Shown piece by piece: positions 1-64,000 of a stretch of 64,000 nt of DNA. Source of the DNA: Actinosynnema sp. ALI-1.44. Its GTDB lineage: Bacteria > Actinomycetota > Actinomycetes > Mycobacteriales > Pseudonocardiaceae. The first letter of the stretch is position 1; the number at the start of each line of letters is the position of its first letter. Location: NCBI RefSeq assembly GCF_001984155.1, contig NZ_MTQO01000047.1, positions 186,001-250,000 of the forward strand, given 5' to 3'. The translations under genes were made by a program, and so were the position numbers. Below the pieces are notes generated by a model that had not been told where the DNA came from, did no database searches, and was given only the letters and a program-made list of their open reading frames with translations.

Positions 1-132
1 GACGGGCGCGTCGCCGACCGCGAGCGGACGGGCGGTGTCCGTGGCCTCCGGCGCGGCGAGCGTCTTCGCGGTGATCTCCGGTCCGATCCCGGCCGGATCC
101 CCGAGCGTCACCGCGAGCACGGGCTTGGTCAT
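1..132 (-). CDS. PdxA2-like 4-phosphoerythronate/threonate dehydrogenase, 5' part only
   Basis: Only the first 44 codons are in the window; the gene runs off the left edge. The ATG is at 130-132. The start of the protein contains GDPAGIGPEI, the N-terminal signature of the PdxA family (NAD-dependent dehydrogenases of 4-phosphohydroxy-L-threonine and related acids). Its start overlaps the stop of the upstream DUF1537 kinase by four bases (ATGA), so the two are translationally coupled. Next to such a kinase, PdxA homologues of the PdxA2 group usually oxidise phosphorylated D-threonate or erythronate in sugar-acid catabolism rather than making vitamin B6. That role is inferred from context. Confidence 0.85.
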   Translation of the reverse strand, partial: MTKPVLAVTLGDPAGIGPEITAKTLAAPEATDTARPLAVGDAPV

Positions 133-1316
133 ATGGTTCCTCTCAGCCGTTCGATACAGGCGACCGCCGCGGCGTGGTCCCCGATCAGGCCGCCCTTCGT
201 GGCGAACGGCAGCCCGTTGAACGGGCCACCGGCGAGCCTGCCGACCACAGCCAGCGGTACCACCTCGTCGTCGATCACGAATCCATCCGTGTCCAGTGCG
301 GCCGTGATCGCCGTGGCGATGTCGCCACCGGTGGCGTACAGGCCACCGATCCTGTGCCGCGTCAGGATCTGCCTGGTGATCTCGGCAAGGACGCCCGGCA
401 GTCGCGCCGCGAGTTCCCTGTCGAGCGCGGCCGCCATGGTGCGCACGCCGACCACGTCGAGATCCTGGCCGAGCAGGTCGCCGACTGCGGCGGCCACGTC
501 CTCGGGTACTTCGGCGCCGGTCACCGTGATGTACCTGGCGCCCAGCGTCTGCTCGGTTTCCTGAACCTGGTCGGCGGTGAGGCCGGTGATGCTGCCGACC
601 ACGGCGAGCACCGGCGGCCTCGGCTGGTCGCCGGGCGCGATACCCAAAGCCGCGGCGAGCCGGACGCCGAACGGGCCGGAATCCACCGACAACCACACTT
701 TCGACACCTGTGCCGCCGCCTCGGCGATCACCCGAAGGTGTGCATTGCGAGTCGCGTCGCAGACGACGATCTCACTGTCCGTGCGCAACGCCTCCGCGAC
801 CGCTTCGACCCCTTGTTCCACCACATCCAGCGGAATCTCACTGATCGACCGAGCGGTTCCGGCTCTGAGGATCGTGGCCACGCGGGACGATTTCACCGGA
901 TTGAGTGCATCTCGTCCGGCTGCCGTCTGCGCGACCGGCACACCGTCGACGAGGTGCAAGCCACCCACGGTGACTCGTCCGGCATCGGGGAACGCGGGGA
1001 CGACGAGCGCACGCGCGTTCAGTGCCTCGATGGCCGCGTCTGTCTCGGCTCCGACGTTGCCTCGCAAGGTCGTGTCCACGCGCTTGACGACGAGAGGTAC
1101 GTCACCCACTGCCTCGATCGTCGCCCGCACCGCCGCTCGAGCCTCGTCGGGCGCGGCGTGCCGGTTGCCCAAGTTGACCACGAGCGCCTCGATGTCCGGC
1201 AACGCGCTGTTTCCCTGCACGGTCATGGCGCGCATGCCGAACCGGGCGAACAACGCGCCGGTCGCGTTGCTGCCGGTCAGGTCGTCGCCGATCACCAGGA
1301 CACGGAGTGTGCTCAT
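129..1316 (-). CDS. Four-carbon acid sugar kinase (DUF1537/OtnK-DtnK family)
   Basis: A protein of about 395 residues. The N-terminus reads VLVIGDDLTGSNATGALFA, the D-D-x-T-G motif of the four-carbon acid sugar kinase N-terminal domain. The C-terminal half carries a glycine-rich nucleotide-binding stretch (GGLYATGGDIATAI). Family members phosphorylate D-threonate, D- or L-erythronate or 3-oxo-tetronates with ATP in the cytoplasm, giving substrates for PdxA2-type dehydrogenases. The downstream PdxA-like gene overlaps by four bases, which fits this two-step pathway. I chose the ATG at 1316; another ATG lies three codons upstream at 1325 and neither has a strong ribosome binding site. The exact substrate cannot be read from sequence. 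Confidence 0.85.
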   Translation of the reverse strand: MSTLRVLVIGDDLTGSNATGALFARFGMRAMTVQGNSALPDIEALVVNLGNRHAAPDEARAAVRATIEAVGDVPLVVKRVDTTLRGNVGAETDAAIEALNARALVVPAFPDAGRVTVGGLHLVDGVPVAQTAAGRDALNPVKSSRVATILRAGTARSISEIPLDVVEQGVEAVAEALRTDSEIVVCDATRNAHLRVIAEAAAQVSKVWLSVDSGPFGVRLAAALGIAPGDQPRPPVLAVVGSITGLTADQVQETEQTLGARYITVTGAEVPEDVAAAVGDLLGQDLDVVGVRTMAAALDRELAARLPGVLAEITRQILTRHRIGGLYATGGDIATAITAALDTDGFVIDDEVVPLAVVGRLAGGPFNGLPFATKGGLIGDHAAAVACIERLRGTI

Positions 1317-1427
1317 TCTGAGCATTCATCGTGCTCGGAATGAGCAGAAAGTCAACCCGGACCCACCCGTACCCGTCGGCATGGCACCATCTGGGCCGAC
1401 CAGCCGGTCACATCAAAGGGGAGATCA

Positions 1428-3251
1428 GTGCGCGTCCTGTCAGTTGACCTCGGCACGTCGAACACCGTCGCTGTGCTGTCCGCCCACGGACGTCCGCCTC
1501 GTGTGGTCGAGGTCGACGGCTCCGCCACCATGCCGTCCGCGGTCTTCGCCGGTGAGGACGGCAACCTGCTGGTCGGCAGGGACGCCGAACGCCGGGCCCG
1601 ACTGGATCCGTCGCGGTTCGAGCCCAACCCCAAACGCCGGGTCGACGAGGGCACCCTCCTGCTCGGTGACACGGTCGTGCCGGTGACCGACGCGCTTGCC
1701 GCCGTGCTGAGCCGCGTCGGCGAAGAGACATCACGGCAACTCGGCGGCGCGAAGCCGGACGAGGTGCGCCTGACACACCCCGCGCAGTGGGGTCCGACCA
1801 GGCGAAACGTCCTGATGGCTGCGGCCAGGCTTGCCGGACTCGGCAACAACCTCCTGCTCGTGCCCGAGCCCGTGGCCGCGGCAGCGCACTTCGCCTCGTT
1901 CCCCGGGCAGTCGCTGGCGCCGGGAAAGGCGCTCGCGGTCTACGACCTCGGCGCGGGCACGTTCGACATCGCCGTGGTCGGCGCGACGCAGACCGGCTTC
2001 ACCGTTCTCGCCGAGGACGGCCTGCCCGACCTCGGCGGCCTTGACGTCGACCAGGCCATGCTCGAACACGTCGGTCGCGAGGTGTCCCACCGCGACCCGG
2101 CTCGTTGGCAGCGGCTGCTGCGCCCGGAGACGACAAGCGACCGCCGCGCGCAGCGTTCGCTGCGTGAGGACGTGAAAGCCGCGAAGGAAGCGTTGTCCCG
2201 GCACCCGCAGACAGAGGTGCCGATGCCCGAGCCGTTCGACGACGTGCTCGTCACGCGGGCCGAACTGGAGGCGCTGGTCCGGCCGAACCTGCTGCGCAGC
2301 GTGGAGTTGCTCGCCGCGACGATCCGGTCGACCGGGATGACGCCCGACCGGTTGCTCGGCATCTACCTCGTCGGCGGATCGAGCCGGATGCCGCTGGTCG
2401 CCCAGCTGATCGCCGAGCAGTTGCGTGTCGTGCCCACGAGCCTTGACCAGCCGGAAACCGCCGTGGCGCTCGGTGCGCACCACGTGCCGCACGAAGGCAT
2501 CAGCGCCCGCACCCAGACGCAGAACGTGCAGAGCGCGCTGAGCGAGGACCAGCCGACCGCGACGATGTCGCCGGTCCGCGCGAACTACCGGCCGCCCACG
2601 TCGCCGAGCGGGGGTTTCCCTGCGCAGCAGGCCCCGGCGCCCCCGGTGCCCGCGCCGTTGCCGAGCAACTTCCCGACCCTGACGCCCGCCGCCTCGAAGA
2701 AGAAGCCGGACCGCAAACTGCTGATCGGCGGGGGCGTGCTCGTCGTCGTGCTGGCCGTGGTGGCTGGCTTCTTCCTGCTGCGGGGCGGCGGTGGCGCTTC
2801 GGCCGCGGACTGCGGAACAGTGGGGGAGAAGGACGACAAGGGTTTCACCAAGTGCCTACGGCAGCTCGCCGGGACCGTGCCGGACAACAACGCGTGCAAG
2901 CCGGGCGTGGAGAGCAGCGGCCTCGACGCCGCCGCCGGGTTGAGCGCGACGTGCACGCTGAGCCAGGACTACCAGGTCTCGTACCTGCAGACCTCGTCGA
3001 ACGACGACGCGACCAAGCAGGCGCAGCTGGTGATCGGGTCGCTCGGCGGCGACATGGTCCAGGCCGACTGGGCGGGCAACGGACTCAGCGGTGAGTACCG
3101 CGCGGCCATCAGCGGCGGGACCGGCAAACTGGTCTTCACCGTCAAGGACAGGCCGGTGATCGGCGTGCTGAGCAAGGTCCAGCTGCGCGACGCCGGCTCA
3201 CCCGACGACATCGCGAACTACTGGGAGAGGAATGTCCAGCCCGGCACTTGA
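1428..3251 (+). CDS. Membrane-anchored Hsp70-like ATPase with extracytoplasmic C-terminal domain
   Basis: A protein of 607 residues starting at GTG with a GGGGAG ribosome binding site. Residues 1-350 are an actin/Hsp70-fold ATPase: phosphate-1 motif VDLGTSNTVAV near residue 6, phosphate-2 motif DLGAGTFDIAVV near 172, adenosine motif YLVGGSSRMPLV near 312. Instead of an Hsp70 substrate-binding domain there is a proline-rich linker (about 370-425), one membrane helix (about 430-449) and an outside domain of about 155 residues with four cysteines that could form two disulfides. The ATPase should therefore be cytoplasmic and the tail extracytoplasmic. Such actinobacterial proteins are usually labelled Hsp70 family; the client is unknown. 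The next gene overlaps its last codons, suggesting co-transcription. Confidence 0.8.
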   Translation: MRVLSVDLGTSNTVAVLSAHGRPPRVVEVDGSATMPSAVFAGEDGNLLVGRDAERRARLDPSRFEPNPKRRVDEGTLLLGDTVVPVTDALAAVLSRVGEETSRQLGGAKPDEVRLTHPAQWGPTRRNVLMAAARLAGLGNNLLLVPEPVAAAAHFASFPGQSLAPGKALAVYDLGAGTFDIAVVGATQTGFTVLAEDGLPDLGGLDVDQAMLEHVGREVSHRDPARWQRLLRPETTSDRRAQRSLREDVKAAKEALSRHPQTEVPMPEPFDDVLVTRAELEALVRPNLLRSVELLAATIRSTGMTPDRLLGIYLVGGSSRMPLVAQLIAEQLRVVPTSLDQPETAVALGAHHVPHEGISARTQTQNVQSALSEDQPTATMSPVRANYRPPTSPSGGFPAQQAPAPPVPAPLPSNFPTLTPAASKKKPDRKLLIGGGVLVVVLAVVAGFFLLRGGGGASAADCGTVGEKDDKGFTKCLRQLAGTVPDNNACKPGVESSGLDAAAGLSATCTLSQDYQVSYLQTSSNDDATKQAQLVIGSLGGDMVQADWAGNGLSGEYRAAISGGTGKLVFTVKDRPVIGVLSKVQLRDAGSPDDIANYWERNVQPGT

Positions 3252-4011
3252 TCGGATGATCGCCAACTTCGTCGCGCACTCGTCGCACCTGCACCTGCGG
3301 ACCGACGGCATGACCGTGGCGCGGTCCGACGACGTGGTGGTCGCGAACGGCGACGTGGGCGACGACACGTTCAACATCATCACCCGGGCCCGGTTCTCCG
3401 AGTCCGATGTCGACGAGCGGATCGCCGAGACGGTGTCCTCCGTGGACGGCGCCTTCTCGTGGTGGGTCGATCCGGAGTCCACGCCCGGGTCGTTGTCGGA
3501 GCGCATCGCCGCGGCCGGTTATCCCGCGCACGACCCGGAACCCGGCATGGTCGCGGCGCTGTCCGCGTTGCCGGCGTGCACGTCCCCGGACGGGTTGGAG
3601 ATCCGGCGGGTGACCACGCCTGACGAACTCGCGGACTACGCGGTCGTGGTCGCCGCGAACTGGGATCCGCCCGCGCCCGGCGTCGTCCGGTTCTACTCGC
3701 GTGTCACCAAGGCCGCGTTGGATCCCGGGTGCCAGGCTCGCTACTTCGTCGGCTACCGCGACGGTTCGGCGGTGTGTGCGGCGGAAGCCTTCCTCTCGCA
3801 CGAGGTCGCCGGGATCTACAACGTCTCGACCCTGGTCGGCCACCGGCGCCGTGGGTTCGGTCGCGCCATCACCCTCGCCGCCTTGCACGCCGCGCGGGCC
3901 GAAGGCTTCGACACGGCCGTGCTGCAGGCGTCACCCGACGGGCAGCCGATCTACCGCGCCCTCGGATTCACCGAGTTGGGGACGTTCGTCGAACACAGCA
4001 TCACCGCCTGA
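3232..4011 (+). CDS. GNAT-family N-acetyltransferase
   Basis: A protein of 259 residues starting at ATG 3232 inside the end of the Hsp70-like gene, with GGGAGAGG just upstream as ribosome binding site. The C-terminal half has a typical GNAT acetyl-CoA site: a beta strand followed by STLVGHRRRGFGRAI (about residues 198-212), and a late ALGFTELGTF strand. The N-terminal 110 residues are less conserved and may be a divergent second GNAT-like lobe. It transfers an acetyl group from acetyl-CoA to an unknown amine. The 20-bp overlap with the Hsp70-like gene suggests coupled translation. Confidence 0.8.
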   Translation: MSSPALDRMIANFVAHSSHLHLRTDGMTVARSDDVVVANGDVGDDTFNIITRARFSESDVDERIAETVSSVDGAFSWWVDPESTPGSLSERIAAAGYPAHDPEPGMVAALSALPACTSPDGLEIRRVTTPDELADYAVVVAANWDPPAPGVVRFYSRVTKAALDPGCQARYFVGYRDGSAVCAAEAFLSHEVAGIYNVSTLVGHRRRGFGRAITLAALHAARAEGFDTAVLQASPDGQPIYRALGFTELGTFVEHSITA

Positions 4012-4062
4012 CAGTGCTTCGCTGCGCTGTGGACGTGCAGCCGCTGCCGGACTGAACCGCCG

Positions 4063-4491
4063 TCACTGGTTGTCGGCGATCTGCTCCCTGAGCTTGTCCT
4101 CGCCTTCCCTGAGCTCGTCGGTGTAGGTCTCGGCGAAGTCCGCGGCGGCCTCGACGACCTGGCGGACCTCGAGGTTGGTCTCGATGTGCGGTGGGCTCGG
4201 CACCCGGCCGGCCCAGTCGATCGCCTCCTCGAGCGAGTCGGCCCTGATCATCCAGAAGCCCGCGACGAGCTCCTTGGACTCGGTGAAGGGGCCGTCGGTG
4301 ATCGTGGTCTTGCCGCCGGACAGCTGCACGCGTGCGCCCTTGGCGCTGTCCAGCAGGCCCTCGGCGCCGAGCAGGATGCCCGCGTCGGCCATCTCCTGGT
4401 TGAACCGCGCCATCGCCGCGAACTCGGCCTCCGTCGGCACACGGCCCGCGTCGGTCTTCTCGTCCGACTTGATGATGATCATGAAACGCAT
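4063..4491 (-). CDS. YCII-related (DGPF domain) protein
   Basis: A small soluble protein of 142 residues. It has the DGPF/YCII signature TDGPFTESKELVAGFW near residues 70-85, after the N-terminal strand MRFMIIIKSDE. These proteins form dimeric alpha-beta barrels. In actinomycetes they often sit beside ECF sigma factors, which are not present here. The function is unclear. A second copy with the same domain order is at 53079-53498. Confidence 0.85.
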   Translation of the reverse strand: MRFMIIIKSDEKTDAGRVPTEAEFAAMARFNQEMADAGILLGAEGLLDSAKGARVQLSGGKTTITDGPFTESKELVAGFWMIRADSLEEAIDWAGRVPSPPHIETNLEVRQVVEAAADFAETYTDELREGEDKLREQIADNQ

Positions 4492-4530
4492 GACTCGTCC
4501 AGCTCCGATCTCGCCTCGCCCGCGACGGTA

Positions 4531-4650
4531 CTACCGCTTGCGGTTGTTGCGCAGCCAGAAGACGATCACGACCAGTGCTGCGATCACACTGGCGAAGGAC
4601 AGGACCCACAGGCCCGCCGACTCGAGTCCACTGGGTGGTTGCACGCTCAT
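4531..4650 (-). CDS. Small single-pass membrane protein (39 residues)
   Basis: ATG at 4650, TAG at 4531-4533. The 39-residue product has a short polar N-terminus, one hydrophobic segment (roughly residues 12-31, AGLWVLSFASVIAALVVIVF) and a basic tail ending NNRKR. This is a typical inside-positive single-pass membrane peptide. It is divergent from the DUF3046 gene, whose start lies 15 bp away. No function can be assigned. Support comes from the clean hydrophobic and basic layout and the tight spacing; I did not confirm conservation. Confidence 0.55.
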   Translation of the reverse strand: MSVQPPSGLESAGLWVLSFASVIAALVVIVFWLRNNRKR

Positions 4651-4664
4651 TAACCTAGTCGTCG

Positions 4665-4859
4665 ATGCGTACTACGGTCTTCCGCAACCTGATGGCAGAC
4701 GAGTTCGGCGCGGTCCGCGCCGCGATGCTCGCCCGTGACCACGTGCTCGGCGCGCTCGGCGGCCGCACCGTCGACCAGGCCCTCGATGCGGGTGTCGAAC
4801 CGAAGGAGATCTGGCGCGCGGTCTGCGACGACTTCGCGGTCCCGCCGGAACGGCGCTGA
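4665..4859 (+). CDS. DUF3046 protein upstream of recA
   Basis: A protein of 64 residues beginning MRTTVFRNLMADEFG, the conserved opening of DUF3046. This is a small actinobacterial family almost always encoded just upstream of recA. It is predicted soluble and mostly helical, with a conserved tail ending WRAVCDDFAVPPERR. Position and sequence agree well with the family. The biochemical function is unknown. The recA SOS box follows directly after its stop, so recA has its own promoter. Confidence 0.85.
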   Translation: MRTTVFRNLMADEFGAVRAAMLARDHVLGALGGRTVDQALDAGVEPKEIWRAVCDDFAVPPERR

Positions 4860-4880
4860 CCGGCGTGTCGCCGGAACGGG

Positions 4881-4896
4881 TCGAACACGTGTTCGC
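4881..4896 (+). promoter_or_regulatory. LexA/SOS box of recA
   Basis: TCGAACACGTGTTCGC is a near-perfect copy of the Gram-positive/actinobacterial LexA operator TCGAAC-N4-GTTCGA. It lies about 105 bp upstream of the recA start and just after the DUF3046 stop. It should bind LexA and make recA damage-inducible. The same motif is found upstream of the lexA/LysM gene pair at 41697. Confidence 0.9.
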
Positions 4897-5000
4897 TACG
4901 ATGGCCCCGCACCGGGATCGGCGGTCCCCCGAAATTGTCGGTCCCCACCCGTAGCGTCTCCTCCGACATAGACCGCTCGAACCAACGAGGTGGACTTCAG

Positions 5001-6044
5001 ATGGCACCAGCAGCACCCGACCGGGGCAAGGCCCTCGAGCTCGCCCTCGCCCAGATCGACAAGCAGTACGGCAAGGGCTCGGTCATGCGCCTCGGGGAAG
5101 AGGTGCGTGCTCCGATCAAGGTCATCCCGACCGGATCCGTCGTCCTGGACGTCGCACTCGGGATCGGTGGCTACCCCCGTGGCCGGATCGTCGAGATCTA
5201 CGGCCCGGAATCCTCCGGTAAGACGACCGTCGCCCTGCACGCCGTGGCCAACGCCCAGAAGGCAGGCGGCATCGCCGCGTTCATCGACGCGGAGCACGCG
5301 CTCGACCCCGAGTACGCCAAGGCGCTCGGTGTCGACACCGACGCACTCCTGGTCTCCCAGCCGGACACCGGTGAGCAGGCGCTGGAGATCGCGGACATGC
5401 TGATCAGGTCCGGTGCGCTGGACATCCTGGTCATCGACTCGGTCGCGGCGCTCGTGCCCCGCGCCGAGATCGAGGGCGAGATGGGTGACAGCCACGTGGG
5501 TCTGCAGGCCCGGCTGATGAGCCAGGCGCTGCGCAAGATCACCGGTGCGCTGAGCAACTCCGGCACCACCGCGATCTTCATCAACCAGCTGCGTGAGAAG
5601 GTCGGCGTGATGTTCGGCTCGCCGGAGACCACCACCGGTGGCAAGGCGCTGAAGTTCTACGCGTCGGTCCGGCTCGACGTGCGCCGCATCGAGACGCTGA
5701 AGGACGGCGGCGAGCCGGTCGGCAACCGCACCCGCGTCAAGGTCGTCAAGAACAAGGTGGCCCCGCCGTTCAAGCAGGCCGAGTTCGACATCCTCTACGG
5801 CATGGGCGTCAGCCGTGAGGGCTCGCTCATCGACATGGGCGTCGACCAGGGCATCCTGCGCAAGTCCGGCGCCTGGTACACCTACGAGGGCGACCAGCTC
5901 GGGCAGGGCAAGGAGAACGCCCGCCGGTTCCTGCGCGAGAACCCGGACGTCGCCAACGACATCGAGAAGCGCATCCAGGACAAGATGGGGATCGGCCCGA
6001 AGCTTGACGCCGAGGAAGCGGCGCCCGCCCCCGTCGACTTCTGA
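5001..6044 (+). CDS. recA: Recombinase RecA
   Basis: A protein of 347 residues starting at ATG 5001 after a GAGGTGG ribosome binding site; upstream in-frame codons are not homologous to RecA. Walker A is GPESSGKT at residues 68-75, and Walker B is [12 protein letters not shown]. The loop L2 region ([23 protein letters not shown]) is intact. RecA forms filaments on single-stranded DNA, drives strand exchange, and triggers LexA self-cleavage. No intein is present. The C-terminal tail is acidic as usual. recX starts on the last base of the stop codon (1-bp overlap), so the two are co-translated. Transcription is likely SOS-controlled through the box at 4881. Confidence 0.98.
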
Positions 6045-7855
6045 TGCGGGAGCCAGAGCCAGCTGGCGATTTGACGTGGCTCGAGGACTGGGTGACAGAC
6101 CAGCGAGCCCAGGCACCGGCGGACCCGAGTATCGACCCTTGGGCCGGGGAAGAACCGACCCCGCCGGCGCCGACACATCCCGCACACCGGCCTTCGGAAC
6201 CAGACGTGGCCCCGAAGGCCGGGCGGGATGCCCAAGAAAGCACCGAGTCGGCTGCCGAACCGACCAGCCGGACTCCGCATACCGGGCACGCATCTCCCCC
6301 CGAAGCCCAGCTCGAGTCCCAGGTGGCCGACGCGGCTGGAGAGCTTCCAGTAGCTGCTGGAAGTGAGCTTCATGGAGAACAGCAGCCTGCTGGTGTGGTT
6401 GCTGGAGGTGCGGTGTCTGTGCCTCGGCGCGGTTCTTCTAGTGGGGTTTGGTCAGGTGGGTGTGATTCTCTGAGGGGTGATGGGGCAAGCGGGTCTTCAA
6501 CGGCTGCTGGCACTGGGTCTCGGGGGGAACAGTGGTCTGGTGGCGTGGTTGCCGGAGGTGCGGTGTCTGTGCCTCAGCGGGCTTCCTCCGGCGAGGTTGG
6601 ATCCGGCGCGGATGATCTTCGGACGGCTGATGCGACCGCAGAGACTTCGGTAGTGGGCACTGAGCCTCGTGGTGAACAGGTTTCCACTGTGGATGTGGTT
6701 GTCGGAGAGGCGTCGCCTGTACTTTCGCGCAGTTCCTCTGGTGAGGTTCGACCAGATGGGTTCGATCCTCAGAGGAGAGATGTGACCGGCGGGTCTTCAA
6801 CGGCTCCCAGCAGTGATTCTCGCGACGGAGATCGAGTTGCCGGTGATACCGGTGTGGTCGGGGAGTGGCGGCCTTCTTCGTCTTCGCGTGTTGCTCAGTT
6901 GGATGCACTGCGGGCTCGGATGGCGGAGGTTTCCGCTGGTCTTCCCGCAGGGCCTCGCGGCGGGGCTCGTGGTGATCATGAGGCTGGCGAGCGGGCTGTT
7001 CGCGGGGAAGGTGTGGTCCCTGCGGGCTCGGAGTCGGTGCGTGGTTCGTCTTCGCCGAGTACGCGGTTGGATGAGCTGCGCGGTCGGATGGCTGAGGTGT
7101 CTGGTGATGCGTCGGGGCGGCGTTCTGCTTTGGCTGGTTCGCGTCGTCAGCGGGGACGTGCTTCCGCAGAGGCAGGTTCAGGGCACGTCGATGATGCGGC
7201 CGTTGATCCGTTTGAGCCGTCGCCATCGCTGTCGTCGGGTGATGGTGGTCGTCGTCGGGGGCAGTCGCGGCGGGGGCGGTGGGCATCTGGGGACGAGGCC
7301 GTTGGGCGAGGGGACGAGCGTCGTCGGGAGCGCAAGACTCAAGGCGCTGGTCCTGAGGGCGATCCTGAGGCTTATGCCAAGGATCTCTGTTTGACCTTGC
7401 TCACCGCTCGGCCTCGTACTCGGGCTGAGTTGTACAAGGCCTTGGTGGGGAAGGATGTTTCGTCTGAGGTTGCTGAACGGGTGCTGGGCAGGCTCGATCA
7501 GGTCGGGCTGATCGATGACAAGGCTTTCGCTGAGATGTGGGTTCGCTCACGCCACACCTATCAGGGGGTGGGGCGTAAGGCGTTGAGTGTCGAGCTTCGT
7601 CGTCGTGGTGTTGACAACGACACTGTTGCCGAGGCTGTTGCCGCTGTCGACGAGGAGGCCGAGGAGGAACGGGCGCGCCTGCTCGTGCGCAAGAAACTGC
7701 CTTCCATGCGGTCCGCCGATCAGCAGACCAAGGTTCGCCGCCTCGTCGGCATGCTTGCCCGCAAGGGTTACAGCCAGGGTTTGGCCTACCGTGTCGTCAA
7801 GGACGAACTGGCCAACGTGGGCGATGAGACCGATCTCCTGGACACCATCGAGTGA
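6044..7855 (+). CDS. recX: RecX regulatory protein with a 430-residue repeat-rich N-terminal extension
   Basis: The frame is 603 residues, against about 150-220 for most RecX proteins. The RecX domain is at the C-terminus (about residues 437-603), with the three-helix repeats starting AYAKDLCLTLLTARPRT. It should bind RecA filaments and limit RecA activity. The first ~430 residues are low-complexity, rich in Gly, Ser, Arg and Glu. They carry three degenerate copies of a ~50-residue unit (DNA spacing 150 and 147 bp, around 6375, 6525 and 6672), and two copies of a short helix with the core LDALRARMAEVS/LDELRGRMAEVS near 6900 and 7070. Codons there use many T third positions, unlike recA. The start overlaps the recA stop by one base. 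A downstream start would also give a working RecX. Confidence 0.88.
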   Translation: MREPEPAGDLTWLEDWVTDQRAQAPADPSIDPWAGEEPTPPAPTHPAHRPSEPDVAPKAGRDAQESTESAAEPTSRTPHTGHASPPEAQLESQVADAAGELPVAAGSELHGEQQPAGVVAGGAVSVPRRGSSSGVWSGGCDSLRGDGASGSSTAAGTGSRGEQWSGGVVAGGAVSVPQRASSGEVGSGADDLRTADATAETSVVGTEPRGEQVSTVDVVVGEASPVLSRSSSGEVRPDGFDPQRRDVTGGSSTAPSSDSRDGDRVAGDTGVVGEWRPSSSSRVAQLDALRARMAEVSAGLPAGPRGGARGDHEAGERAVRGEGVVPAGSESVRGSSSPSTRLDELRGRMAEVSGDASGRRSALAGSRRQRGRASAEAGSGHVDDAAVDPFEPSPSLSSGDGGRRRGQSRRGRWASGDEAVGRGDERRRERKTQGAGPEGDPEAYAKDLCLTLLTARPRTRAELYKALVGKDVSSEVAERVLGRLDQVGLIDDKAFAEMWVRSRHTYQGVGRKALSVELRRRGVDNDTVAEAVAAVDEEAEEERARLLVRKKLPSMRSADQQTKVRRLVGMLARKGYSQGLAYRVVKDELANVGDETDLLDTIE

Positions 7856-7897
7856 ACCTCGTTGGGCTGGCAGGTGTGGGGCTGCGACCATGTGGTG

Positions 7898-8539
7898 TCA
7901 GGCGGGCCGGAGCGCCGCCGTTGCTTGAGCCAGGTCCTTGACTCGTTCGAAGTCGTTGTCCAACAGAGCGAATTTCGGAACGAGCCAGGAACCGCCAACA
8001 CAGCCGACGTTCGGCAGCGCCAAGTACTTCGGTGCTGTGTCCACTGAGATTCCACCCGTCGGACAGAACCGCAGCCCTGGCAACGGGCCACCGAGTGCTT
8101 TCAGATAATCCACGCCACCGGACGCTTCCGCCGGGAAGAACTTCAGTGCCGTCAGGCCGCGCTCCGCCAACCGCATGGCCTCGGTCACCGTGCTTGCTCC
8201 CGGCAGGAACGGCAATCCCGTTGCCTCGCAGGCGTCAACCACACTTTCGGTTGAGCCTGGTGTCACCAGGAAGGACGATCCCGCTTCCGCCGCCTGCGCT
8301 GCCAGCGCCGCCGAGGTCACCGTGCCCGCACCGACGAGGATGTCGGGGACTTCCTTGCTGATCCGCTGGATTCCCTCCAGCGCCACCGGTGTGCGCAGTG
8401 TCAGCTCGATCACCGGCACTCCGCCTGCCAGCAGGGCCTGCGCGACCGGGACCGCGTGATCGACGTCGTCGATCACCACGACCGGGATCACCGGTGACAG
8501 GTCGAGCACTTCTTCCGCCGTGATCAAACGGGTGGTCAA
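7898..8539 (-). CDS. eda: 2-dehydro-3-deoxy-phosphogluconate (KDPG) aldolase
   Basis: A protein of 213 residues. It is a class I aldolase (TIM barrel) that splits KDPG into pyruvate and glyceraldehyde-3-phosphate in the Entner-Doudoroff pathway. Visible signatures are VIELTLRTP with the catalytic Glu, GAGTV, and the Schiff-base lysine in LKFFPAE. The start codon is TTG at 8539, whose TTGA overlaps the stop of the upstream edd gene, so the two form an operon. Length matches the family. A fucose/galactonate-type KDPG-like aldolase is less likely given the edd neighbour. Confidence 0.93.
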
Positions 8540-10383
8540 GCCAGCTCCCCAATCGAAGTCAACTGTCCTGGGAACACCGTAGCGCCGTGTTCGGCCGGAC
8601 CGACAGCGTTGCGCAATGCGGTGAACAACTCACGTCCAGTGCCTTCCCACGCCGACGGCACCGCTGCCACAACAGGCCGCTCAGCGAACTCCGCCGGGTC
8701 CGTCAGGACATCCAGCCTGCCTTGTTCGGCGTCCAGGCGGATCACGTCGCCGTCGCGCAACCGGGCGAGCGGCCCGTCGGCCACCGATTCGGGTGAAACC
8801 TGGATCGCCGCGGGCACTTTGCCGGACGCACCGGACATCCGTCCGTCGGTGATGAGCGCGACCTTGTGGCCACGATCCATCAGCGCGCCCAGCGCGGGCG
8901 TCAAGCCGTGCAGTTCCGGCATCCCGTTCGCCTTCGGCCCCTGATTGCGCACGACCACAACGACATCGCGGTTGAGTTCACCCGCACGGAAAGCCTCGGA
9001 CAACTGGTCCTGGCTTTCGAACACGCGCGCCGGTGCTTCTACGACCCAGTTCTCGTGCTGGACAGCGCACACCTTGATCACCGCGCGCCCGAGGTTGCCC
9101 GACAACATCCGCAGCCCGCCGTCCGGCTCGAACGGGTCGTCGACATCGCGCAGAACCGTCGTGTCGAGACTGTCCGTGGGACCGTCGCGCCAAATCAGCT
9201 TTCCGTTTTCCAGCACCGGTTCCTGACGGTAGAGGTCCAGGCCACCACCCGCCACCGTCCGCACGTCCCGGTGCAGCAAACCGGCGTCCAGCAAGGTGTT
9301 CACCAGGAACTGCACGCCACCGGCGGCCTGGAAGTGGTTGATGTCAGCGCTCCCGTTCGGGTACACGCGCGCCACCAACGGCACCACAGCTGAAAGATCC
9401 GCGAAGTCGTCCCAAGTCAGCTGGATTCCTGCGGCAGCGGCGATCGCAGGCAGGTGCAACGTGTGGTTGGTCGACCCGCCAGTCGCCAACAGCGCCACAA
9501 CGCCGTTGACAACGGCCTTCTCGTCAACGATCTCGGAGATCGGCGTGTACTGCCCGCGTGTTTGCGTGAGCCGCACGACCTGACGGCCCGCTTCCTCGGT
9601 CAGCGCACGGCGCAGCGGGGTGTGTGGGTGCACGAAGCTCGCGCCTGGCAGATGCAGACCCATCACTTCGACGACCATCTGGTTGGAGTTGGCCGTGCCG
9701 TAGAAAGTGCATGTGCCAGGGCCATGGTAGGACGCGGACTCGGCGGCGAGCAGCTCCTCGCGTGTGGCCAGCCCCTCGGCGAACAGTTGCCGGACGCGGG
9801 CCTTCTCCTTGTTGGGCAGTCCTGACGTCATGGGCCCCGCGGGCACGAGAATCGATGGCAGGTGCCCGAAGGACAACGCTCCGATCAGAAGTCCCGGCAC
9901 GATCTTGTCGCACACACCGAGCAGCAGGGCGCCGTCGAACATCTCGTGTGACAGCGCGATCGCCGTGGACATCGCGATGATCTCACGGCTGAACAGCGAG
10001 AGCTCCATGCCCGCGCGCCCTTGTGTGATGCCATCGCACATCGCGGGCACACCACCGGCGAACTGGGCGACACCACCAGCTTCACGCACCGAGTCCTTGA
10101 GCCAGTCCGGGTACTCGTGCAGTGGCTGGTGGGCGGAAAGCAGATCGTTGTACGACGACACGATCGCCACGCCCGGCTTGGTCAGTCCACGCACGGCCAG
10201 CCGATCCGAGCCTTCACACGCGGCGAAGCCGTGCGCGAGGTTGCTGCAGGCCATTCCTGCCCGGGCCGGGCCGTCCGTCGCCATGCCGCGCACTCGGTCC
10301 AAGTACGCCTGACGGGTAAGCGCACTGCGCTCGGCAATACGTTGCGTGACATCGCCGACGACGCGGTGAAGCTTCGTGTGCAC
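8536..10383 (-). CDS. edd: Phosphogluconate dehydratase
   Basis: A protein of 615 residues. It dehydrates 6-phosphogluconate to KDPG, the first Entner-Doudoroff step, using a [4Fe-4S] cluster. It belongs to the IlvD/Edd family: [23 protein letters not shown] and [14 protein letters not shown] are present, and the cluster cysteines lie in ACEG..., CDG and CDK contexts. I chose the GTG at 10383 because GGGAGG lies five bases upstream and the next residues ([19 protein letters not shown]) match the usual N-terminus; the open frame extends further upstream without support. It is coupled to eda by a four-base overlap. Confidence 0.95.
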
Positions 10384-11448
10384 TGCGGCCTCCCGATCGG
10401 TGATGACGGCAACGCTGGCGTCGCACACGGTGCTGACAGGTGGTGACAAGGCACAACTTAGCCACAGCCGCCCCAGGAGCAAAATCGATTAAGAAAAATC
10501 CGGGTGAGTTCAGGGGTGCGTCCGAGACGTTTGGCTCGACCCCTACGAGTGATCCAGCGGTATCGATCCAGTTACGGCGAGTGGAACGACAGGGAGTGGC
10601 CGGTCGGCTTGGCCTCGCGAAAGCGCCTCGTCCCGAGGGGGTTCAGCGGCTCGTCGAAGGTCTTCCCATGACTTGGGAGCCCGGCAAAGTCGACGGACAG
10701 CGAGACCTTCCATTGTTCGCTGTCCGGATCCTTTGGCGACAGCGACTGTGAGGTTCTTGACATGTCGTCGACCCACTCGCTGGCTCCCACATTCTGGACG
10801 GTCGACCTGTCTGGCGTAGGCGGTGAACCTCTCAACTCGGTACGCGACGACACCCATGTTTCCTTGCGTCTCTCGCTGCTCGGACTTGATGGGGCTTGCG
10901 CCGGTGCGGTGTTAGCACGAAACGGCAATGCGACGCTCGCAACGGAAAATTTGGTGGGCTACGCCGAGCGTCACGAATAGGGCGAAACGCTTTGTTGGCA
11001 GGGCCGTCAATCGAATCCAGCGCCGCGCCACGAGCTTCGTCGTGGCCGTCAACGTCGTCAGGGCGGCCGGGCTGACGAGTGTGTACACGACTGCGGCCGA
11101 CGGCACCGCGAGCGTGTGGGCCGCTGCTTGTGGCCGTCCGCATTCGCGAACCACCGCCTTTCGGAGGCCGCGAGTGTGCGGTGAGTCACATTAAAATTCC
11201 GTTCGTCGGACGGATTGTGTTGATTGTGCCGGTGACGTCGGCCACAGGGATCGATCCAGTGCGAGCCGGATGAGTGTTGGGCCGGTCACACAGCGGATCA
11301 TGTCCTGTGGTACTTGTCACAAGGTCACCGGCGCGGCACAGTCGGCGGCATGGGGGCGTCCACCACCGGCCCCGAGGGCGATAGGAGCCGACTCGCGGAC
11401 GCACCCGAAGTAGCTGGCGTGTGTTCCAACGGTGAATGGAGTCGGGTC
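10384..11448. other. Sparse intergenic region, about 1 kb, no convincing gene
   Basis: No frame here shows family motifs, a good ribosome binding site and the local codon pattern together. Two minus-strand frames are the only weak candidates: 10572-10928 and 10912-11154. Local AT-richer patches occur near 10480-10500 and 11190-11220. The right end should hold the promoter of the downstream sdh operon: TTGTCACAA at about 11314-11322 is a short perfect palindrome that could be an operator, but no regulator can be named. Confidence 0.5.
10912..11154 (-). CDS. Doubtful small hydrophobic protein (80 residues)
   Basis: This frame encodes a moderately hydrophobic 80-residue peptide with a possible membrane segment (AVPSAAVVYTLVSPAALTTL) followed by basic residues. 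I do not recognise it. There is no clear ribosome binding site, and the frame is short for high-GC DNA, where spurious frames are common. It is listed only because the surrounding kilobase has nothing better. It could equally be a remnant or non-coding. Confidence 0.15.
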   Translation of the reverse strand: MVRECGRPQAAAHTLAVPSAAVVYTLVSPAALTTLTATTKLVARRWIRLTALPTKRFALFVTLGVAHQIFRCERRIAVSC

Positions 11449-11733
11449 ATGTCGATGAGCGACATCACTGAGTTGCAGCGTGCTATCGGCCAGGTCAAGC
11501 AGGCCGTGGGCGAGCTGCGCGCCAAGTACGGCGACATCCCCGCCGTGCGCAGACTCGTCAACGACGTCGAGCGGATGGACATCGACACCGCGGAGTTCCG
11601 CGACGAACCCGCACCTCCCCAGCCGCGCCGCCCCCTGGTGTCCGAGCACGAGGTCGTGGTCGTGCCCGACACCCCGTACGACCCGGCGATGTGGCGCGGG
11701 ACCGACGACGAGTTCGTCCGCCACGACGACTAG
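11449..11733 (+). CDS. Small conserved-type protein leading the sdh operon
   Basis: A protein of 94 residues from the ATG at 11449, preceded by GAATGGAG. A longer start upstream is possible but lacks a binding site. The N-terminal half (ITELQRAIGQVKQAVGELRAKYG...RRLVNDVERMDIDTAEF) is predicted helical, possibly coiled coil. The C-terminal half is acidic and proline-containing. I do not recognise a domain. It ends 31 bp before the sdhC start and is probably co-transcribed with the succinate dehydrogenase genes. It may be an accessory or unrelated small protein. Confidence 0.6.
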   Translation: MSMSDITELQRAIGQVKQAVGELRAKYGDIPAVRRLVNDVERMDIDTAEFRDEPAPPQPRRPLVSEHEVVVVPDTPYDPAMWRGTDDEFVRHDD

Positions 11734-11764
11734 ACAAAGAAGTCAACCCCCGAACTGAGGACAG

Positions 11765-12562
11765 ATGACCGTTGGAATCAACGCGCCGGGCCGGGCGCGG
11801 ATCTCGGTGCGCAATCTGCGCACCGACCGGTGGTGGCTGCCGCCGCTGCTGACCAATCTCGGCCTGGCGACGTTCGTCATTTACGCGACCGTTCGGTCAT
11901 TCATGGGCCAGTGGTACTGGGTCAACGACTACCACTACCTGACGCCGTTCTACTCGCCGTGCATCAGCGAGTCGTGCGTGCCCGGCTCATCGCACTTCGG
12001 CCAGTGGATCGGCGAACTGCCCGGCTGGATCCCGATGGGCTTCCTCGCCCTGCCGTTCCTGCTGGGCTTCCGGCTCACCTGCTACTACTACCGCAAGGCG
12101 TACTACCGCTCGGTGTGGCAGTCGCCGGTCGCCTGCGCGGTGGCCGAGCCGCGCGTGAAGTACTCGGGGGAGACGAAGTTCCCGCTGATCCTGCAGAACC
12201 TGCACCGCTACTTCTTCTACGTCGCGGGTCTGGTCGCGGTCATCAACACCTATGACGCCATCGTCGCGTTCCACTCCCCGGACGGCGGGTTCGGGATGGG
12301 GCTCGGAAACGTCATCCTCCTGGTCAACGTGATCATGCTGTGGGGGTACACGCTGTCCTGTCATTCGTGCCGCCACATCGCCGGTGGCAGGCTGAAGCAC
12401 TTCTCCGCCCATCCGCTCCGGTACAAGCTGTGGACTCTCGTGTCCAAGCTGAACGTCCGGCACATGCAGTTGGCATGGATCACGCTCGGCACGCTGGTGC
12501 TCACCGACCTGTACGTGATGCTCGTTGCCAGTGGTGCGATCTCCGACCTGCGCTTCGTGTGA
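11765..12562 (+). CDS. sdhC: Succinate dehydrogenase membrane anchor subunit, Sdh1 type
   Basis: A protein of 265 residues with about five membrane helices (near 30-50, 85-105, 140-160, 175-195 and 235-258). It precedes the flavoprotein and iron-sulfur genes, so it is the single anchor of a type with only one membrane subunit. It resembles mycobacterial Sdh1 anchors rather than the SdhC/SdhD pair. A cytoplasm-edge motif CHSCRH (around residue 200) and an external loop CISESCVPGSSHFG are notable. The mycobacterial Sdh1 structure has been described with a membrane-embedded Rieske-type Fe-S cluster, and these Cys/His residues are candidate ligands here (inference). It feeds electrons to menaquinone. 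Confidence 0.85.
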   Translation: MTVGINAPGRARISVRNLRTDRWWLPPLLTNLGLATFVIYATVRSFMGQWYWVNDYHYLTPFYSPCISESCVPGSSHFGQWIGELPGWIPMGFLALPFLLGFRLTCYYYRKAYYRSVWQSPVACAVAEPRVKYSGETKFPLILQNLHRYFFYVAGLVAVINTYDAIVAFHSPDGGFGMGLGNVILLVNVIMLWGYTLSCHSCRHIAGGRLKHFSAHPLRYKLWTLVSKLNVRHMQLAWITLGTLVLTDLYVMLVASGAISDLRFV

Positions 12563-12576
12563 GAAAGAGGAAGTAA

Positions 12577-14475
12577 ATGACCCAGGTCGAGCGGCACACG
12601 TACGACGTTGTCGTGATCGGAGCTGGCGGTGCCGGTCTTCGCGCCGCCATCGAGGCCCGGCAACGCGGTCTGCGTACCGCCGTGGTGTGCAAGTCCCTGT
12701 TCGGCAAGGCCCACACGGTGATGGCCGAGGGCGGCGTCGCCGCCTCCATGGGCAACGCCAACAGCAATGACAACTGGCAGGTGCACTTCCGCGACACCAT
12801 GCGTGGCGGGAAGTTCCTGAACAATTGGCGGATGGCCGAGCTGCACGCCAAGGAAGCCCCGGACCGCGTCTGGGAGCTGGAGACCTACGGCGCGTTGTTC
12901 GACCGCACCAAGGACGGCCGGATCTCGCAGCGCAACTTCGGTGGCCACGAGTACCCGCGGCTGGCGCACGTCGGTGACCGGACCGGTCTCGAGCTGATCC
13001 GCACGTTGCAGCAGAAGATCGTGTCGCTGCAACAGGAGGACCACAAGGAGACCGGTGACTACGAGGCGAAGATCAAGGTCTTCGCCGAGTGCACGATCAC
13101 CGAACTGCTCAAGGACGGCGACAAGATCGCGGGCGCGTTCGGCTACTGGCGCGAGTCCGGCCGGTTCATCCTGTTCGAGGCACCCGCCGTGGTGCTGGCG
13201 ACCGGGGGCATCGGCAAGTCCTTCAAGGTCACGTCGAACTCCTGGGAGTACACGGGAGACGGGCACGCGCTCGCGCTCAAGGCGGGTGCGACGCTGATCA
13301 ACATGGAGTTCATCCAGTTCCACCCGACCGGCATGGTCTGGCCGCCCAGTGTCAAGGGAATCCTCGTCACCGAAGGTGTTCGCGGTGACGGTGGCGTGCT
13401 GCGCAACTCCGACGGCAAGCGCTTCATGTTCGACTACATCCCCGAGGTCTTCAAGGACAAGTACGCGGACAACGAGGAAGAAGCCGACCGCTGGTACACC
13501 GACCCCGACAACAACCGGCGCACGCCGGACCTGTTGCCGCGCGACGAGGTCGCCCGTGCGATCAACTCGGAGGTCAAGGCGGGTCGAGGGTCCCCGCACG
13601 GCGGCGTGTTCCTCGACATCTCCAGCCGGATGCCCGCTGAGGAGATCCGGCGCAGGCTGCCGTCGATGCACCACCAGTTCAAGGAACTGGCGGACGTCGA
13701 CATCACCGCCGAGCCGATGGAGGTCGGGCCGACCTGCCACTACGTGATGGGTGGCGTCGAGGTCGACCCCGACACGGCCGCGGCCAAGGTGCCGGGTCTG
13801 TTCGCCGCCGGCGAGGTCGCGGGCGGTATGCACGGCTCGAACCGCCTCGGCGGCAACTCGCTGTCGGACCTGCTGGTGTTCGGCCGACGTGCCGGGACCG
13901 GGGCAGCGGACTACGTCGACGGCCTCACGGACCGCCCGGAGATCGCGCAGTCCGATGTGGACAAGGCGGCCGCCGGTGCGGTGCTTCCGTTCGACCCGCG
14001 CGGCGGCGGGGTCGAGGAGAACCCGTACACGTTGCACTCCGAACTGCAGCAGTCGATGAACGACCTTGTCGGCATCATCCGCAAGGCCGGTGAGATCCGG
14101 CAGGCGCTGCAGAAGATCGACGAGATCAAGGCCCGGATCCCGAACATCGCGGTGGAGGGCCACCGGCAGTTCAACCCCGGCTGGCACCTCGCGATCGACC
14201 TGTACAACATGATCCTGGTCAGCGAGTGCGTGGCCAAGGCCGCGCTGCTGCGTGAGGAGAGCCGTGGCGGGCACACCCGCGACGACCACCCGGCGATGAA
14301 CGCGAACTGGCGCAACAAGCTCCTCGTGTGTTCGACTGACGGCACGGACGTGTCAGTGGTGGAGCAGCCCCAGTTGCCGATGCGCCAGGAGCTGTTCGAG
14401 CTCTTCGAGATCGGCGAGCTGGAGAAGTACTACACCGGCGAGGAGCTGGCCGCGCACCCGGGAAGGAAAGCCTGA
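12577..14475 (+). CDS. sdhA: Succinate dehydrogenase/fumarate reductase flavoprotein subunit
   Basis: A protein of 632 residues. It has an N-terminal FAD-binding fold (VVVIGAGGAGLRAAIEA, residues 12-28) and the covalent-FAD histidine in KAHTVMAEGG (His46). The substrate-site motif is EFIQFHPTGM, and a GGVEVD/ LFAAGEVAGGMHGSNRLGGNSL stretch near residue 390-430 closes the FAD site. It oxidises succinate to fumarate on the cytoplasmic face. The start follows sdhC by 14 bp with a GAGGAAG-like ribosome binding site, and it ends 1 bp before sdhB. Length fits the Sdh1 flavoprotein (about 640 residues). Confidence 0.96.
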   Translation: MTQVERHTYDVVVIGAGGAGLRAAIEARQRGLRTAVVCKSLFGKAHTVMAEGGVAASMGNANSNDNWQVHFRDTMRGGKFLNNWRMAELHAKEAPDRVWELETYGALFDRTKDGRISQRNFGGHEYPRLAHVGDRTGLELIRTLQQKIVSLQQEDHKETGDYEAKIKVFAECTITELLKDGDKIAGAFGYWRESGRFILFEAPAVVLATGGIGKSFKVTSNSWEYTGDGHALALKAGATLINMEFIQFHPTGMVWPPSVKGILVTEGVRGDGGVLRNSDGKRFMFDYIPEVFKDKYADNEEEADRWYTDPDNNRRTPDLLPRDEVARAINSEVKAGRGSPHGGVFLDISSRMPAEEIRRRLPSMHHQFKELADVDITAEPMEVGPTCHYVMGGVEVDPDTAAAKVPGLFAAGEVAGGMHGSNRLGGNSLSDLLVFGRRAGTGAADYVDGLTDRPEIAQSDVDKAAAGAVLPFDPRGGGVEENPYTLHSELQQSMNDLVGIIRKAGEIRQALQKIDEIKARIPNIAVEGHRQFNPGWHLAIDLYNMILVSECVAKAALLREESRGGHTRDDHPAMNANWRNKLLVCSTDGTDVSVVEQPQLPMRQELFELFEIGELEKYYTGEELAAHPGRKA

Positions 14476-14476
14476 C

Positions 14477-15238
14477 ATGGGATACAAAGCGCAATTCCGG
14501 GTGTGGCGCGGTGATGACGAGTCCGGTGAGCTGCGGGACTACGTCATCGAGGTGAACGAGGGCGAGGTCGTCCTCGACATCATCCACCGGTTGCAGGCCA
14601 CCCAGGCGCCGGACCTGGCGGTTCGCTGGAACTGCAAGGCCGGCAAGTGCGGCTCGTGCTCGGCGGAGATCAACGGCAAGCCGCGGTTGCTGTGCATGAC
14701 GCGGATGTCGACCTTCGACGAGGACGAGCTGATCACCGTGACGCCGATGCGGACGTTCCCGGTGATCCGCGACCTGGTGACGGACGTGTCGTACAACTAC
14801 ACCAAGGCACGTGAGGTGCAGTCGTTCACGCCGCCGCCGGACCTCAAACCGGGCGAGTACCGGATGCAGCAGGTCGACGTCGAGCGGTCGCAGGAGTTCC
14901 GCAAGTGCATCGAGTGCTTCCTGTGCCAGAACACCTGCCACGTTATCCGTGACCACGAGGAGAACAAGGAAGCGTTCTCCGGGCCGCGGTTCCTGATGCG
15001 GGTGGCGGAACTGGAGATGCACCCGCTGGACACCGCCGACCGCCGTGACACCGCGCAGGACGAGCATGGCCTCGGCTACTGCAACATCACCAAGTGCTGT
15101 ACCGATGTGTGCCCCGAGCACATCAAGATCACCGACAACGCGCTGATCCCGATGAAGGAGCGCGTCGCCGGTCGCCGCTACGACCCGGTCGTGTGGCTGG
15201 GCAACAAGCTGTTCCGGCGTTCGTCGAAGAAGAGCTGA
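14477..15238 (+). CDS. sdhB: Succinate dehydrogenase iron-sulfur subunit
   Basis: A protein of 253 residues. The N-terminal plant-type ferredoxin domain has CKAGKCGSCSAEING...LLC for the [2Fe-2S] cluster. The C-terminal domain has CIECFLCQNTCHV and CNITKCCTDVCPEHI for the [4Fe-4S] and [3Fe-4S] clusters. It passes electrons from the flavoprotein to the quinone site. The operon order small protein-sdhC-sdhA-sdhB and the tight spacing indicate one transcript. A 12-bp hairpin after the gene (15250-15279) probably ends it. Confidence 0.96.
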   Translation: MGYKAQFRVWRGDDESGELRDYVIEVNEGEVVLDIIHRLQATQAPDLAVRWNCKAGKCGSCSAEINGKPRLLCMTRMSTFDEDELITVTPMRTFPVIRDLVTDVSYNYTKAREVQSFTPPPDLKPGEYRMQQVDVERSQEFRKCIECFLCQNTCHVIRDHEENKEAFSGPRFLMRVAELEMHPLDTADRRDTAQDEHGLGYCNITKCCTDVCPEHIKITDNALIPMKERVAGRRYDPVVWLGNKLFRRSSKKS

Positions 15239-15249
15239 TCACCCGGTTG

Positions 15250-15279
15250 CCTGCCTCCAGCAACGGCGCTGGGGGCAGG
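15250..15279 (+). terminator. Hairpin terminator after sdhB
   Basis: A 12-bp stem (CCTGCCTCCAGC with GCTGGGGGCAGG, one T-G wobble) with a 6-nt loop, without a U tract. It lies between the convergent sdhB and TetR genes and could work in both directions, as U-less hairpins often do in actinomycetes. Confidence 0.6.
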
Positions 15280-15295
15280 TGACCACTCTCCGCGG

Positions 15296-15928
15296 CTACT
15301 GGACCAGTTTTTCGAACAGTTCACGGCCCTGGTCGGTCAGGTAGGGGTCGATCACGACCATCAACAGGTCGTTGAGCCTGCCGACGTCGTCAGGACTGGC
15401 GGGGGTGCCGGTGACGTCGAGCCACGCCTGCCAGCCCTCAGAGATCAGCCACACCGCCATGAGCAGGTCGTCGAGCGTGCGTGGCAGCCGGGGAACGCGC
15501 ACCATGTCCTGCAGCACGAGTTGCTGGGCGAATACCCGCATTTCGCTGAGCCGGCGCTCGGAGACCGCGTCGTACGCGGCACGCAGGCGGGGATCGGCGC
15601 GCAGCAGCAGAGTCATTTCCCGCTGGAAGAACCGGTAGTCCCAGCGGAGGCTGCTCATCTCCGTGAGGTTCCGAGCCATCACGGCGACGTTCTTGGCCGG
15701 GTCCTTGCTCGGGTACCAGCGGCCGTCGAGAGCACGCCCGTACAGCTCGAACAACGCGCGGATGATCTCCGGCTTGTCGCGGAAGTGATAGGAGAGGTCC
15801 TCTGGACTGATCCTGGCGGCCTCGGCTATGTCATCGAGGCTCACGTCCGCCGTGCACTGCTCGTTGAACAGGCTCCTGGCGGCGTCCAGCACCTTGGCCC
15901 GCGTCCTTGCCGACGTCTTCGACCTCAC
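15296..15928 (-). CDS. TetR/AcrR-family transcriptional regulator
   Basis: A protein of 210 residues. The N-terminal helix-turn-helix is typical (VLDAARSLFNEQ, then VSLDDIAEAARISPEDLSYHFRDKPEIIRALF, about residues 14-60). The C-terminal ligand domain is all-helical and rich in aromatic and leucine residues. It is predicted to be a dimeric cytoplasmic repressor. It converges with the sdh operon and is tail-to-tail with it; the gluD gene follows downstream on the same strand. Target and ligand are unknown. Confidence 0.88.
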   Translation of the reverse strand: MRSKTSARTRAKVLDAARSLFNEQCTADVSLDDIAEAARISPEDLSYHFRDKPEIIRALFELYGRALDGRWYPSKDPAKNVAVMARNLTEMSSLRWDYRFFQREMTLLLRADPRLRAAYDAVSERRLSEMRVFAQQLVLQDMVRVPRLPRTLDDLLMAVWLISEGWQAWLDVTGTPASPDDVGRLNDLLMVVIDPYLTDQGRELFEKLVQ

Positions 15929-16007
15929 GAGGTGATTAGAGCACGGTCCCTGTAACAGCGCTTTGGGCGCACCAGCCGGTCGGCCGGTGCGCCCAGGAAG
16001 CGGGGTC

Positions 16008-16886
16008 CTACAAGCTCGGGGCCGGGTTGGCCGTGGAATCCATGATCACAGGCTTGTTCGGCAGCGGGCCGTCGTCGGTGCTGATGTGCTTCTTGCTCTT
16101 GCGCTCCCGCTTGCTGAGGTAGTTCGCGAGCCACGCCAGCAACAGGCACATGGTGATGTACATGGCCGCGACCACGATCGTCACCGGGATCAGCGGACGA
16201 CCGAACTGCGCCACGCCACCGAGGTTGCGTGCGTAGTACAGCAGTTCCTCGTAGGTGATCAGGAAGCCGAGAGCGGTGTCCTTCAGCACGACCACGAGCT
16301 GGCTGATGATCGCCGGGAGCATCGCCCGCAGCGCCTGCGGCAGCAGCACCAGCACCATCACCTGGGTTTTGCGCATGCCGACCGCGTACGCGGCCTCGCT
16401 CTGCCCACGCGGCAACGACAGGATGCCCGCGCGGAAAACCTCCGCGAGCACCGATCCGTTGTAGAGCGTCAGCGCGGCCACCACGGAGTTGAACGGGTCA
16501 CCGAGCTGGATGCCGTAGTGGAACATGAACATCATGATCACAGCGGGGATCGCGCGGAACAGTTCGACGATGATCATCGACGGTACGCGGAAGATCGCGT
16601 GGTCCGACAGCCTGCCCGCGGCGAAGATCGCACCGAACAGCAACGACAACACAGCTGACGCGGCGAACGCCGTCAGCGTCTTGCCCAGCGCGGCCAGCAG
16701 GTCGGTCTGGATCTTCTCGTACTCGATCCACGCCCACAGTTCGCCGTCGAACTGGCCCGCGTCGATGAACTTGTAGATCACGAACGCGATCGCGCCGGCG
16801 ATCAGCAAGGTGCCGATCACCGCGTAGAGCCGGTAGCGCATCCGGGCCTTGGGGCCCGGCAGGTCGAACAGTGCGGATGCGCTCAT
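16008..16886 (-). CDS. gluD: Glutamate-type ABC transporter permease GluD
   Basis: A protein of 292 residues with several membrane helices and the binding-protein-dependent permease (EAA) motif AVGMRKTQVMVLVLLPQALRAMLPAI. It belongs to the polar amino acid (HisM/GluD) family. I chose ATG 16886, which overlaps the gluC stop (ATGA); an upstream in-frame ATG is less likely. It pairs with GluC to form the membrane channel for an amino acid, probably glutamate, driven by GluA. The basic tail (LSKRERKSKKH) fits a cytoplasmic C-terminus. Confidence 0.9.
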   Translation of the reverse strand: MSASALFDLPGPKARMRYRLYAVIGTLLIAGAIAFVIYKFIDAGQFDGELWAWIEYEKIQTDLLAALGKTLTAFAASAVLSLLFGAIFAAGRLSDHAIFRVPSMIIVELFRAIPAVIMMFMFHYGIQLGDPFNSVVAALTLYNGSVLAEVFRAGILSLPRGQSEAAYAVGMRKTQVMVLVLLPQALRAMLPAIISQLVVVLKDTALGFLITYEELLYYARNLGGVAQFGRPLIPVTIVVAAMYITMCLLLAWLANYLSKRERKSKKHISTDDGPLPNKPVIMDSTANPAPSL

Positions 16887-17539
16887 CGGGCCACACTCCA
16901 ACGCTTCTCGAGGCTGCGCTGCAACAGGGTCATCGGGATGACCAGGATGATGAAGAACAGCGCCACCCACAGCAGGCCGATCATGGCGCTGTAACCCCGC
17001 TCGGACAGGATGTCGCGGATCGCACCGGCCTCGGCGACCGAGAAACCGGCGGCGATCGTGGTGTTCTTCAACAGGGCCACCATCGTGGAGACCATCGGCG
17101 GCACGACCGAGCGCGTCGCCTGCGGCAGCACCACACTGGACAGTGCCTGGCCGAACGTCAGTCCGAGCGCGCGGGACGCCTCGATCTGCCCGAGCGGCAC
17201 GGTGTTGATACCGGCGCGGACGACCTCGCAGACGAACGCCGAGGTGTAGAAAGTCAACGCGGTCACGGCCGCGAAGAAGTAGTACTCGCGCAGTTCCCCG
17301 ACGATGTCCAGCAGGGGGAACGCGAACGCGAAGAAGAAGAACACGAGCGTCAACGGCGTGTTGCGCACGATGGTCACGTACGCCGTGCCGAACGCACGGA
17401 AAATCGGCACGGGACTGACCCGCATCATCGCCAGGATCGTTCCCAGGATCAGGCAGAGCACCCCGGAGATCAGGAACAGCTTGATCGTGTTGAGGAACCC
17501 GTTGACGAAGTACTGGCTGTTGTCCAACAGGACATTCAT
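16883..17539 (-). CDS. gluC: Glutamate-type ABC transporter permease GluC
   Basis: A protein of 218 residues with an N-terminal hydrophobic helix (IKLFLISGVLCLILGTILAMM) and the permease EAA loop RALGLTFGQALSSVVLPQATRSVVPPM. It is the shorter permease of the gluABCD cassette. It lies 84 bp downstream of the binding-protein gene and overlaps gluD by four bases, so it is part of one operon. Corynebacterial GluC is of similar size (about 225 residues). Confidence 0.9.
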   Translation of the reverse strand: MNVLLDNSQYFVNGFLNTIKLFLISGVLCLILGTILAMMRVSPVPIFRAFGTAYVTIVRNTPLTLVFFFFAFAFPLLDIVGELREYYFFAAVTALTFYTSAFVCEVVRAGINTVPLGQIEASRALGLTFGQALSSVVLPQATRSVVPPMVSTMVALLKNTTIAAGFSVAEAGAIRDILSERGYSAMIGLLWVALFFIILVIPMTLLQRSLEKRWSVAR

Positions 17540-17623
17540 CTGGTTACCGCCCGCGGTGAGGACACCATCAATGAAGCCGGTCGGTGGCCGAGGAGTGCTC
17601 GACCACCGACCGGGTGAACTTCG

Positions 17624-18508
17624 TCAGGACTTGTCGAGGGTCGGCTTGGTGGCCGGTGAGCCCGACTTGCCCAGCGTGTTGTCGTAGGTCTTCTGCCAGG
17701 TGCCGTCGTCCAGCGCGGTCTGCAGGATGCTGGTCACCTTGTCCTTGAAGGCCTTGTCGGTCTTCGGCAGGCCGATGCCGTACGGCTCCTTGGAGAAGGT
17801 TTTGCCGACGACCTTGAACTTGTCCTTCTCCTGCGCGGCGTAGCCCTTCAGGATCGCGTCGTCGGTGGTGACGGCGTCGATCTGCTTCTGGTCGAGCTGG
17901 GTGACGCACTGCGAGTAGGTCTGCAGTTCGACGATCTGGTCGGTCAGCTTGTCGTTGCGGACCTTCTGGATCGGCGTGGAGCCGGTCACCGAGCAGACCT
18001 TCTTGCCCTTGAGGGTCTCCGGCCCGGTGATGTCGGTGTTGTCCTTGCGCACCAACAAGTCCTGGCCCGCGGTGAAGTACGGACCGGCGAAGGCGATCTG
18101 CTCCTTGCGCTTGTCGTTGATCGTGTAGGTGCCGACGTAGTAGTCGACGTTGCCGTTGGCGATCGCGGCCTCGCGGCCTGCCGAAGCGACGGCCTTGTAC
18201 TCGATCTGCTCGGGCTTGAAGCCGAGCTTGGCGGCGACCAGGTTGGCGATCTCGATGTCGAACCCGGAGTACTTGCCGGTGGTCGGGTCCTTGAAGCCCA
18301 GACCAGGCTGGTCCTCCTTGACGCCGATGATGACCTTGCCGCGGCCCTTGATCCGGTCGAAGGTCGGCGAGCCGTCCACCTTCACGTCGGTGGCGACGTC
18401 CTGCTGCGGGGGCGGCGAGCCCGCGTCGCCGGGGGAGCCCGACTTGCCACAGCCGGTCAGTGCGAGACCACCGACCAGCAGCCCAACTGCCAGGGTACGA
18501 ACCCTCAT
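17624..18508 (-). CDS. gluB: Glutamate-type substrate-binding lipoprotein GluB
   Basis: A protein of 294 residues. It has a lipoprotein signal peptide with lipobox LALTGC (Cys20), followed by a solute-binding fold of the polar amino acid family (GKVIIGVKEDQPGLGFKD, YSGFDIEIANLVAAKLG, VDYYVGTYTINDKR). It should be tethered outside the membrane and deliver a dicarboxylic amino acid to GluCD. The gene sits between gluA and gluC on the same strand with 54-85 bp gaps. Substrate assignment to glutamate rests on the cassette order. Confidence 0.9.
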   Translation of the reverse strand: MRVRTLAVGLLVGGLALTGCGKSGSPGDAGSPPPQQDVATDVKVDGSPTFDRIKGRGKVIIGVKEDQPGLGFKDPTTGKYSGFDIEIANLVAAKLGFKPEQIEYKAVASAGREAAIANGNVDYYVGTYTINDKRKEQIAFAGPYFTAGQDLLVRKDNTDITGPETLKGKKVCSVTGSTPIQKVRNDKLTDQIVELQTYSQCVTQLDQKQIDAVTTDDAILKGYAAQEKDKFKVVGKTFSKEPYGIGLPKTDKAFKDKVTSILQTALDDGTWQKTYDNTLGKSGSPATKPTLDKS

Positions 18509-18562
18509 GTCCTCTGTCTCCTGCTGTTCACGCGGCGCGCCATCGGAACGCCGCTGTCATCC

Positions 18563-19318
18563 TCAGTGGGTCAGGATCTTGCCAAGGAAGTCCTTCGCCC
18601 GGTTGGATTTCGGCGCCGTGAAGAACTCTTCCGGTGTGGAGTCCTCCACGACCTCGCCGTCGGACATGAAAATCACCCGATCGGCTGCTTTGCGGGCGAA
18701 ACCCATTTCGTGGGTGACCACGAGCATGGTCATCCCCTCTTTGGCGAGGCTGGTCATCACGTCCAGCACTTCCTGGACCATCTCCGGGTCCAGCGCCGAC
18801 GTCGGCTCGTCGAACAGCATGACCTTCGGCCGCATCGCCAGCGCGCGGGCGATGGCCGCGCGCTGCTGCTGGCCACCGGACAGCTGAGCGGGGTACTTGT
18901 CGGACTGGTTGGCGATGCCGACCCGCTCGAGAAGCTCCATCGCTGTCTTGCGCGCCTCGTCCTTCGCGGTCTTGCGGACCTTGATCGGGGCGAGGGTGAC
19001 GTTGTCGACGATGCTCTTGTGCGCGAACAGGTTGAACGACTGGAACACCATGCCCACGTCCGCACGCAGCCTTGCCAGGTCCTTGCCTTCGGCAGGCAGC
19101 GGCTTGCCGTCGACCTCGATCACGCCCGAGTTGATCGGCTCGAGCCGGTTGATCGACCGGCACAGCGTCGACTTGCCCGACCCCGACGGCCCGAGCACGA
19201 CGACGACCTCACCTTTGGGAATCTCCAGGTTGATGTCCTTGAGGACATGCAACGGCCCGAAGAACTTGTCTACCGCCTTCAGCCGAATCATCGGAGGCGC
19301 GGCGGCAACTTCGGTCAT
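18563..19318 (-). CDS. gluA: Glutamate-type ABC transporter ATP-binding protein GluA
   Basis: A protein of 251 residues. Walker A is GPSGSGKST, the Q-loop is [12 protein letters not shown], the signature is [15 protein letters not shown], Walker B is [14 protein letters not shown], and the switch His is in VVTHEMGFA. It is a polar-amino-acid importer ATPase. I chose ATG 19318 because GGAGG lies just upstream; the frame continues further up without support. It leads the gluABCD operon and is divergent from the response regulator gene, with 131 bp between the starts. Confidence 0.94.
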
Positions 19319-19449
19319 CAATCCTCCAAAACAGGCCAGCGTGCGTTGGCGGAAACCTAGGGGGCTCGGCTCACACAGTCCAGCGACCTTGAGCAACACT
19401 TAGGGTCTCAACTCTGTCACATGGTCATGACACCTGCGGAGGGACACGC

Positions 19450-20118
19450 GTGCGAGTGCTCCTTGTCGAGGACGACGACCGGGTCGCTCACGCGCTGGTC
19501 CCGGCACTGGTCAAGCGCGGACTGGCGGTTCGGCGGATGGCTCAGGGCAGGGGGGTGCTGGACCTGGCTGGCGAGGTCGACGTGATCCTGCTGGACCTGG
19601 GGCTGCCGGATATCGATGGGATGACACTTTGTCGCCAGATCAGGGCCGTGAGTGACGTTTCGGTCATTGTCGTGTCCGCGCGCGGCGAGGTGGATGATCG
19701 CATTCTGGCTTTGCAGGCAGGCGCCGACGATTACTTGGTGAAACCGTATGACGTCGGTGAGTTGGTCGCCAGGGTGCACGCTGTTCGCAGGCGGAGCACG
19801 GATCGTGGCCAGTCGAATACGGAACCGATCACGTTCGACGATGTCCGCGTCGACATCGCCAGGCACGAGGTCACCGTCGCCGGTCAGCCAATTGGATTGT
19901 CGAGGAAGGAATTCCAGGTGCTCGCGCTGGTGATGTCGGCCCGCGGCACGGTCTGCCCGCGTGAGCAGATCCTGGCCGAGGTGTGGGGCCGCAGCGGCGC
20001 GGCGGAGAACCGTTCGCTGGACGTCCACGTGGCGACCCTGCGCACGAAGCTGGGGCGGCCCGCGCTGATCGAGACCGTGCGCGGCGTGGGCTACCGGCTC
20101 GCCGGCCGGCCGGAGTGA
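19450..20118 (+). CDS. OmpR/PhoB-family response regulator
   Basis: A protein of 222 residues starting at GTG. The receiver domain (1-115) has the acidic pocket VEDDD, the phospho-acceptor Asp49 in VILLDLGLPDIDG, and the conserved Lys in YLVKPYD. The C-terminal winged helix (about 125-220) ends with the usual ETVRGVGYRLAGRPE. It is paired with the histidine kinase 4 bp downstream and probably regulates a transport or envelope function. The divergent gluABCD operon is an obvious candidate target, by position only. Confidence 0.92.
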   Translation: MRVLLVEDDDRVAHALVPALVKRGLAVRRMAQGRGVLDLAGEVDVILLDLGLPDIDGMTLCRQIRAVSDVSVIVVSARGEVDDRILALQAGADDYLVKPYDVGELVARVHAVRRRSTDRGQSNTEPITFDDVRVDIARHEVTVAGQPIGLSRKEFQVLALVMSARGTVCPREQILAEVWGRSGAAENRSLDVHVATLRTKLGRPALIETVRGVGYRLAGRPE

Positions 20119-20122
20119 GCCG

Positions 20123-21520
20123 ATGCGCGTCCGGTTGCTCGGGATCGTGCTGGCGCTGGTCGCGCTGCTCGTCGTCGGCCTCGGCGTGCCGCTCGCGCTG
20201 AGTGTGGCGCAGCGCGAGCAGCAGGACCTGTTCCTCGACCGGCTCACCGACACGAGCCGCTACGCCTCGCTGGCGCAGCGGCCGCTGCTCGACCAGGAGG
20301 CGGAGGCGCTCCAGGACGAGTTGATCAGCTTCCACGTCACCTACGACATCGACGCGGTGGTGTTCAACCGCGACCGGGTCCCCGTGGCGACGTCGGTGCC
20401 GGGCGAGCAGCCGCCGTTCCAGGCCGGTGACGTCACGCAGGCGCTGGACGACGCGTTGAGCGGCAAGCACCCCGAGCCGGCGTCGCTGCTGCTGCCGTGG
20501 AACACCGCGCCGCTGGTGATCGCCGAACCGGTGCTGGTCGACGGCGAGGTCCAGGGCGCGGTGATCACGCGTTCGCCGACCGGGCCCGCTCGCGGCCGGG
20601 TGGCGTTCTGGTGGGCGGTCATCCTGGTCGGCGGAGCGCTGGCGCTCGGTCTCGCGGTCCTGGTGGCGTTGCCGCTGGTCGGCTGGACGCTGCGGCCGGT
20701 GCGGCGGCTGGACCAGGCGACCGGCTCGCTGGTCGCCGCCGTGATGAGCGGCAGGCAGGTGCCGCCGGTCGACGACGGGCACGGTCCCGCGGAACTGCGC
20801 CACCTGAGTCGATCCTTCGACCAGATGGCCGCGAGCGTCAGCGACACCCTTGCCGCGCAACGGGCCTTCGTCGCCGACGCTTCACACCAGTTGCGCAACC
20901 CGTTGACCGCGTTGCGGTTGCGACTGGGCAATTTGGAGGGACACGTCGACGAGGAGGAGGCCGAGCACCACGTCGCCGCGATGGCCGAGACCGACCGGCT
21001 CAGCCAGATCGTCGACGACCTGCTGGCGATGGCCCGCGCCGAGGGGATGGGCAGTGAGCTCGTCCCGGTGGACGTGGTCGCCACGGTGGCGACGCGGATG
21101 ACCGACTGGGAGGCGGTCGCCGACTTCCGCACGGTCCGGCTCAACCTGACCACGTCGGCCGATCAGGTGTACGCGAGCGCGCCGCCGCGCAGTGTCGAGG
21201 CGATGCTGGACGCCCTGCTGGACAACGCGTTGAAGTTCACCGCGGAAGGCACATCGGTCGATGTGGACATCGCGGCGGCGGGTGACCGGGTGTCCATTTC
21301 GGTCCGCGATCACGGCCCGGGTCTGCGGCCCGACGAGCTGGACCGGGCCACCGACCGGTTCTGGCGCAGCTCGGCGCACCAGAACGTCACCGGTTCGGGG
21401 CTCGGCCTGGCGATCACCCGCAGGCTCGTGGAACGCGCGGGCGGCACCGTACGCCTCGAGCTGCCCGACGGCGGCGGCCTGCGTGTCGTGCTCGAACTGC
21501 TCGCGGCCGACCAGAGTTAG
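20123..21520 (+). CDS. Sensor histidine kinase
   Basis: A protein of 465 residues. The order is an N-terminal membrane helix (about 4-28), an outside sensor region (about 30-160), a second helix (about 161-189), a HAMP linker, and a DHp domain with the phospho-acceptor His255 in DASHQLRNPLTAL. Then comes an ATPase domain with N-box LDNALKFT, G1 box RDHGPGL and G2 box GSGLGLAI. It phosphorylates the response regulator just upstream. The stop codon TAG interlocks with the TAA of the convergent TAXI gene (4-bp overlap). The ligand is unknown. Confidence 0.93.
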   Translation: MRVRLLGIVLALVALLVVGLGVPLALSVAQREQQDLFLDRLTDTSRYASLAQRPLLDQEAEALQDELISFHVTYDIDAVVFNRDRVPVATSVPGEQPPFQAGDVTQALDDALSGKHPEPASLLLPWNTAPLVIAEPVLVDGEVQGAVITRSPTGPARGRVAFWWAVILVGGALALGLAVLVALPLVGWTLRPVRRLDQATGSLVAAVMSGRQVPPVDDGHGPAELRHLSRSFDQMAASVSDTLAAQRAFVADASHQLRNPLTALRLRLGNLEGHVDEEEAEHHVAAMAETDRLSQIVDDLLAMARAEGMGSELVPVDVVATVATRMTDWEAVADFRTVRLNLTTSADQVYASAPPRSVEAMLDALLDNALKFTAEGTSVDVDIAAAGDRVSISVRDHGPGLRPDELDRATDRFWRSSAHQNVTGSGLGLAITRRLVERAGGTVRLELPDGGGLRVVLELLAADQS

Positions 21521-22431
21521 AGGTTCTTCTCGTCGCGGTAGTACTCGCGGGCGCCGGGGTGCAGCGGGATCGGCTGGGTCTCCACCGCTGAGCGGATGTC
21601 GATCGAGTTCGCCGCTCTGGTGACCGCGGCCAGCTCCTTCTGTGCGGTGAAGATGCCCTGGGTGAGCGCCTTGGCCGCGTCGGGGGACAGCCGGTCGGTG
21701 ACCATCAGCAGGTTCGGCACGGTCAACGTCGTCACCGGGACGGTGTTGGCCAGCCGGTACATCGACAGCGGGATGGTCGCGGTGCCGTAGTAACGGAAGC
21801 GTTTGCGGATCGTGCTCATCAGCTCGTTCATGTCGAGCAGCCGGATCTGTTCGGCCCTGCCGAGCTGCACGATCTCGTCGGTCGGCAGGCCACCGGACCA
21901 GAAGAAGGCGTCGATCTCGCCGCGGCGCAGCGCGTCGGCCGACTGCTGCAGGCCCATCTCGCGCCGCTCGGCGACCACGCCGGTGATGTCGAACACCCGG
22001 TCGGCGATCTTCTTGACGCCGGAGTTCGCCGCGCCGATCGCGACCCGCTTGCCGGTCAGGTCGGAGATCGCCTTGATCGGCGAGTCCGCCCGCACGACGA
22101 TGTGCAGGTAGTCGTCGTAGACGCGGGCGAGCGCACTGAATCGCTCGTTGCGGCTGTCGCTGGCCGCGTCGGCCGCGCTGAACGCGATGTCGGCCTGGCC
22201 GTTCGTCAGCCGGTTGATGTTGTCCGGCGACCCCTCCGACGACAGGACGACCGGCCTCGACATGCCCGTCTGCCTGGCCCACTCCGTGGCCAGCGCGTTG
22301 CCGAGCTTGTTGTAGACGCCGCCGGGGAAGCCGGTCGCGATCGTCAGCTTGAGGCTCTCGGTCACGCTGGTGCAGCCGGTCAGCACCAGCAGGACCGTGA
22401 GCAGCGTGATGAGCTTCCGGGACACAGACAC
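21517..22431 (-). CDS. TAXI-family TRAP transporter solute receptor (lipoprotein)
   Basis: A protein of about 304 residues from GTG 22431 (a second GTG lies two codons later). The lipoprotein signal ends in LVLTGC. The mature part matches the TAXI receptor family: [21 protein letters not shown], then [26 protein letters not shown] and [12 protein letters not shown]. It should bind a small carboxylate (TAXI proteins often bind glutamate or 2-oxoglutarate) outside the membrane. No TRAP permease gene is within the window. The start is 33 bp from the divergent miaB start. The 3' end overlaps the histidine kinase stop. Confidence 0.88.
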
Positions 22432-22464
22432 GATGGTGCCAGACGGCCGGTCTACCCTGTTCGA

Positions 22465-23946
22465 GTGAGCAGTGGCGTTTCGAGGACATACACCGTGCGC
22501 ACGTTCGGCTGCCAGATGAACGTGCACGATTCCGAACGGCTGGCGGGCCTGCTCGAGGACGCCGGGTACACCGCCGCGTCCGGCGACCAGACGCCTGACC
22601 TGATGGTCCTCAACACCTGCGCGGTCCGCGAGAACGCGGACAACAAGCTGTACGGCAACCTCGGGCACCTGCTGCCGAAGAAGAAGGCGCACCCGGGCAT
22701 GCAGATCGCGGTCGGCGGCTGTCTCGCGCAGAAGGACAAGGGCGAGATCGTCAAGCGCGCGCCGTGGGTGGACGTGGTGTTCGGTACCCACAACATCGGC
22801 TCGCTGCCCACGTTGCTCGAACGTGCCCGGCACAACGACGAGGCGCAGGTCGAGATCCTCGAGGCCCTGGAGGTCTTCCCGTCGTCGCTGCCCGCGCGCC
22901 GCGACTCGGCGTACTCCGGCTGGGTGTCGATCTCGGTCGGCTGCAACAACACCTGCACGTTCTGCATCGTCCCGTCGTTGCGCGGCAAGGAGAAGGACCG
23001 CCGCCCCGGTGAGGTCCTCGCCGAGGTCCAGGCGCTGGTCGACGAGGGTGTGCTCGAGGTGACGCTGCTCGGCCAGAACGTCAACTCCTACGGTGTGGAG
23101 TTCGGCGACCGGCTGGCGTTCGGCAAGCTGCTGCGGGCCTGCGGCGGCATCGAGGGCCTCGAGCGGGTCCGGTTCACCTCGCCGCACCCGAAGGACTTCA
23201 CCGACGACGTGATCGCCGCCATGGCCGAGACCCCGAACGTCTGCCACCAGCTGCACATGCCGCTGCAGTCGGGCTCGGACCGGGTGCTCAAGGCGATGCG
23301 CCGTTCGTACCGCTCCGAGCGTTATCTCGGGATCATCGAGAAGGTCCGCGCGGCCATGCCGGACGCGGCGCTGACCACCGACATCATCGTCGGCTTCCCC
23401 GGGGAGACCGAGGAGGACTTCCAGGCGACGCTCGACGTCGTCCGCCAGGCGCGGTTCATGGGGGCGTTCACGTTCCAGTACTCCATCCGCCCCGGCACGC
23501 CCGCCGCCGAGATGGCCGACCAGGTGCCCAAGCAGGTCGTCCAGGAGCGCTACGACCGGCTGGTGGCGCTGCAGGAGGAGATCTCCTGGGAGTTGAACAA
23601 GGAACTCGTCGGCAGGACGCTCGAGGTCCTCGTGTCCGCGGGCGAGGGCCGCAAGGACGCCGACACCCGCCGGATGAGCGGTCGCGCGCGGGACGGGCGG
23701 CTGGTGCACTTCACGCCGGGGGACGCGGCTGTCCGGCCGGGCGACGTGGTCGAGGCGACCGTGACGTACGGCGCGCCGCACCACCTCGTCGCCGACGGTC
23801 CGCTGGTCAGCCACAGGCGCACCCGCGCCGGTGACAACTCCGAGGCCGGGCTGCGGCCGAAGACGAACGGGATCAGCCTCGGGCTGCCCGGCTTCGGCGC
23901 CCCGCCGGTCATGGCCACGAGCGAAGAAGGATGTGCGGTTCGATGA
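22465..23946 (+). CDS. miaB: tRNA-2-methylthio-N6-dimethylallyladenosine synthase
   Basis: A protein of 493 residues from GTG 22465. It has an N-terminal UPF0004 domain with three cysteines ([20 protein letters not shown]), the radical SAM motif CNNTCTFC, and a C-terminal TRAM domain. It adds the methylthio group to i6A37 in tRNAs using two [4Fe-4S] clusters and SAM. The partner MiaA is at 35207. The C-terminal tail is longer than in Escherichia coli, as in other actinomycetes. The downstream membrane protein gene overlaps by ATGA. Confidence 0.96.
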
Positions 23947-24437
23947 CGGACGTCGACCACCACCTGCGCGACCAGATCAACGCGGTCGAGCGCAAGGCGA
24001 TTCGCACCGTCGACCTGGGCGCGAGGGCGATCGTGATCTCGGCAGCGGTGCTCGTGCTGCTGGTCGGGCTGGTGCTGCCGTGGATCGACGGCGCGAACGG
24101 CTGGCAGGTGCTGCTCGGCCACGTGGAGGGCAAGGCCGGGGTGGTGCCGAGGCTGTTCGCCGCGACCTCGGCGGGCTTCGGGGTGCTGGCGTCGATGTTG
24201 GCGCTGGTCACGCGGCTGTGGGCGTTGACGTGGGTGTGCGCGATCGGCGGCTGGTTCGCGTCGGTCGACGGCATGCTCGCGATCTGGTCGCGGCAGTCGA
24301 CTCCGGACGCGTCGCCGGGCATCGGGCTGGTCATCGCCGGTGTGGCGATGATCGTGATCGCCACGTGCTGGTTCCGGACCGCGTGGTCGCGGCCGGACGT
24401 CCAGGTGGACCGGAACGCTCAGCCCGTCGCTGAGTGA
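23943..24437 (+). CDS. Four-helix conserved membrane protein downstream of miaB
   Basis: A protein of 164 residues with four hydrophobic segments (about 27-48, 67-88, 92-112 and 125-147) and a polar N-terminus starting [19 protein letters not shown]. Its start overlaps the miaB stop (ATGA), so translation is coupled. A transmembrane protein of this kind follows miaB in many actinobacteria, including mycobacteria (Rv2732c-like; comparison from memory). No enzymatic motif is visible and the function is unknown. Confidence 0.8.
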
Positions 24438-24463
24438 CACGACGAACCAGGGGACCACGCACC

Positions 24464-24907
24464 ATGGCCGGATGGCCTCAGCTTGACCCTGTCCAGCAGA
24501 ACGACCTGCTCGACGAGATCACCGGCATGATGGTCGCCGCGCTCGCGCCCGGCTGGCACGAGCTGATGATCGACTACCGGGTGGTCGGCCGGAACATCGA
24601 CATCGCGGTTGGCGTGCTCGGTCACAACAACGAGTTCACCCTGTGGGACCCGCCGGTCGAGGCGCTGCGCGAGTTCCAGCGGCTGCGGGGCGGGATGTAC
24701 CGCCAGGACGAAGGGACCTGGTTCTCCGCGCGGTACAGGGTCCTCCCGCCGTCGCGGTACTCGATCCAGTACAACTGGCGCAACCAGCCGGATTTCGAGT
24801 CGTTCCCGCCGCCCGCGGAGTTCGCTCTCGAGCAGGAGCGCTTCCCGCGTGCCGAGGCGTACATGCCGGATTGGTACCGCTCCGGGCTGGCCGCGGCGGC
24901 CGGGTAG
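24464..24907 (+). CDS. YezG/DUF600-like protein
   Basis: A protein of about 147 residues from ATG 24464. A GTG at 24434 overlapping the previous stop is an alternative start. The sequence is soluble, with alternating strands and aromatic motifs (EGTWFSARYRVLPPSRYSIQYNW) and an acidic FPRAEAYMPDWYRSGL tail. This pattern fits the YezG/DUF600 fold, a family that includes immunity or antitoxin-like proteins of polymorphic toxins in Bacillus. No toxin gene is nearby, so an immunity role is not supported here. Confidence 0.65.
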   Translation: MAGWPQLDPVQQNDLLDEITGMMVAALAPGWHELMIDYRVVGRNIDIAVGVLGHNNEFTLWDPPVEALREFQRLRGGMYRQDEGTWFSARYRVLPPSRYSIQYNWRNQPDFESFPPPAEFALEQERFPRAEAYMPDWYRSGLAAAAG

Positions 24908-25004
24908 CCGAACAGGCCGACTTTCGGCCGATTGATCGATCTCACCAGGCGCTCATACGCTCGCGGGACAGGCTTTTCCGCCTCTTCCTCCCGGAAGGAA
25001 CGCC

Positions 25005-27056
25005 ATGTCCCCACCTGGCCGTCGTTTGCTTTCGTTAATGATTGTCACCGGGTTAGGGCTCGCCTTGGCCGCTGGGCCCGTGTACGCCGCCCCCGGCAGG
25101 CCCTGGCCGACCACAGCGCAGGTGCTGGCCCCGATCGACCCGCAGAACTGGGAGAACCCGGACGCGATGACGTGGCAGGACCTGCGCAAGGTCCCCGACA
25201 TCGACTGGTCCGACCCGGGTCGCAAGGGTTCCGTGCGCACGATCAAGGCCGCGCTCGTGCTCGGCGACTACCCCAACGAGCAGTTCGCCATCACCCGCCC
25301 CCGCAACAGCGACATCTACGCCAACCCCCGCTCGGACCTCAAGCTCGACCCGAAGCAGGTGGCCGCGTTCTACCGGGACTTCCTGAACAAGCCGCAGGAG
25401 ATCAACCACGGCCTGACGATGCACGGCTACTGGATGGAGGTGTCCAACGGTCGCATCGGCGTCACGCTCGACGCGTTCGGGGTGTACCGGCTGCCGGGCA
25501 AGAAGCACGAATACGGCTTCAACGAGTGGGACCAGGCCGCGGGCAGCTGCCCGGCCGGTGACCGCTGCAACCGCAACCTGCGCACCGACCTCGGCGGCGC
25601 GTGGCGTGCTGAGCAGGGTTCGGGCATCGAGGGCAAGTACGACGTGATCTTCTACCAGACCGCGGGCAACGACGAGTCGTCGACGTGGCAGGAGTTCGGC
25701 GAGATGAAGTTCGCCAGCTGCGAGTCGATCCCGCCGGAGTTCGGCGGACCGGACCCGGCGAAGCCGCGCTGCGCCAAGACCCGTTACGTGCCGTGGACGT
25801 CCTGGCAGGCCGCTGCCAACCATTGGCCGAACGCCTTGGGCAAGAGCACCACGCAAGCCGAAAGCTCGGGCCTCGGTGTCTTCTCGCACGAGCTGAGCCA
25901 CGTCTTCGGCATCGCCGACAACTACAACAACCCCTACGGCACACCACAACGCCGTGCCGGGGCGGGGCCGTGGAGCATGCTTGACCGCGGCACGTTCAAC
26001 GGACCCGGTGGACCACACACGCGTTATGAAATCCCTGCCACACAAGGCGGTTCAGCGGGCGTGCAGCACACGTTGCGCGACAAGATGAAGCTGAACATCG
26101 TCGACGAGGCCAACATCCTGCGGCTCTCGCGGGAAGCCCTTGCCACATCAGGCGTCGTCGTGATGAACGTGACCGCGCGCGCCGTCCCGATGGGGCCGGT
26201 CGGCCGGACCGGGCTGACCGGAGCCAACATCACGATGAACCGCGACAACTCGCCGACGTGCAACACGTCCACGGATCCGTTGTGCGACGGGGGGAGCTTC
26301 AACAACTACACCGTCGAGGTGGTCGACCGGGTCGGCTACGACTCGTTCACGCCGGACTCGGGCGTGCTGCTGTCGAAGACCAAGAACGCCGACGCGACTC
26401 CGTTCGTGTGGGTCGTCGACTCGCACCCGGAGGACATCAAGACGGTCGACTTCGTCCGTCCGAACGGGACGAAGCAGTACCAGACCATCGGCGACTACCG
26501 CCAGCTGTCGGACGCCCTGTTCCACGCCGGAACCGGGTCGGGCACGAAGTACGAGTACGTGGACACGGCCAACCGGCTGCACTTCTACATCATCGACATC
26601 GTCCGTGATGCCAAGGGAGTGCTGAGCTACAAGCTGGCTGTGCGGTCGCTGGACGGCCAGGGCCCGCACCTGCGCGGTGTCTCCGTCGGCCAGGGCAACC
26701 CGGTCGGTCGCGTGCCCGCGGAAGTGGCCACATGCCAGTTCCCGCTGCGCAACACCGGCCAGGTGAAGCCCTTCACCAACGGACACCCGGAGGACGTGAC
26801 GTCCTACGTGGACTCCGACGTCTACCGCCTGTCGGCGACGGTGGCGGGCAACGGCTGGACCGTGCAACTGCCGTCGGAGGTCGTGACCGCCAAGGCCGGT
26901 ACGACTGTGAACGTCCCCGTCAACGCCGTTCGCGGCACGGGTGGCATGCCTGCCGCTACGGTGACGCTCACGGCGAAGTCGGAGAGCAACCCCAGTGCGA
27001 CCAGCACGGCCAAGTGCCAGCTGAGTGTGCTGAACACGATTCCGCCGCTGCACTGA
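25005..27056 (+). CDS. Secreted M6-like (immune inhibitor A type) zinc metalloprotease
   Basis: A protein of 683 residues with a Sec signal peptide (about 1-29, cleavage after VYAA). The catalytic motif is FSHELSHVFGI: His295, Glu296 and His299 form HExxH, and Asp/Asn residues follow in ADNYNNPYG. The C-terminal 120 residues look like a beta-sandwich accessory domain (CQFPLRNTG..., TVNVPVNAV). It should act outside the cell on proteins. The gene stands alone with a GGAAGGA ribosome binding site and a hairpin after it. The exact peptidase subfamily is not certain. Confidence 0.85.
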   Translation: MSPPGRRLLSLMIVTGLGLALAAGPVYAAPGRPWPTTAQVLAPIDPQNWENPDAMTWQDLRKVPDIDWSDPGRKGSVRTIKAALVLGDYPNEQFAITRPRNSDIYANPRSDLKLDPKQVAAFYRDFLNKPQEINHGLTMHGYWMEVSNGRIGVTLDAFGVYRLPGKKHEYGFNEWDQAAGSCPAGDRCNRNLRTDLGGAWRAEQGSGIEGKYDVIFYQTAGNDESSTWQEFGEMKFASCESIPPEFGGPDPAKPRCAKTRYVPWTSWQAAANHWPNALGKSTTQAESSGLGVFSHELSHVFGIADNYNNPYGTPQRRAGAGPWSMLDRGTFNGPGGPHTRYEIPATQGGSAGVQHTLRDKMKLNIVDEANILRLSREALATSGVVVMNVTARAVPMGPVGRTGLTGANITMNRDNSPTCNTSTDPLCDGGSFNNYTVEVVDRVGYDSFTPDSGVLLSKTKNADATPFVWVVDSHPEDIKTVDFVRPNGTKQYQTIGDYRQLSDALFHAGTGSGTKYEYVDTANRLHFYIIDIVRDAKGVLSYKLAVRSLDGQGPHLRGVSVGQGNPVGRVPAEVATCQFPLRNTGQVKPFTNGHPEDVTSYVDSDVYRLSATVAGNGWTVQLPSEVVTAKAGTTVNVPVNAVRGTGGMPAATVTLTAKSESNPSATSTAKCQLSVLNTIPPLH

Positions 27057-27068
27057 CGGAACGCTCGT

Positions 27069-27096
27069 GGGTGGCTGGTGCAGCCACTGGCCACCC
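27069..27096 (+). terminator. Hairpin between convergent protease and espG
   Basis: GGGTGGC and GCCACCC form a 7-bp stem around a 14-nt loop, 13 bp after the protease stop and 28 bp before the espG stop. There is no U tract. It is a plausible bidirectional terminator. Confidence 0.45.
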
Positions 27097-27123
27097 ATGA
27101 CCGGTGCCGGGCGGCGCAGTGTC

Positions 27124-27891
27124 TCATGTGCTCAGTGAGGCCAGTGCTTTCTCCAGACGTGTGACGAGGTCGCGATGACTGGTCGGTGCGAGCAGCATCG
27201 CGGCCTCGCCGTCGACGGTTTCGACGACCGTGACATAGCGGCCCGCGGCGGTGTCGACATAGCCGATCGGGTCCGCACTCGACAGTCGGCGGCCGATCGA
27301 GTCCCGGATCGCCACGTGGAATTCGCCCGCGCCGGTTCGTTGCAGGCCCGCGATCCGCGTCAGCCGCCGCACCTCCAGCGGGACCGGCCGCACAGCCACT
27401 CCACCGTGGGCGCGCGGGTGGCCGCCGTCGAACGCCAGCGCGTCGGATCGCCTGACATGTATGGGTTTGCCTTCCCCGGCAGGAACATTCGGAGCCAGGG
27501 CGACGGCTGTGCGCGTGAGTGCTCCCGGTTTGATCGAGCGCAGTGACACCCATGGGTCGTGCCGGATGGCGAGCAGCGCCTGCCGCCTCGTCGAACAGGC
27601 GAGTACCGCTGTCGTGGTCCGGTCGGCCGTGATCCAGCCGTAGACCTCGGTGCTGGCCATGCAGAGCACCCGCAATGCCGAAGCCACGTCGACGTCCAGG
27701 TTGCCGCGGTGATCGAGCCACCCGAGCCGAGCGCATTCGCCGCGTGCGTGTCCATCCAGTGCGCGGTCGTCGGCTTCCGGCTGCCATCCGGCCGCCGCCA
27801 GCAGAACTTCCGGCAGCTCGCCGATTTTCTCGATGCGGACCACTCGCGTGAGCGTGTCCAATGCCACCCGTACCGGGCGGGGCCACAACAC
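27124..27891 (-). CDS. ESX secretion-associated protein, EspG family
   Basis: A protein of 255 residues. The pattern of long alternating strands and helices, with the opening LDTLTRVVRIEKIGELPEVL and central TRRQALLAIRHDPWVSLR, fits EspG, the cytosolic chaperone that binds PE-PPE pairs and keeps them soluble for type VII secretion. It is the last gene of a tight four-gene operon containing a PE-like and a PPE-like protein, which supports the call strongly. No ESX core gene (EccB-E, MycP) is in the window, so it must serve a machine encoded elsewhere. Confidence 0.85.
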   Translation of the reverse strand: MLWPRPVRVALDTLTRVVRIEKIGELPEVLLAAAGWQPEADDRALDGHARGECARLGWLDHRGNLDVDVASALRVLCMASTEVYGWITADRTTTAVLACSTRRQALLAIRHDPWVSLRSIKPGALTRTAVALAPNVPAGEGKPIHVRRSDALAFDGGHPRAHGGVAVRPVPLEVRRLTRIAGLQRTGAGEFHVAIRDSIGRRLSSADPIGYVDTAAGRYVTVVETVDGEAAMLLAPTSHRDLVTRLEKALASLST

Positions 27892-27896
27892 CGCGG

Positions 27897-29072
27897 TCAG
27901 CCGCCGATCACGGGCGGCGCGGTCGGCTCGTCGGTTCCGAAGACCGCTTCCGGATCAGGTTCCTCGAGGAAGGACGCACGCTGACGGTCCTCGTCCTCGC
28001 TGTCCCGGCCTCGCCCGGCGGGAACCGCGCTCATCGGCGTGCCAACCGCTGTGGTTCGTGCTGCTGGCGCGTTTCGCGCAGCCGCTGCCTCAGCGGCGGT
28101 ACCAGGACCACCCACGGAGCCCATACCAGCCCCAGGCCCGCCTAAGCCCGGCCTGCCACCTGGTCCGGCTCTGCCAGGAACGCCAGCGGTCACACCCGGG
28201 ACTCCGCCGCGCGCGGGCGAGGCCGCACCTGCGGCCGGGACGCCGCTCGTGGTGTCGGGAAACCTGGTAGCACCTGTCCCACTTCCGGGGTCGGTGCTCG
28301 TCCCGAGCCCAGGCGGCGGAATCGGAGACCTGTAGCCACCGGGTGTCGTTCCCGGCTCTGGGCTCGACCGCGACGGAGGCGTTGCGGGGCCGGTGTTGCC
28401 AGGCCCGTTGCCCGGAGCGTCAGCGCCTGGCGGGCTGATACCGGGCCGCTCACCAATGCCAGCAGGTGGCCGGGAGACGCCTTGTTTCGGTTTTCGCGGA
28501 CTCGGCCGATCACCAGGACTCGGAGCAGAGGGGGGCGGGGGAGCGGCGGACTGCGCGACGCGGATCTCGGACTGGTCGGCAGTGATCGACCCGTACGTCC
28601 GCGGCATGTTCATGTTGTAGGTCGACGCGCCTTCATATCCGCGCATCACGTCCACGTTGCGTTGGGTCGCCGTGTTGTGGTCGCTGAGTTGCTGCTGATA
28701 GGTGACGAAATCGCCAGGTCTCAGAAACGCCGCCAGCGGGTCGACCTTCTCGGGAGCTGGCGGCACCGGGACAACGGAGTTCCTGGCATCGATGAACGAC
28801 CCGGCCTGACGGTCCACCAGGTCGCGCATAGTGTCCATCGCCGGAGCGGCGAGCGCGTGTTCGACAGCCAACGGTCCGACGCCACGGTGTGCCGCACCAG
28901 CGGCGTCGCCCTTCCAGACAGCGTCCATCTTGCCGAGCAGGCTCTTGATCTGGTCGCAGCGCTGGTCATACGTGCGTACGACCTCGGCGACGACACCCGC
29001 ACCGTTGAGCATGTACTCGGGGCCGGGGCCGTTGGTGAAGTTCTCGTAGATCTCCTGACCGGACAGGAACAT
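27897..29072 (-). CDS. PPE-like type VII secretion substrate with proline-rich tail
   Basis: A protein of 391 residues. The N-terminal ~170 residues are a helical PPE/WXG100-superfamily hairpin with a WxG turn (AVWKGDAAGA, Trp53). The rest is a low-complexity tail rich in Pro, Gly and Ala (about 175-360). A short acidic end (EEPDPEAVFG) follows. It is expected to pair with the PE-like protein encoded two genes upstream and to be exported by an ESX system with help from EspG. Gaps to its neighbours are 2 and 5 bp. The function after export is unknown; the tail suggests a cell-wall spacer. Confidence 0.78.
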   Translation of the reverse strand: MFLSGQEIYENFTNGPGPEYMLNGAGVVAEVVRTYDQRCDQIKSLLGKMDAVWKGDAAGAAHRGVGPLAVEHALAAPAMDTMRDLVDRQAGSFIDARNSVVPVPPAPEKVDPLAAFLRPGDFVTYQQQLSDHNTATQRNVDVMRGYEGASTYNMNMPRTYGSITADQSEIRVAQSAAPPPPSAPSPGDRPSPRKPKQGVSRPPAGIGERPGISPPGADAPGNGPGNTGPATPPSRSSPEPGTTPGGYRSPIPPPGLGTSTDPGSGTGATRFPDTTSGVPAAGAASPARGGVPGVTAGVPGRAGPGGRPGLGGPGAGMGSVGGPGTAAEAAAARNAPAARTTAVGTPMSAVPAGRGRDSEDEDRQRASFLEEPDPEAVFGTDEPTAPPVIGG

Positions 29073-29074
29073 GA

Positions 29075-29680
29075 TCAGCCTCCCGACTTGATCGTCTGGA
29101 TCACCAACGACGCCACCTGTTTGACCCGGTCACACGACTTCGCACCCAGCGTGCTCTGCACCAACAGGGTGAACGCCAGTGTGTCGGAAATACCGACTGT
29201 GATGCCGCATTCGCCCTGTGGTCGGGAGTCGACCAAATCGTTGAAGACCGCCGGGTAGCCGTCCACCTCGGTCGGTTCGAAATACCCCGGTGCCCACCGG
29301 GCTCTACCACGATAGGTGTCGGACAATCCGTTCTTGTTGCCTACCAGGAACCCGGCTATGAGCCCCTCTCGAGTGTCGCTGTTCACCCAGTCACATCCAG
29401 GAACGCCAAATCTGGCGACGGCGCTGGTGGTGTCAGATGTGCCTGATGGGAAGTTCAGAGCCTGAAGCTGGGCGGGCGTGAGAACACTGCATGGTTTGGT
29501 GGCGAACGGTGCGCCATCCAATGGTGTGGTCACACGGGGGGCCTCAGAGTCGTTGGGCACGCTGCTCGTGTTGGCGACAGCCACCGGGTTGGCTGTGCCC
29601 GCCACTGTGGTCGTGCAGCCCGATACCACGCTACCTATCGCGCCGACGACGAGCAGTGTCCGTGCCAGCGATCCGCGCAC
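29075..29680 (-). CDS. DUF3558 lipoprotein
   Basis: A protein of 201 residues with a lipoprotein signal ending VVSGC (Cys22) and a mature DUF3558 domain: KPCSVLTPAQLQAL, then GVPGCDW and a late CGITVGISDTLAFTL with paired cysteines. DUF3558 proteins are actinomycete lipoproteins of unknown role, common near secretion and envelope genes. It lies between the PE-like and PPE-like genes in one operon (3- and 2-bp gaps), suggesting a link to type VII secretion or substrate handling at the cell surface. Confidence 0.88.
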   Translation of the reverse strand: MRGSLARTLLVVGAIGSVVSGCTTTVAGTANPVAVANTSSVPNDSEAPRVTTPLDGAPFATKPCSVLTPAQLQALNFPSGTSDTTSAVARFGVPGCDWVNSDTREGLIAGFLVGNKNGLSDTYRGRARWAPGYFEPTEVDGYPAVFNDLVDSRPQGECGITVGISDTLAFTLLVQSTLGAKSCDRVKQVASLVIQTIKSGG

Positions 29681-29683
29681 TGG

Positions 29684-30136
29684 TCAGCCTCCCATCTGGA
29701 AGCTCTGGGTGTTGTTGTCTTCGACCTGCGCATACGCTGTTCGGGCGGCTTGCAGTTTCGCGATCTCCGCATCCGCCGCTCTAAGCATCTGGTGGTTGTG
29801 CAGTCGAGCTGCGCTTATCGACGTAACTGTGGCGTTGATCTGCAGCGCGCTCATAACGTCGTCAGCGGGTGCTGCGATCAGTCCCATCGCGCTGTACAAC
29901 CTGCGACCATCCCGCGCAATGCCATCGGCCAGAGTCTTGAGTTCGGTGATGATGGCGTCGAGTTCGGTGAGGCTGGTGAACTCATAGTGGCCGCCCGTGC
30001 CGCCGCCACCCGATTGGTGGTTGTATTCGCTGCCGAACATGCTAGCGATGGCTTGGCCGAATTGCGCCGCTGCCACCTCGTTGTCGATCTGTTCTTGCGC
30101 AGGGCCTGTTTGCCCAGGTCGCAATTCCTCAGCCAC
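29684..30136 (-). CDS. PE-like/WXG-type helical protein
   Basis: A protein of 150 residues and first gene of the operon. It has a disordered Gly/Ser-rich N-terminal third, then two long helices (about 55-85 and 90-135) and a YxxxE motif, YAQVE (Tyr135-Glu139), near the C-terminus. That is the general type VII secretion signal found on PE and WXG partners. Together with the PPE-like gene downstream it likely forms the secreted heterodimer. It lacks a strict Pro-Glu start, so PE-like is a structural inference. Confidence 0.7.
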   Translation of the reverse strand: MAEELRPGQTGPAQEQIDNEVAAAQFGQAIASMFGSEYNHQSGGGGTGGHYEFTSLTELDAIITELKTLADGIARDGRRLYSAMGLIAAPADDVMSALQINATVTSISAARLHNHQMLRAADAEIAKLQAARTAYAQVEDNNTQSFQMGG

Positions 30137-30225
30137 CGCTCACTCCCCATGATGGTCGCCAACCGTGGAAGCGTACCAATATTCAGTGGTCCACTGCCGC
30201 CGGTTCATGAGACGGAGATGGTGGA

Positions 30226-30432
30226 TCAAAGGTTCCCGTTCGCCCGATCGGGGGACTTGATCATTGTGAGGAATGTACGTGCAGCGTCCTTGCTGAACAC
30301 CAGTTTTGGCTGGTCACCGGTTAATGAGGCTTGCTTGGTGTCTCGGAAGCCGACTAAGCCTTCCGTCCAGCCAGTCTCGACGCAGGTCGAGTTATCCACG
30401 CTGGTTGTTGCCTTACGCCAGTTGTCGATCAC
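30226..30432 (-). CDS. DUF397 protein
   Basis: A protein of 68 residues with the DUF397 pattern: WRKATTSVDNSTCVETGW, then VGFRDTKQ and a final FTMI-like strand. DUF397 proteins are short partners of XRE regulators with a DUF5753 domain in actinomycetes, and the pair behaves like a regulatory (WhiJ/BldB-type) module. Here the gene starts with a GTG overlapping the TGA of the upstream regulator gene (GTGA), the usual layout. The regulator itself is frame-broken, so this partner may be orphaned. Confidence 0.85.
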   Translation of the reverse strand: MIDNWRKATTSVDNSTCVETGWTEGLVGFRDTKQASLTGDQPKLVFSKDAARTFLTMIKSPDRANGNL

Positions 30433-31318
30433 TCAGTCTCCTTCATGATCTTGCTGATCAGCGCTCTTGACTTCTTCGGATTGAGCGCCAGATGTCGAAG
30501 GTGATTCATTATCTTTCCATAGCCCTCCACATCTGCGGGAGAGTCGTAGTAGTAAGCAGACCGCTGGGTCTCCTCGTACGCCACTCGCCAGTCGTCTTCG
30601 AACGTGAGCAGGAAGAACGCGCCTTTGAGTGCTGAGTGGACGCCGACGTCGTGGGGGACGGCCGGTCATGTCCAGCAGGTGGTCGAGTTGCTCAGCCATC
30701 ACTGCGGGAGCGCCGACTGGCCGCCGCAGCACTTGTTCCTCGACAACACACCACAGTTCGGCAGGGCTTTCGTCGCGGATGACGACATTCTGCCGACGCA
30801 TCCGCAGGGCCATGCTTCTCTGGATGTCAACTCCATGGGTGATTGACGCGTGGTAGGAGATGAGCTCGCGGGCGTAGGCCTCGGTCTGGAGCAATCCGTT
30901 GATCGCGAACGGCTCGAAGACCTCGATGCCGGTGGCCACCGCTTCAAGCCGACGGCCAGTTCGAAGTCGTTTATCGACGACGAGGTCTCGATCTCGTGGT
31001 GCAGTGAACTCTGCTGGTCGGGCTTCAGTTTCGCCACGCAAGCAGTTCGAGCATTCTCGGGATGTGATCCGGACTCCCGAAGTAGCTCATCAGGATTTCC
31101 AGAGCGGGCTTGGCTGGCAGATTCCGGCCGGTGACCATGTGCGTGAAGGCCACACGGGACGTGCCCAGTCGTTCGCCGACGTCGAAGTGGGTCTTTCCGG
31201 CTTGTGCGCACAGTCGCTCCAATTCGTACCGGAGTACTCTGCGTGCCGCCTGAGGACCGAAGGTCACCTGCACTTCTGTCCGTCCTTTCGTCACGTTTTT
31301 CGCGCGACGATAAGGCAT
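30433..31318 (-). pseudogene. XRE-family regulator with DUF5753 domain, three frame disruptions
   Basis: The normal product can be read by switching frame three times. Part 1 (31318 to about 31035) gives the helix-turn-helix, with GKTHFDVGERLGTSRVAFTHM and MLELLA. Part 2 (about 31040-30945) gives AKLKPDQQSSLHH...INDFELAVGL. Part 3 (about 30945-30670) gives ATGIEVFEPFAINGLLQTE, the DUF5753 start. Part 4 (about 30670-30433) gives DVGVHSALKGAFFLLTFED and ends IMKETE before a TGA overlapping the DUF397 start. None of the frames alone makes a full protein. This is either a decayed gene or three sequencing errors; every other gene in the window reads cleanly except the decayed kinase at 51 kb, so decay seems likelier. 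Confidence 0.8.
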
Positions 31319-31372
31319 GGTTACCTTTCGCGGTGCCTAACTTGGCCTGCGAATAACAGGTTCCACAGAGGA

Positions 31373-31489
31373 GTGATTGATGACTCGGGGATCATCTTCG
31401 AGCCCGAGGCAGTCGAAGCCCTGCGGGACAAGGCAGACGACGCGTTGCGTCGATTGAGGCAACAGCGGGAGAGTGCCGCACGTCCGTGA
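31373..31489 (+). CDS. Possible 38-residue small protein
   Basis: GTG at 31373 with AGAGGA a few bases upstream, stop at 31487-31489. The product begins IDDSGIIFEPEAVEALRDKA and is an acidic-to-basic amphipathic helix (ADDALRRLRQQRESA). It is divergent from the broken XRE regulator and sits where regulator modules of this kind often have a small partner. I do not recognise it. Good initiation signals and a coherent helix support it moderately. Confidence 0.45.
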   Translation: MIDDSGIIFEPEAVEALRDKADDALRRLRQQRESAARP

Positions 31490-31522
31490 CGGCCAGTGTT
31501 CCACTCTGGACGCCCGGTTGGG

Positions 31523-32917
31523 TCACTCCCGGCTGGACAGGCGGCGGTTGACCTCGGCGAGGTCGAAGCGTGCGGGATCGAAGTCGTCCGCCGAGTCCAG
31601 GTCGAGCCATTCCAGCGAGCGCTTGTGGTCCTCGTGTTCCGGGTCGGCGAGGATCTCCTGGAGCGCCGTGTAACCCCAGATCCCGCCACAGTCCTCCGGC
31701 GGGCACGCTCGGCGTCCTGTCAGGCAACGGGGATAGCGGACATCCGCTGCCACGGGCGAGATGTCCTCGACCACGATGTCGTGTTCCCAGTTGTCGCCGA
31801 AGTCGTAGGTGTAACGCAGCCGGTCGCCGGGAGTGGGAGCGACATCCTGGAGTGTCACGCGCCCGGCATCGTGGAAATCGACTCCGGGGTGCGGCACTCC
31901 GTAATGCCCGAGCGGTGTTTCGAACACCCACATGTGGCTGTCGAGCCAGCCGAAAGCGTCCTGGACAACCGCGTGCAGCGCCGCCAGGCTCATCCCGGAC
32001 GGGACCTCCACCCTGCGCCAGATCGGCGGTTTGGCGCCACGCAAGGTGACCTTCACCCTGTGCGCGGTCTTCGCGGTCACGGCGGAAGGTTGCGACGGTA
32101 GGAGATCCACTCGCGAGCGAAGCAGGTCCAGGTACATGTCCATGTCTTCGACCTGGTCCGGTTGCACCGGACACAGTGGCGCCACCAACGCCCGAGTCAT
32201 GGCCGTGTGCGCCTCGTGCGGCTGGTACTCGTGGAAAGGCAGACCGTGCGCGGCGGCCTGATCTTCGAACTGCTCGCGGATGACACCCGGCTCGTCGGTC
32301 GGGAAGCAGTCCTTCAGGCCACCACCGAGATCGTGGTCGATGAGCACGACCAGCGCATGGGACGTCCGCCCGTACGTGTAGGTGAGCGCGATCGACTCCT
32401 GACCGGCTTCGACGCTCCCGTAACCGAAACACGGCCCGACCTTCGGCTTGCCGAGCTTCGCGGCCCACGCCCGGTCTTTCTGCCCAGCGGCGACCATCCG
32501 ACCGGCGCCCTGGGCCGCGTGGTCACGGACCTCGGCAGGGCCAAGGTGGGCCAGGAACCGCAGCAGCGACAACGCGGCCGGGGCGGCGGTCTGCTCCGCG
32601 TGGATGGCGAGGTCGGTGAGCATGGCGGGCAGTTCGTCCGCGTCGGACACCATGCCGCGCATCATGTGGACGAACTCGACGCCGAACAGTTCCACGTCAA
32701 GCGGATCGGTGCTCGACCGGGTCGTGAACGCCCACTGGTCGAGTATTCCGGCCATGGCTTCGTCCGGCCCCGCGGGAACAACTCCGAGGTCGACCAGCCG
32801 GTTCAGCACCTGCTCGGCGCCGCCGGGATCGTCGAACACCGCCAGGACCTCGGCAGGCGCACCCGCAGCGGCCAACTGATCACGCATCTGCGCCAGAACA
32901 TCGGCTTCGGGCTGCAT
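31523..32917 (-). CDS. Plasmid pRiA4b ORF-3 family protein
   Basis: A protein of 464 residues from ATG 32917. The C-terminal ~160 residues are the pRiA4b ORF-3-like domain: VTLRGAKPPIWRRVEVPSG, then WVFETPLGHYG, YTYDFGDNWEHDI and a cysteine pair (CLTGRRACPPEDCGG). The N-terminal 290 residues are a separate helical region without a clear family, with a conserved-looking GYGSVEAGQESIALTYTYG centre. The domain is common in mobile-element and host genes; its biochemical role is unknown. It is not a transposase itself, and no repeats flank it. Confidence 0.8.
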   Translation of the reverse strand: MQPEADVLAQMRDQLAAAGAPAEVLAVFDDPGGAEQVLNRLVDLGVVPAGPDEAMAGILDQWAFTTRSSTDPLDVELFGVEFVHMMRGMVSDADELPAMLTDLAIHAEQTAAPAALSLLRFLAHLGPAEVRDHAAQGAGRMVAAGQKDRAWAAKLGKPKVGPCFGYGSVEAGQESIALTYTYGRTSHALVVLIDHDLGGGLKDCFPTDEPGVIREQFEDQAAAHGLPFHEYQPHEAHTAMTRALVAPLCPVQPDQVEDMDMYLDLLRSRVDLLPSQPSAVTAKTAHRVKVTLRGAKPPIWRRVEVPSGMSLAALHAVVQDAFGWLDSHMWVFETPLGHYGVPHPGVDFHDAGRVTLQDVAPTPGDRLRYTYDFGDNWEHDIVVEDISPVAADVRYPRCLTGRRACPPEDCGGIWGYTALQEILADPEHEDHKRSLEWLDLDSADDFDPARFDLAEVNRRLSSRE

Positions 32918-32979
32918 CCTCAGATGCTCGCATCGGACTGCCCGGCTCGGTCGACCGGGCCGGACAGTCCGACAGGTGA

Positions 32980-34329
32980 CTACCGAGTCGCGACGGCCTG
33001 CTCGGCCGCGGCCAGCCACTCACGCCACTGCGCCGCCTGGGCCTCGGCCTGCTCGGCACGGCGGTTGTCGCCAGCCGCGCGGGCCTTGGCGGCCTTCGAC
33101 TCGAACTCCTCGACCCGCTCGCGGAACTGGGCCGCGCGGGCCTGGGCCTCCGGGTCGGTGCGGCGCCACTGCTGATCCGCCGCCTGGCGAACCTTCTCCT
33201 CGACCGCGCGCAGTCGGCCTTCGAGCTCACGCACGCGCTCGCGCGGGACCTTGCCGATCGACTCCCAGCGCTCCTGGATGCGGTGCAGCTGCGACCGGGC
33301 CGCGTCCAGGTCCGACGTGGTGATCTTCTCGGCCTCGACCAGCAGTTCTTCCTTGGCCTTCGCGTTGTCGGTGAACTCCGCGTCGCGCTCGCTGAACGCC
33401 GCCGACCGGCGGGCGAAGAACTTGTCCTGCGCCGCGCGGAACCGCTGCCACAGCGCGTCGTCCGAGTCCTTCGGCGCCCGCCCGGCCGCCTTCCACTCGG
33501 TCATCAGCGCCTTGTAACGACCGGCCGTCACGCCCCAGTCGTCGGAGTCCGACAGCTGCTCGGCCTCCTCGACCAGTTCCTGCTTGCGGGCCTTGGCGGT
33601 CGAGCGCTGCCGGTCGAGGTCCGCGAAGTGCGAACCGCGCCTGCGGTTGAAGGTGTCCCGCGCCTTGGAGAACCGCCGCCACAGCTGCTCGTCGGTCTTC
33701 CTGTCGACGCCGCGGATGGTCTTCCACTCGTCCAGGATCGTCCGCAGCCGGTCACCCGCCGCTTTCCACTGGGTCGACTCGGCCGCGATCGACTCGGCTT
33801 CCTCGGCCAGTTCCTGCTTGCGCGCCACCGACGCCGCCCGTGCTGCCTCACGGGCCACCTTCGAGGCCTCGATGGCCTGCTTGGCGTGCGCCAGGACGTA
33901 CTCGACACGCGCGTCCAGCGCGGCGAGGTCGCCGACCACCGCCGCGTCGACCAGGCTCTCCTTGATGTGCTTCGCGCTCGTCAAGGACTGCTTCGGGTCG
34001 CCGGCACCGGAGACGATCCTGGCCTCGAGCAGTTCGACCTCGGTGCGGATGTCGTCGAACCGCCGCGCGAAGTGGGCGAGCCCCTCCGCGGGTTCGCCCG
34101 CCTGCCACGAGCCGACCGACCGCTCGCCGTCCGCGGTCTTCACGAAGACCTGGCCGGACTCGTCCACCCGCCCCCACCTGCTCGGGTCGGTGGACGCCAC
34201 CGGAACCGGCGCCGGTGCCGTGAGCTCCGTGGCTGCCGGCTCGGCCGTGGGGGCCGGCTCAGCCACAGCCACCTCCGGTGCCTCGACCTCAGCCACGTCC
34301 GTGCTCTGGGTTGTTTCCCTGTCCGTCAT
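32980..34329 (-). CDS. DUF349 coiled-coil protein
   Basis: A protein of 449 residues from ATG 34329, preceded by GAGGAGGAG. After an acidic, proline-rich first 60 residues, it consists of about five DUF349 repeats of ~75 residues, each a long helix pair with a conserved tryptophan and charged core (for example LWRRFSKARDTFNRRR and LWQRFRAAQDKFFARR). DUF349 proteins are cytoplasmic and highly helical. Their function is poorly known, with links to stress and ribosome or nucleoid binding reported only loosely. The gene is monocistronic, divergent from the dioxygenase-like gene. Confidence 0.85.
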   Translation of the reverse strand: MTDRETTQSTDVAEVEAPEVAVAEPAPTAEPAATELTAPAPVPVASTDPSRWGRVDESGQVFVKTADGERSVGSWQAGEPAEGLAHFARRFDDIRTEVELLEARIVSGAGDPKQSLTSAKHIKESLVDAAVVGDLAALDARVEYVLAHAKQAIEASKVAREAARAASVARKQELAEEAESIAAESTQWKAAGDRLRTILDEWKTIRGVDRKTDEQLWRRFSKARDTFNRRRGSHFADLDRQRSTAKARKQELVEEAEQLSDSDDWGVTAGRYKALMTEWKAAGRAPKDSDDALWQRFRAAQDKFFARRSAAFSERDAEFTDNAKAKEELLVEAEKITTSDLDAARSQLHRIQERWESIGKVPRERVRELEGRLRAVEEKVRQAADQQWRRTDPEAQARAAQFRERVEEFESKAAKARAAGDNRRAEQAEAQAAQWREWLAAAEQAVATR

Positions 34330-34508
34330 CGCCGGCTCCTCCTCGCCTGCGTGCCCGCGCCTCCCACGGGCGCCCCGTCGTTCGCCGGGGCCCAGCAACC
34401 TGGAATCCCGCTCGCCGAGGCGACAGGTTCCGCGCGCATTCAAACAGGTCAACGCCCGAGTCGGAACCACCAGGCTCAGTCCGGGCCATCCTAGTAACGT
34501 CTCACAGC

Positions 34509-35210
34509 GTGATCGTCCGCGCCGCTGTCGTGCCGTATCCACCTCTTCTGGTGCCCGAACTGGTCGTCGCGGATGTGGCGGAAGTCGCCGCGCTGCGCCG
34601 CTCGTGCGTGGCCGCCGCCCGTGCACTGGCGGCGAGTTCCCGCAGGTGGATAGCGGTGGCGCCGGGGTTCGGCGAGGTCCCCGGCGATGCCGTCGGCACG
34701 TTCCGCGGGTTCGGGGTGGACGTCGCGGTCCGGCTGAGCGAGGACACGGAGGGTGACTTCGACCCGGATCTGCCATTACCCGCGTTGATAGCAGGATGGT
34801 TGCGAGAGCAAGCAGGTGTACGCGGTGTGAGCGTCCAGTTGGTCCCACCGGATGCGACGAGCGAACAGTGCCGTGCGCTGGGCGGACGCCTCGCGGACAG
34901 CCCGGACGATCCAATTGGACTGCTCGTGCTCGGTGACGGCTCCTCGAGGCACGGTGAGCGGGCTCCCGGCCGCCCCGACGAGCGCGCGGGCGACTTCGAC
35001 AACACCGTCCAGAAAGCCCTCAGCGACGCCGACCAGGCCGCGCTGCTGGCGATCGACCCTGCCTTGGCGGCCGAGCTCGGTGCGGAGGGCAGGGCCGCGT
35101 GGCAGGTCCTCGGCGGGCTGCCGGGGGAGTGGCAGTGCGTCACCAGCGAGCTGATGGTGCCCTTCGGCGTCGCCTACCATGTGGCTGTCTGGGAGCCTGT
35201 CGAGCTGTGA
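34509..35210 (+). CDS. Class III extradiol dioxygenase-like protein upstream of miaA
   Basis: A protein of 233 residues from GTG 34509. It opens IVRAAVVPYPPLLVPELV and has a central LLVLGDGSSRHGERAPGRPDERA motif, matching the LigB-like fold. Homologues sit immediately upstream of miaA in many actinobacteria (Rv2728c-like). The metal-ligand histidines of true extradiol dioxygenases are largely missing, so catalysis is doubtful. It overlaps miaA by GTGA and is co-transcribed with it. Confidence 0.8.
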   Translation: MIVRAAVVPYPPLLVPELVVADVAEVAALRRSCVAAARALAASSRRWIAVAPGFGEVPGDAVGTFRGFGVDVAVRLSEDTEGDFDPDLPLPALIAGWLREQAGVRGVSVQLVPPDATSEQCRALGGRLADSPDDPIGLLVLGDGSSRHGERAPGRPDERAGDFDNTVQKALSDADQAALLAIDPALAAELGAEGRAAWQVLGGLPGEWQCVTSELMVPFGVAYHVAVWEPVEL

Positions 35211-36109
35211 CCACTCCCATCGCCGTCGTCGGCCCCACCGCGACGGGCAAATCCGACCTGGGGATCGCGCTGGCCGAACGACTCGGCGGCGAGGTGGTCA
35301 ACGCTGACGCGTCCCAGCTCTACCGCGGCATGGACATCGGCACCGCGAAGGTGACCCGAGCCGAACGCGAGGCCGTGCCGCACCACCTGCTCGACGTGCT
35401 CGACGTGACCGAGACGGCCTCGGTGGCCGCGTACCAGCGGCACGCCCGGCGAGCCGTGGAAGAGATCCAGGCGGCGGGCAAGGTGCCGATCCTGGTCGGC
35501 GGCTCCGGGCTGTACGTCCAGGCTGTCGTGGACGAACTGGAGTTCCCCGGCACCGACGCGGGCATCCGGGCGCGGCTGGAATCCGAACTGGCCCGCGTCG
35601 GCGCGCCGTTGCTGCACGAACGGCTCGCCACGCGCGACCCGATCGCCGCGGCCGCGATCCTGCCGAGCAACGGCCGACGCCTGGTCCGCGCGCTCGAAGT
35701 GATCGAGCTGACCGGTCGCCCGTTCTCCGCGACCATGCCCAAACCCGGCCCCGCCCGGTACGGCACGGTCATGGTCGGGCTGGACCGCGAGCCGGACCTG
35801 CTGGACGCCCGCATCGACGACCGGGTGCGGCGGATGTTCGCCGCGGGATTCGTCGACGAGGTCCGCGACCTGGAGCGAGCCGGTCTCCGCGACGGTCTGA
35901 CGGCTTCTCGTGCACTCGGCTACCAGCAGGTCCTCGCGTCGTTCGACGGCGAGTACGACCTCGCCGAGGCCACAGCACTGACCGCGCAGGGCCACCGGCG
36001 GTTCGTGCGCAGGCAGCGGTCGTGGTTCCGGCGTGACAAGCGGATCACCTGGCTGGACGCGGGCGCCGCGAACCTACTGGACGAAGTGCTCCGGCTGGTG
36101 ACCCCGTAA
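35207..36109 (+). CDS. miaA: tRNA dimethylallyltransferase
   Basis: A protein of 300 residues starting at GTG 35207. The P-loop is GPTATGKS (residues 9-16), followed by DASQLYRGMDIGTAKVT and PHHLLDVLDV. It attaches the dimethylallyl group to A37 of tRNAs reading UNN codons, making the substrate for MiaB at 22465. It is coupled to the upstream dioxygenase-like gene and is followed 10 bp later by dapF. Length and motifs are standard. Confidence 0.96.
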   Translation: MTTPIAVVGPTATGKSDLGIALAERLGGEVVNADASQLYRGMDIGTAKVTRAEREAVPHHLLDVLDVTETASVAAYQRHARRAVEEIQAAGKVPILVGGSGLYVQAVVDELEFPGTDAGIRARLESELARVGAPLLHERLATRDPIAAAAILPSNGRRLVRALEVIELTGRPFSATMPKPGPARYGTVMVGLDREPDLLDARIDDRVRRMFAAGFVDEVRDLERAGLRDGLTASRALGYQQVLASFDGEYDLAEATALTAQGHRRFVRRQRSWFRRDKRITWLDAGAANLLDEVLRLVTP

Positions 36110-36119
36110 CCTGGGACAG

Positions 36120-36956
36120 GTGCGGGACATCGAATTCCTCAAGGGACACGGCACCGAGAACGACTTCGTGGTGTTGCCGGACCTCGACGGCACCCTGGAC
36201 CTGACCGCGGCGCGTGTCCGTGCGCTCTGCGACCGCAACCGCGGTATCGGCGCGGACGGCGTGCTCCGGGTGGTCAAAGGCGCCGCGGTCGAGAACGCGC
36301 CGTCTGATGTGGACCCTGAGGGTTGGTTCATGGACTACCGCAACGCCGACGGGTCGATCGCGGAGATGTGCGGCAACGGCCTGCGCCTGTTCGCGGCCTA
36401 CCTCGTCGACGCCGGTCTGGTCGACGCGGGTGACTTCGTCGTCGGCACGCGGTCCGGGGCGAAGCCGGTGCGCACGCACGAGGACGGGTCCGTGACCCTC
36501 CACATGGGACCGGCGCGGGTGTTCGGCCGATCACAGGCGACCGTGTCCGGCGAGGCGTACCCGGGTGTCGCGATCGACGTCGGCAACCCGCACCTGGCGT
36601 GCCTGATCGACAGCGACCCGGCGGACCTGGACCTGACCGTGCCGCCGGGCCACGACCCGGTGTTGTTCCCGCACGGCGTGAACGTGGAGCTGTTCCGCCG
36701 CAAGGGCCCGGACGCGATCCAGATGCGCGTGCACGAGCGCGGGGTCGGCGAGACCCGGTCGTGCGGGACGGGCACGGTCGCCGCGGTGGCCGCGTTGCTG
36801 CACATGGTGAACGAGCCGACCGGAGCGTCCTATGTGGATGTGCTCGGTGGCAGGGTCCGTGTCGAGATCACCGAGGACGGCAGCACGCTCACTGGCCCTG
36901 CGGTGCTGGTTGCCCGTGGACAGCTGGATCCGCGGTGGTGGGACTCGGCGTCCTGA
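36120..36956 (+). CDS. dapF: Diaminopimelate epimerase
   Basis: A protein of 278 residues from GTG 36120. The catalytic cysteine pair is in EMCGNGLRLFA (Cys84) and RSCGTGTVAAV (about Cys215). The N-terminal GHGTENDFVVLPD is typical. It converts LL- to meso-diaminopimelate for lysine and peptidoglycan synthesis. It is co-directional with miaA with a 10-bp gap. Its last 68 bp overlap the end of the convergent MFS gene. Confidence 0.96.
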   Translation: MRDIEFLKGHGTENDFVVLPDLDGTLDLTAARVRALCDRNRGIGADGVLRVVKGAAVENAPSDVDPEGWFMDYRNADGSIAEMCGNGLRLFAAYLVDAGLVDAGDFVVGTRSGAKPVRTHEDGSVTLHMGPARVFGRSQATVSGEAYPGVAIDVGNPHLACLIDSDPADLDLTVPPGHDPVLFPHGVNVELFRRKGPDAIQMRVHERGVGETRSCGTGTVAAVAALLHMVNEPTGASYVDVLGGRVRVEITEDGSTLTGPAVLVARGQLDPRWWDSAS

Positions 36957-38157
36957 CCGTCGTCCGGATCGGCGAGAAGATCAGCGGCAGCGAGCACAGC
37001 GCCAACCCGACGGCGGCGACCCACAGCGCGCCACGCACGCTGATCAGCTCACCGAGCACGCCGCCCGCCAGTGAGCCGAGCGGGAACGCCCCCCAGATCA
37101 TGAACCGCATGCTGGCGTTCATCCGGCCGAGCAGCCGGTCCGGGCAGATCGACTGGCGGAAACTGACCTGTGCGATGTTGTGCACGGTGACGCCGTAACC
37201 GACACCGAGCATGCCTATGACCGTCAGCCACACGGTCCACCCCGGGTAGGCCAACGGGATCAACAGCTCGAACGGCGCGATGGCCACCAGCGACACCCAG
37301 ATCGCGCGGGCGTTGCCGATCCTGCGGTACCACCAGTTCGCGGTGACCGCGCCCAGCGCGCCGCTGACACCGCCGACCGCGAGCACGAGCCCGACTTGAG
37401 CACTGCTCAGGTGCAGGTCCTTGGCGAGGAACAGCACCATCGCGGCGGTCTCCATCTGGAAGAAGAACCCCGCCGTGGTCCCGGCCAGCGCGATCGCCCG
37501 CAGCATCTTGTTGTGGAAGACGAACTTCAGGCCCTCCAGCACCTCGGTGCGCAGCTTGCGCCCCGGTTCGCGCACCGGCCGCGGCTCGACCTTCTTGATC
37601 CGCAGCAGGAACAGCCAGGACGCCACGAAGCCGAAGCCGACGGCCGCGGTCGAGTTCGCCGCGCCGACCAGTGCCGCGAGCCCGCCGCCCGCCGCGGGGC
37701 CGGAGATCAGCGCCACCTGCTGGCTGGCCTGCAGTTTCGAGTTGCCGTCCAGCAGTTGGTCCCGGTTGACCAGCGTCGGCAGGTACGACTGGTACGACAC
37801 GTCGAAGAACACCGTGCACACGCCGACCAGCAGGCCCACGACGATCATGTGCGGCAACGTCAGGACCCCGGCCCACCACGCCACGGGGATGCTGAGCATC
37901 AGCGCCGCCCGCGCCACGTCCGCCCGCATCATCAACGTCCGCCGCCGCATCCGGTCCACCCAGACCCCAGCGGGCAGGCCGATCAGCAGGAACGCGGCCG
38001 TCTCGGCGGCCGTGAGCACGCCCATCTCGAACGGTGTCGCGCCGAGAACGGTCACGGCGACGAGGGGCAGCACCGTCTGACCGATGAACGTGCCGAACTG
38101 GCTGATGGTGTCGCTGGCCCAGAGCTGGCGGAAGTCGTGGTGGCGGAATAAGGACAC
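36889..38157 (-). CDS. MFS transporter (EntS-like exporter)
   Basis: A protein of 422 residues from GTG 38157 with AAGGTGGG just upstream; longer in-frame starts exist but lack homology-like sequence. It has 12 predicted membrane helices, the MFS loop motif GVWVDRMRRRTLMM after helix 2, and a second-half ALGAVTANWWYRRIGNARA region. It matches the DHA3/enterobactin-exporter type found widely in actinomycetes as a drug or siderophore exporter. The substrate is unknown. The 3' end overlaps dapF by 68 bp on the opposite strand, so the polar tail (TADPAVHGQPAPQGQ) is encoded antisense to dapF. Confidence 0.9.
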   Translation of the reverse strand: MSLFRHHDFRQLWASDTISQFGTFIGQTVLPLVAVTVLGATPFEMGVLTAAETAAFLLIGLPAGVWVDRMRRRTLMMRADVARAALMLSIPVAWWAGVLTLPHMIVVGLLVGVCTVFFDVSYQSYLPTLVNRDQLLDGNSKLQASQQVALISGPAAGGGLAALVGAANSTAAVGFGFVASWLFLLRIKKVEPRPVREPGRKLRTEVLEGLKFVFHNKMLRAIALAGTTAGFFFQMETAAMVLFLAKDLHLSSAQVGLVLAVGGVSGALGAVTANWWYRRIGNARAIWVSLVAIAPFELLIPLAYPGWTVWLTVIGMLGVGYGVTVHNIAQVSFRQSICPDRLLGRMNASMRFMIWGAFPLGSLAGGVLGELISVRGALWVAAVGLALCSLPLIFSPIRTTVRTPSPTTADPAVHGQPAPQGQ

Positions 38158-38321
38158 CCGCCCACCTTGCCGCACCCGGCGCCGCGTTGGGAACGAATCG
38201 GGGGGTTCGCGGCGTTGTAAGAGGTGCCGCGGCAGGAACGATAACCAGTCGGCGGATTCCACCGCACGTGCGACCATGGACGGGCAACATAGCTACTACA
38301 GGTAAGGACAGGGCTTACTCA

Positions 38322-39743
38322 ATGACGGAAGACTACGCGGAAGAACTGGTCTCGACGGGGGATTTGGAGCTCGAGGACCGTTCCGCGCTACGTCGAGTGG
38401 CCGGGCTGTCCACCGAGCTTTCCGACATCACCGAGGTCGAGTACCGCCAACTGCGACTCGAACGGGTGGTTCTTGTCGGGGTGTGGACCGAGGGCACGGC
38501 GGAGCAGGCCGACGCGTCGCTCACCGAGCTGTCGCGGCTGGCCGAGACGGCCGGGTCCGAGGTCCTCGAAGGGCTCATCCAGCGGCGTGACCGGCCGGAC
38601 CCGGCCACCTACGTCGGTTCCGGCAAGGTCGACGAGATCTTCCAGACCGTGCTGGCGACCGGCGCGGACACGGTGATCTGCGACGGTGAGCTCTCACCCG
38701 GTCAGCTCCGCCAGCTCGAGGCGCGCCTCAAGGTCAAGGTGATCGACCGGACCGCGCTCATCCTCGACATCTTCGCGCAGCACGCGCGGTCGAAGGAGGG
38801 CAAGGCCCAGGTCGAGCTGGCCCAGCTGCAGTACCTGTTGCCGCGACTGCGCGGCTGGGGTGAGTCGCTGTCCCGGCAGGCTGGTGGCCGTGCGGGCGGC
38901 GGCAACGGCGGTGTGGGTCTGCGTGGCCCCGGTGAGACCAAGCTGGAAACCGACCGGCGGCGCATCCGCGCCAAGATCTCCAAGCTCCGGCGGGAGATCG
39001 CGGCGATGTCGGCCGTGCGGGAGACCAAGCGCGGCCGCCGGGTGGCCAACGAGGTGCCGAGCGTCGCCATCGCGGGCTACACCAACGCGGGCAAGTCCAG
39101 CCTGCTCAACGCCATCACCGGCGCGGGCGTGCTGGTCGAGGACGCGTTGTTCGCCACGCTGGACGCGACCACGCGGCGGTCCCAGACCCCGGACGGGCGT
39201 ACGTACACGCTGACCGACACGGTCGGGTTCGTGCGGCACCTGCCGCACCAGTTGATCGAGGCGTTCCGGTCCACCTTGGACGAGGTCGCCGACGCGGATC
39301 TGCTGGTGCACGTGGTCGACGGCTCGGACGACAACCCGGAGTGGCAGGTCAACGCGGTGCGCGAGGTGCTCAACGAGATCGTCGAGCGCAACGACACCAC
39401 GATGCCACCGGAGATCCTGGTGGTGAACAAGATCGACGCGGCGGACGAGCTGCAGTTGGCGCGGCTGCGTCACCTGCTGCCCGGTGCGCTGTTCGTCTCG
39501 GCGCACAAGGGCACCGGGCTCGACGAGCTGCGTGAGCACCTGGCCACGGCGTTGCCGAGGCCGGACGTCGAGGTCGATGTGCTGGTGCCGTACGCCCGGG
39601 GCGAGCTCGTGGCCAGGGTCCACCGGGAGGGTGAAGTGCTCGCTGAGCGTCACACCCCGGATGGGACCCAGCTGCACGCGAGGGTGAACGGTGACCTGGC
39701 CGGGGCATTGGGCCAGTTCGCAAGCAACGGCGCCCCCGCCTGA
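38322..39743 (+). CDS. hflX: GTPase HflX
   Basis: A protein of 473 residues from ATG 38322. It has the HflX N-terminal domain (DPATYVGSGKVDEI and LSPGQLRQLEARL), the linker GLRGPGETKLETDRRRI, and a GTPase domain with G1 GYTNAGKSS (about 252-260), G3 DTVGF and G4 NKID. HflX is a ribosome-splitting GTPase that rescues stalled ribosomes under stress. It is divergent from the MFS exporter and followed 11 bp later by a secreted-protein gene. Confidence 0.95.
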   Translation: MTEDYAEELVSTGDLELEDRSALRRVAGLSTELSDITEVEYRQLRLERVVLVGVWTEGTAEQADASLTELSRLAETAGSEVLEGLIQRRDRPDPATYVGSGKVDEIFQTVLATGADTVICDGELSPGQLRQLEARLKVKVIDRTALILDIFAQHARSKEGKAQVELAQLQYLLPRLRGWGESLSRQAGGRAGGGNGGVGLRGPGETKLETDRRRIRAKISKLRREIAAMSAVRETKRGRRVANEVPSVAIAGYTNAGKSSLLNAITGAGVLVEDALFATLDATTRRSQTPDGRTYTLTDTVGFVRHLPHQLIEAFRSTLDEVADADLLVHVVDGSDDNPEWQVNAVREVLNEIVERNDTTMPPEILVVNKIDAADELQLARLRHLLPGALFVSAHKGTGLDELREHLATALPRPDVEVDVLVPYARGELVARVHREGEVLAERHTPDGTQLHARVNGDLAGALGQFASNGAPA

Positions 39744-39754
39744 CGCGTCTACTG

Positions 39755-40801
39755 ATGGTGATCGGTGTACGGAGGGCTTTGGCGTGGGGAGGCGCCTTGG
39801 CTCTGGCCGTGGCGCTCTCCCCGGTCACGGCGGCACACGCGGCGGACCCGGTTGAGCGCTGCGTGCTCAACAACAAGAACATCGGGGAGCTGTCCGGCCT
39901 CGCGTCGGACGGCTCCAAGATGTACGCGACCAACGACGGCGGCACCAAGCTGACCGTCTTCGTGCTGTCCAAGGACTGCAAGCTCGAGCGCACCATCACA
40001 AACAAGACCGACCCGTTCGACGTCGAGGACATGGCGCGAACCAAGGACGGCACGCTCTGGCTCGCGGACACCGGGGACAACGGCAAGAAGCGCGACACGG
40101 TCGCGTTGCACGCGTTGACGCCGGACGGCAAGACGACGTTGTACCGCTTGTCCTATCCGGACGGCCAGCACGACGCGGAAGCATTGCTGATGGACCAGAA
40201 GGGCGTGCCGCACCTGGTCACCAAGGAGCCGTTCGGCGCGGCCCAGGTCTACCGGCCGGAAGGCCCGCTGCAGAGCCCTGGCCCGGTGAAACTGGCCAAA
40301 GTGGCCTCGGTCGACTTCAAGAGCACCGACACGCCCGGCGGTCCGACCCAGATTCCGCGCGCCATCGGCTCGATCCTGGTGACGGGCGGCGCGGTCAGCC
40401 ACGACGGGAAAGTCGTGGCGCTCCGGACGTACACAGACGCCTATCTCTACAGCGCCCCGGACGGTGACATCGTCGCGGCGCTCAGCCGTGAACCCGTACG
40501 CGTTCCGCTGCCCAACGAACCACAAGGCGAGACCATCGCGTTCGAGCCGGACGGCACTTTGCTGACCGGCTCGGAGGGCGTCGGCCAGCCGATCAGGGCC
40601 ATCGCAGGTGCGACCGGCATGGTGTCGGCGGACCCCAAACCAGGCGCCAAGCCGGGGAATTCCGCCGGTGCGGCGGGAGACACCAACGCCGCACCAGCCA
40701 CTGAGGACTCCGGGTTCCCCACGTGGCTGGCCGTCGTGATCGGCATGGCCGTGGTGCTGGGCGGCCTGGCCTACCTGGGCCGCAAAGGAACCTCCCGCTA
40801 A
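39755..40801 (+). CDS. Secreted, membrane-anchored propeller-like protein
   Basis: A protein of 348 residues with an N-terminal signal peptide (cleavage near AAHA) and a single C-terminal membrane helix (about 322-342, LAVVIGMAVVLGGLAYLG) followed by RKGTSR. The middle has repeated short beta motifs such as GELSGLASDGSKMYATNDGG and DVEDMARTKDGTLWLADTGDN, suggesting a beta-propeller outside the cell. No catalytic motif is visible. It follows hflX by 11 bp and may be read through from it. Its function is unknown. Confidence 0.8.
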   Translation: MVIGVRRALAWGGALALAVALSPVTAAHAADPVERCVLNNKNIGELSGLASDGSKMYATNDGGTKLTVFVLSKDCKLERTITNKTDPFDVEDMARTKDGTLWLADTGDNGKKRDTVALHALTPDGKTTLYRLSYPDGQHDAEALLMDQKGVPHLVTKEPFGAAQVYRPEGPLQSPGPVKLAKVASVDFKSTDTPGGPTQIPRAIGSILVTGGAVSHDGKVVALRTYTDAYLYSAPDGDIVAALSREPVRVPLPNEPQGETIAFEPDGTLLTGSEGVGQPIRAIAGATGMVSADPKPGAKPGNSAGAAGDTNAAPATEDSGFPTWLAVVIGMAVVLGGLAYLGRKGTSR

Positions 40802-40815
40802 GTGGTCGTGACCAC
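40802..40815. terminator. Short palindrome between convergent genes
   Basis: GTGGTC-GT-GACCAC sits in the 23-bp gap between the secreted-protein stop and the lexA stop. The stem is only 6 bp without a U tract, so a terminator role is tentative. Confidence 0.3.
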
Positions 40816-40824
40816 CAAGCCGGG

Positions 40825-41532
40825 CTACAGCCGCCGCAGGACCGCGACGACCTTCCCGAGGATCGTGGCCTCATCGCCGGGGATCGGGTCGTACGCCTCG
40901 TTCTGCGGCAGCAGCCAGACGTGCCCGTCGCGCAGCTTGTACGTCTTGACGGTGGCCTCGCCGTCGATCATCGCCGCGACGATCTCGCCGTTGTCCGCGA
41001 CCGACTGCTGGCGCACCACGACCCAGTCGTCGTCGGCGATCGCCGCGTCGATCATCGAGTCGCCCGCGACCTTCAGCAGGAACAGCGAGCCCTCGCCGAC
41101 GATCTCCTTCGGCAGCGGGAAGACGTCCTCGACGGCCTGTTCGGCCAGGATCGGGCCACCGGCGGCGATCCGGCCGAGCACCGGGACGTACGCGGGCGTG
41201 GGCGCCGGGGTGTCGTCGCCGGCCAACTGGGCCGCGTCCGCGTCCGGCGGCAGCACGCCGATCGCCCGCGGCCGGTTGTGGTCCCGGCGCAGGTAGCCCT
41301 TCCGCTCAAGGGCCTTGAGCTGGTACGCCACCGAAGAGGTGGACGTGAGGCCGACCGCCTCGCCTATCTCGCGCACGCTCGGTGGGTAGCCGACGCGTTC
41401 CACCCAGGCTCTGATGACCTCGAGCACCGCGCGCTGCCGCGGCGGCAGGGTGCCCGAATCCAGGTCCTCGGACTGTTCCGGGAAGGGACGGACGTTGTCG
41501 CCCTGCTCTGGTGTCTTGCTGCGCTGCGGCAC
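40825..41532 (-). CDS. lexA: SOS repressor LexA
   Basis: A protein of 235 residues from GTG 41532, which has GGAGG eight bases upstream; a TTG five codons earlier overlaps that site and is unlikely. The winged-helix DNA-binding domain includes [27 protein letters not shown]. The self-cleavage site is Ala-Gly in RIAAGGPI (about 124-125). The catalytic Ser159 (GDSMIDA) and Lys196 (EATVKTYK) are 37 residues apart, as in Escherichia coli LexA. It represses SOS genes until RecA filaments trigger cleavage. The operator in the divergent promoter (41697) implies autoregulation. Confidence 0.97.
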
Positions 41533-41683
41533 CGCTTCCGCCTCCAAAAATCCTCGCCCACCTGTGGGCGAGCTCGATCATCTTCACCGACCGTAGTCCG
41601 CTTCGACCAGGAGATCAAACACCTGTTCGAGGGACACGCCGAGCGGATCTCGATTTTTGTCGGTGGTTGGTGGTACACATTCG

Positions 41684-41712
41684 CACGAACGTTCGATCGA
41701 ACCGATGTTCGA
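41684..41712 (+). promoter_or_regulatory. LexA/SOS box between lexA and the LysM gene
   Basis: TCGAACCGATGTTCGA at 41697-41712 is a perfect TCGAAC-N4-GTTCGA operator. An overlapping palindrome, CGAACGTTCG at about 41685-41694, adds more half sites. It lies 29 bp upstream of the LysM gene start and about 150 bp from lexA, so it probably controls the LysM gene directly and perhaps lexA too. Confidence 0.9.
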
Positions 41713-41740
41713 TCCGAAAGTCGTGCGAGGAGGATACGAC

Positions 41741-42232
41741 ATGGCGGCCCCGGTACGCACCAAGATCGACCTGTCGCAGCTGGACACCCCCCGGCCGGTG
41801 CTCCACCTGGTGCCGCCGTTGCCGGAGGTCGAGGAGCCCACGCCGGCGAGGAGTCCCGGGCGGACGCGCGTCGCCGAGCCCAAGGCGCCCCGCCGGGCCG
41901 AGCGGCGCAGGCCCTCGCATTCCCGTGTGGCCGCCTGCACCCCGGCGATCCGGCGCCGCAGGCGGGTCGCGGCCGCCATCCTCATCGGGCTCGGGATGTT
42001 CCTCGCGGTGCTGGGCTTCGGCAGCCTCGCGGGCGCGCTGACGGCGGACGTGGTCCCCGACCGCACGGCGGTCGTGTGGGTGCAGCCGGGCGAGACTTTG
42101 TGGGACGTGGCCGAGCGATCGGCGCCCGGCTACAACACCGAGGCCGTGATCGCCCGGATCCACGAACTCAACGAGATCCCCGGCAACACCGTCCTCGCCG
42201 GACAGGCCCTGCAGGTCCCGTCCGCGCCCTGA
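41741..42232 (+). CDS. LysM protein, SOS-inducible division inhibitor-like (ChiZ/Rv2719c type)
   Basis: A protein of 163 residues from ATG 41741 with GAGGAGG upstream. It has a basic, proline-rich cytoplasmic N-terminus (1-72), one membrane helix (about 75-98) and an extracytoplasmic LysM domain (about 112-160) starting VWVQPGETLWDVAERSAPGY. This topology and the position divergent from lexA match mycobacterial Rv2719c (ChiZ) and, by place, corynebacterial DivS, which are SOS-induced division inhibitors. The LexA box just upstream supports that. Action at the septum via peptidoglycan binding is inferred. Confidence 0.85.
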   Translation: MAAPVRTKIDLSQLDTPRPVLHLVPPLPEVEEPTPARSPGRTRVAEPKAPRRAERRRPSHSRVAACTPAIRRRRRVAAAILIGLGMFLAVLGFGSLAGALTADVVPDRTAVVWVQPGETLWDVAERSAPGYNTEAVIARIHELNEIPGNTVLAGQALQVPSAP

Positions 42233-42658
42233 CTACGCCAGGCGCGCCGCCGCGCCGCGTGTCTGTGCCCCATGGACGTCGCGTCGACGTCTGTTGATGT
42301 CCTCATGAAAGTCGCGCCGACGGTCGACCGGGAGAGGGTCGACCGCGCGTTGGCTCCGGTTGACCTCGCCGACGGGCCTCACCGTCGTATTCCCGCCGCG
42401 TGCCCCCGGCCGCGGGAACGAGCGGAACCACGGTCGGACCGCGTCCGCGAGAGATCGACACCACCTCTGTGCTCGCGCCTCGCGCGCACCCCCACCCGCC
42501 AAGTGGATCGCCGCGCGGGTGTCCTAACGTGTGCGCGCACCGTGGGCGGCCGCTCGTCCTGAGGTTCCCTCGAACGGCTGATTGCGGAGTTCGTGTCCAC
42601 TCCGAGTGTGGTGCTCGCCACTCCGACTCCCCGACCGGGGGAGACACGCCGTGTCGAC
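42233..42658. other. Intergenic region between the LysM gene and the nrdR promoter
   Basis: About 425 bp without a supported gene. The frames present are short and overlap each other on both strands. A 9-bp stem, CGGTCGACC with GGTCGACCG around GGGAGAG at 42321-42345, may terminate the LysM transcript. I saw no cobalamin riboswitch. The remainder is GC-rich sequence without a clear pattern. Confidence 0.5.
42321..42345 (+). terminator. Hairpin after the LysM gene
   Basis: Nine-base arms CGGTCGACC and GGTCGACCG enclose a 7-nt loop; no U tract follows. Each arm is itself nearly palindromic, so an operator function is also possible. Confidence 0.4.
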
Positions 42659-42687
42659 TTGCATCGGGTAGGCCTCGGGCATACTGT
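42659..42687 (+). promoter_or_regulatory. Likely principal-sigma promoter of nrdR-nrdJ
   Basis: TTGCAT (42659-42664) and TACTGT (42682-42687) are separated by exactly 17 bp and fit the actinobacterial housekeeping promoter (TTGAC, TANNNT). Transcription would start near 42694, about 155 bp before nrdR. Confidence 0.6.
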
Positions 42688-42691
42688 CACC

Positions 42692-42726
42692 CCAACATCT
42701 AGTAGTTACACCGCTGTATTTAGTCC
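42692..42726 (+). promoter_or_regulatory. Putative tandem NrdR boxes
   Basis: CCAACATCTAGTAGTT (42692-42707) and CCGCTGTATTTAGTCC (42711-42726) carry the NrdR-like TAGT core, two helical turns (21 bp) apart, overlapping the predicted transcription start. NrdR boxes usually come in helically phased pairs; this spacing is shorter than the common ~31 bp. The second box matches about 10 of 16 positions of the general consensus. Autoregulation is likely but not proven. Confidence 0.45.
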
Positions 42727-42848
42727 ACAGGTTGGGGCTGGAGTCGGACGGGTTGTCCACGCTCCATCCACAAGTCGATCACCAGCCAGGCTGTTGCGGT
42801 GACGCACGGGTGTTGCCAGGTCACTGTCAGTGAGAAGGGGGGAGAGCG

Positions 42849-43319
42849 ATGAGGTGCCCGTTCTGCCGGCACTCCGACTCTCGGGTCGTCGACTCGCGTG
42901 AGGTCGACGAGGGACAGGTGATCCGGCGCAGGCGGTCGTGCTCGAGCTGCGGCCGCAGGTTCACGACAGTCGAAGAGGCTGTGCTGGCCGTGGTCAAGCG
43001 CTCCGGCGTGACCGAGCCGTTCAGCCGCGACAAGGTCGTCCGCGGCGTCCAGCGCGCGTGCCAGGGCAGGCCGGTCGACGAAGACGCGCTGCAGCAGCTG
43101 GCGCACCGGGTCGAGGAGACGATCCGGTCCGCGGGCGCCGCCGAGATCCCCAGCCACGAGGTCGGCCTCGCCATCCTCGGGCCGCTGCGTGAGCTCGACG
43201 AGGTCGCCTACCTGCGGTTCGCCAGCGTGTACCGCTCGTTCACGTCCGTTGAGGACTTCGAGAAGGAGATCGCGGACCTGAAGGAAGCGATCGCCAAGCG
43301 GTCGGAGGCGGGCGAGTGA
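42849..43319 (+). CDS. nrdR: Ribonucleotide reductase regulator NrdR
   Basis: A protein of 156 residues. The N-terminal zinc ribbon has Cys3, Cys6, Cys31 and Cys34 (MRCPFCRH and CSSCGRRF), and the ATP-cone (about 46-136) starts [22 protein letters not shown]. It senses ATP/dATP and represses reductase genes. It lies directly before nrdJ, as in other actinomycetes, and the predicted boxes upstream suggest self-control. A GAAGGGGGGAG ribosome binding site precedes the start. Confidence 0.96.
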
Positions 43320-43438
43320 GTCGCCGGGCCCGGCCGAAGAACAGGACTACGAAGAAGAAATCGCTCGGACCGGATCGGACGGGAACCCCGGCCGTGGCCG
43401 CGCCAGTTATCGCGAGTGTTGAGGGAGAGGGACTGGTC

Positions 43439-46240
43439 ATGACGGAGACGGTTGGCGTTCCCGCCGGGGGAGATCAGCAGGTCAAAGGCCTGCGGATGGA
43501 ACGGGTCTTCACGACCGAGGGAGTGCACCCGTACGACGCGGTCACGTGGGAACACCGCGATGTGGTGATGACCAACTGGCGTGACGGGTCGGTGAACTTC
43601 GAGCAGCGCGGCGTCGAGTTCCCCGACTCCTGGTCGGTCAACGCGGTCAACATCGTCACCAGCAAGTACTTCCGCGGCGCGGTCGGCTCCCAGGTCAGGG
43701 AGAGCAGCCTGCGCCAGCTGATCGACCGTGTGGTGAAGAAGTACGTGGCCGCCGGTGTGGAGCACGAGTACTTCGCCACGCCGAAGGACGCCGAGATCTT
43801 CGAGCACGAGCTCACCCACATGCTGCTGCACCAGGTCTTCAGCTTCAACTCGCCGGTCTGGTTCAACGTCGGCACCGCGTCACCCCAGCAAGTCTCAGCG
43901 TGCTTCATCCTCGCCGTCGACGACACCATGGAGTCGATCCTCAACTGGTACAAGGAAGAGGGGCTGATCTTCAAGGGCGGTTCCGGCGCGGGACTGAACC
44001 TCTCCCGGATCCGTTCGTCCAAGGAGCTGCTGTCCTCCGGCGGCACCGCGTCGGGCCCGGTGTCGTTCATGCGCGGTGCCGACGCGTCCGCGGGGACGAT
44101 CAAGTCCGGTGGCGCGACCCGCCGCGCGGCCAAGATGGTCGTGCTCGACGTGGACCACCCGGACGTCGAGGAGTTCATCGAGACCAAGGCCAAGGAAGAA
44201 GCCAAGATCCGTGTCCTGCGTGACGCGGGCTTCGACATGGACCTCGGCGGCAAGGACATCACCTCGGTCCAGTACCAGAACGCCAACAACTCGATCCGCG
44301 TGTCCGACGAGTTCATGCACGCGGTGGAGAACGACGGCCAGTTCGCCCTGCGGGCCCGCGGCACGAACGACGTCATCGAAGAGGTCGGCGCCAAGGGTCT
44401 GTTCCGCAAGCTGGCCAAGGCCGCGTGGGAGTGCGCGGACCCGGGCATCCAGTACGACAGCACGATCAACGACTGGCACACCTGCCCCGAGTCGGGCCGG
44501 ATCACCGCGTCGAACCCGTGCAGCGAGTACATGCACCTGGACAACTCCAGCTGCAACCTCGCGTCACTGAACCTGATGAAGTTCCTGCGTGAGGACGGCA
44601 CGTTCGACGCGCAGACCTTCGTCAAGGCCGTCGAGTTCGTCATCACCGCGATGGACATCTCGATCTGCTTCGCGGACTTCCCGACCGAGCCGATCGCGGA
44701 CACCACCCGCAAGTTCCGCCAGCTGGGCATCGGGTACGCCAACCTCGGCGCGCTGCTGATGGCGACCGCGCACGCGTACGACTCCGAAGGCGGCCGTGCG
44801 CTCGCCGCGTCCATCACCTCGCTGATGAACGCCGTCGCGTACCGCCGTTCCGCCGAGCTCGCCGGTGTCGTCGGCCCGTACGACGGCTACGCCCGCAACG
44901 CCGAGCCGCACATCCGCGTGATCCGCAAGCACGCCGCGGCCAACGACCTGATCCGCACCCTGGCCGAGGACGACACCACGATCCAGCGCATCGCGGGCGA
45001 GGAATGGCGCCGTGGCCTGGAGATCGGTGTCAAGGACGGCTGGCGCAACGCGCAGGCGTCCGTGCTCGCGCCGACCGGCACCATCGGCCTGATGATGGAC
45101 TGCGACACCACCGGCATCGAGCCGGACCTCGCGCTGGTGAAGTTCAAGAAGCTGGTCGGCGGCGGCTCGATGCAGATCGTCAACCAGACGGTGCCGCGCG
45201 CGCTGAAGTCCCTTGGCTACCAGCAGGAGCAGATCGAGGCGATCGTCGAGTACGTCTCCGAGCACGGGCACGTCGTCGACGCGCCGGGCCTGCGCCGCGA
45301 GCACTACGAGGTGTTCGACTGCGCGATGGGCGAGCGCTCGATCGCACCGATGGGGCACGTCCGGATGATGGCCGCGGTGCAGCCGTTCATCTCGGGTGCG
45401 ATCTCCAAGACGGTGAACATGCCGGAGGCGGCGACGATCGAGGACGTCGAGGAGATCTACTTCCAGGGCTGGAAGCTGGGCCTGAAGGCGCTGGCGATCT
45501 ACCGCGACAACTGCAAGGTCGGCCAGCCGCTGTCCGCGGGCAAGGGTGCCAAGGGCGAGAAGGACGCGGAGAAGGAGACGGTCGTCGAGTACCGGCCGGT
45601 CCGCAAGCGCCTGCCGAAGAAGCGCCCGTCGCAGACGGTCTCGTTCACCGTCGGTGGCGCGGAGGGCTACCTGCACGCGGGTTCGTACCCCGACGACGGC
45701 CTCGGTGAGATCTTCGTCAAGCTGGGCAAGCAGGGTTCGACGCTGGCAGGCGTGATGGACGCGTTCTCGATGTCGATCTCGGTGGGTCTGCAGTACGGGA
45801 TCCCGCTGGAGTTCTACGTCTCGAAGTTCCAGAACCTGCGTTTCGAGCCCGCCGGCATGACCGACGACCCGGACGTCCGGATCGCCACCAGCGTGCTGGA
45901 CTACCTGTTCCGCAGGCTGGCGCTGGACTACCTGCCGCTGGAGAAGCGCGCCCAGCTGGGCATCTACACAGCGTCCGAGCGTTCGGCGCAGGTCAACAGC
46001 GACTACGGCTCGTCCGATGTGGACCTGGAGGGCATGCGCTCGACGGTGGAGTCCGCCACGGCGGCGGCCCCGCAGCCGAAGGCGGAGATCGAGAAGGCAC
46101 ACAGCTCGACCGAATTGCTCGAGCTGCAACTCGGCACCGTCGCCGACGCCCCGCTGTGCATGACCTGCGGCACGAAGATGCGTCCCGCCGGCTCCTGCTA
46201 CGTCTGTGAGGGCTGCGGCTCCACCTCCGGCTGCAGCTGA
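43439..46240 (+). CDS. nrdJ: Class II (adenosylcobalamin-dependent) ribonucleotide reductase
   Basis: A protein of 933 residues from ATG 43439, which has GAGGGAGAGGGA upstream and matches the usual start; a GTG at 43316 overlapping the nrdR stop would add 41 basic residues. Catalytic motifs include SACFILAVDD, NPCSEYMHLDNSSCNLASLNL and APTGTIGLMMDCDTTGIEPD. The C-terminus ends in a cysteine-rich zinc-binding tail (CMTCGTKM, CYVCEGCGSTSGC) that recharges the active-site cysteines. It makes deoxynucleotides using a vitamin B12 radical, with or without oxygen. Confidence 0.96.
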   Translation: MTETVGVPAGGDQQVKGLRMERVFTTEGVHPYDAVTWEHRDVVMTNWRDGSVNFEQRGVEFPDSWSVNAVNIVTSKYFRGAVGSQVRESSLRQLIDRVVKKYVAAGVEHEYFATPKDAEIFEHELTHMLLHQVFSFNSPVWFNVGTASPQQVSACFILAVDDTMESILNWYKEEGLIFKGGSGAGLNLSRIRSSKELLSSGGTASGPVSFMRGADASAGTIKSGGATRRAAKMVVLDVDHPDVEEFIETKAKEEAKIRVLRDAGFDMDLGGKDITSVQYQNANNSIRVSDEFMHAVENDGQFALRARGTNDVIEEVGAKGLFRKLAKAAWECADPGIQYDSTINDWHTCPESGRITASNPCSEYMHLDNSSCNLASLNLMKFLREDGTFDAQTFVKAVEFVITAMDISICFADFPTEPIADTTRKFRQLGIGYANLGALLMATAHAYDSEGGRALAASITSLMNAVAYRRSAELAGVVGPYDGYARNAEPHIRVIRKHAAANDLIRTLAEDDTTIQRIAGEEWRRGLEIGVKDGWRNAQASVLAPTGTIGLMMDCDTTGIEPDLALVKFKKLVGGGSMQIVNQTVPRALKSLGYQQEQIEAIVEYVSEHGHVVDAPGLRREHYEVFDCAMGERSIAPMGHVRMMAAVQPFISGAISKTVNMPEAATIEDVEEIYFQGWKLGLKALAIYRDNCKVGQPLSAGKGAKGEKDAEKETVVEYRPVRKRLPKKRPSQTVSFTVGGAEGYLHAGSYPDDGLGEIFVKLGKQGSTLAGVMDAFSMSISVGLQYGIPLEFYVSKFQNLRFEPAGMTDDPDVRIATSVLDYLFRRLALDYLPLEKRAQLGIYTASERSAQVNSDYGSSDVDLEGMRSTVESATAAAPQPKAEIEKAHSSTELLELQLGTVADAPLCMTCGTKMRPAGSCYVCEGCGSTSGCS

Positions 46241-46255
46241 CAGCCTCGACTGAGA

Positions 46256-46287
46256 ACGGGGTGCCCGGCCGGGGCACCCCGTTTTTT
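46256..46287 (+). terminator. Rho-independent terminator of nrdR-nrdJ
   Basis: An 11-bp stem (ACGGGGTGCCC with GGGCACCCCGT) and 5-nt loop followed by TTTTTT, 16 bp after the nrdJ stop. It is a textbook intrinsic terminator for the plus strand. Confidence 0.92.
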
Positions 46288-46310
46288 GCTGCGCGGGCAC
46301 AGGGCGCGTG

Positions 46311-46796
46311 TCAGGCCTTGCGCAGCAGGGCGAGTGTCGTGGTGGTGTTCTCGCTGACCATGTGGATGAAACGCAGTACCGCGGCGAGTTCCGTGTCGGT
46401 GAAGTCGGCGAGGTCGTCACGGGTGCACGCGGCGAGTTCCGTGTAGTAGGCCTGCAGGCGGGTGAGGCCCTCGGCGGTCGGCTCGATCAGCACGCGGCGT
46501 CGGTCGTGGGGGTCCTGGACCCGGTTGACGCAGCCCGCGTCGTCCAGCCTGTCGATCATGCGTGACACCGAGCCCGACGTCAGCCCGACGTGTGTGGCCA
46601 GGGTGGCCGCGGTGGCCGGTCCGAGCTTGTTGAGCGTGTGCAGGGCGTCCAGGTCGCTGAGGGTGACGCCCATCCGTTTGGCGATCTCGGCGTTGAGCTG
46701 GGAGGTGACGTTTCCCCAGTCCGGCAGGGCGGCCAGGACCCGGTTGGCCGCCGTGTCGATGGGGGCCGTGTCGATGGGGGCTGGGTCGCTGTCCAT
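46311..46796 (-). CDS. MarR-family transcriptional regulator
   Basis: A protein of about 161 residues from ATG 46796 (AGAGGA upstream); an ATG 36 bp further up is possible. The winged helix has VTLSDLDALHTLNKLGPATAATLATHVGLTSGSVSRMIDRL and the wing DPHDRRRVLIEPT. It probably binds as a dimer and controls itself and the divergent glycosyltransferase gene, 119 bp away. The ligand is unknown. Confidence 0.9.
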   Translation of the reverse strand: MDSDPAPIDTAPIDTAANRVLAALPDWGNVTSQLNAEIAKRMGVTLSDLDALHTLNKLGPATAATLATHVGLTSGSVSRMIDRLDDAGCVNRVQDPHDRRRVLIEPTAEGLTRLQAYYTELAACTRDDLADFTDTELAAVLRFIHMVSENTTTTLALLRKA

Positions 46797-46915
46797 CCGG
46801 GGTCCTCTCGTCCTGGCTCTTGTGGTGGGCACGCTAACAGCGGTAATCTGCGCGGCGCAAACACTGTGTCACGCAGATACTTTGTGGCGCAGGAACTTGG
46901 TGGAGGGGAGTTCTC

Positions 46916-48118
46916 ATGCGTGTAGTGCTGTCGACTGTCGGGTCACGAGGTGAAGCCCAGCCAGTCGCGGCTCTGGCCTTACGGCTGCAAGCCCGTGGCC
47001 ACCAGGTGTCCGTGTGCGTCTCGCCTGATTTCCGCGACTGGTTCGCAGGGATGGGTGTCCCGGCGGTGGCTGTCGGCCCGGAGATGCGTCCCTCGGCGTC
47101 CAGCGCCAGGTGGGACCTGTCCACACCGGAGGGACGCGTCCGCGCTGCTGAGGATGCGGTGGCCGCACAGTTCGCCACATTGCCTGACGCCACAAGGGAA
47201 TGCGACATCCTGGTCGGGTGCGGGGCTGTGCAGGTGGCGGCCCGTTCGGTGGCGGAACTGTCCGGAATCACTTATGTCCACGTCGAGTTCTGCCCGGCCG
47301 CGTTGCCGTCGGCGCATCACGCGCCAGCTCCATGGCCGGGATGGCCGCAGGACGACAGCGGCAGCAACACCCAACTGTGGGTGGCCGACGCGCAACGGTG
47401 GCAGGACGCGTGGGGCCCCGCGCTCAACAAACACCGGGCGGCTGCGGGACTGCCACCTGTCGAGGACGTGCGAGACCACGTTCTCACCCGTCGGCCTTGG
47501 CTCGCCGCCGATCCCACGCTCAGTCCGTGGCCAGGTGATGCCGATGTGGTCCAGACGGGAGCGTGGATCATGGCGGACGAACGCCCACTGTCCCGGGAGT
47601 TGACGGATTTCCTTGCCGCGGGTGCGCCGCCTGTCTACTTCGGTCTGGGCAGTTACGCCAGTGCCCGTGCCGGCGGAATCGGTCAGGTGATGGTCGACGC
47701 GGCCCGCGTGCTCGGGCACAGGGCGATCATTTCGCGTGGCTGGGCGGATCTGTCACTGCCAGACGCGACCGACTGCCTTACGATCGGGGAGTCGAACCAC
47801 CAGGAACTGTTCGGTCGCGTCGCCGCCGTCGTGCACCACGGCGGTGCGGGCACCACAACCGCCGCCGCGCGAGCCGGTGCCCCTCAGGTCGTGATTCCCC
47901 AGCAGTACGACCAGTATTACTGGGCGGCCCGCGTCGACGACCTCGGGATCGGGGTGGCCCACGCTCCCGGTATGCCGACCAGTGAGTCTCTGGCGAACGC
48001 GTTGGCCACCGTCCTCCAACCCGAGGTTGCCCGCCGCGCAGGCAGTGTCGCCGCCGCGATGTCGGCGAATGACGGTACGCAGGTCGCCGTGGAACGTTTG
48101 CTGGACTTGTGTCCGTGA
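46916..48118 (+). CDS. GT1-type (glycopeptide/macrolide-like) glycosyltransferase
   Basis: A protein of 400 residues with a GT-B fold. The N-terminal acceptor domain starts MRVVLSTVGSRGEAQPVAALA. The donor-binding C-terminal domain has ADVVQTGAWI, then VYFGLGSYAS and the NDP-sugar motif AAVVHHGGAGTTTAAARAG. It resembles the antibiotic glycosyltransferases (GtfA-E, MGT) and macrolide-inactivating enzymes. There is no biosynthetic cluster around it, and a divergent MarR gene suggests inducible control, so a detoxifying role is plausible. GGAGGGGAG precedes the start. Confidence 0.88.
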   Translation: MRVVLSTVGSRGEAQPVAALALRLQARGHQVSVCVSPDFRDWFAGMGVPAVAVGPEMRPSASSARWDLSTPEGRVRAAEDAVAAQFATLPDATRECDILVGCGAVQVAARSVAELSGITYVHVEFCPAALPSAHHAPAPWPGWPQDDSGSNTQLWVADAQRWQDAWGPALNKHRAAAGLPPVEDVRDHVLTRRPWLAADPTLSPWPGDADVVQTGAWIMADERPLSRELTDFLAAGAPPVYFGLGSYASARAGGIGQVMVDAARVLGHRAIISRGWADLSLPDATDCLTIGESNHQELFGRVAAVVHHGGAGTTTAAARAGAPQVVIPQQYDQYYWAARVDDLGIGVAHAPGMPTSESLANALATVLQPEVARRAGSVAAAMSANDGTQVAVERLLDLCP

Positions 48119-48137
48119 GGCACTAGGATTTCCGGTG

Positions 48138-49007
48138 ATGTCACTGGATTCGACCTATCGGTCATTGGATGGATTGTCTGTCGGGGACGCCTTGGGCGCC
48201 CAGTTCTTCATTGTCGGTCGTTCGCTGCGTGCGTTGATCGCGGGCAATCCGCCCGCAGGTCCGTGGGAGTGGACCGACGACACGGAAATGGCCTGCAACC
48301 TCGTCACCGAACTGCGTGATCACGGTTCGGTGGACCAGGATCGGCTCGCGGCGTTGTTCGCCGACCGCTGTGAGCCCTACCGCGGTTACGGTGCGGGTGC
48401 GTTCACGATCCTGCACAAGATAAGGAAAGGCGTGCCGTGGCGGGACGCTGCTGGGGCAGCGTTCAATGGCCAAGGCTCGTGCGGCAACGGCGCCGCGATG
48501 CGAGTCGCCCCCTTGGGTGTCTTCTTCGCTGACGATCTCGACAAGGTTGTCGAACAGGCGACGGTGTCCGCCGAGGTGACTCACCTGCACCCAGAGGGAG
48601 TCACGAGTGCGGTCGCCGTCGCGCGTGCCGCGGCCATCGCCGCCACGTTCCGGCCGCGGCCACGGGACTTCATCGACCAGGTGCTGGACGGTCTGCCGAA
48701 GGGGTTCACTCTCCAGGGGATTCGTCGTGCTCGTGCACTGATCGGCAAGTCTGTCGCCGAGGCGGCGTACGAGCTGGGCAACGGTTCCCGCGTCACCGCG
48801 CAGGACACGGTTCCGTTCGCCATGTGGGTCGCGGCCACCTACCTGGACGACTACCCGTCGGCGATCGTGAGCTGTGTCGAGGCCGGGGGAGATGTTGACA
48901 CCACGGCTGCGATCGTCGGCGGCATCGTCGCCGTGCGTGGTGAGGTTCCTGAACGCTGGCTCCGATCCCGCGAGCCGTTGCCCGACTGGGCTGTGGCGGG
49001 ACAGTAG
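48138..49007 (+). CDS. ADP-ribosylglycohydrolase family protein
   Basis: A protein of 289 residues from ATG 48138. It has the metal-binding signatures of the DraG/ARH family: LSVGDALGAQF, EWTDDTEMACN, GNGAAMRVAPLG and late CVEAGGDVDTTAAIVGGI. The family removes ADP-ribose from proteins or other acceptors with Mg ions. It follows the glycosyltransferase by 19 bp and may share its transcript. The substrate is unknown. Confidence 0.9.
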   Translation: MSLDSTYRSLDGLSVGDALGAQFFIVGRSLRALIAGNPPAGPWEWTDDTEMACNLVTELRDHGSVDQDRLAALFADRCEPYRGYGAGAFTILHKIRKGVPWRDAAGAAFNGQGSCGNGAAMRVAPLGVFFADDLDKVVEQATVSAEVTHLHPEGVTSAVAVARAAAIAATFRPRPRDFIDQVLDGLPKGFTLQGIRRARALIGKSVAEAAYELGNGSRVTAQDTVPFAMWVAATYLDDYPSAIVSCVEAGGDVDTTAAIVGGIVAVRGEVPERWLRSREPLPDWAVAGQ

Positions 49008-49016
49008 CCTCGCTCC

Positions 49017-49850
49017 ATGGGAACACTGGCTGGCAAAGCCGTTGTCGTAACTGGCGCGGGGCGAGGGCTTGGTGAAGCGTACGCCGTGCACGCCGCGGCG
49101 GCTGGTGCGGCGGTAGTCGTCAACGACGTGTTGGGTGAGCTCGCCGAGGCAGTCGCTGAGCGGATTCGGGCCGCGGGCGGTCGTGCGGTGGCCAACGGCC
49201 ACAGCGTGGCCGATCCGGTGCGTGCTGCCGAGTTGGTCGAGCAGTGCGTCGACGAGTTCGGCAAGGTCGACGGTTTGGTCAACAACGCGGGCATCCGGCA
49301 CGACGCGAAGCCGTGGGACGACAGTCCGGAGCGGATTCGGGAGGTCATCGAAGTCAACGTGCTCGGCTCGATGTACTGCGGTACGGCTGCCGCACGGGCG
49401 ATGCACGGTCAGGGCAGCGGTGCGATCCTCAACATCGCGTCGCTGGCTCTGGTCGGGCAGGGTGGGGCGGCGGCGTACTCCGCGTCCAAGGCGGCGGTCG
49501 CTTCCATGACCGTCTCGTGGGCGGTGGACTTCGCCAGGCAGGGAGTTCGGGTGAATGCCTTGTGCCCCTTGGCGTACACGCCGATGGCGGCGGCGGATCC
49601 ACGTGCCACGACCGGGCCGCGCGACAGTCCGGATCGGATCGCGCCGCTGGTCACGTACCTGCTCAGCGACCGGTCGGCCCACGTCACCGGTCAGGTCATC
49701 CGGTTCACCGGCACGCAGTTGCACCTGTACCGGCAGTTCAGCCGGAAACCGCCGACCCCGGAGCGGGAACAGTGGGACGTGGCGGACTTCGCCGCCGCGT
49801 TCGACGGCGAGTTCGACATGGAGGAGTTCCCGTCGAAGCGGTTCAGCTGA
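49017..49850 (+). CDS. Short-chain dehydrogenase/reductase
   Basis: A protein of 277 residues. The dinucleotide site TGAGRGLGEA (12-21), NNAGI, and the catalytic pair Ser (NIASLALVG) and YSASK are present. The C-terminal extension (REQWDVADFAAAFDGEFDMEEF) resembles SDRs tied to steroid or fatty acyl-CoA metabolism in actinomycetes. It starts 10 bp after the previous stop with weak spacing for a separate promoter. The substrate is unknown. Confidence 0.9.
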   Translation: MGTLAGKAVVVTGAGRGLGEAYAVHAAAAGAAVVVNDVLGELAEAVAERIRAAGGRAVANGHSVADPVRAAELVEQCVDEFGKVDGLVNNAGIRHDAKPWDDSPERIREVIEVNVLGSMYCGTAAARAMHGQGSGAILNIASLALVGQGGAAAYSASKAAVASMTVSWAVDFARQGVRVNALCPLAYTPMAAADPRATTGPRDSPDRIAPLVTYLLSDRSAHVTGQVIRFTGTQLHLYRQFSRKPPTPEREQWDVADFAAAFDGEFDMEEFPSKRFS

Positions 49851-49852
49851 GG

Positions 49853-49883
49853 GGGCCCGGGGGAATTGCCCTCCCCCGAGCCC
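49853..49883. terminator. Strong hairpin between SDR and the tRNA-like RNAs
   Basis: GGGCCCGGGGG and CCCCCGAGCCC pair over about 10 bp around a 9-nt loop. It sits 3 bp after the SDR stop and 37 bp after (minus strand) the second tRNA-like RNA, so it could end both transcripts. Confidence 0.6.
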
Positions 49884-49920
49884 TGAGTCGCCGCCACTTG
49901 GCGCCGCCAGCACGTTTAAA

Positions 49921-50027
49921 GGCACGGATCACGCGTCAACGCCCCGCGTCCTGCGATTGGACCACTGGCCCACGGTGGCGGGCCAGGCTGGAGTTGAACC
50001 AGCAACTCGGGTGCACTCGTCCGTACC
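49921..50027 (-). ncRNA. Permuted tRNA-like (Y RNA-like) RNA, unit 2
   Basis: Read on the minus strand. The T-arm GCTGG-TTCAACT-CCAGC (49987-50003) has a canonical TTCRANY loop. It is followed directly by CTGGCCC (49980-49986), an 8-nt loop, and the exact complement GGGCCAG (49965-49971), i.e. a 7-bp acceptor helix closed by a loop. Then come TG and a D-arm GTCC-AATCGCA-GGAC (49948-49962). CGGG/CCCG pairs next to it replace the anticodon stem. GGTACGGA (50020-50027) pairs with TCCGTGCC (49921-49928) to close the RNA. The D-loop lacks the usual GG. This order is that of a circularly permuted tRNA, as in bacterial YrlA Y RNAs. Expression is not shown by sequence. Confidence 0.7.
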
Positions 50028-50056
50028 TGGTCGATCTGGCGATCGACGGCACCATA

Positions 50057-50202
50057 CTGAGGCTTGAGCGAGAGTTTGATTCTCGTGGCGAGCGTCCGGC
50101 TGCCTCTCCCCGTTGGGCCACCCGCCCGCGGCTGTGGGCGGGGGAGGATTCGAACCTCCACTGTCACCGGAAACCCTGTCAAACTGACGGTTTCAGTCTC
50201 AG
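50057..50202 (-). ncRNA. Permuted tRNA-like (Y RNA-like) RNA, unit 1
   Basis: Read on the minus strand. The T-arm is GGAGG-TTCGAAT-CCTCC (50143-50159). The acceptor strands CCCGCCC (50136-50142) and GGGCGGG (50121-50127) are perfectly complementary around an 8-nt loop. TG (50119-50120) and a D-arm GCC...GGC (50102-50118) with a GGGG-containing loop follow. An anticodon-like stem TCCGG (50167-50171) with CCGGA (50095-50099) joins the arms. Outside it AGTTTGA (50179-50185) pairs with TCAAACT (50073-50079), and CTGAG with CTCAG may close the RNA; TGAGCG/CGCTCA is an alternative outer stem. It begins about 45 bp after the stop of the upstream protein gene and may be processed from that transcript. 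Confidence 0.72.
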
Positions 50203-50247
50203 CTTGCGCTCAGTGCGCGGCGCTGACTCTAGCGGATCACCGGCCGC

Positions 50248-50979
50248 TCAGGCGAACAGATAACCGAAGACCTTCGTCCCGACCTTCCGCTGGGTGATCT
50301 CGGCGTTGTTGGCTTCCTCGCGGGCGAACTTCACCGCCTGCTGCAGCTTCTCCACGCGCTCGACGAGTTCGTTGATGCGCTTGGCGGGCATGGCACCGGA
50401 GAACTTCACAGTCTTCCAGTAGCCGACGGTCACGTCCTCGTAGTACACCTCGACCTGGGCCGGATGCTTCTCTGTCGCCTCCGCTTTGACGTGGTTGCGC
50501 GGGATCTTCTTGGTACGCACGGTCTGCACGGGCTCGGTCGCCCAGCAGTCCGCCGACGCGTCGTACTCCCAGGACTCCGCCGCGTCGAGCACCGGGAGCT
50601 TGCGGATGAAGGTGAGCATGTCGACCAGTTGCTTCTCCAGGAACAGCAGGTAGCTCACCGGCACCGCTTCCAGCAGCGTCTCGCCGTCCACTTTCACGTC
50701 CGCCGTCGCGGTGCAGTTGGCCCAGTCCTTGGTGGCGGTCACGTCGAACAGCCTGGTCAGGATCTCGGCGGTGGCGCGGATGGTCTCCTCCGCCTTGACC
50801 TGCACCTTGGTCGACTCCGGCGGCAACTGCTCGCCTTCCTCGTCCTTCGGGCGGTAGGTCCGCGAGATGCCCGAGAGCAGGCTCGACTTCTGCAGCGCGT
50901 GGTGCGCGTCGGTCAGTTCCTGGAAGGAACGGGTCTTGATGCCTTTTTCGACCGCGACGATCTGGTTCAGACGTGTCAT
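50248..50979 (-). CDS. Uncharacterised conserved-type protein next to tRNA-like RNAs
   Basis: A protein of 243 residues from ATG 50979 (AAGG upstream; an ATG five codons earlier is possible). I do not recognise a catalytic domain. It is soluble, with a first segment LNQIVAVEKGIKTRSFQELTDAH, a central VSYLLFLEKQLVDMLTFIRKLPVL, then VRTKKIPRNHVKAEATEKHPAQVEVYYED and a C-terminal coiled coil (INELVERVEKLQQAVKFAREEANN) ending FGYLFA. The lysine- and arginine-rich middle could touch RNA (inference). It looks like a well-formed housekeeping-type gene. Two structured RNAs follow on the same strand within 45-330 bp. Confidence 0.8.
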   Translation of the reverse strand: MTRLNQIVAVEKGIKTRSFQELTDAHHALQKSSLLSGISRTYRPKDEEGEQLPPESTKVQVKAEETIRATAEILTRLFDVTATKDWANCTATADVKVDGETLLEAVPVSYLLFLEKQLVDMLTFIRKLPVLDAAESWEYDASADCWATEPVQTVRTKKIPRNHVKAEATEKHPAQVEVYYEDVTVGYWKTVKFSGAMPAKRINELVERVEKLQQAVKFAREEANNAEITQRKVGTKVFGYLFA

Positions 50980-51021
50980 GGGAAACCTTGTCATACTTGA
51001 GAAATTGAAGTTGCGAGAAGG

Positions 51022-51395
51022 CTAGCAACGCAGGGCAACCAGTTTTGGCCGCGCGGGGTTCTCGTTGTCCACGAACTCAAGTCCCAGTACGAGCGCGGCT
51101 GCGGGCGAAGCAGGAACACGCCGTCAACGAGAAGAACGGCGTTCGGCGGGGCCTGCTCGACGGGCGCGATCGCCGCGGTGGATGTCCGGAATTCGTAGGC
51201 GCTGCGCCGGTAGCGGCCGTCGCCGCCGGGGCTGAGCGGATCGAGCAGCAGCGCGCGGGCGGCCATGGTCGCCTTACCCGCCGCGTCCGGGCCGTCGACG
51301 GCGACCAAGGCGATCCCGTCCGGCCGCAGCCGGGCGATCCGGTGGAGGATCCGATCGAGGACAGGCATCCTGGCCGAAGGTAGACCTTCGACCAT
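51022..51395 (-). pseudogene. Uridine kinase remnant
   Basis: The N-terminus (MPVLDRILHRIARLRPDG, then VAVDGPDAAGKAT with a P-loop) is that of a uridine kinase-type P-loop NTPase. It jumps straight to LLDPLSPGGDGRYRR, missing about 60 residues of the core, continues to LLVDGVFLLRP, then loses another block and changes frame to the usual C-terminus EFVDNENPARPKLVALRC before the TAG at 51022. At least two internal deletions and one frame change make it inactive. It is divergent from the DUF1989 gene. Confidence 0.75.
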
Positions 51396-51404
51396 GGAGC
51401 GCAG

Positions 51405-52232
51405 ATGGGTTTTCCGCCAGCCGGGTACCAGGCCAAGCCGGGCAGTGTCCTCGACGTCGACCGCGCCTTCTACGACCGGGTCGCGGGTGGTGACCGCGAG
51501 TTGGTCGACGAGTTCGTGATCCCGATCCGGTCGGGCCGGGCGTGGGAGGTGCCCGCCGGATCGCTGTGCCGGTTGATCACCACTCCCGCCGGGCCGCAGG
51601 TCGGCGACCTCAACCTCTGGAACAGGCACAACCCGCGGGAACGGCTGTGGGCCGCCCGGACCCGCCAGTTGCAGAGCGCCCACGTGACCACGTACGACCG
51701 GTTGTGGTCGACGTTGCCCTACCTGCGCCCGCTCGTGACGATCACCAAGGACACGCTCGAATCCTATGGCGTGGACGAAGAAGGCGGCCGGGTGCACGAC
51801 TTGCTCGGCTCACGCTGCGACCCGTACGTCAACCGGATCCTCACCGACGAGGACTTCGACTTCCACTGCCATTCCAACCTCGTCCGCGCCGTCATCCCCT
51901 ACGGCCTGACCGAGTTCGACGTGCACGACGTGCTGAACGTGTTCCAGTGCACCGGGTTGAACGACGAGGACAAGTACTTCATGAAGGCCTCCCCGGCGAA
52001 ACCCGGTGACTACTTCGAGTTCTTCGCCGAGCAGGACCTGCTGTGCGCGTTGTCCACGTGCCCGGCCGGTGACCTGTCGATCCCGTTGTGGGGGCCGGAC
52101 GCGAGGGATCCGCTGGAGGTGTGCCGTCCGCTCGCGGTCGAGGTGTACCGGCCCGATCCCGCGTCGCTCGACGGCTGGCAGCCGCCGACCGGTTCGGGAT
52201 ACCAAGGGCTACACGGGATCCGACTGCCCTAG
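51405..52232 (+). CDS. DUF1989 (urea carboxylase-associated type) protein
   Basis: A protein of 275 residues. It has the DUF1989 layout: VPAGSLCRLITTPAGPQVGDLNLWN, then a cysteine-containing VHDLLGSRCDPYVNRI, a CHSNLVRAVIPYG stretch, VLNVFQCTG, and a late CPAGDLSIPLWG motif. Relatives are urea carboxylase-associated proteins, which may act on guanidine-derived compounds or bind metal. No urea carboxylase is nearby. Its last 24 bp overlap the convergent TetR gene. Confidence 0.85.
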   Translation: MGFPPAGYQAKPGSVLDVDRAFYDRVAGGDRELVDEFVIPIRSGRAWEVPAGSLCRLITTPAGPQVGDLNLWNRHNPRERLWAARTRQLQSAHVTTYDRLWSTLPYLRPLVTITKDTLESYGVDEEGGRVHDLLGSRCDPYVNRILTDEDFDFHCHSNLVRAVIPYGLTEFDVHDVLNVFQCTGLNDEDKYFMKASPAKPGDYFEFFAEQDLLCALSTCPAGDLSIPLWGPDARDPLEVCRPLAVEVYRPDPASLDGWQPPTGSGYQGLHGIRLP

Positions 52233-52961
52233 ACCCAGCCGCTGGTCGATCAGCTGCTCGAGGCCGTCGAAGTACCGGCGCAACCCGAATGCGCGGCCGT
52301 TGTCCCGCGTCGAGCCGTTGGCCGCAGCGGTCGCTGTGCTCAACGCGGGAAAACGGTCGCCGTAGCGGCGCAGCAGTTCCTGCGTCGTCGGCGTGACCTT
52401 CTTGTCCGCGTCCCACGGCTGGGTGCCCGCGGTGGACATCGACTGGGTGTTGCGGACGAGTCCGAAGAGGATGAACACGGCGTCGAGCTGCTCGGTGCCG
52501 CTCAGGCCGGTGCCGCCCAACGCGCTGACGGCTGACTCGATCCAGCCGAGCTCACGCGGCCCCATCGGTCGGTCGCCGAGCGTGGCCCACGGCAGCCACG
52601 GGTGCTCCTGCCAGACGACCGCGAGCCGCTGGACGAACTCCTCGAGCCGGTCGCGCCACCCGCCGGGCACGTCGCGCAGGTCCGGCGGGTCGCCGACGGC
52701 CAGTTCGATCATCACCGCCAGCAGTTCCGACTTGCCGGACACGTAACGGTAGAGCGCCATCTTGGTGAATTCGAGCTCACCGGCCACGCGTTGCATGGAG
52801 ACGGCTGCGAGCCCGTCGCTGTCCGCGATGCCCATCGCGACCCGCGCTATCCGCTCGACGCTGAGCATCGGCTTGGGGCCGCGGCTCGGCGGTTCCCGCC
52901 GGCCCCACAGGACCTCGAGCACGCCCGCCTGATCGCCGAAGACGTCGAAGCCGCTGTCCAC
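52209..52961 (-). CDS. TetR-family regulator (TetR_C type)
   Basis: A protein of about 250 residues from GTG 52961. The helix-turn-helix is ADSDGLAAVSMQRVAGELEFTKMALYRYVSGKSELLAVM. The C-terminal ligand domain (GGWRDRLEEFVQRLAVVWQEHPWLPWATLGDRPMGPRELGW) is typical of tetracycline-repressor-like proteins that control drug or envelope genes. It overlaps the convergent DUF1989 gene by 24 bp. It is divergent from the YCII gene (117 bp between starts), which could be its target. Confidence 0.87.
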   Translation of the reverse strand: MDSGFDVFGDQAGVLEVLWGRREPPSRGPKPMLSVERIARVAMGIADSDGLAAVSMQRVAGELEFTKMALYRYVSGKSELLAVMIELAVGDPPDLRDVPGGWRDRLEEFVQRLAVVWQEHPWLPWATLGDRPMGPRELGWIESAVSALGGTGLSGTEQLDAVFILFGLVRNTQSMSTAGTQPWDADKKVTPTTQELLRRYGDRFPALSTATAAANGSTRDNGRAFGLRRYFDGLEQLIDQRLGLGQSDPV

Positions 52962-53078
52962 GCCACCCGCTTCCGAAAGAGGGCTTGTCGGCCCGCGAAA
53001 ACTGTGTCTAGCATACACAGCATCCGGCGGAAACAGTTTACGTCCCGGTCAACACTTTACTGGTGGGAGTGCGTTCAC

Positions 53079-53498
53079 ATGAAGGTCATGGTCCTGATCA
53101 GAGCGACCGAGGACATGGAGAACGGCGTCATGCCGAGTGAGCAGGTCCTCACCGAGATGACCGCCTTCAACGAGAAGCTCGTCAATGCGGGGATCATGAT
53201 CGGTGGTGAGGGCCTGCACCCGAGCGCCAAGGGCGCGCGGGTGAAGTTCGAGGGCAAGAAGACCACGGTCGTCGACGGTCCGTTCGCCGAGACCAAGGAG
53301 CTCATCGCGGGCTACTGGATCTGGCAGGTCGAGTCGATGCAGGAGGCCATCGACTGGGTCAGGCAGGTGCCCAACCCGCACGGCGAGCACAGCGAGATCG
53401 AGATCCGGCAGGTCTTCAGCCCGGAGGACTTCGGTGACGAGTTCACCGAGGAGGCGCGAGCCAAGGACGCCGAGCTGCGGGCCCGGACCGAAGGCTGA
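53079..53498 (+). CDS. YCII-related (DGPF domain) protein, second copy
   Basis: A protein of 139 residues with GGGAG upstream. DGPF signature: VDGPFAETKELIAGYW near residues 68-83. Order and spacing match the paralogue at 4063-4491 closely, including SAKGARV and AIDWVRQVPNP. The structure is likely a dimeric ferredoxin-like barrel. The gene is preceded by a TetR gene in divergent orientation. Function unknown. Confidence 0.88.
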   Translation: MKVMVLIRATEDMENGVMPSEQVLTEMTAFNEKLVNAGIMIGGEGLHPSAKGARVKFEGKKTTVVDGPFAETKELIAGYWIWQVESMQEAIDWVRQVPNPHGEHSEIEIRQVFSPEDFGDEFTEEARAKDAELRARTEG

Positions 53499-53512
53499 GA
53501 CGACTCGGCGCG

Positions 53513-53545
53513 CATGAGTGGTTACGCCCGGCGTAACCACTCATG
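53513..53545. terminator. 15-bp perfect inverted repeat
   Basis: CATGAGTGGTTACGC, a 3-nt loop and GCGTAACCACTCATG form a 15-bp perfect stem between the convergent YCII and DUF2630 genes, 14 bp after the YCII stop. No U tract follows on either strand. It is likely a strong bidirectional terminator. Confidence 0.7.
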
Positions 53546-53551
53546 AAAAGG

Positions 53552-53797
53552 TCATTGCAGGTAACCCTCGACCTGCTGCGCGGGACGCGCCTCGGCGCCC
53601 TCGGGGTCCGCACCGGCACCCCGCCGGGCCCGGCGCTGCCGCAGCAGGTCCCAGCACTGGTCGAGCGATTCCTCGAGCGATTTCAGTCGCGCGTGTTCCT
53701 CGGCCGAATCGATTTCTCCGGCCACGCTGCGGGAGCGCAGCTCGTGCTCCTGATCGACCAGGCCGCGGATCTGGTCGAGGATGTCGCGTTCGTTCAC
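53552..53797 (-). CDS. DUF2630 protein
   Basis: An 81-residue, highly charged helical protein beginning MNERDILDQIRGLVDQEHELR, with a central LKSLEESLDQCWDLLRQRRARR. This is the DUF2630 pattern, a small actinobacterial family of unknown function. It is convergent with the YCII gene and separated from it by a 15-bp hairpin. Confidence 0.85.
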   Translation of the reverse strand: MNERDILDQIRGLVDQEHELRSRSVAGEIDSAEEHARLKSLEESLDQCWDLLRQRRARRGAGADPEGAEARPAQQVEGYLQ

Positions 53798-53861
53798 AAC
53801 CTGAGATTAACCAGGTCACCCGGCTCCCGCTTCTCAGCCGTGTTGTCCTAGCCTCAATGGT

Positions 53862-55133
53862 GTGGGGAGTATCCGCTCGCGAGTCACGGCCTGGTTCGCA
53901 CGCATCTACCTGAGCCGTGTCAAGAAAAAGGGGTTCGACCTCGGCAAGATGCCGATCCCCGAACCCGCGTTGATGCCGTTGAAGCGCAACGGCCTCGATC
54001 CCGTGCCCGAACTCGGGCAGATGCGCGCCAGTGCGCCGATCAACAAGCTGCCGATGCCGTTCGGCATCAACCTCTGGCTGGTCAGCGGGTATGAAGAAGC
54101 CAAGACTGTGCTGAGCAACACAAAGGCGTTCAGCAATGACTTCGCTCACCTGCTCGGCACGGGCGCGACCAACGTCCAGCAGAACCCCGGTGGACTGGGG
54201 TTCGCCGACCCGCCCGTGCACACCCGGCTGCGCAAGCTGCTCACGCCGGAGTTCACGATGCGCCGCCTCGCCCGGCTCACCCCGGGGATCAAGGCCATCA
54301 TCGAGCAGTGCCTCGACTCGATGGACGAGGCCGCCGGACCAGTCGACCTGGTTGCCGAGTTCGCGCTGCCGATCCCGTCGCTGGTGATCTGCGAGCTGCT
54401 CGGCGTGCCCTACGACGACCGCGAGGACTTCCAGCGCCTCGCGATGGCCCGGTTCGACCTGTTCAGCGGCGCGGACGCCTCCTTCGGCGCGATCTCAGAG
54501 TCGCTGGAGTACCTGCTGGGCGTGGTGCGCAAGCAACGCGAGAACCCCGGTGACGGCCTGCTCGGCATGATCATCAAGGAGCACGGCGACGAAGTCGAGG
54601 ACATGGAGCTCGCCGGGCTCGCCGACGGTGTGCTCACCGGCGGCTTCGAGACCACGGCGAGCATGCTCGCGCTCGGCGCGCTCGTGCTGCTGCAGGACGA
54701 GGACACCTTCAAGCTCGTCCACGACAACGACGACGCGGTGAGCGGATTCGTCGAGGAGATCCTGCGGTACCTGACTGTCGTGCAGGTCGCGTTCCCGCGC
54801 TTCGCCCGTGAGGCGATCGAGGTCGCCGGCCACACGATCGGCAAGGGCGATGTCGTGATCGTCTCGCTGAGCGGCGCCAATCGTGACGACGCGCTCGGTG
54901 ACGACCTGGAAACGGTGAACCCGCACCGCGAGCCGACATCACACCTCGCGTTCGGGTACGGGGTACACCGGTGCATCGGTGCCGAGCTGGCCCGGATGGA
55001 ACTGCGGGCCGCGTATCCCGCGCTGGTGCGCCGTTTCCCGCAGATGCGGCTGGCCAAGTCCGCTGATGAACTGGAGTTCCGCAAGGTTTCCATCGTCTAC
55101 GGGGTGGACTCGCTGCCAGTGCTGCTGAAATAG
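53862..55133 (+). CDS. Cytochrome P450
   Basis: A protein of 423 residues from GTG 53862. The heme-binding loop is FGYGVHRCIGAELARME with the axial Cys371. The ExxR pair is in EEILRY, and the I-helix acid-threonine is in LTGGFETTASML. It is soluble, as expected of bacterial P450s (CYP107/CYP1xx-like). The first 40 residues, basic with a possible short amphipathic helix, are longer than usual. No ferredoxin or reductase gene is nearby, and the substrate is unknown. There is no clear ribosome binding site before the chosen GTG. Confidence 0.93.
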   Translation: MGSIRSRVTAWFARIYLSRVKKKGFDLGKMPIPEPALMPLKRNGLDPVPELGQMRASAPINKLPMPFGINLWLVSGYEEAKTVLSNTKAFSNDFAHLLGTGATNVQQNPGGLGFADPPVHTRLRKLLTPEFTMRRLARLTPGIKAIIEQCLDSMDEAAGPVDLVAEFALPIPSLVICELLGVPYDDREDFQRLAMARFDLFSGADASFGAISESLEYLLGVVRKQRENPGDGLLGMIIKEHGDEVEDMELAGLADGVLTGGFETTASMLALGALVLLQDEDTFKLVHDNDDAVSGFVEEILRYLTVVQVAFPRFAREAIEVAGHTIGKGDVVIVSLSGANRDDALGDDLETVNPHREPTSHLAFGYGVHRCIGAELARMELRAAYPALVRRFPQMRLAKSADELEFRKVSIVYGVDSLPVLLK

Positions 55134-55294
55134 CGCTGGGTAACGTTTTCGACGAAAAGGGTGGGCAGGTCCCCGCACGGACCGATAGGTTTCGGACACC
55201 ACATTTTCACCCAAGCGTCATGCCTTGGCGTCGTCGCGTTGGCGGCTGGGGAGCGCTCAGCGCCCGGGGATGACCCGAAAACGGGGGTGCCCTT

Positions 55295-56998
55295 TTGTCC
55301 ACGCGTCGACTCAGACACGCCGCGTTATCCGCGGCGGTGGCGCTGATCTGCGCGGTCACACCGGCTGCGGCCGATCCCGCAGTCGATCCCGCCGCGCCGA
55401 GTTCCGCTGAGTCCCCGGCGTCATCGGCGACGCCGCAGCCACAGCAACAACAGCAGCAACAGCGATCACAGGAGAAGGCGGAAACGCCGAAAGCCGCGGA
55501 CGCGGCCCCGGATCTCGCGCTGGCTGTGACACCACTGCCGGACAAGGTGTCGGTGGTGGAAGGCCAGCCGTTCACCGTCTCTGTCAAGATCACCAACAAG
55601 GGCTCGGCCGAAGCCAAGAAGATCACAGGCTCGGTCAGCTCGGTGTCCGGCGCGACGTTCGCGGCGGTCGCGTGGTCCAGCGGTTTCGACGCGCCGTTGG
55701 CGCCGAACGCGGTCCGCGAGCTCGCTCTCACCGCGAAGCTCACCGAGCCGAAGGCCGACAAGGGGGAGATGCGGATCGTCGTCGAAGTCGAAGGCGACGC
55801 CACCGCGAACGACAACACGCAGCTGCTGACCGTCCCGATCATCCAGCCCACGACGAAGGGATCCGTCGGCGGGACCGTTTACACGGACAAGGACAACAGC
55901 GGCACGGTCCAAGAAGACGAAGGCTTCGCGGGCGTGACAGTGACCGTGACCGGCCCGCATGGGACGGAGCACAAGGCCACGACCGACGCCCACGGCAAGT
56001 TCGAGGTCGCCGGGCTGCCCGCCGGGTGGTACGAGGTCAGCACGCCGAAGGAGCTGCAAGGCGGATGGGTGGGCGGCAGGACCGCTGTCGCCGTCGACGG
56101 CTCGGACGCAAGCAAGAAGCTGGAACTGCGCGCGACCCGGCCGTTGTCGGACGGGCTGGTGGCGTCGGCGAAGTTCAACGAGGGGCCGTACAAGCCCGGT
56201 GACACGGCGAACCTCACGATCTCGTTGACCAACAACGGGCCGAACGAGGTCAAGAACCTCGTCGCGGTCTGCGACACGGAATCCGAGGTCCATCTCGTCG
56301 GCACGGAGAAGCCCGCCAACTGGGGCGATCTGGCCACCGGCGGCCCCGGCATGACGCTGAAGGCCGGCGAGTCCAGGACGCTGCCGGTCAAGGGCACCGT
56401 GCCGGACGCGTCGCTGGAGCAGGGCGTGGTGTTCGTCTACTGCGAGATCCGCGACCAGAACAGCTCCACCACCGTCGGCAACCCGTGGATCTTCACGCTG
56501 GCCAAGGTCCCCGGCAAGAACGGCACAGCCAGCGGCAAGTTCTTCCACGACAAGAGCGAGAACAAGGACGAGCCCGGGGTCGCGTCGTTGCCTGTGAGCC
56601 TGTTGGACCCGTTGGACGGCAAGGTGATCGGGTCGACGACGACCAACGCGGACGGCACATTCCGGTTCGCCGACCTCCCGGCGGGCTGGTACATCCCGGT
56701 CGTCAAGGGGCCGTGGAAGCTCAAGGAGAACAAGTGGCTCGTGGTCGCCACCGGCACGTTCGGGGACAATCAGACGTTCCCGTTGCTGCGCGGTCCGCTG
56801 CGGGTGGATCTGAACTCCAAGGTCCCGCCGGACTCGCCGCCTGCCACGAGCGACACGACCCAGAACCAGACCCAGAACCAGAACCGGACGCTGGCCAACA
56901 CCGGCGCCAACGTGATCGGCCTGACCATCGGCGGAGCCGCCGTGCTGCTGCTCGGTGTCGCCGCCGTGCTGTTCACGCGCAAGCGCCGTCGCGGCTGA
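55295..56998 (+). CDS. Surface-anchored SdrD-like repeat protein with LAXTG sorting signal
   Basis: A protein of 567 residues from TTG 55295 (GGGGGTG upstream). It has a signal peptide (1-26), a Gln-rich spacer (PQPQQQQQQQ), a DUF11-like beta domain, then two SdrD-B-like domains of about 100 residues (SVGGTVYTDKDNSGTVQEDEGFAGV near 190 and ASGKFFHDKSENKDEPGVASL near 410), with another DUF11-like domain between. The end has LANTG, a membrane helix and KRRRG, a class E sortase signal. It should be covalently linked to the cell wall. No sortase gene is in the window. Confidence 0.85.
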   Translation: MSTRRLRHAALSAAVALICAVTPAAADPAVDPAAPSSAESPASSATPQPQQQQQQQRSQEKAETPKAADAAPDLALAVTPLPDKVSVVEGQPFTVSVKITNKGSAEAKKITGSVSSVSGATFAAVAWSSGFDAPLAPNAVRELALTAKLTEPKADKGEMRIVVEVEGDATANDNTQLLTVPIIQPTTKGSVGGTVYTDKDNSGTVQEDEGFAGVTVTVTGPHGTEHKATTDAHGKFEVAGLPAGWYEVSTPKELQGGWVGGRTAVAVDGSDASKKLELRATRPLSDGLVASAKFNEGPYKPGDTANLTISLTNNGPNEVKNLVAVCDTESEVHLVGTEKPANWGDLATGGPGMTLKAGESRTLPVKGTVPDASLEQGVVFVYCEIRDQNSSTTVGNPWIFTLAKVPGKNGTASGKFFHDKSENKDEPGVASLPVSLLDPLDGKVIGSTTTNADGTFRFADLPAGWYIPVVKGPWKLKENKWLVVATGTFGDNQTFPLLRGPLRVDLNSKVPPDSPPATSDTTQNQTQNQNRTLANTGANVIGLTIGGAAVLLLGVAAVLFTRKRRRG

Positions 56999-57004
56999 GT
57001 TCGC

Positions 57005-57043
57005 CTGCCTGGCAAGGCCTTCCGGCGCTTGCCAGGCAGTTTC
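57005..57043 (+). terminator. Terminator after the surface protein gene
   Basis: A 12-bp stem CTGCCTGGCAAG with CTTGCCAGGCAG and an 11-nt loop, then TTTCTGG. It is 7 bp past the stop and just before the SanA-like gene. Confidence 0.8.
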
Positions 57044-57050
57044 TGGTTTC

Positions 57051-57740
57051 ATGGATCTCATGGACAAGCGGCGCTGGGTGCGCTGGACCGTTCGGGGTCT
57101 GCTCATCGGCGCCGGGGTGGCCGCGGTCGCGATCGGCGGGAGCCTGATCTGGTCGTACAGCGCGTCCGGCGGGCACCGGTTCGACGTCGCCGACGCACCG
57201 GACGCACCGGTCGCGATCGTGTTCGGCGCCAAGCTGCGGGGCGACCGGCCGATGCCGTTCCTGGCCGGTCGGCTGGACGTGACCGTCGAGCTGGTCAAAG
57301 CGGGAAAGGTGAAGGCCGTCCTGGTGTCCGGTGACGCGGACGGCACGTCCGGGAACGAGACCAGGGCGATGACCGCGTACCTCGCCGAGCGGGGCGTGGA
57401 CCCGAAGATGATCGTGGTCGACGCGTTTGGCCTGGACACGTACGACACGTGCGCCCGCGCGGTTCAGGTTTACGGTGTCGATCGCGCACTGCTGGTGACG
57501 CAGTCCTATCATCTCCCGCGGGCCGTCTCGCTGTGCCGGAGCCTGGGAATGCAGGCTGACGGCGTCGCCGCGACCTGCGAGTGCACCACCACCAGTCTCG
57601 TGCGCAACCGAGTGCGGGAGTGGCTGGCCACAGTCGGCGCTGTTCCGGAGGCGATCTGGAACCGCGACCCGGCCGTGCTGTCCACACCGGACGGGTCGGT
57701 GCGTGACCTGATCACCGCGCATCCGCCGGGCTCCCGGTGA
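57051..57740 (+). CDS. SanA/YdcF-like DUF218 membrane protein
   Basis: A protein of 229 residues from ATG 57051 (a second ATG three codons later is possible). It has an N-terminal membrane helix (about 14-36) and an extracytoplasmic DUF218 domain: VAIVFGAKLRGDRPMPFLAGRLD, AVLVSGD, then LDTYDTCARAV and TQSYHLPRAVSLCRSLG. SanA-type proteins affect envelope permeability (vancomycin sensitivity in enterobacteria). The function here is inferred from the family. Confidence 0.88.
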   Translation: MDLMDKRRWVRWTVRGLLIGAGVAAVAIGGSLIWSYSASGGHRFDVADAPDAPVAIVFGAKLRGDRPMPFLAGRLDVTVELVKAGKVKAVLVSGDADGTSGNETRAMTAYLAERGVDPKMIVVDAFGLDTYDTCARAVQVYGVDRALLVTQSYHLPRAVSLCRSLGMQADGVAATCECTTTSLVRNRVREWLATVGAVPEAIWNRDPAVLSTPDGSVRDLITAHPPGSR

Positions 57741-57789
57741 AGGGCGTGACAGTGATGGCATGATTGGCCGGCGACCTGAGGGGGAGAAG

Positions 57790-58791
57790 ATGGCCGAGGA
57801 CACGGACAGCCCGCCGGTCGCGCAACTGCCGGAATCGACGTGGACACCGCCGCCGTCCCCGCCGGAGGTGGCAGCGGACGCCGGTGGACGGCGCGACTCC
57901 CCGCTGAGGATCATCGCGGTGCTCGGTGTGATCGTCGCGATCGTCATGGCTGCCGGCGCGCCGGGTCTGGTCACCACCGAGGTCGTGGGGGTCGCCGTGG
58001 CCGGGCCCACGGTCGAGGGCAAGCCGAACGCGGCGGCGCCGCAGAGCCCGCCGACCGCGGCTTCGACGAGCACGCCGACCACGCCCAAACGCCCGGCCGG
58101 TGACGACCTGACCAGCGCGAACCCCCTGCTCGCGCCGGGGAAGCAGCTGCCGCAGATCACCTGCAGGCTGCCCGCGTTCGGCCGGTCGGCCGACCAGTTG
58201 CGCGGCTACTACCAGGCCATGATCGGATGCCTCGACGAAGCGTGGCGCCCACTGGTCGAGCAGGCCGAAGGCGATTTCGAGACACCGGCCCTGTCGGTCG
58301 ACGACAACCCGACGAGCACCTGCGGAACCCCGAGCAAGCAGGAGGCCGTCGCCTTCTACTGCCCACGGGACCGGGGCATCTTCATGCCCCGCAACCGGGC
58401 CACCGAGTCCATGGGCAACAACCAGGGCGGCCACATCATGGTCCTCGCCCACGAGTACGGCCACCACGTCCAGGCCCTGACCGGGATCAACCGGGGCATG
58501 GGCATCAAGATGACCGGCAAGGACGAGAACTCCCCGGAGTACCTCGAACTGACCCGCCGGATGGAGCTGCAGGCCGACTGCTTCTCCGGGATGTTCATCG
58601 GCGCGGCGGGCGGCCGCGGGTCGATCACGAAGTCGCTGAGCACCTCCGCGTCGTCGGCCTTCCGCAGCTCGGTCGCGGACAAGACCCACGGCAGCGTCAA
58701 ACACCAGATCCAGTGGGGCACAGCCGGTGTGAAGAACAACAACACCGCGTCCTGCAACACCTGGCTGGCCCCGGCATCGGAAGTCAGCTGA
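57790..58791 (+). CDS. Neutral zinc metallopeptidase (YpfJ family)
   Basis: A protein of 333 residues from ATG 57790 with GAGGGGGAGAAG upstream. It has a cytoplasmic proline-rich head, one membrane helix (about 40-62), a Thr/Pro-rich linker and an external peptidase domain. The zinc motif is HEYGHH (His221, Glu222, His225), with the third ligand Glu/Asp in MELQADCF. It is a putative neutral zinc metallopeptidase (PF04228). The end overlaps the convergent oligopeptidase gene by 8 bp. Confidence 0.9.
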   Translation: MAEDTDSPPVAQLPESTWTPPPSPPEVAADAGGRRDSPLRIIAVLGVIVAIVMAAGAPGLVTTEVVGVAVAGPTVEGKPNAAAPQSPPTAASTSTPTTPKRPAGDDLTSANPLLAPGKQLPQITCRLPAFGRSADQLRGYYQAMIGCLDEAWRPLVEQAEGDFETPALSVDDNPTSTCGTPSKQEAVAFYCPRDRGIFMPRNRATESMGNNQGGHIMVLAHEYGHHVQALTGINRGMGIKMTGKDENSPEYLELTRRMELQADCFSGMFIGAAGGRGSITKSLSTSASSAFRSSVADKTHGSVKHQIQWGTAGVKNNNTASCNTWLAPASEVS

Positions 58792-60799
58792 GTTTCGTCC
58801 AGAGGAACTCGAAGACAAGCGCCCACTTGAACGCAGCCTGCTCGTTGTCGGCGGCCGCGCCGTGCCCGCCTTCGATGTTCTCGTAGTAGCGCACGTCGTG
58901 GCCCTGCTCCCGCATCTTCGCCACCATCTTGCGGGCGTGCCCCGGGTGCACCCGGTCGTCCCTTGTGGACGTCGCGAACAGCACGGGCGGGTACTGGGCT
59001 GCCTTGTGGACGTTCTGGTACGGCGAGAACGGTTCGATGAAGGCCCATTCCCCGGGTTTGCGCGGGTCGCCGTACTCCGCCATCCATGAGGCGCCTGCCA
59101 GCAACTCGTGGTACCGCCGCATGTCCAGCAACGGCACCTGGCAGACGATCGCGCCGAACAACTCCGGGTACCTGGTGAGCATCACGCCCATCAGCAGACC
59201 GCCGTTGCTGCCGCCCTGGATGCCGAGCCGCTGCGGGGTGGTGATCCCGCGGTCGATCAAGTCCTTGGCCACGGCGGCGAAATCCTCGTACACCAGGTGC
59301 CTGTTCGCCTTCACCGCCTGGGAGTGCCAGCCCGGCCCGTACTCGCCGCCGCCACGCAGGTTCGCGACCACGTACGTGCCGCCGCGGGCCAGCCACGCCC
59401 GGCCGACGTGCCCGAGGTAGCTCGGCGTCAGCGAGACCTCGAAGCCGCCGTAGCCGGACAGCAGCGTCGGCCTGGTGTGCGGATCCGGTTTGCCGACAAC
59501 GAAATACGGGATCTTGGTGCCGTCGGCCGACGTCGCGAAGTGCTGGCGCACCTCGATGCCCGCCGCGTCGAAGCGGGCGGGCGCCTGCTTGAGGATCTCC
59601 GGCTCGCCGCCGACCACACCGCGCCGCAGCGTCGCGGGCTCGACGTAGCCGCTGGAGTTCATGAAGTACTCGTCGCTGACGTCCGGGTCGGTGTCGGTGA
59701 TCTCGGAGAGCGCACCCGCGGGCACACCGGCCAGTTCCGTGCGCTGCCAGCCGTCCGGGCCCGGCGTCAGAACCTCGATACGGGTCTGTACGTCGTGCAG
59801 CGCGTTGAGGATGACGTGGTTTTTCGTCCAGCTGTGGTAGGACAGCGACGTGTGCTCGTCCGGTTCGAACAGCACCTCCAGATCGCGCGCACCTGCGATG
59901 AAGGCGTCGAAGTCGCATGCCAGCAGGCAACCGGCGGGATACGTCGTCTCGCCGACCGTCCACGCCGAACGCAACGTGATCAGCAGCCATTCCCGTTCGA
60001 CGCTCATCTCGGCGTCGTCCGGCACGTCGATCCGGACCAGGTCACCGGATTCGGTGCGCAGGAACCGTTCCGAACGGTAGAAGTCGATGCTCCTGCCGAC
60101 GAAGTCGCGCTCGAACCCGGGCGTCGGGTCGTGCGTGGCGTAGACCGAGACGTCCTCGGGCTTGCCCTCGAACACGGTGACCGCTTCGGACAGATCCGTG
60201 CCGCGGCGCCATTCCTTGACGATCCTGGGATACCCCGACGACGTCATCGAGCCGGGGCCGAAGTCGGTGCCGACGTAGACCCGGTCGGCGTCGATCCACC
60301 GCAGGGAGCTCTTGGCCTCCGGCAGTTCGAACCCGCCTGCCACGAACTCGCGCGTTTCCAGGTCGAACTCACGCACCACGGCGGCGTCCGCGCCGCCGCG
60401 TGACAGGTTCACCAACGCCAGACGGTAGTCCGGGCGGAGCACGGCGGCGCCGTCCCACACCCAGTTCTCGCCCTCTTGCTTGCCCAGCTCATCCACGTCC
60501 AGCAGCAGTTGCCAGTCCGGCTCGGCGAGGCGGTACTGCTCGAGAGTGGTACGGCGCCACAACCCGCGCGGGTTGGCGGGGGTCTGCCAGAAGTTGTAGA
60601 GGTACTCACCGCGGCGGCGGATGTACGGGATCCGGTCGTCCGCGTCGAACACCGCACGGATCTCGTCACGCAGTTCCGCGAAGCGCGTGCTGCCGGTCAG
60701 CTCGGCGACCGCCTCCGCGTTGCGCTCACGCACCCACGCCATCGCTTCGTCCGCGGTTACCTCTTCCAACCAGAGGTACGGGTCGTCGTGCTCACTCAT
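58784..60799 (-). CDS. Prolyl oligopeptidase-family serine peptidase (S9A)
   Basis: A protein of 671 residues without a signal peptide, so cytoplasmic. The N-terminal half is the beta-propeller gate (DPYLWLEEVTADEAMAWV...). The catalytic domain has Ser531 in GIQGGSNGGLL, Asp in STRDDRVHPGHA, and His in EGGHGAA. It cuts short peptides after proline. It overlaps the end of the YpfJ-like gene by 8 bp and is followed (minus strand) by nothing closely coupled. Confidence 0.94.
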   Translation of the reverse strand: MSEHDDPYLWLEEVTADEAMAWVRERNAEAVAELTGSTRFAELRDEIRAVFDADDRIPYIRRRGEYLYNFWQTPANPRGLWRRTTLEQYRLAEPDWQLLLDVDELGKQEGENWVWDGAAVLRPDYRLALVNLSRGGADAAVVREFDLETREFVAGGFELPEAKSSLRWIDADRVYVGTDFGPGSMTSSGYPRIVKEWRRGTDLSEAVTVFEGKPEDVSVYATHDPTPGFERDFVGRSIDFYRSERFLRTESGDLVRIDVPDDAEMSVEREWLLITLRSAWTVGETTYPAGCLLACDFDAFIAGARDLEVLFEPDEHTSLSYHSWTKNHVILNALHDVQTRIEVLTPGPDGWQRTELAGVPAGALSEITDTDPDVSDEYFMNSSGYVEPATLRRGVVGGEPEILKQAPARFDAAGIEVRQHFATSADGTKIPYFVVGKPDPHTRPTLLSGYGGFEVSLTPSYLGHVGRAWLARGGTYVVANLRGGGEYGPGWHSQAVKANRHLVYEDFAAVAKDLIDRGITTPQRLGIQGGSNGGLLMGVMLTRYPELFGAIVCQVPLLDMRRYHELLAGASWMAEYGDPRKPGEWAFIEPFSPYQNVHKAAQYPPVLFATSTRDDRVHPGHARKMVAKMREQGHDVRYYENIEGGHGAAADNEQAAFKWALVFEFLWTKLS

Positions 60800-60811
60800 G
60801 ACCCCAGTGTG

Positions 60812-61864
60812 TCAGCCGTCCCGCCAGGATGCGAGAACCGAATCGATCTTGGACCTGATGGTGGACCGCGCGTCGTCACGGTCCACTCCGGACATCAGCA
60901 GCTCGTCGTACTCGGTGTCCTCGTGGCGAATCGACGCGATCACCGCCCGGGTGACGGCTTCCTCGTCCAGCGCGCGCCCTGCCGCCGAACGGCCGACACG
61001 CCCGCTGCCCCGCAGGGCGGTGTGCCGGGCGATCGCGTCCGCCCGGCCGGGCGGGCAGTGCGGGAACAGCACGCCGATCAGCTCGGTCATCCGGGCGACC
61101 AGTTCGACGTCCTCGTTCGCGCGGCGCTCCCGGTCGCGTTCCCTGCGCCGCAGCCGTACTTCCTCGTCGGCCAGGCAGGACTGTTCGGCCTGCTCCAGTG
61201 CGGATTCCTCGATCAGGATGCCTTGGCGTTGGTAACGCTTGCGGCTTTTGTCGAACCGGACGACCACCGCGGACAGGCCGCTTGCCTTCTTCGCGCGTCT
61301 GGTCAGCGTGGCGTTGCCCGCGGGCAGGAGGATCAGGTGGTCCATGTCCGCGCAGGTCAGGCAGAGGGACCCGGCATTGTCCATGATCATGTACGGGCCG
61401 GTGTCGGCGCAGCCCGCGCACGTCCAGTCGGTCTGCGGGATGATCACGACCAGGTCCGGCGCGGTGTTCTGCTTGCGTGTCAGCGTTTCCCGCCGCCTGT
61501 CGGAAAGGTCGGGCGACGTCCAGTGCATTCGGTACGCCCGTTCGGCCGACTCGTCCCGCCCGGCGGTGAACCTGAGCTCCTTGCGGCCGCGATTGGTTGA
61601 CACGTAAGTGCTTTCGCCGGGCATGAGGCCCTTGCTCTCGGCCCACTGCTGGAGGATCGAGCGGGCGTCCTCGAGTTTGGCCGCGTCGACGGCGGCGATC
61701 GACTCGAGCGAGGCGACCTGCTCGCGTTCCCACCGCTCGACCTTGTGCAGCCAGCCCATCCGCCGGAACACCCCGAGCGGGGTGACGATCTTGGCCTCGG
61801 CCAGTTCCCGTTCGGCCGCGTCGACCACCCGGCGCGCCAGTTTCCCGGTCGGTTCAAAACCCAT
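60812..61864 (-). CDS. DUF2293 protein with cysteine-rich ribbon
   Basis: A protein of 350 residues from ATG 61864 (GGAG upstream). The C-terminal 60 residues are DUF2293 (AVIASIRHEDTEYDELLMSGVDRDDARSTI). The middle has a CxxC...CxxC pair (TCAGCADTG and CLTCADMDHL) that may bind zinc, followed by a basic stretch rich in arginine. The family function is unknown; the ribbon suggests nucleic-acid or protein binding. It is divergent from a GNAT gene, with 37 bp between starts. Confidence 0.8.
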   Translation of the reverse strand: MGFEPTGKLARRVVDAAERELAEAKIVTPLGVFRRMGWLHKVERWEREQVASLESIAAVDAAKLEDARSILQQWAESKGLMPGESTYVSTNRGRKELRFTAGRDESAERAYRMHWTSPDLSDRRRETLTRKQNTAPDLVVIIPQTDWTCAGCADTGPYMIMDNAGSLCLTCADMDHLILLPAGNATLTRRAKKASGLSAVVVRFDKSRKRYQRQGILIEESALEQAEQSCLADEEVRLRRRERDRERRANEDVELVARMTELIGVLFPHCPPGRADAIARHTALRGSGRVGRSAAGRALDEEAVTRAVIASIRHEDTEYDELLMSGVDRDDARSTIRSKIDSVLASWRDG

Positions 61865-61901
61865 CGTCGTGCGGCTCCTCGTGGCGGTAACGTCCGCTTC
61901 C

Positions 61902-62390
61902 ATGATTTCAGCCGTCCGGATCGCGCGTGCCGCCGAGTTGCCCGCGCTGGGTGAGATCGAACGCGCCGCGGACGGTGTGTTCGTTGCTGTGGGGATCGTG
62001 TTCCCGCCGGGGACGACCGTGGTCGAGACCGTCACCGACCCGGCGGACGTGCTGGTCACCGGCGATCCGCCGGTGGCGTTCGCCTACACCGGCCAACTGG
62101 ACGCGCACCTGCACCTGCACCAGATCGCCGTGGATCCCGCGCACGCGAGACGGGGGATCGGCACCGAACTGATGCGTGCTGTCCTCACCCGCGCCGGGGA
62201 CCGTGCGGTCACGTTGACGACGTTCGCCGACGTGCCGTGGAACGGCCCCTGGTATCGCGAGCTCGGGTTCACCGTGTTCGACGAACCCGGCCCTGAACTG
62301 GCCGAACTCGTGTCGGAGGAGCGCCGGGCGGGGCTGGATGCGCTGGGCGACCGGCTGGTGATGATCCGGCACGCGCGGATCGGAACATAA
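61902..62390 (+). CDS. GNAT-family N-acetyltransferase
   Basis: A protein of 162 residues from ATG 61902. Acetyl-CoA motif: LHLHQIAVDPAHARRGIGTELMRAVL (about 74-99), then FADVPWNGPWYRELGFTVFD. This is a standard small GNAT enzyme, probably acetylating an amine or a small molecule. It stands alone between divergent DUF2293 and the CBS-domain gene. Confidence 0.88.
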   Translation: MISAVRIARAAELPALGEIERAADGVFVAVGIVFPPGTTVVETVTDPADVLVTGDPPVAFAYTGQLDAHLHLHQIAVDPAHARRGIGTELMRAVLTRAGDRAVTLTTFADVPWNGPWYRELGFTVFDEPGPELAELVSEERRAGLDALGDRLVMIRHARIGT

Positions 62391-62482
62391 CGGACACCTT
62401 CCGTGATCTGTTGCTGACCAGGCGAGAACGCCTAACCTCCTTGTAAGCAGGGTCACACCGGTGGTTGGGATGGAGGCGCCTG

Positions 62483-62914
62483 ATGCGGATTGCCGACTTG
62501 TTGCGCAGCAAAGGGTCTACCGTGGCGACGGCCGAACCGGGAACACCGGTCAGAGAGCTGCTCGCCGCGCTCGCCGAGCACAACATCGGCGCGATGGTCG
62601 TCATGGCCGCTGACGACAGCGTGGCCGGGATCGTGTCGGAACGGGACGTCGTGCGTCGCCTGAACGAGATCGGCGCCGGGCTGCTCGACGTGCCGGTCGC
62701 CGACATCATGAGCACCGAGGTGTTCACGTGTGGCCCCGACGACTCGGTGGACAGCCTGAGCGTCCTGATGACCGAGCGCCGGATCCGGCACGTGCCGGTG
62801 GTCGACGGCGGCGGGCTGGTCGGCATCGTCAGCATCGGTGACGTGGTCAAGAGCCGGATCAGGAAGCTGGAAGAGGACCAGCAGCAGCTCGAGGCGTACA
62901 TCAAGCAGGGATAG
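62483..62914 (+). CDS. CBS-domain pair protein
   Basis: A protein of 143 residues with GGAGG upstream. It contains two CBS motifs: GAMVVMAADDSVAGIVSERDVVRRL (about 37-60) and RHVPVVDGGGLVGIVSIGDVVKSRI (about 100-124), the nucleotide-binding Bateman module (AMP/ATP or similar). The C-terminal tail is acidic-helical. Its last 14 bp overlap the convergent arylamine N-acetyltransferase gene. Confidence 0.92.
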   Translation: MRIADLLRSKGSTVATAEPGTPVRELLAALAEHNIGAMVVMAADDSVAGIVSERDVVRRLNEIGAGLLDVPVADIMSTEVFTCGPDDSVDSLSVLMTERRIRHVPVVDGGGLVGIVSIGDVVKSRIRKLEEDQQQLEAYIKQG

Positions 62915-63695
62915 CGGCTTCGACCTGGTCGCGTTCGGCGTCGGTCAGCTCGATGCCGAACGTGCCGGTCAGCACGTCGAGCACCTCGTCGGCGGTGAGG
63001 GTGCGCTTCTCGGCCCGTCCGCCGGGCTCGGCCATGGTCAGCTCGTTGCCGACGAGCGTCTGCCGGTGTTCCGGCGTGGTCGTCTGCACGATCAGCCGTT
63101 GCGCGAACGGCGAGTCAGGGGAGTTCGCGACGTAGAAGTTGGCTGCCGCGAAGTCGCACGCGTACTGGCGCTCGGTCGTGAACCCGTAGAGGTCGACCCA
63201 CTCGCCCTCGGTCAGCGACTGCAGGACCCACTGCTCCTCGATCCTGGTCAGCCGGAACGTCCACGCGCCCTGCCGCATCGTGCCTTCCTCGAACGGCATC
63301 GGCTCGAGCAGGCAGCCGCCGCCCCAGCCGACATCCGTCAGCCATTCGCGGCCGTCGGCCTCGGCGATCGCCATCATGTGGGTTTTGGGCCTGGCGGGCC
63401 CGCCGCCGACCCGGGGCCGGGCGGTGAACCGCTGCACCGGGATGCCCAACCGGTCCAGCGCGGCCGTGTACAGCAGGTTGTGTTCGTAGCAGTAGCCGCC
63501 ACGGTTACGCGCCACCAGCTTCGCCTGGATGCTCGGCAGGTCGAGGCTGGGCGTGGCGCCGAGCAGGACGTCGACGTTCTCGAAAGGGATCGACCTGACG
63601 TGCGCCGCGTGCACCGACCGCAGCGACGGTTCGGTGACACCGATCTTGTGCAGGTACGCCGCGAGGTCGAGCTCGTCGACCGCCCACTCTGACAT
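62901..63695 (-). CDS. nat: Arylamine N-acetyltransferase
   Basis: A protein of 264 residues. The catalytic triad is Cys69 (RGGYCYEHN), His106 (KTHM) and Asp121 (LTDVGWGG). It acetylates arylamines and hydrazines from acetyl-CoA; in mycobacteria a homologue acts on isoniazid and is linked to lipid metabolism. The upstream DUF4139 gene ends only 5 bp before it, suggesting one operon. The 3' end overlaps the CBS gene by 14 bp. Confidence 0.95.
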   Translation of the reverse strand: MSEWAVDELDLAAYLHKIGVTEPSLRSVHAAHVRSIPFENVDVLLGATPSLDLPSIQAKLVARNRGGYCYEHNLLYTAALDRLGIPVQRFTARPRVGGGPARPKTHMMAIAEADGREWLTDVGWGGGCLLEPMPFEEGTMRQGAWTFRLTRIEEQWVLQSLTEGEWVDLYGFTTERQYACDFAAANFYVANSPDSPFAQRLIVQTTTPEHRQTLVGNELTMAEPGGRAEKRTLTADEVLDVLTGTFGIELTDAERDQVEAAIPA

Positions 63696-63699
63696 CGTT

Positions 63700-64000
63700 C
63701 TACTCCCGCCAACCCAGTAGTTCCACGCCGCGCTCCACGTCGACCCGGAAACCGACCCGGATCTCGGCCGTCGAGCCGGGATCCAGCGGCACCTGCCAGG
63801 TCAGCTCACCGAGGTCGGTGCGCCGCTGTGGCTCCGGCGTGAAGCTTTCGTCCTTGACCGTGATCCCGCTGTCCCGCGACACCGGAATTTGGTCAAGAAC
63901 AGTGACTTTCGTCGTTCGCCTACTGTAATTGCCGATCTTGGTCAGGTATTCCGCCTGCCTGCGTTTCGTGCCACCGATCACAGCCTTGCTCGCGGTGCGG
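63700..64000 (-). CDS. DUF4139/mucoidy inhibitor A-like protein, C-terminal part
   Basis: The gene enters from the right edge; 99 codons are visible and end at TAG 63700-63702. The sequence (RRQAEYLTKIGNYSRRTTKV, then VLDQIPVSRDSGITVKD and LTWQVPLDPGSTAEIRVGF ending LGWRE) is the C-terminal part of DUF4139, the beta-sandwich domain of MuiA-type proteins. Full proteins have an N-terminal DUF4140 and a coiled coil. It is co-directional with nat, 4 bp away. Confidence 0.82.
   Translation of the reverse strand, partial: RTASKAVIGGTKRRQAEYLTKIGNYSRRTTKVTVLDQIPVSRDSGITVKDESFTPEPQRRTDLGELTWQVPLDPGSTAEIRVGFRVDVERGVELLGWRE

Follow-up and report, generated by a model that had tools for sequence, protein, structure and literature searches.

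A conserved non-coding RNA with two tRNA-like domains is linked to DUF7873 genes in bacteria and phages and is probably part of a ribonucleoprotein

The minus strand of the window, the whole 64-kb stretch of DNA that was analysed, contains a conserved non-coding RNA of ∼390 nt adjoining the gene for a DUF7873 protein (Table 1). The two tRNA-mimic units described by the original prediction are part of this longer RNA, which is tied to the adjacent gene; the prediction had overlooked this. The RNA is conserved in its fold, has approximate boundaries that could be placed, and is tightly linked to DUF7873. Gene and RNA are nearly always found together in the genomes sampled, a result from sequence comparison that points to an RNA-protein machine not yet described. 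The locus probably specifies a two-part ribonucleoprotein in which the DUF7873 protein is paired with a non-coding RNA of ∼390 nt dedicated to it.

Table 1. Features of the RNA and the DUF7873 gene in the window.
Feature	Position	Strand	Evidence or remark
DUF7873 (PF25283) gene, 248 aa	50248..50994	-	Pfam E 2.2e-118; RNA directly 3'
Whole conserved non-coding RNA	49853..50244	-	5' end approximate; conservation in 28 aligned bacterial loci
Unit 1 T-arm and acceptor hairpin	50121..50159	-	Direct reading and descriptor; in 118 further loci; covariation
Unit 1 D-arm	50102..50118	-	A15 = 50113, U48 = 50160
5' strands of unit 2 closing helices	50020..50042 (50042-50036, 50028-50020)	-	Flank conserved AUCGA
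Unit 2 T-arm and acceptor hairpin	49965..50003	-	Direct reading, descriptor, covariation
Unit 2 D-arm	49948..49962	-	A15 = 49957, U48 = 50004
3' strands of unit 2 closing helices	49904..49928 (49928-49920, 49910-49904)	-	Flank conserved UUAAACG
3' GC hairpin, terminator-like	49853..49883	-	Conservation boundary in aligned bacterial loci

Direct reading of the sequence and a descriptor (paired T-stem, TTCRA loop, 7-nt acceptor with at most one mismatch, then T and A or G) both revealed the predicted order of T-arm, 7-bp acceptor hairpin and D-arm in the two minus-strand units. In unit 1 the T-arm (50159-50143) is followed by CCCGCCC (50142-50136), an 8-nt loop, GGGCGGG (50127-50121), TG and the D-arm (50118-50102), and in unit 2 the T-arm (50003-49987) is followed by CTGGCCC (49986-49980), an 8-nt loop, GGGCCAG (49971-49965), TG and the D-arm (49962-49948). 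Applied to both strands of the window, the descriptor returned two matches that are precisely these units. ARAGORN called no tRNA and no tmRNA anywhere in the window, in agreement with the claim that no ordinary tRNA can be drawn at the units, and a tmRNA was rejected on the same result. An 88-aa ORF spans both units in the window and in 85 of 118 loci some frame on the plus strand runs through the pair without a stop, although open frames say little since the DNA is GC-rich; coding sequence was rejected based on the length across the units, which taken modulo 3 was distributed 45/38/35 (remainders 1/2/0) among the 118 loci.

DUF7873 loci were obtained from IMG/VR (one set being the best 80 of 294), from bacteria (the best 80 of at least 563, one genome per species) and from phage and plasmid records; the best-80 lists therefore lean towards closer relatives. 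The family was found in actinobacteria, Chloroflexi, Deinococcales and Armatimonadota MAGs, a cyanobacterial MAG and phages, with 73 matching phage records; by record name, the phages are those of Gordonia, Arthrobacter, Rhodococcus, Rhizobium, Klebsiella, Serratia, Vibrio and cyanobacteria. Among 86 viral loci, some of them near-duplicates, 77 have a unit no more than 700 nt beyond the 3' end of DUF7873; the same holds for 71 of the best 80 bacterial loci, of which 65 contain two units and the remaining six a single unit by the descriptor. Elsewhere, on both strands, the descriptor matched 29 times in 1.65 Mb of the viral loci and once in 1.59 Mb of the bacterial loci, and 24 of the 29 off-site matches overlap ordinary tRNA genes identified by ARAGORN. 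The recurrence of a unit downstream of the gene bears out the contention that the arrangement is beyond chance.

Covariance models were built from the two units, R1 from unit 2 and a second model, R2; unit 2 of the window, itself in the training set, scored 132.2 bits against R1. As anticipated, searches with these models identified homologous covarying structure in related genomes. RNAs missed by the descriptor were recovered in viral loci L015, L036, L048, L074, L092 and L096 and in bacterial loci L118, L120 and L124, with a weak match in L104. Both units were matched in a Klebsiella phage (L028; 48.7 and 40.8 bits), and weak matches of 21.4 and 19.5 bits lie beside the gene in a Vibrio phage (L027). 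In viral loci L051, L052 and L083 no convincing RNA was found, the weak covariance-model matches lying away from the gene. DUF7873 is present without detectable RNA in L123, L126, L128 and L130 (Herpetosiphon) and L131 (a Chloroflexi MAG), in the case of L123 also when the covariance-model search was run with filters off; in these Chloroflexi the RNA may have disappeared, been relocated or diverged.

Of 345 genomes sampled from the class, 29 contain DUF7873, 28 as a full-length gene and one (G550) as two fragments. At E≤1e-10, R1 matched all 28 genomes with full-length DUF7873 and none of the 317 others, at a distance of 139-428 nt from the gene in every case; R1 was trained on RNAs adjoining DUF7873, partly from the same class, and the search covered whole genomes. 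The fragments in G550 (G550:C27:2942-3232) are accompanied by no RNA match, and gene and RNA may have decayed together. In a phylum sample of 296 genomes, which overlaps the class sample, R1 matches of at least 56.8 bits were present only in the six genomes that contain DUF7873, and weaker matches (to E 0.001, at most 50.7 bits) were in 79 other genomes or were second matches in the six. When weak matches were examined in six further genomes, four proved to be ordinary tRNA gene pairs (L190, L192-L194), and the other two, L189 (G023:C1:2254469-2254769) and L191 (G193:C1:1869358-1869652), consist of paired partial R1 matches ∼240 nt apart with no tRNA gene; these loci, in DUF7873-negative genomes of the class, are perhaps tandem Y-like RNAs of another system. 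Five other weak matches have a TROVE match no more than about 1.4 kb away, as expected of Y RNAs. An exact pattern scan returned viral contigs L195 and L196, which contain neither DUF7873 nor a match to R1 or R2.

In several phages or viral contigs (L024, L025, L030 and L093) the gene and RNA are situated in or beside large tRNA arrays, with 28 tRNAs called by ARAGORN in L025 (10.7 kb) and 22 in L093. Tool and database annotations also touch the RNA itself. In Klebsiella phage vB_KpM_FBKp24 (L028, 6013-6097), a GenBank tRNA-Sup(TTA) at 6018-6097 and an ARAGORN tRNA-Stop lie over the T-arm of unit 2, an annotation that we read as a false call; an ARAGORN tRNA-Ser at 5753-5842 likewise overlaps unit 1 in L106.

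The covariation forecast from the two copies in the window is present in relatives. RNAalifold predicted 47 pairs from 49 sequences, 42 of which show compensatory double changes. Evaluated on a fixed structure, unit 2 with its closing stem had 94.4% of cells paired with double changes in 31 of 33 pairs, and unit 1 had 92.0% of cells paired with double changes in 15 of 19; none of 500 shuffles reached either value for either unit. T8 and pairing of the T-stem, acceptor and D-stem are demanded by the descriptor, which in part predetermines the pairing rates of these stems. A14, pair 15-48, the closing helices and the covariance-model searches are free of this selection, and the unselected closing helices and tertiary marks therefore weigh most. 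The closing helices of unit 2 were 94.9% and 86.7% paired, with double changes in 7 of 7 and 9 of 9 pairs among 43 sequences, and T131, A134 and G137 in the region of their 3' strands are invariant in the 43. In the closing helix of unit 1, 63.4% of cells were paired. Thus, the longer pairing proposed in place of the anticodon arm is upheld by covariation in unit 2 and weakly in unit 1.

Tertiary positions were counted in 119 rows, the 118 loci and the window. Pair 15-48, which we take by name and numbering to be the Levitt pair of the tRNA elbow, is A-U in 114 rows, G-C in 2 and another combination in 3 for unit 1, and A-U in 106 and G-C in 13, with no other combination, for unit 2. A14 is present in all 119 rows for unit 1 and 111 for unit 2. 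The D-loop GG is found in 119 and 101 rows respectively, unit 2 of the window being among the exceptions with C-G in place of the G-G typical of relatives. Since pair 15-48 is conserved in both units, both domains very likely adopt the L-shape of tRNA. An origin as tRNA pseudogenes was rejected, the units being conserved and covarying with retention of the 15-48 pair.

The original prediction had also offered permuted tRNA genes as an identity, which was not supported: no anticodon arm is seen and CCA is not kept, position 75 being C in 62 rows for unit 1 and 40 for unit 2, and position 76 being A in 63 and 45 of the 119. Position 74 is C in 101 and 114 of 119 rows and the acceptor loop of unit 1 starts with ACCA in 39 of 118 loci, features consistent with permuted tRNA precursors, or a split tmRNA-like molecule, in which the acceptor loops are cut to free CCA ends. 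The acceptor loops range from 4 to 76 nt in a search allowing up to 79 nt, and the fact that most span 6-9 nt and some just 4 nt, together with the missing anticodon arm, the variable positions 75 and 76 and the lack of a tmRNA call by ARAGORN in the window, makes such processing most improbable.

The units had been expected to yield two separate RNAs of ∼110-150 nt; instead, they are two domains of a single RNA. Both units were located by the descriptor in 118 fetched loci, of which 65 are bacterial and 53 come from viruses, phages or plasmids. Not counting the first acceptor loop, unit 1 and unit 2 are separated by 134-161 nt in 117 of these loci and by 189 nt in the other. In 28 aligned bacterial loci, conservation begins shortly past the DUF7873 stop codon and ends at a GC hairpin ∼110 nt beyond unit 2. 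The conserved flanks of bacterial loci include a 5' UGCGC/GCGCA hairpin, and the conserved linkers include CUCAGACUCUCGCUCCAG and CUUAAACGUGCCGG; unit 1 in bacteria is also enclosed by conserved GCUGA/UCAGC pairing, which varies too little to put the pairing to the test. The near-constant spacing and the shared conserved flanks are the grounds on which two independent Y RNAs were rejected. All 65 two-unit bacterial loci have, 3' of the units, a GC-rich hairpin with a stem of 8 bp or more, a count made without a shuffled control. Its loop keeps a GG-N-N-A-like motif across genera (GGCUA, GGACA, GGAUA and GGCAA; window 49853-49883, L096 4944-4977), which is more conservation than a mere terminator requires.

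The RNA is usually on the same strand as the gene, with a median of 91 nt between the stop codon and the first T-arm in two-unit loci, and could on that account be a 3' UTR in which the tRNA-like domains control the DUF7873 mRNA in cis. Two tRNA folds and a conserved 3' hairpin seem beyond the needs of a UTR, and two viral loci depart from the arrangement. In L015, the RNA and the DUF7873 gene are on opposite strands; in L096, the RNA is upstream of the gene and finishes in a hairpin (4944-4977) with ACTTTTT after it, by inspection an intrinsic terminator. No second copy of DUF7873 was found in locus L015 or locus L096. Regulation in cis is thus quite unlikely, and since the RNA is on the opposite strand in L015 and upstream with a terminator-like end in L096, it is probably an independent, trans-acting unit.

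Among the matches listed, the closest relatives of the DUF7873 protein are encoded in two Kibdelosporangium genomes and a record titled Rhodococcus rhodnii, with 92% identity each. The gene and RNA of the latter (L103; strain NRRL B-16535, G296) nearly match those of Kibdelosporangium, and the record is 12.4 Mb, seemingly too big for Rhodococcus; it may be mislabelled or contaminated. An AlphaFold2 model based on 46 sequences (mean pLDDT 92.4, pTM 0.77) consists of long helices and a long beta-hairpin. A Foldseek search with the model returned nothing at E≤0.001 in the PDB or BFVD; the sub-threshold PDB matches were to CRISPR Cascade with TM about 0.1, and the best-looking BFVD row, A0A7M1RW91, had a target TM of 0.59 but an E of 0.048 and rmsd of 13. 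A sequence search of the PDB found no solved relative (best E 0.61), scans of three DUF7873 proteins each against PHROGs and NCBIfam were uninformative, PADLOC had no match for three, and the Pfam scan detected no TROVE domain in the protein of the window even at E≤1. The net charge of 28 sequences ranges from -6 to +1, near neutral to acidic, and the lack of a basic excess weighs against simple electrostatic RNA binding. In its charge, sequence and fold searches, the protein gives no sign of RNA binding. The neighbouring genes examined in the window belong to ordinary metabolic families by Pfam, and clustering of neighbourhoods revealed no third conserved protein gene recurring around DUF7873 across most loci, the clusters of large size being reverse-strand or RNA-crossing frames as judged by position.

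In the ribonucleoprotein proposed here, each of the two T-arm/acceptor/D-arm modules would form a tRNA-like elbow. A helix in the place of the anticodon arm clearly underlies unit 2 and probably unit 1; the helix of unit 2 bears the conserved AUCGA/UUAAACG internal loop. We infer that DUF7873 binds the RNA, perhaps at this internal loop. YrlA tethers Rsr to PNPase; if the analogy holds, the RNA would serve as a trans-acting scaffold on which the heads dock tRNA-binding proteins, candidates being a nuclease, modification enzymes or a hostile tRNA nuclease. The system is found in both phages and cells. As a special case of the scaffold, the RNA could be a decoy whose heads bind the tRNA (anticodon) nucleases of host or phage without being cut, with DUF7873 stabilising it. 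The missing anticodon arm and the many phages that carry the RNA, several with large tRNA arrays, would suit a decoy, and YrlA has been suggested as a possible competitive inhibitor of an anticodon nuclease (PMC7790460). The RNA is common in bacterial genomes as well, the neighbours examined in the window are of ordinary metabolic families, PADLOC had no match for the three DUF7873 proteins scanned, and the decoy has no known target; we consider it unlikely.

No Rfam family matched the window, or the RNA in 10 relatives, at its gathering score. The nearest is the bacterial Y RNA YrlA (RF02553), with 27.2 bits for unit 2, which aligns across the full model, and 20.4 for unit 1, against a gathering score of 69; the predicted tRNA-mimic, YrlA-like architecture stands, and membership of YrlA does not. 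The source genome has one TROVE/Rsr match, located on another contig and adjoined by a YrlA-like RNA of 38.9 bits, which indicates that the RNA of the window and the Rsr-linked RNA are separate. TROVE was searched in the genomes of 40 of the 80 bacterial loci and five more, with L031 left out, and was found in 27 of 45 (G161 and G323 being one genome counted twice). Seventeen of the 18 TROVE-negative genomes also had no match to the Rsr of the source genome and the last had a 53-residue piece; two TROVE-positive genomes used as controls were both matched. Among viral records, 7 of 50 matched TROVE and the other 43 may be fragments; none of seven isolate phage genomes matched. Rsr/Ro60 is not required for the DUF7873-linked RNA. 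The units might still be ordinary Y RNAs that bind Rsr with DUF7873 incidental, given the module order of YrlA and the Rsr gene in the source genome; this is highly unlikely in view of scores far under the gathering threshold, the better-scoring RNA that the source Rsr has of its own, and the TROVE-negative genomes and viral records, many of the latter perhaps fragments. Since it neither reaches the gathering threshold nor is linked to Rsr, the RNA is Y-RNA-like by architecture and not a Y RNA by membership.

No publication naming the DUF7873 family was found in a literature search. In the portions seen of the literature on Y RNAs, permuted or tandem tRNA-like RNAs and GOLLD/ROOL, a search outside of which the main Y RNA papers fall, no account of the RNA was recognised. 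There is a fair chance that the RNA and DUF7873 form a system that is new within the literature searched and deserves a class of its own. More tentatively, this may be an undescribed ribonucleoprotein class outside Ro/Y RNA, in which an apparently new-fold protein is paired with a two-headed mimic that seizes or diverts two tRNA-handling proteins at once, in phages and their hosts and perhaps in conflicts over tRNA. If true, a two-headed mimic and one uncharacterised protein would constitute a new kind of tRNA-mimic machine and the orphan DUF7873 family would gain a function. The two-headed mimic ranges from actinobacteria and Chloroflexi to a cyanobacterial MAG and to phages whose hosts differ greatly, and a Y-RNA-like architecture separated from Ro60 makes the purpose of the tRNA-like domain directly testable.

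Mimicry of tRNA by non-coding RNA is known mainly from tmRNA, the 3' ends of viral RNAs and Y RNAs. Two-piece (permuted) tmRNA, in which the 3' tRNA part is ahead of the 5' part, shares the permuted order with the RNA described here, which differs in having a true D-stem and no tmRNA call. GOLLD and ROOL are likewise large structured RNAs of bacteria and phages, and GOLLD has been reported in mycobacterial tRNA arrays; the RNA described here differs in being linked to a protein gene, and Rfam searches at the gathering score detected neither family, whether in the window or in the RNA of 10 relatives. YrlA shares the order of T-arm, closed acceptor hairpin and D-arm and likewise has a basal helix replacing the anticodon arm. 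With regard to the Rsr-binding basal stem of YrlA, what was observed in unit 2 is a covarying two-helix stem with a conserved internal loop. Unlike YrlA, the RNA of the window comprises two mimic domains in ∼390 nt, is linked to DUF7873 rather than rsr, scores below threshold and has its own conserved linkers and 3' hairpin. Phage Y RNAs beside an Rsr homologue have been proposed, with no mention of DUF7873 in the portion of the source available (PMC12282133). The tRNA-like domain of YrlA is reported to be a substrate of DusA and TruB and to bind PNPase while the stem holds Rsr (PMC8394870). The DUF7873 system differs from this Rsr/Ro60-Y RNA-PNPase complex (RYPER) in needing no Rsr, the DUF7873 protein of the window having no TROVE match, and is proposed to share its mode of operation, in which the RNA tethers a dedicated protein and the tRNA-like head docks another.
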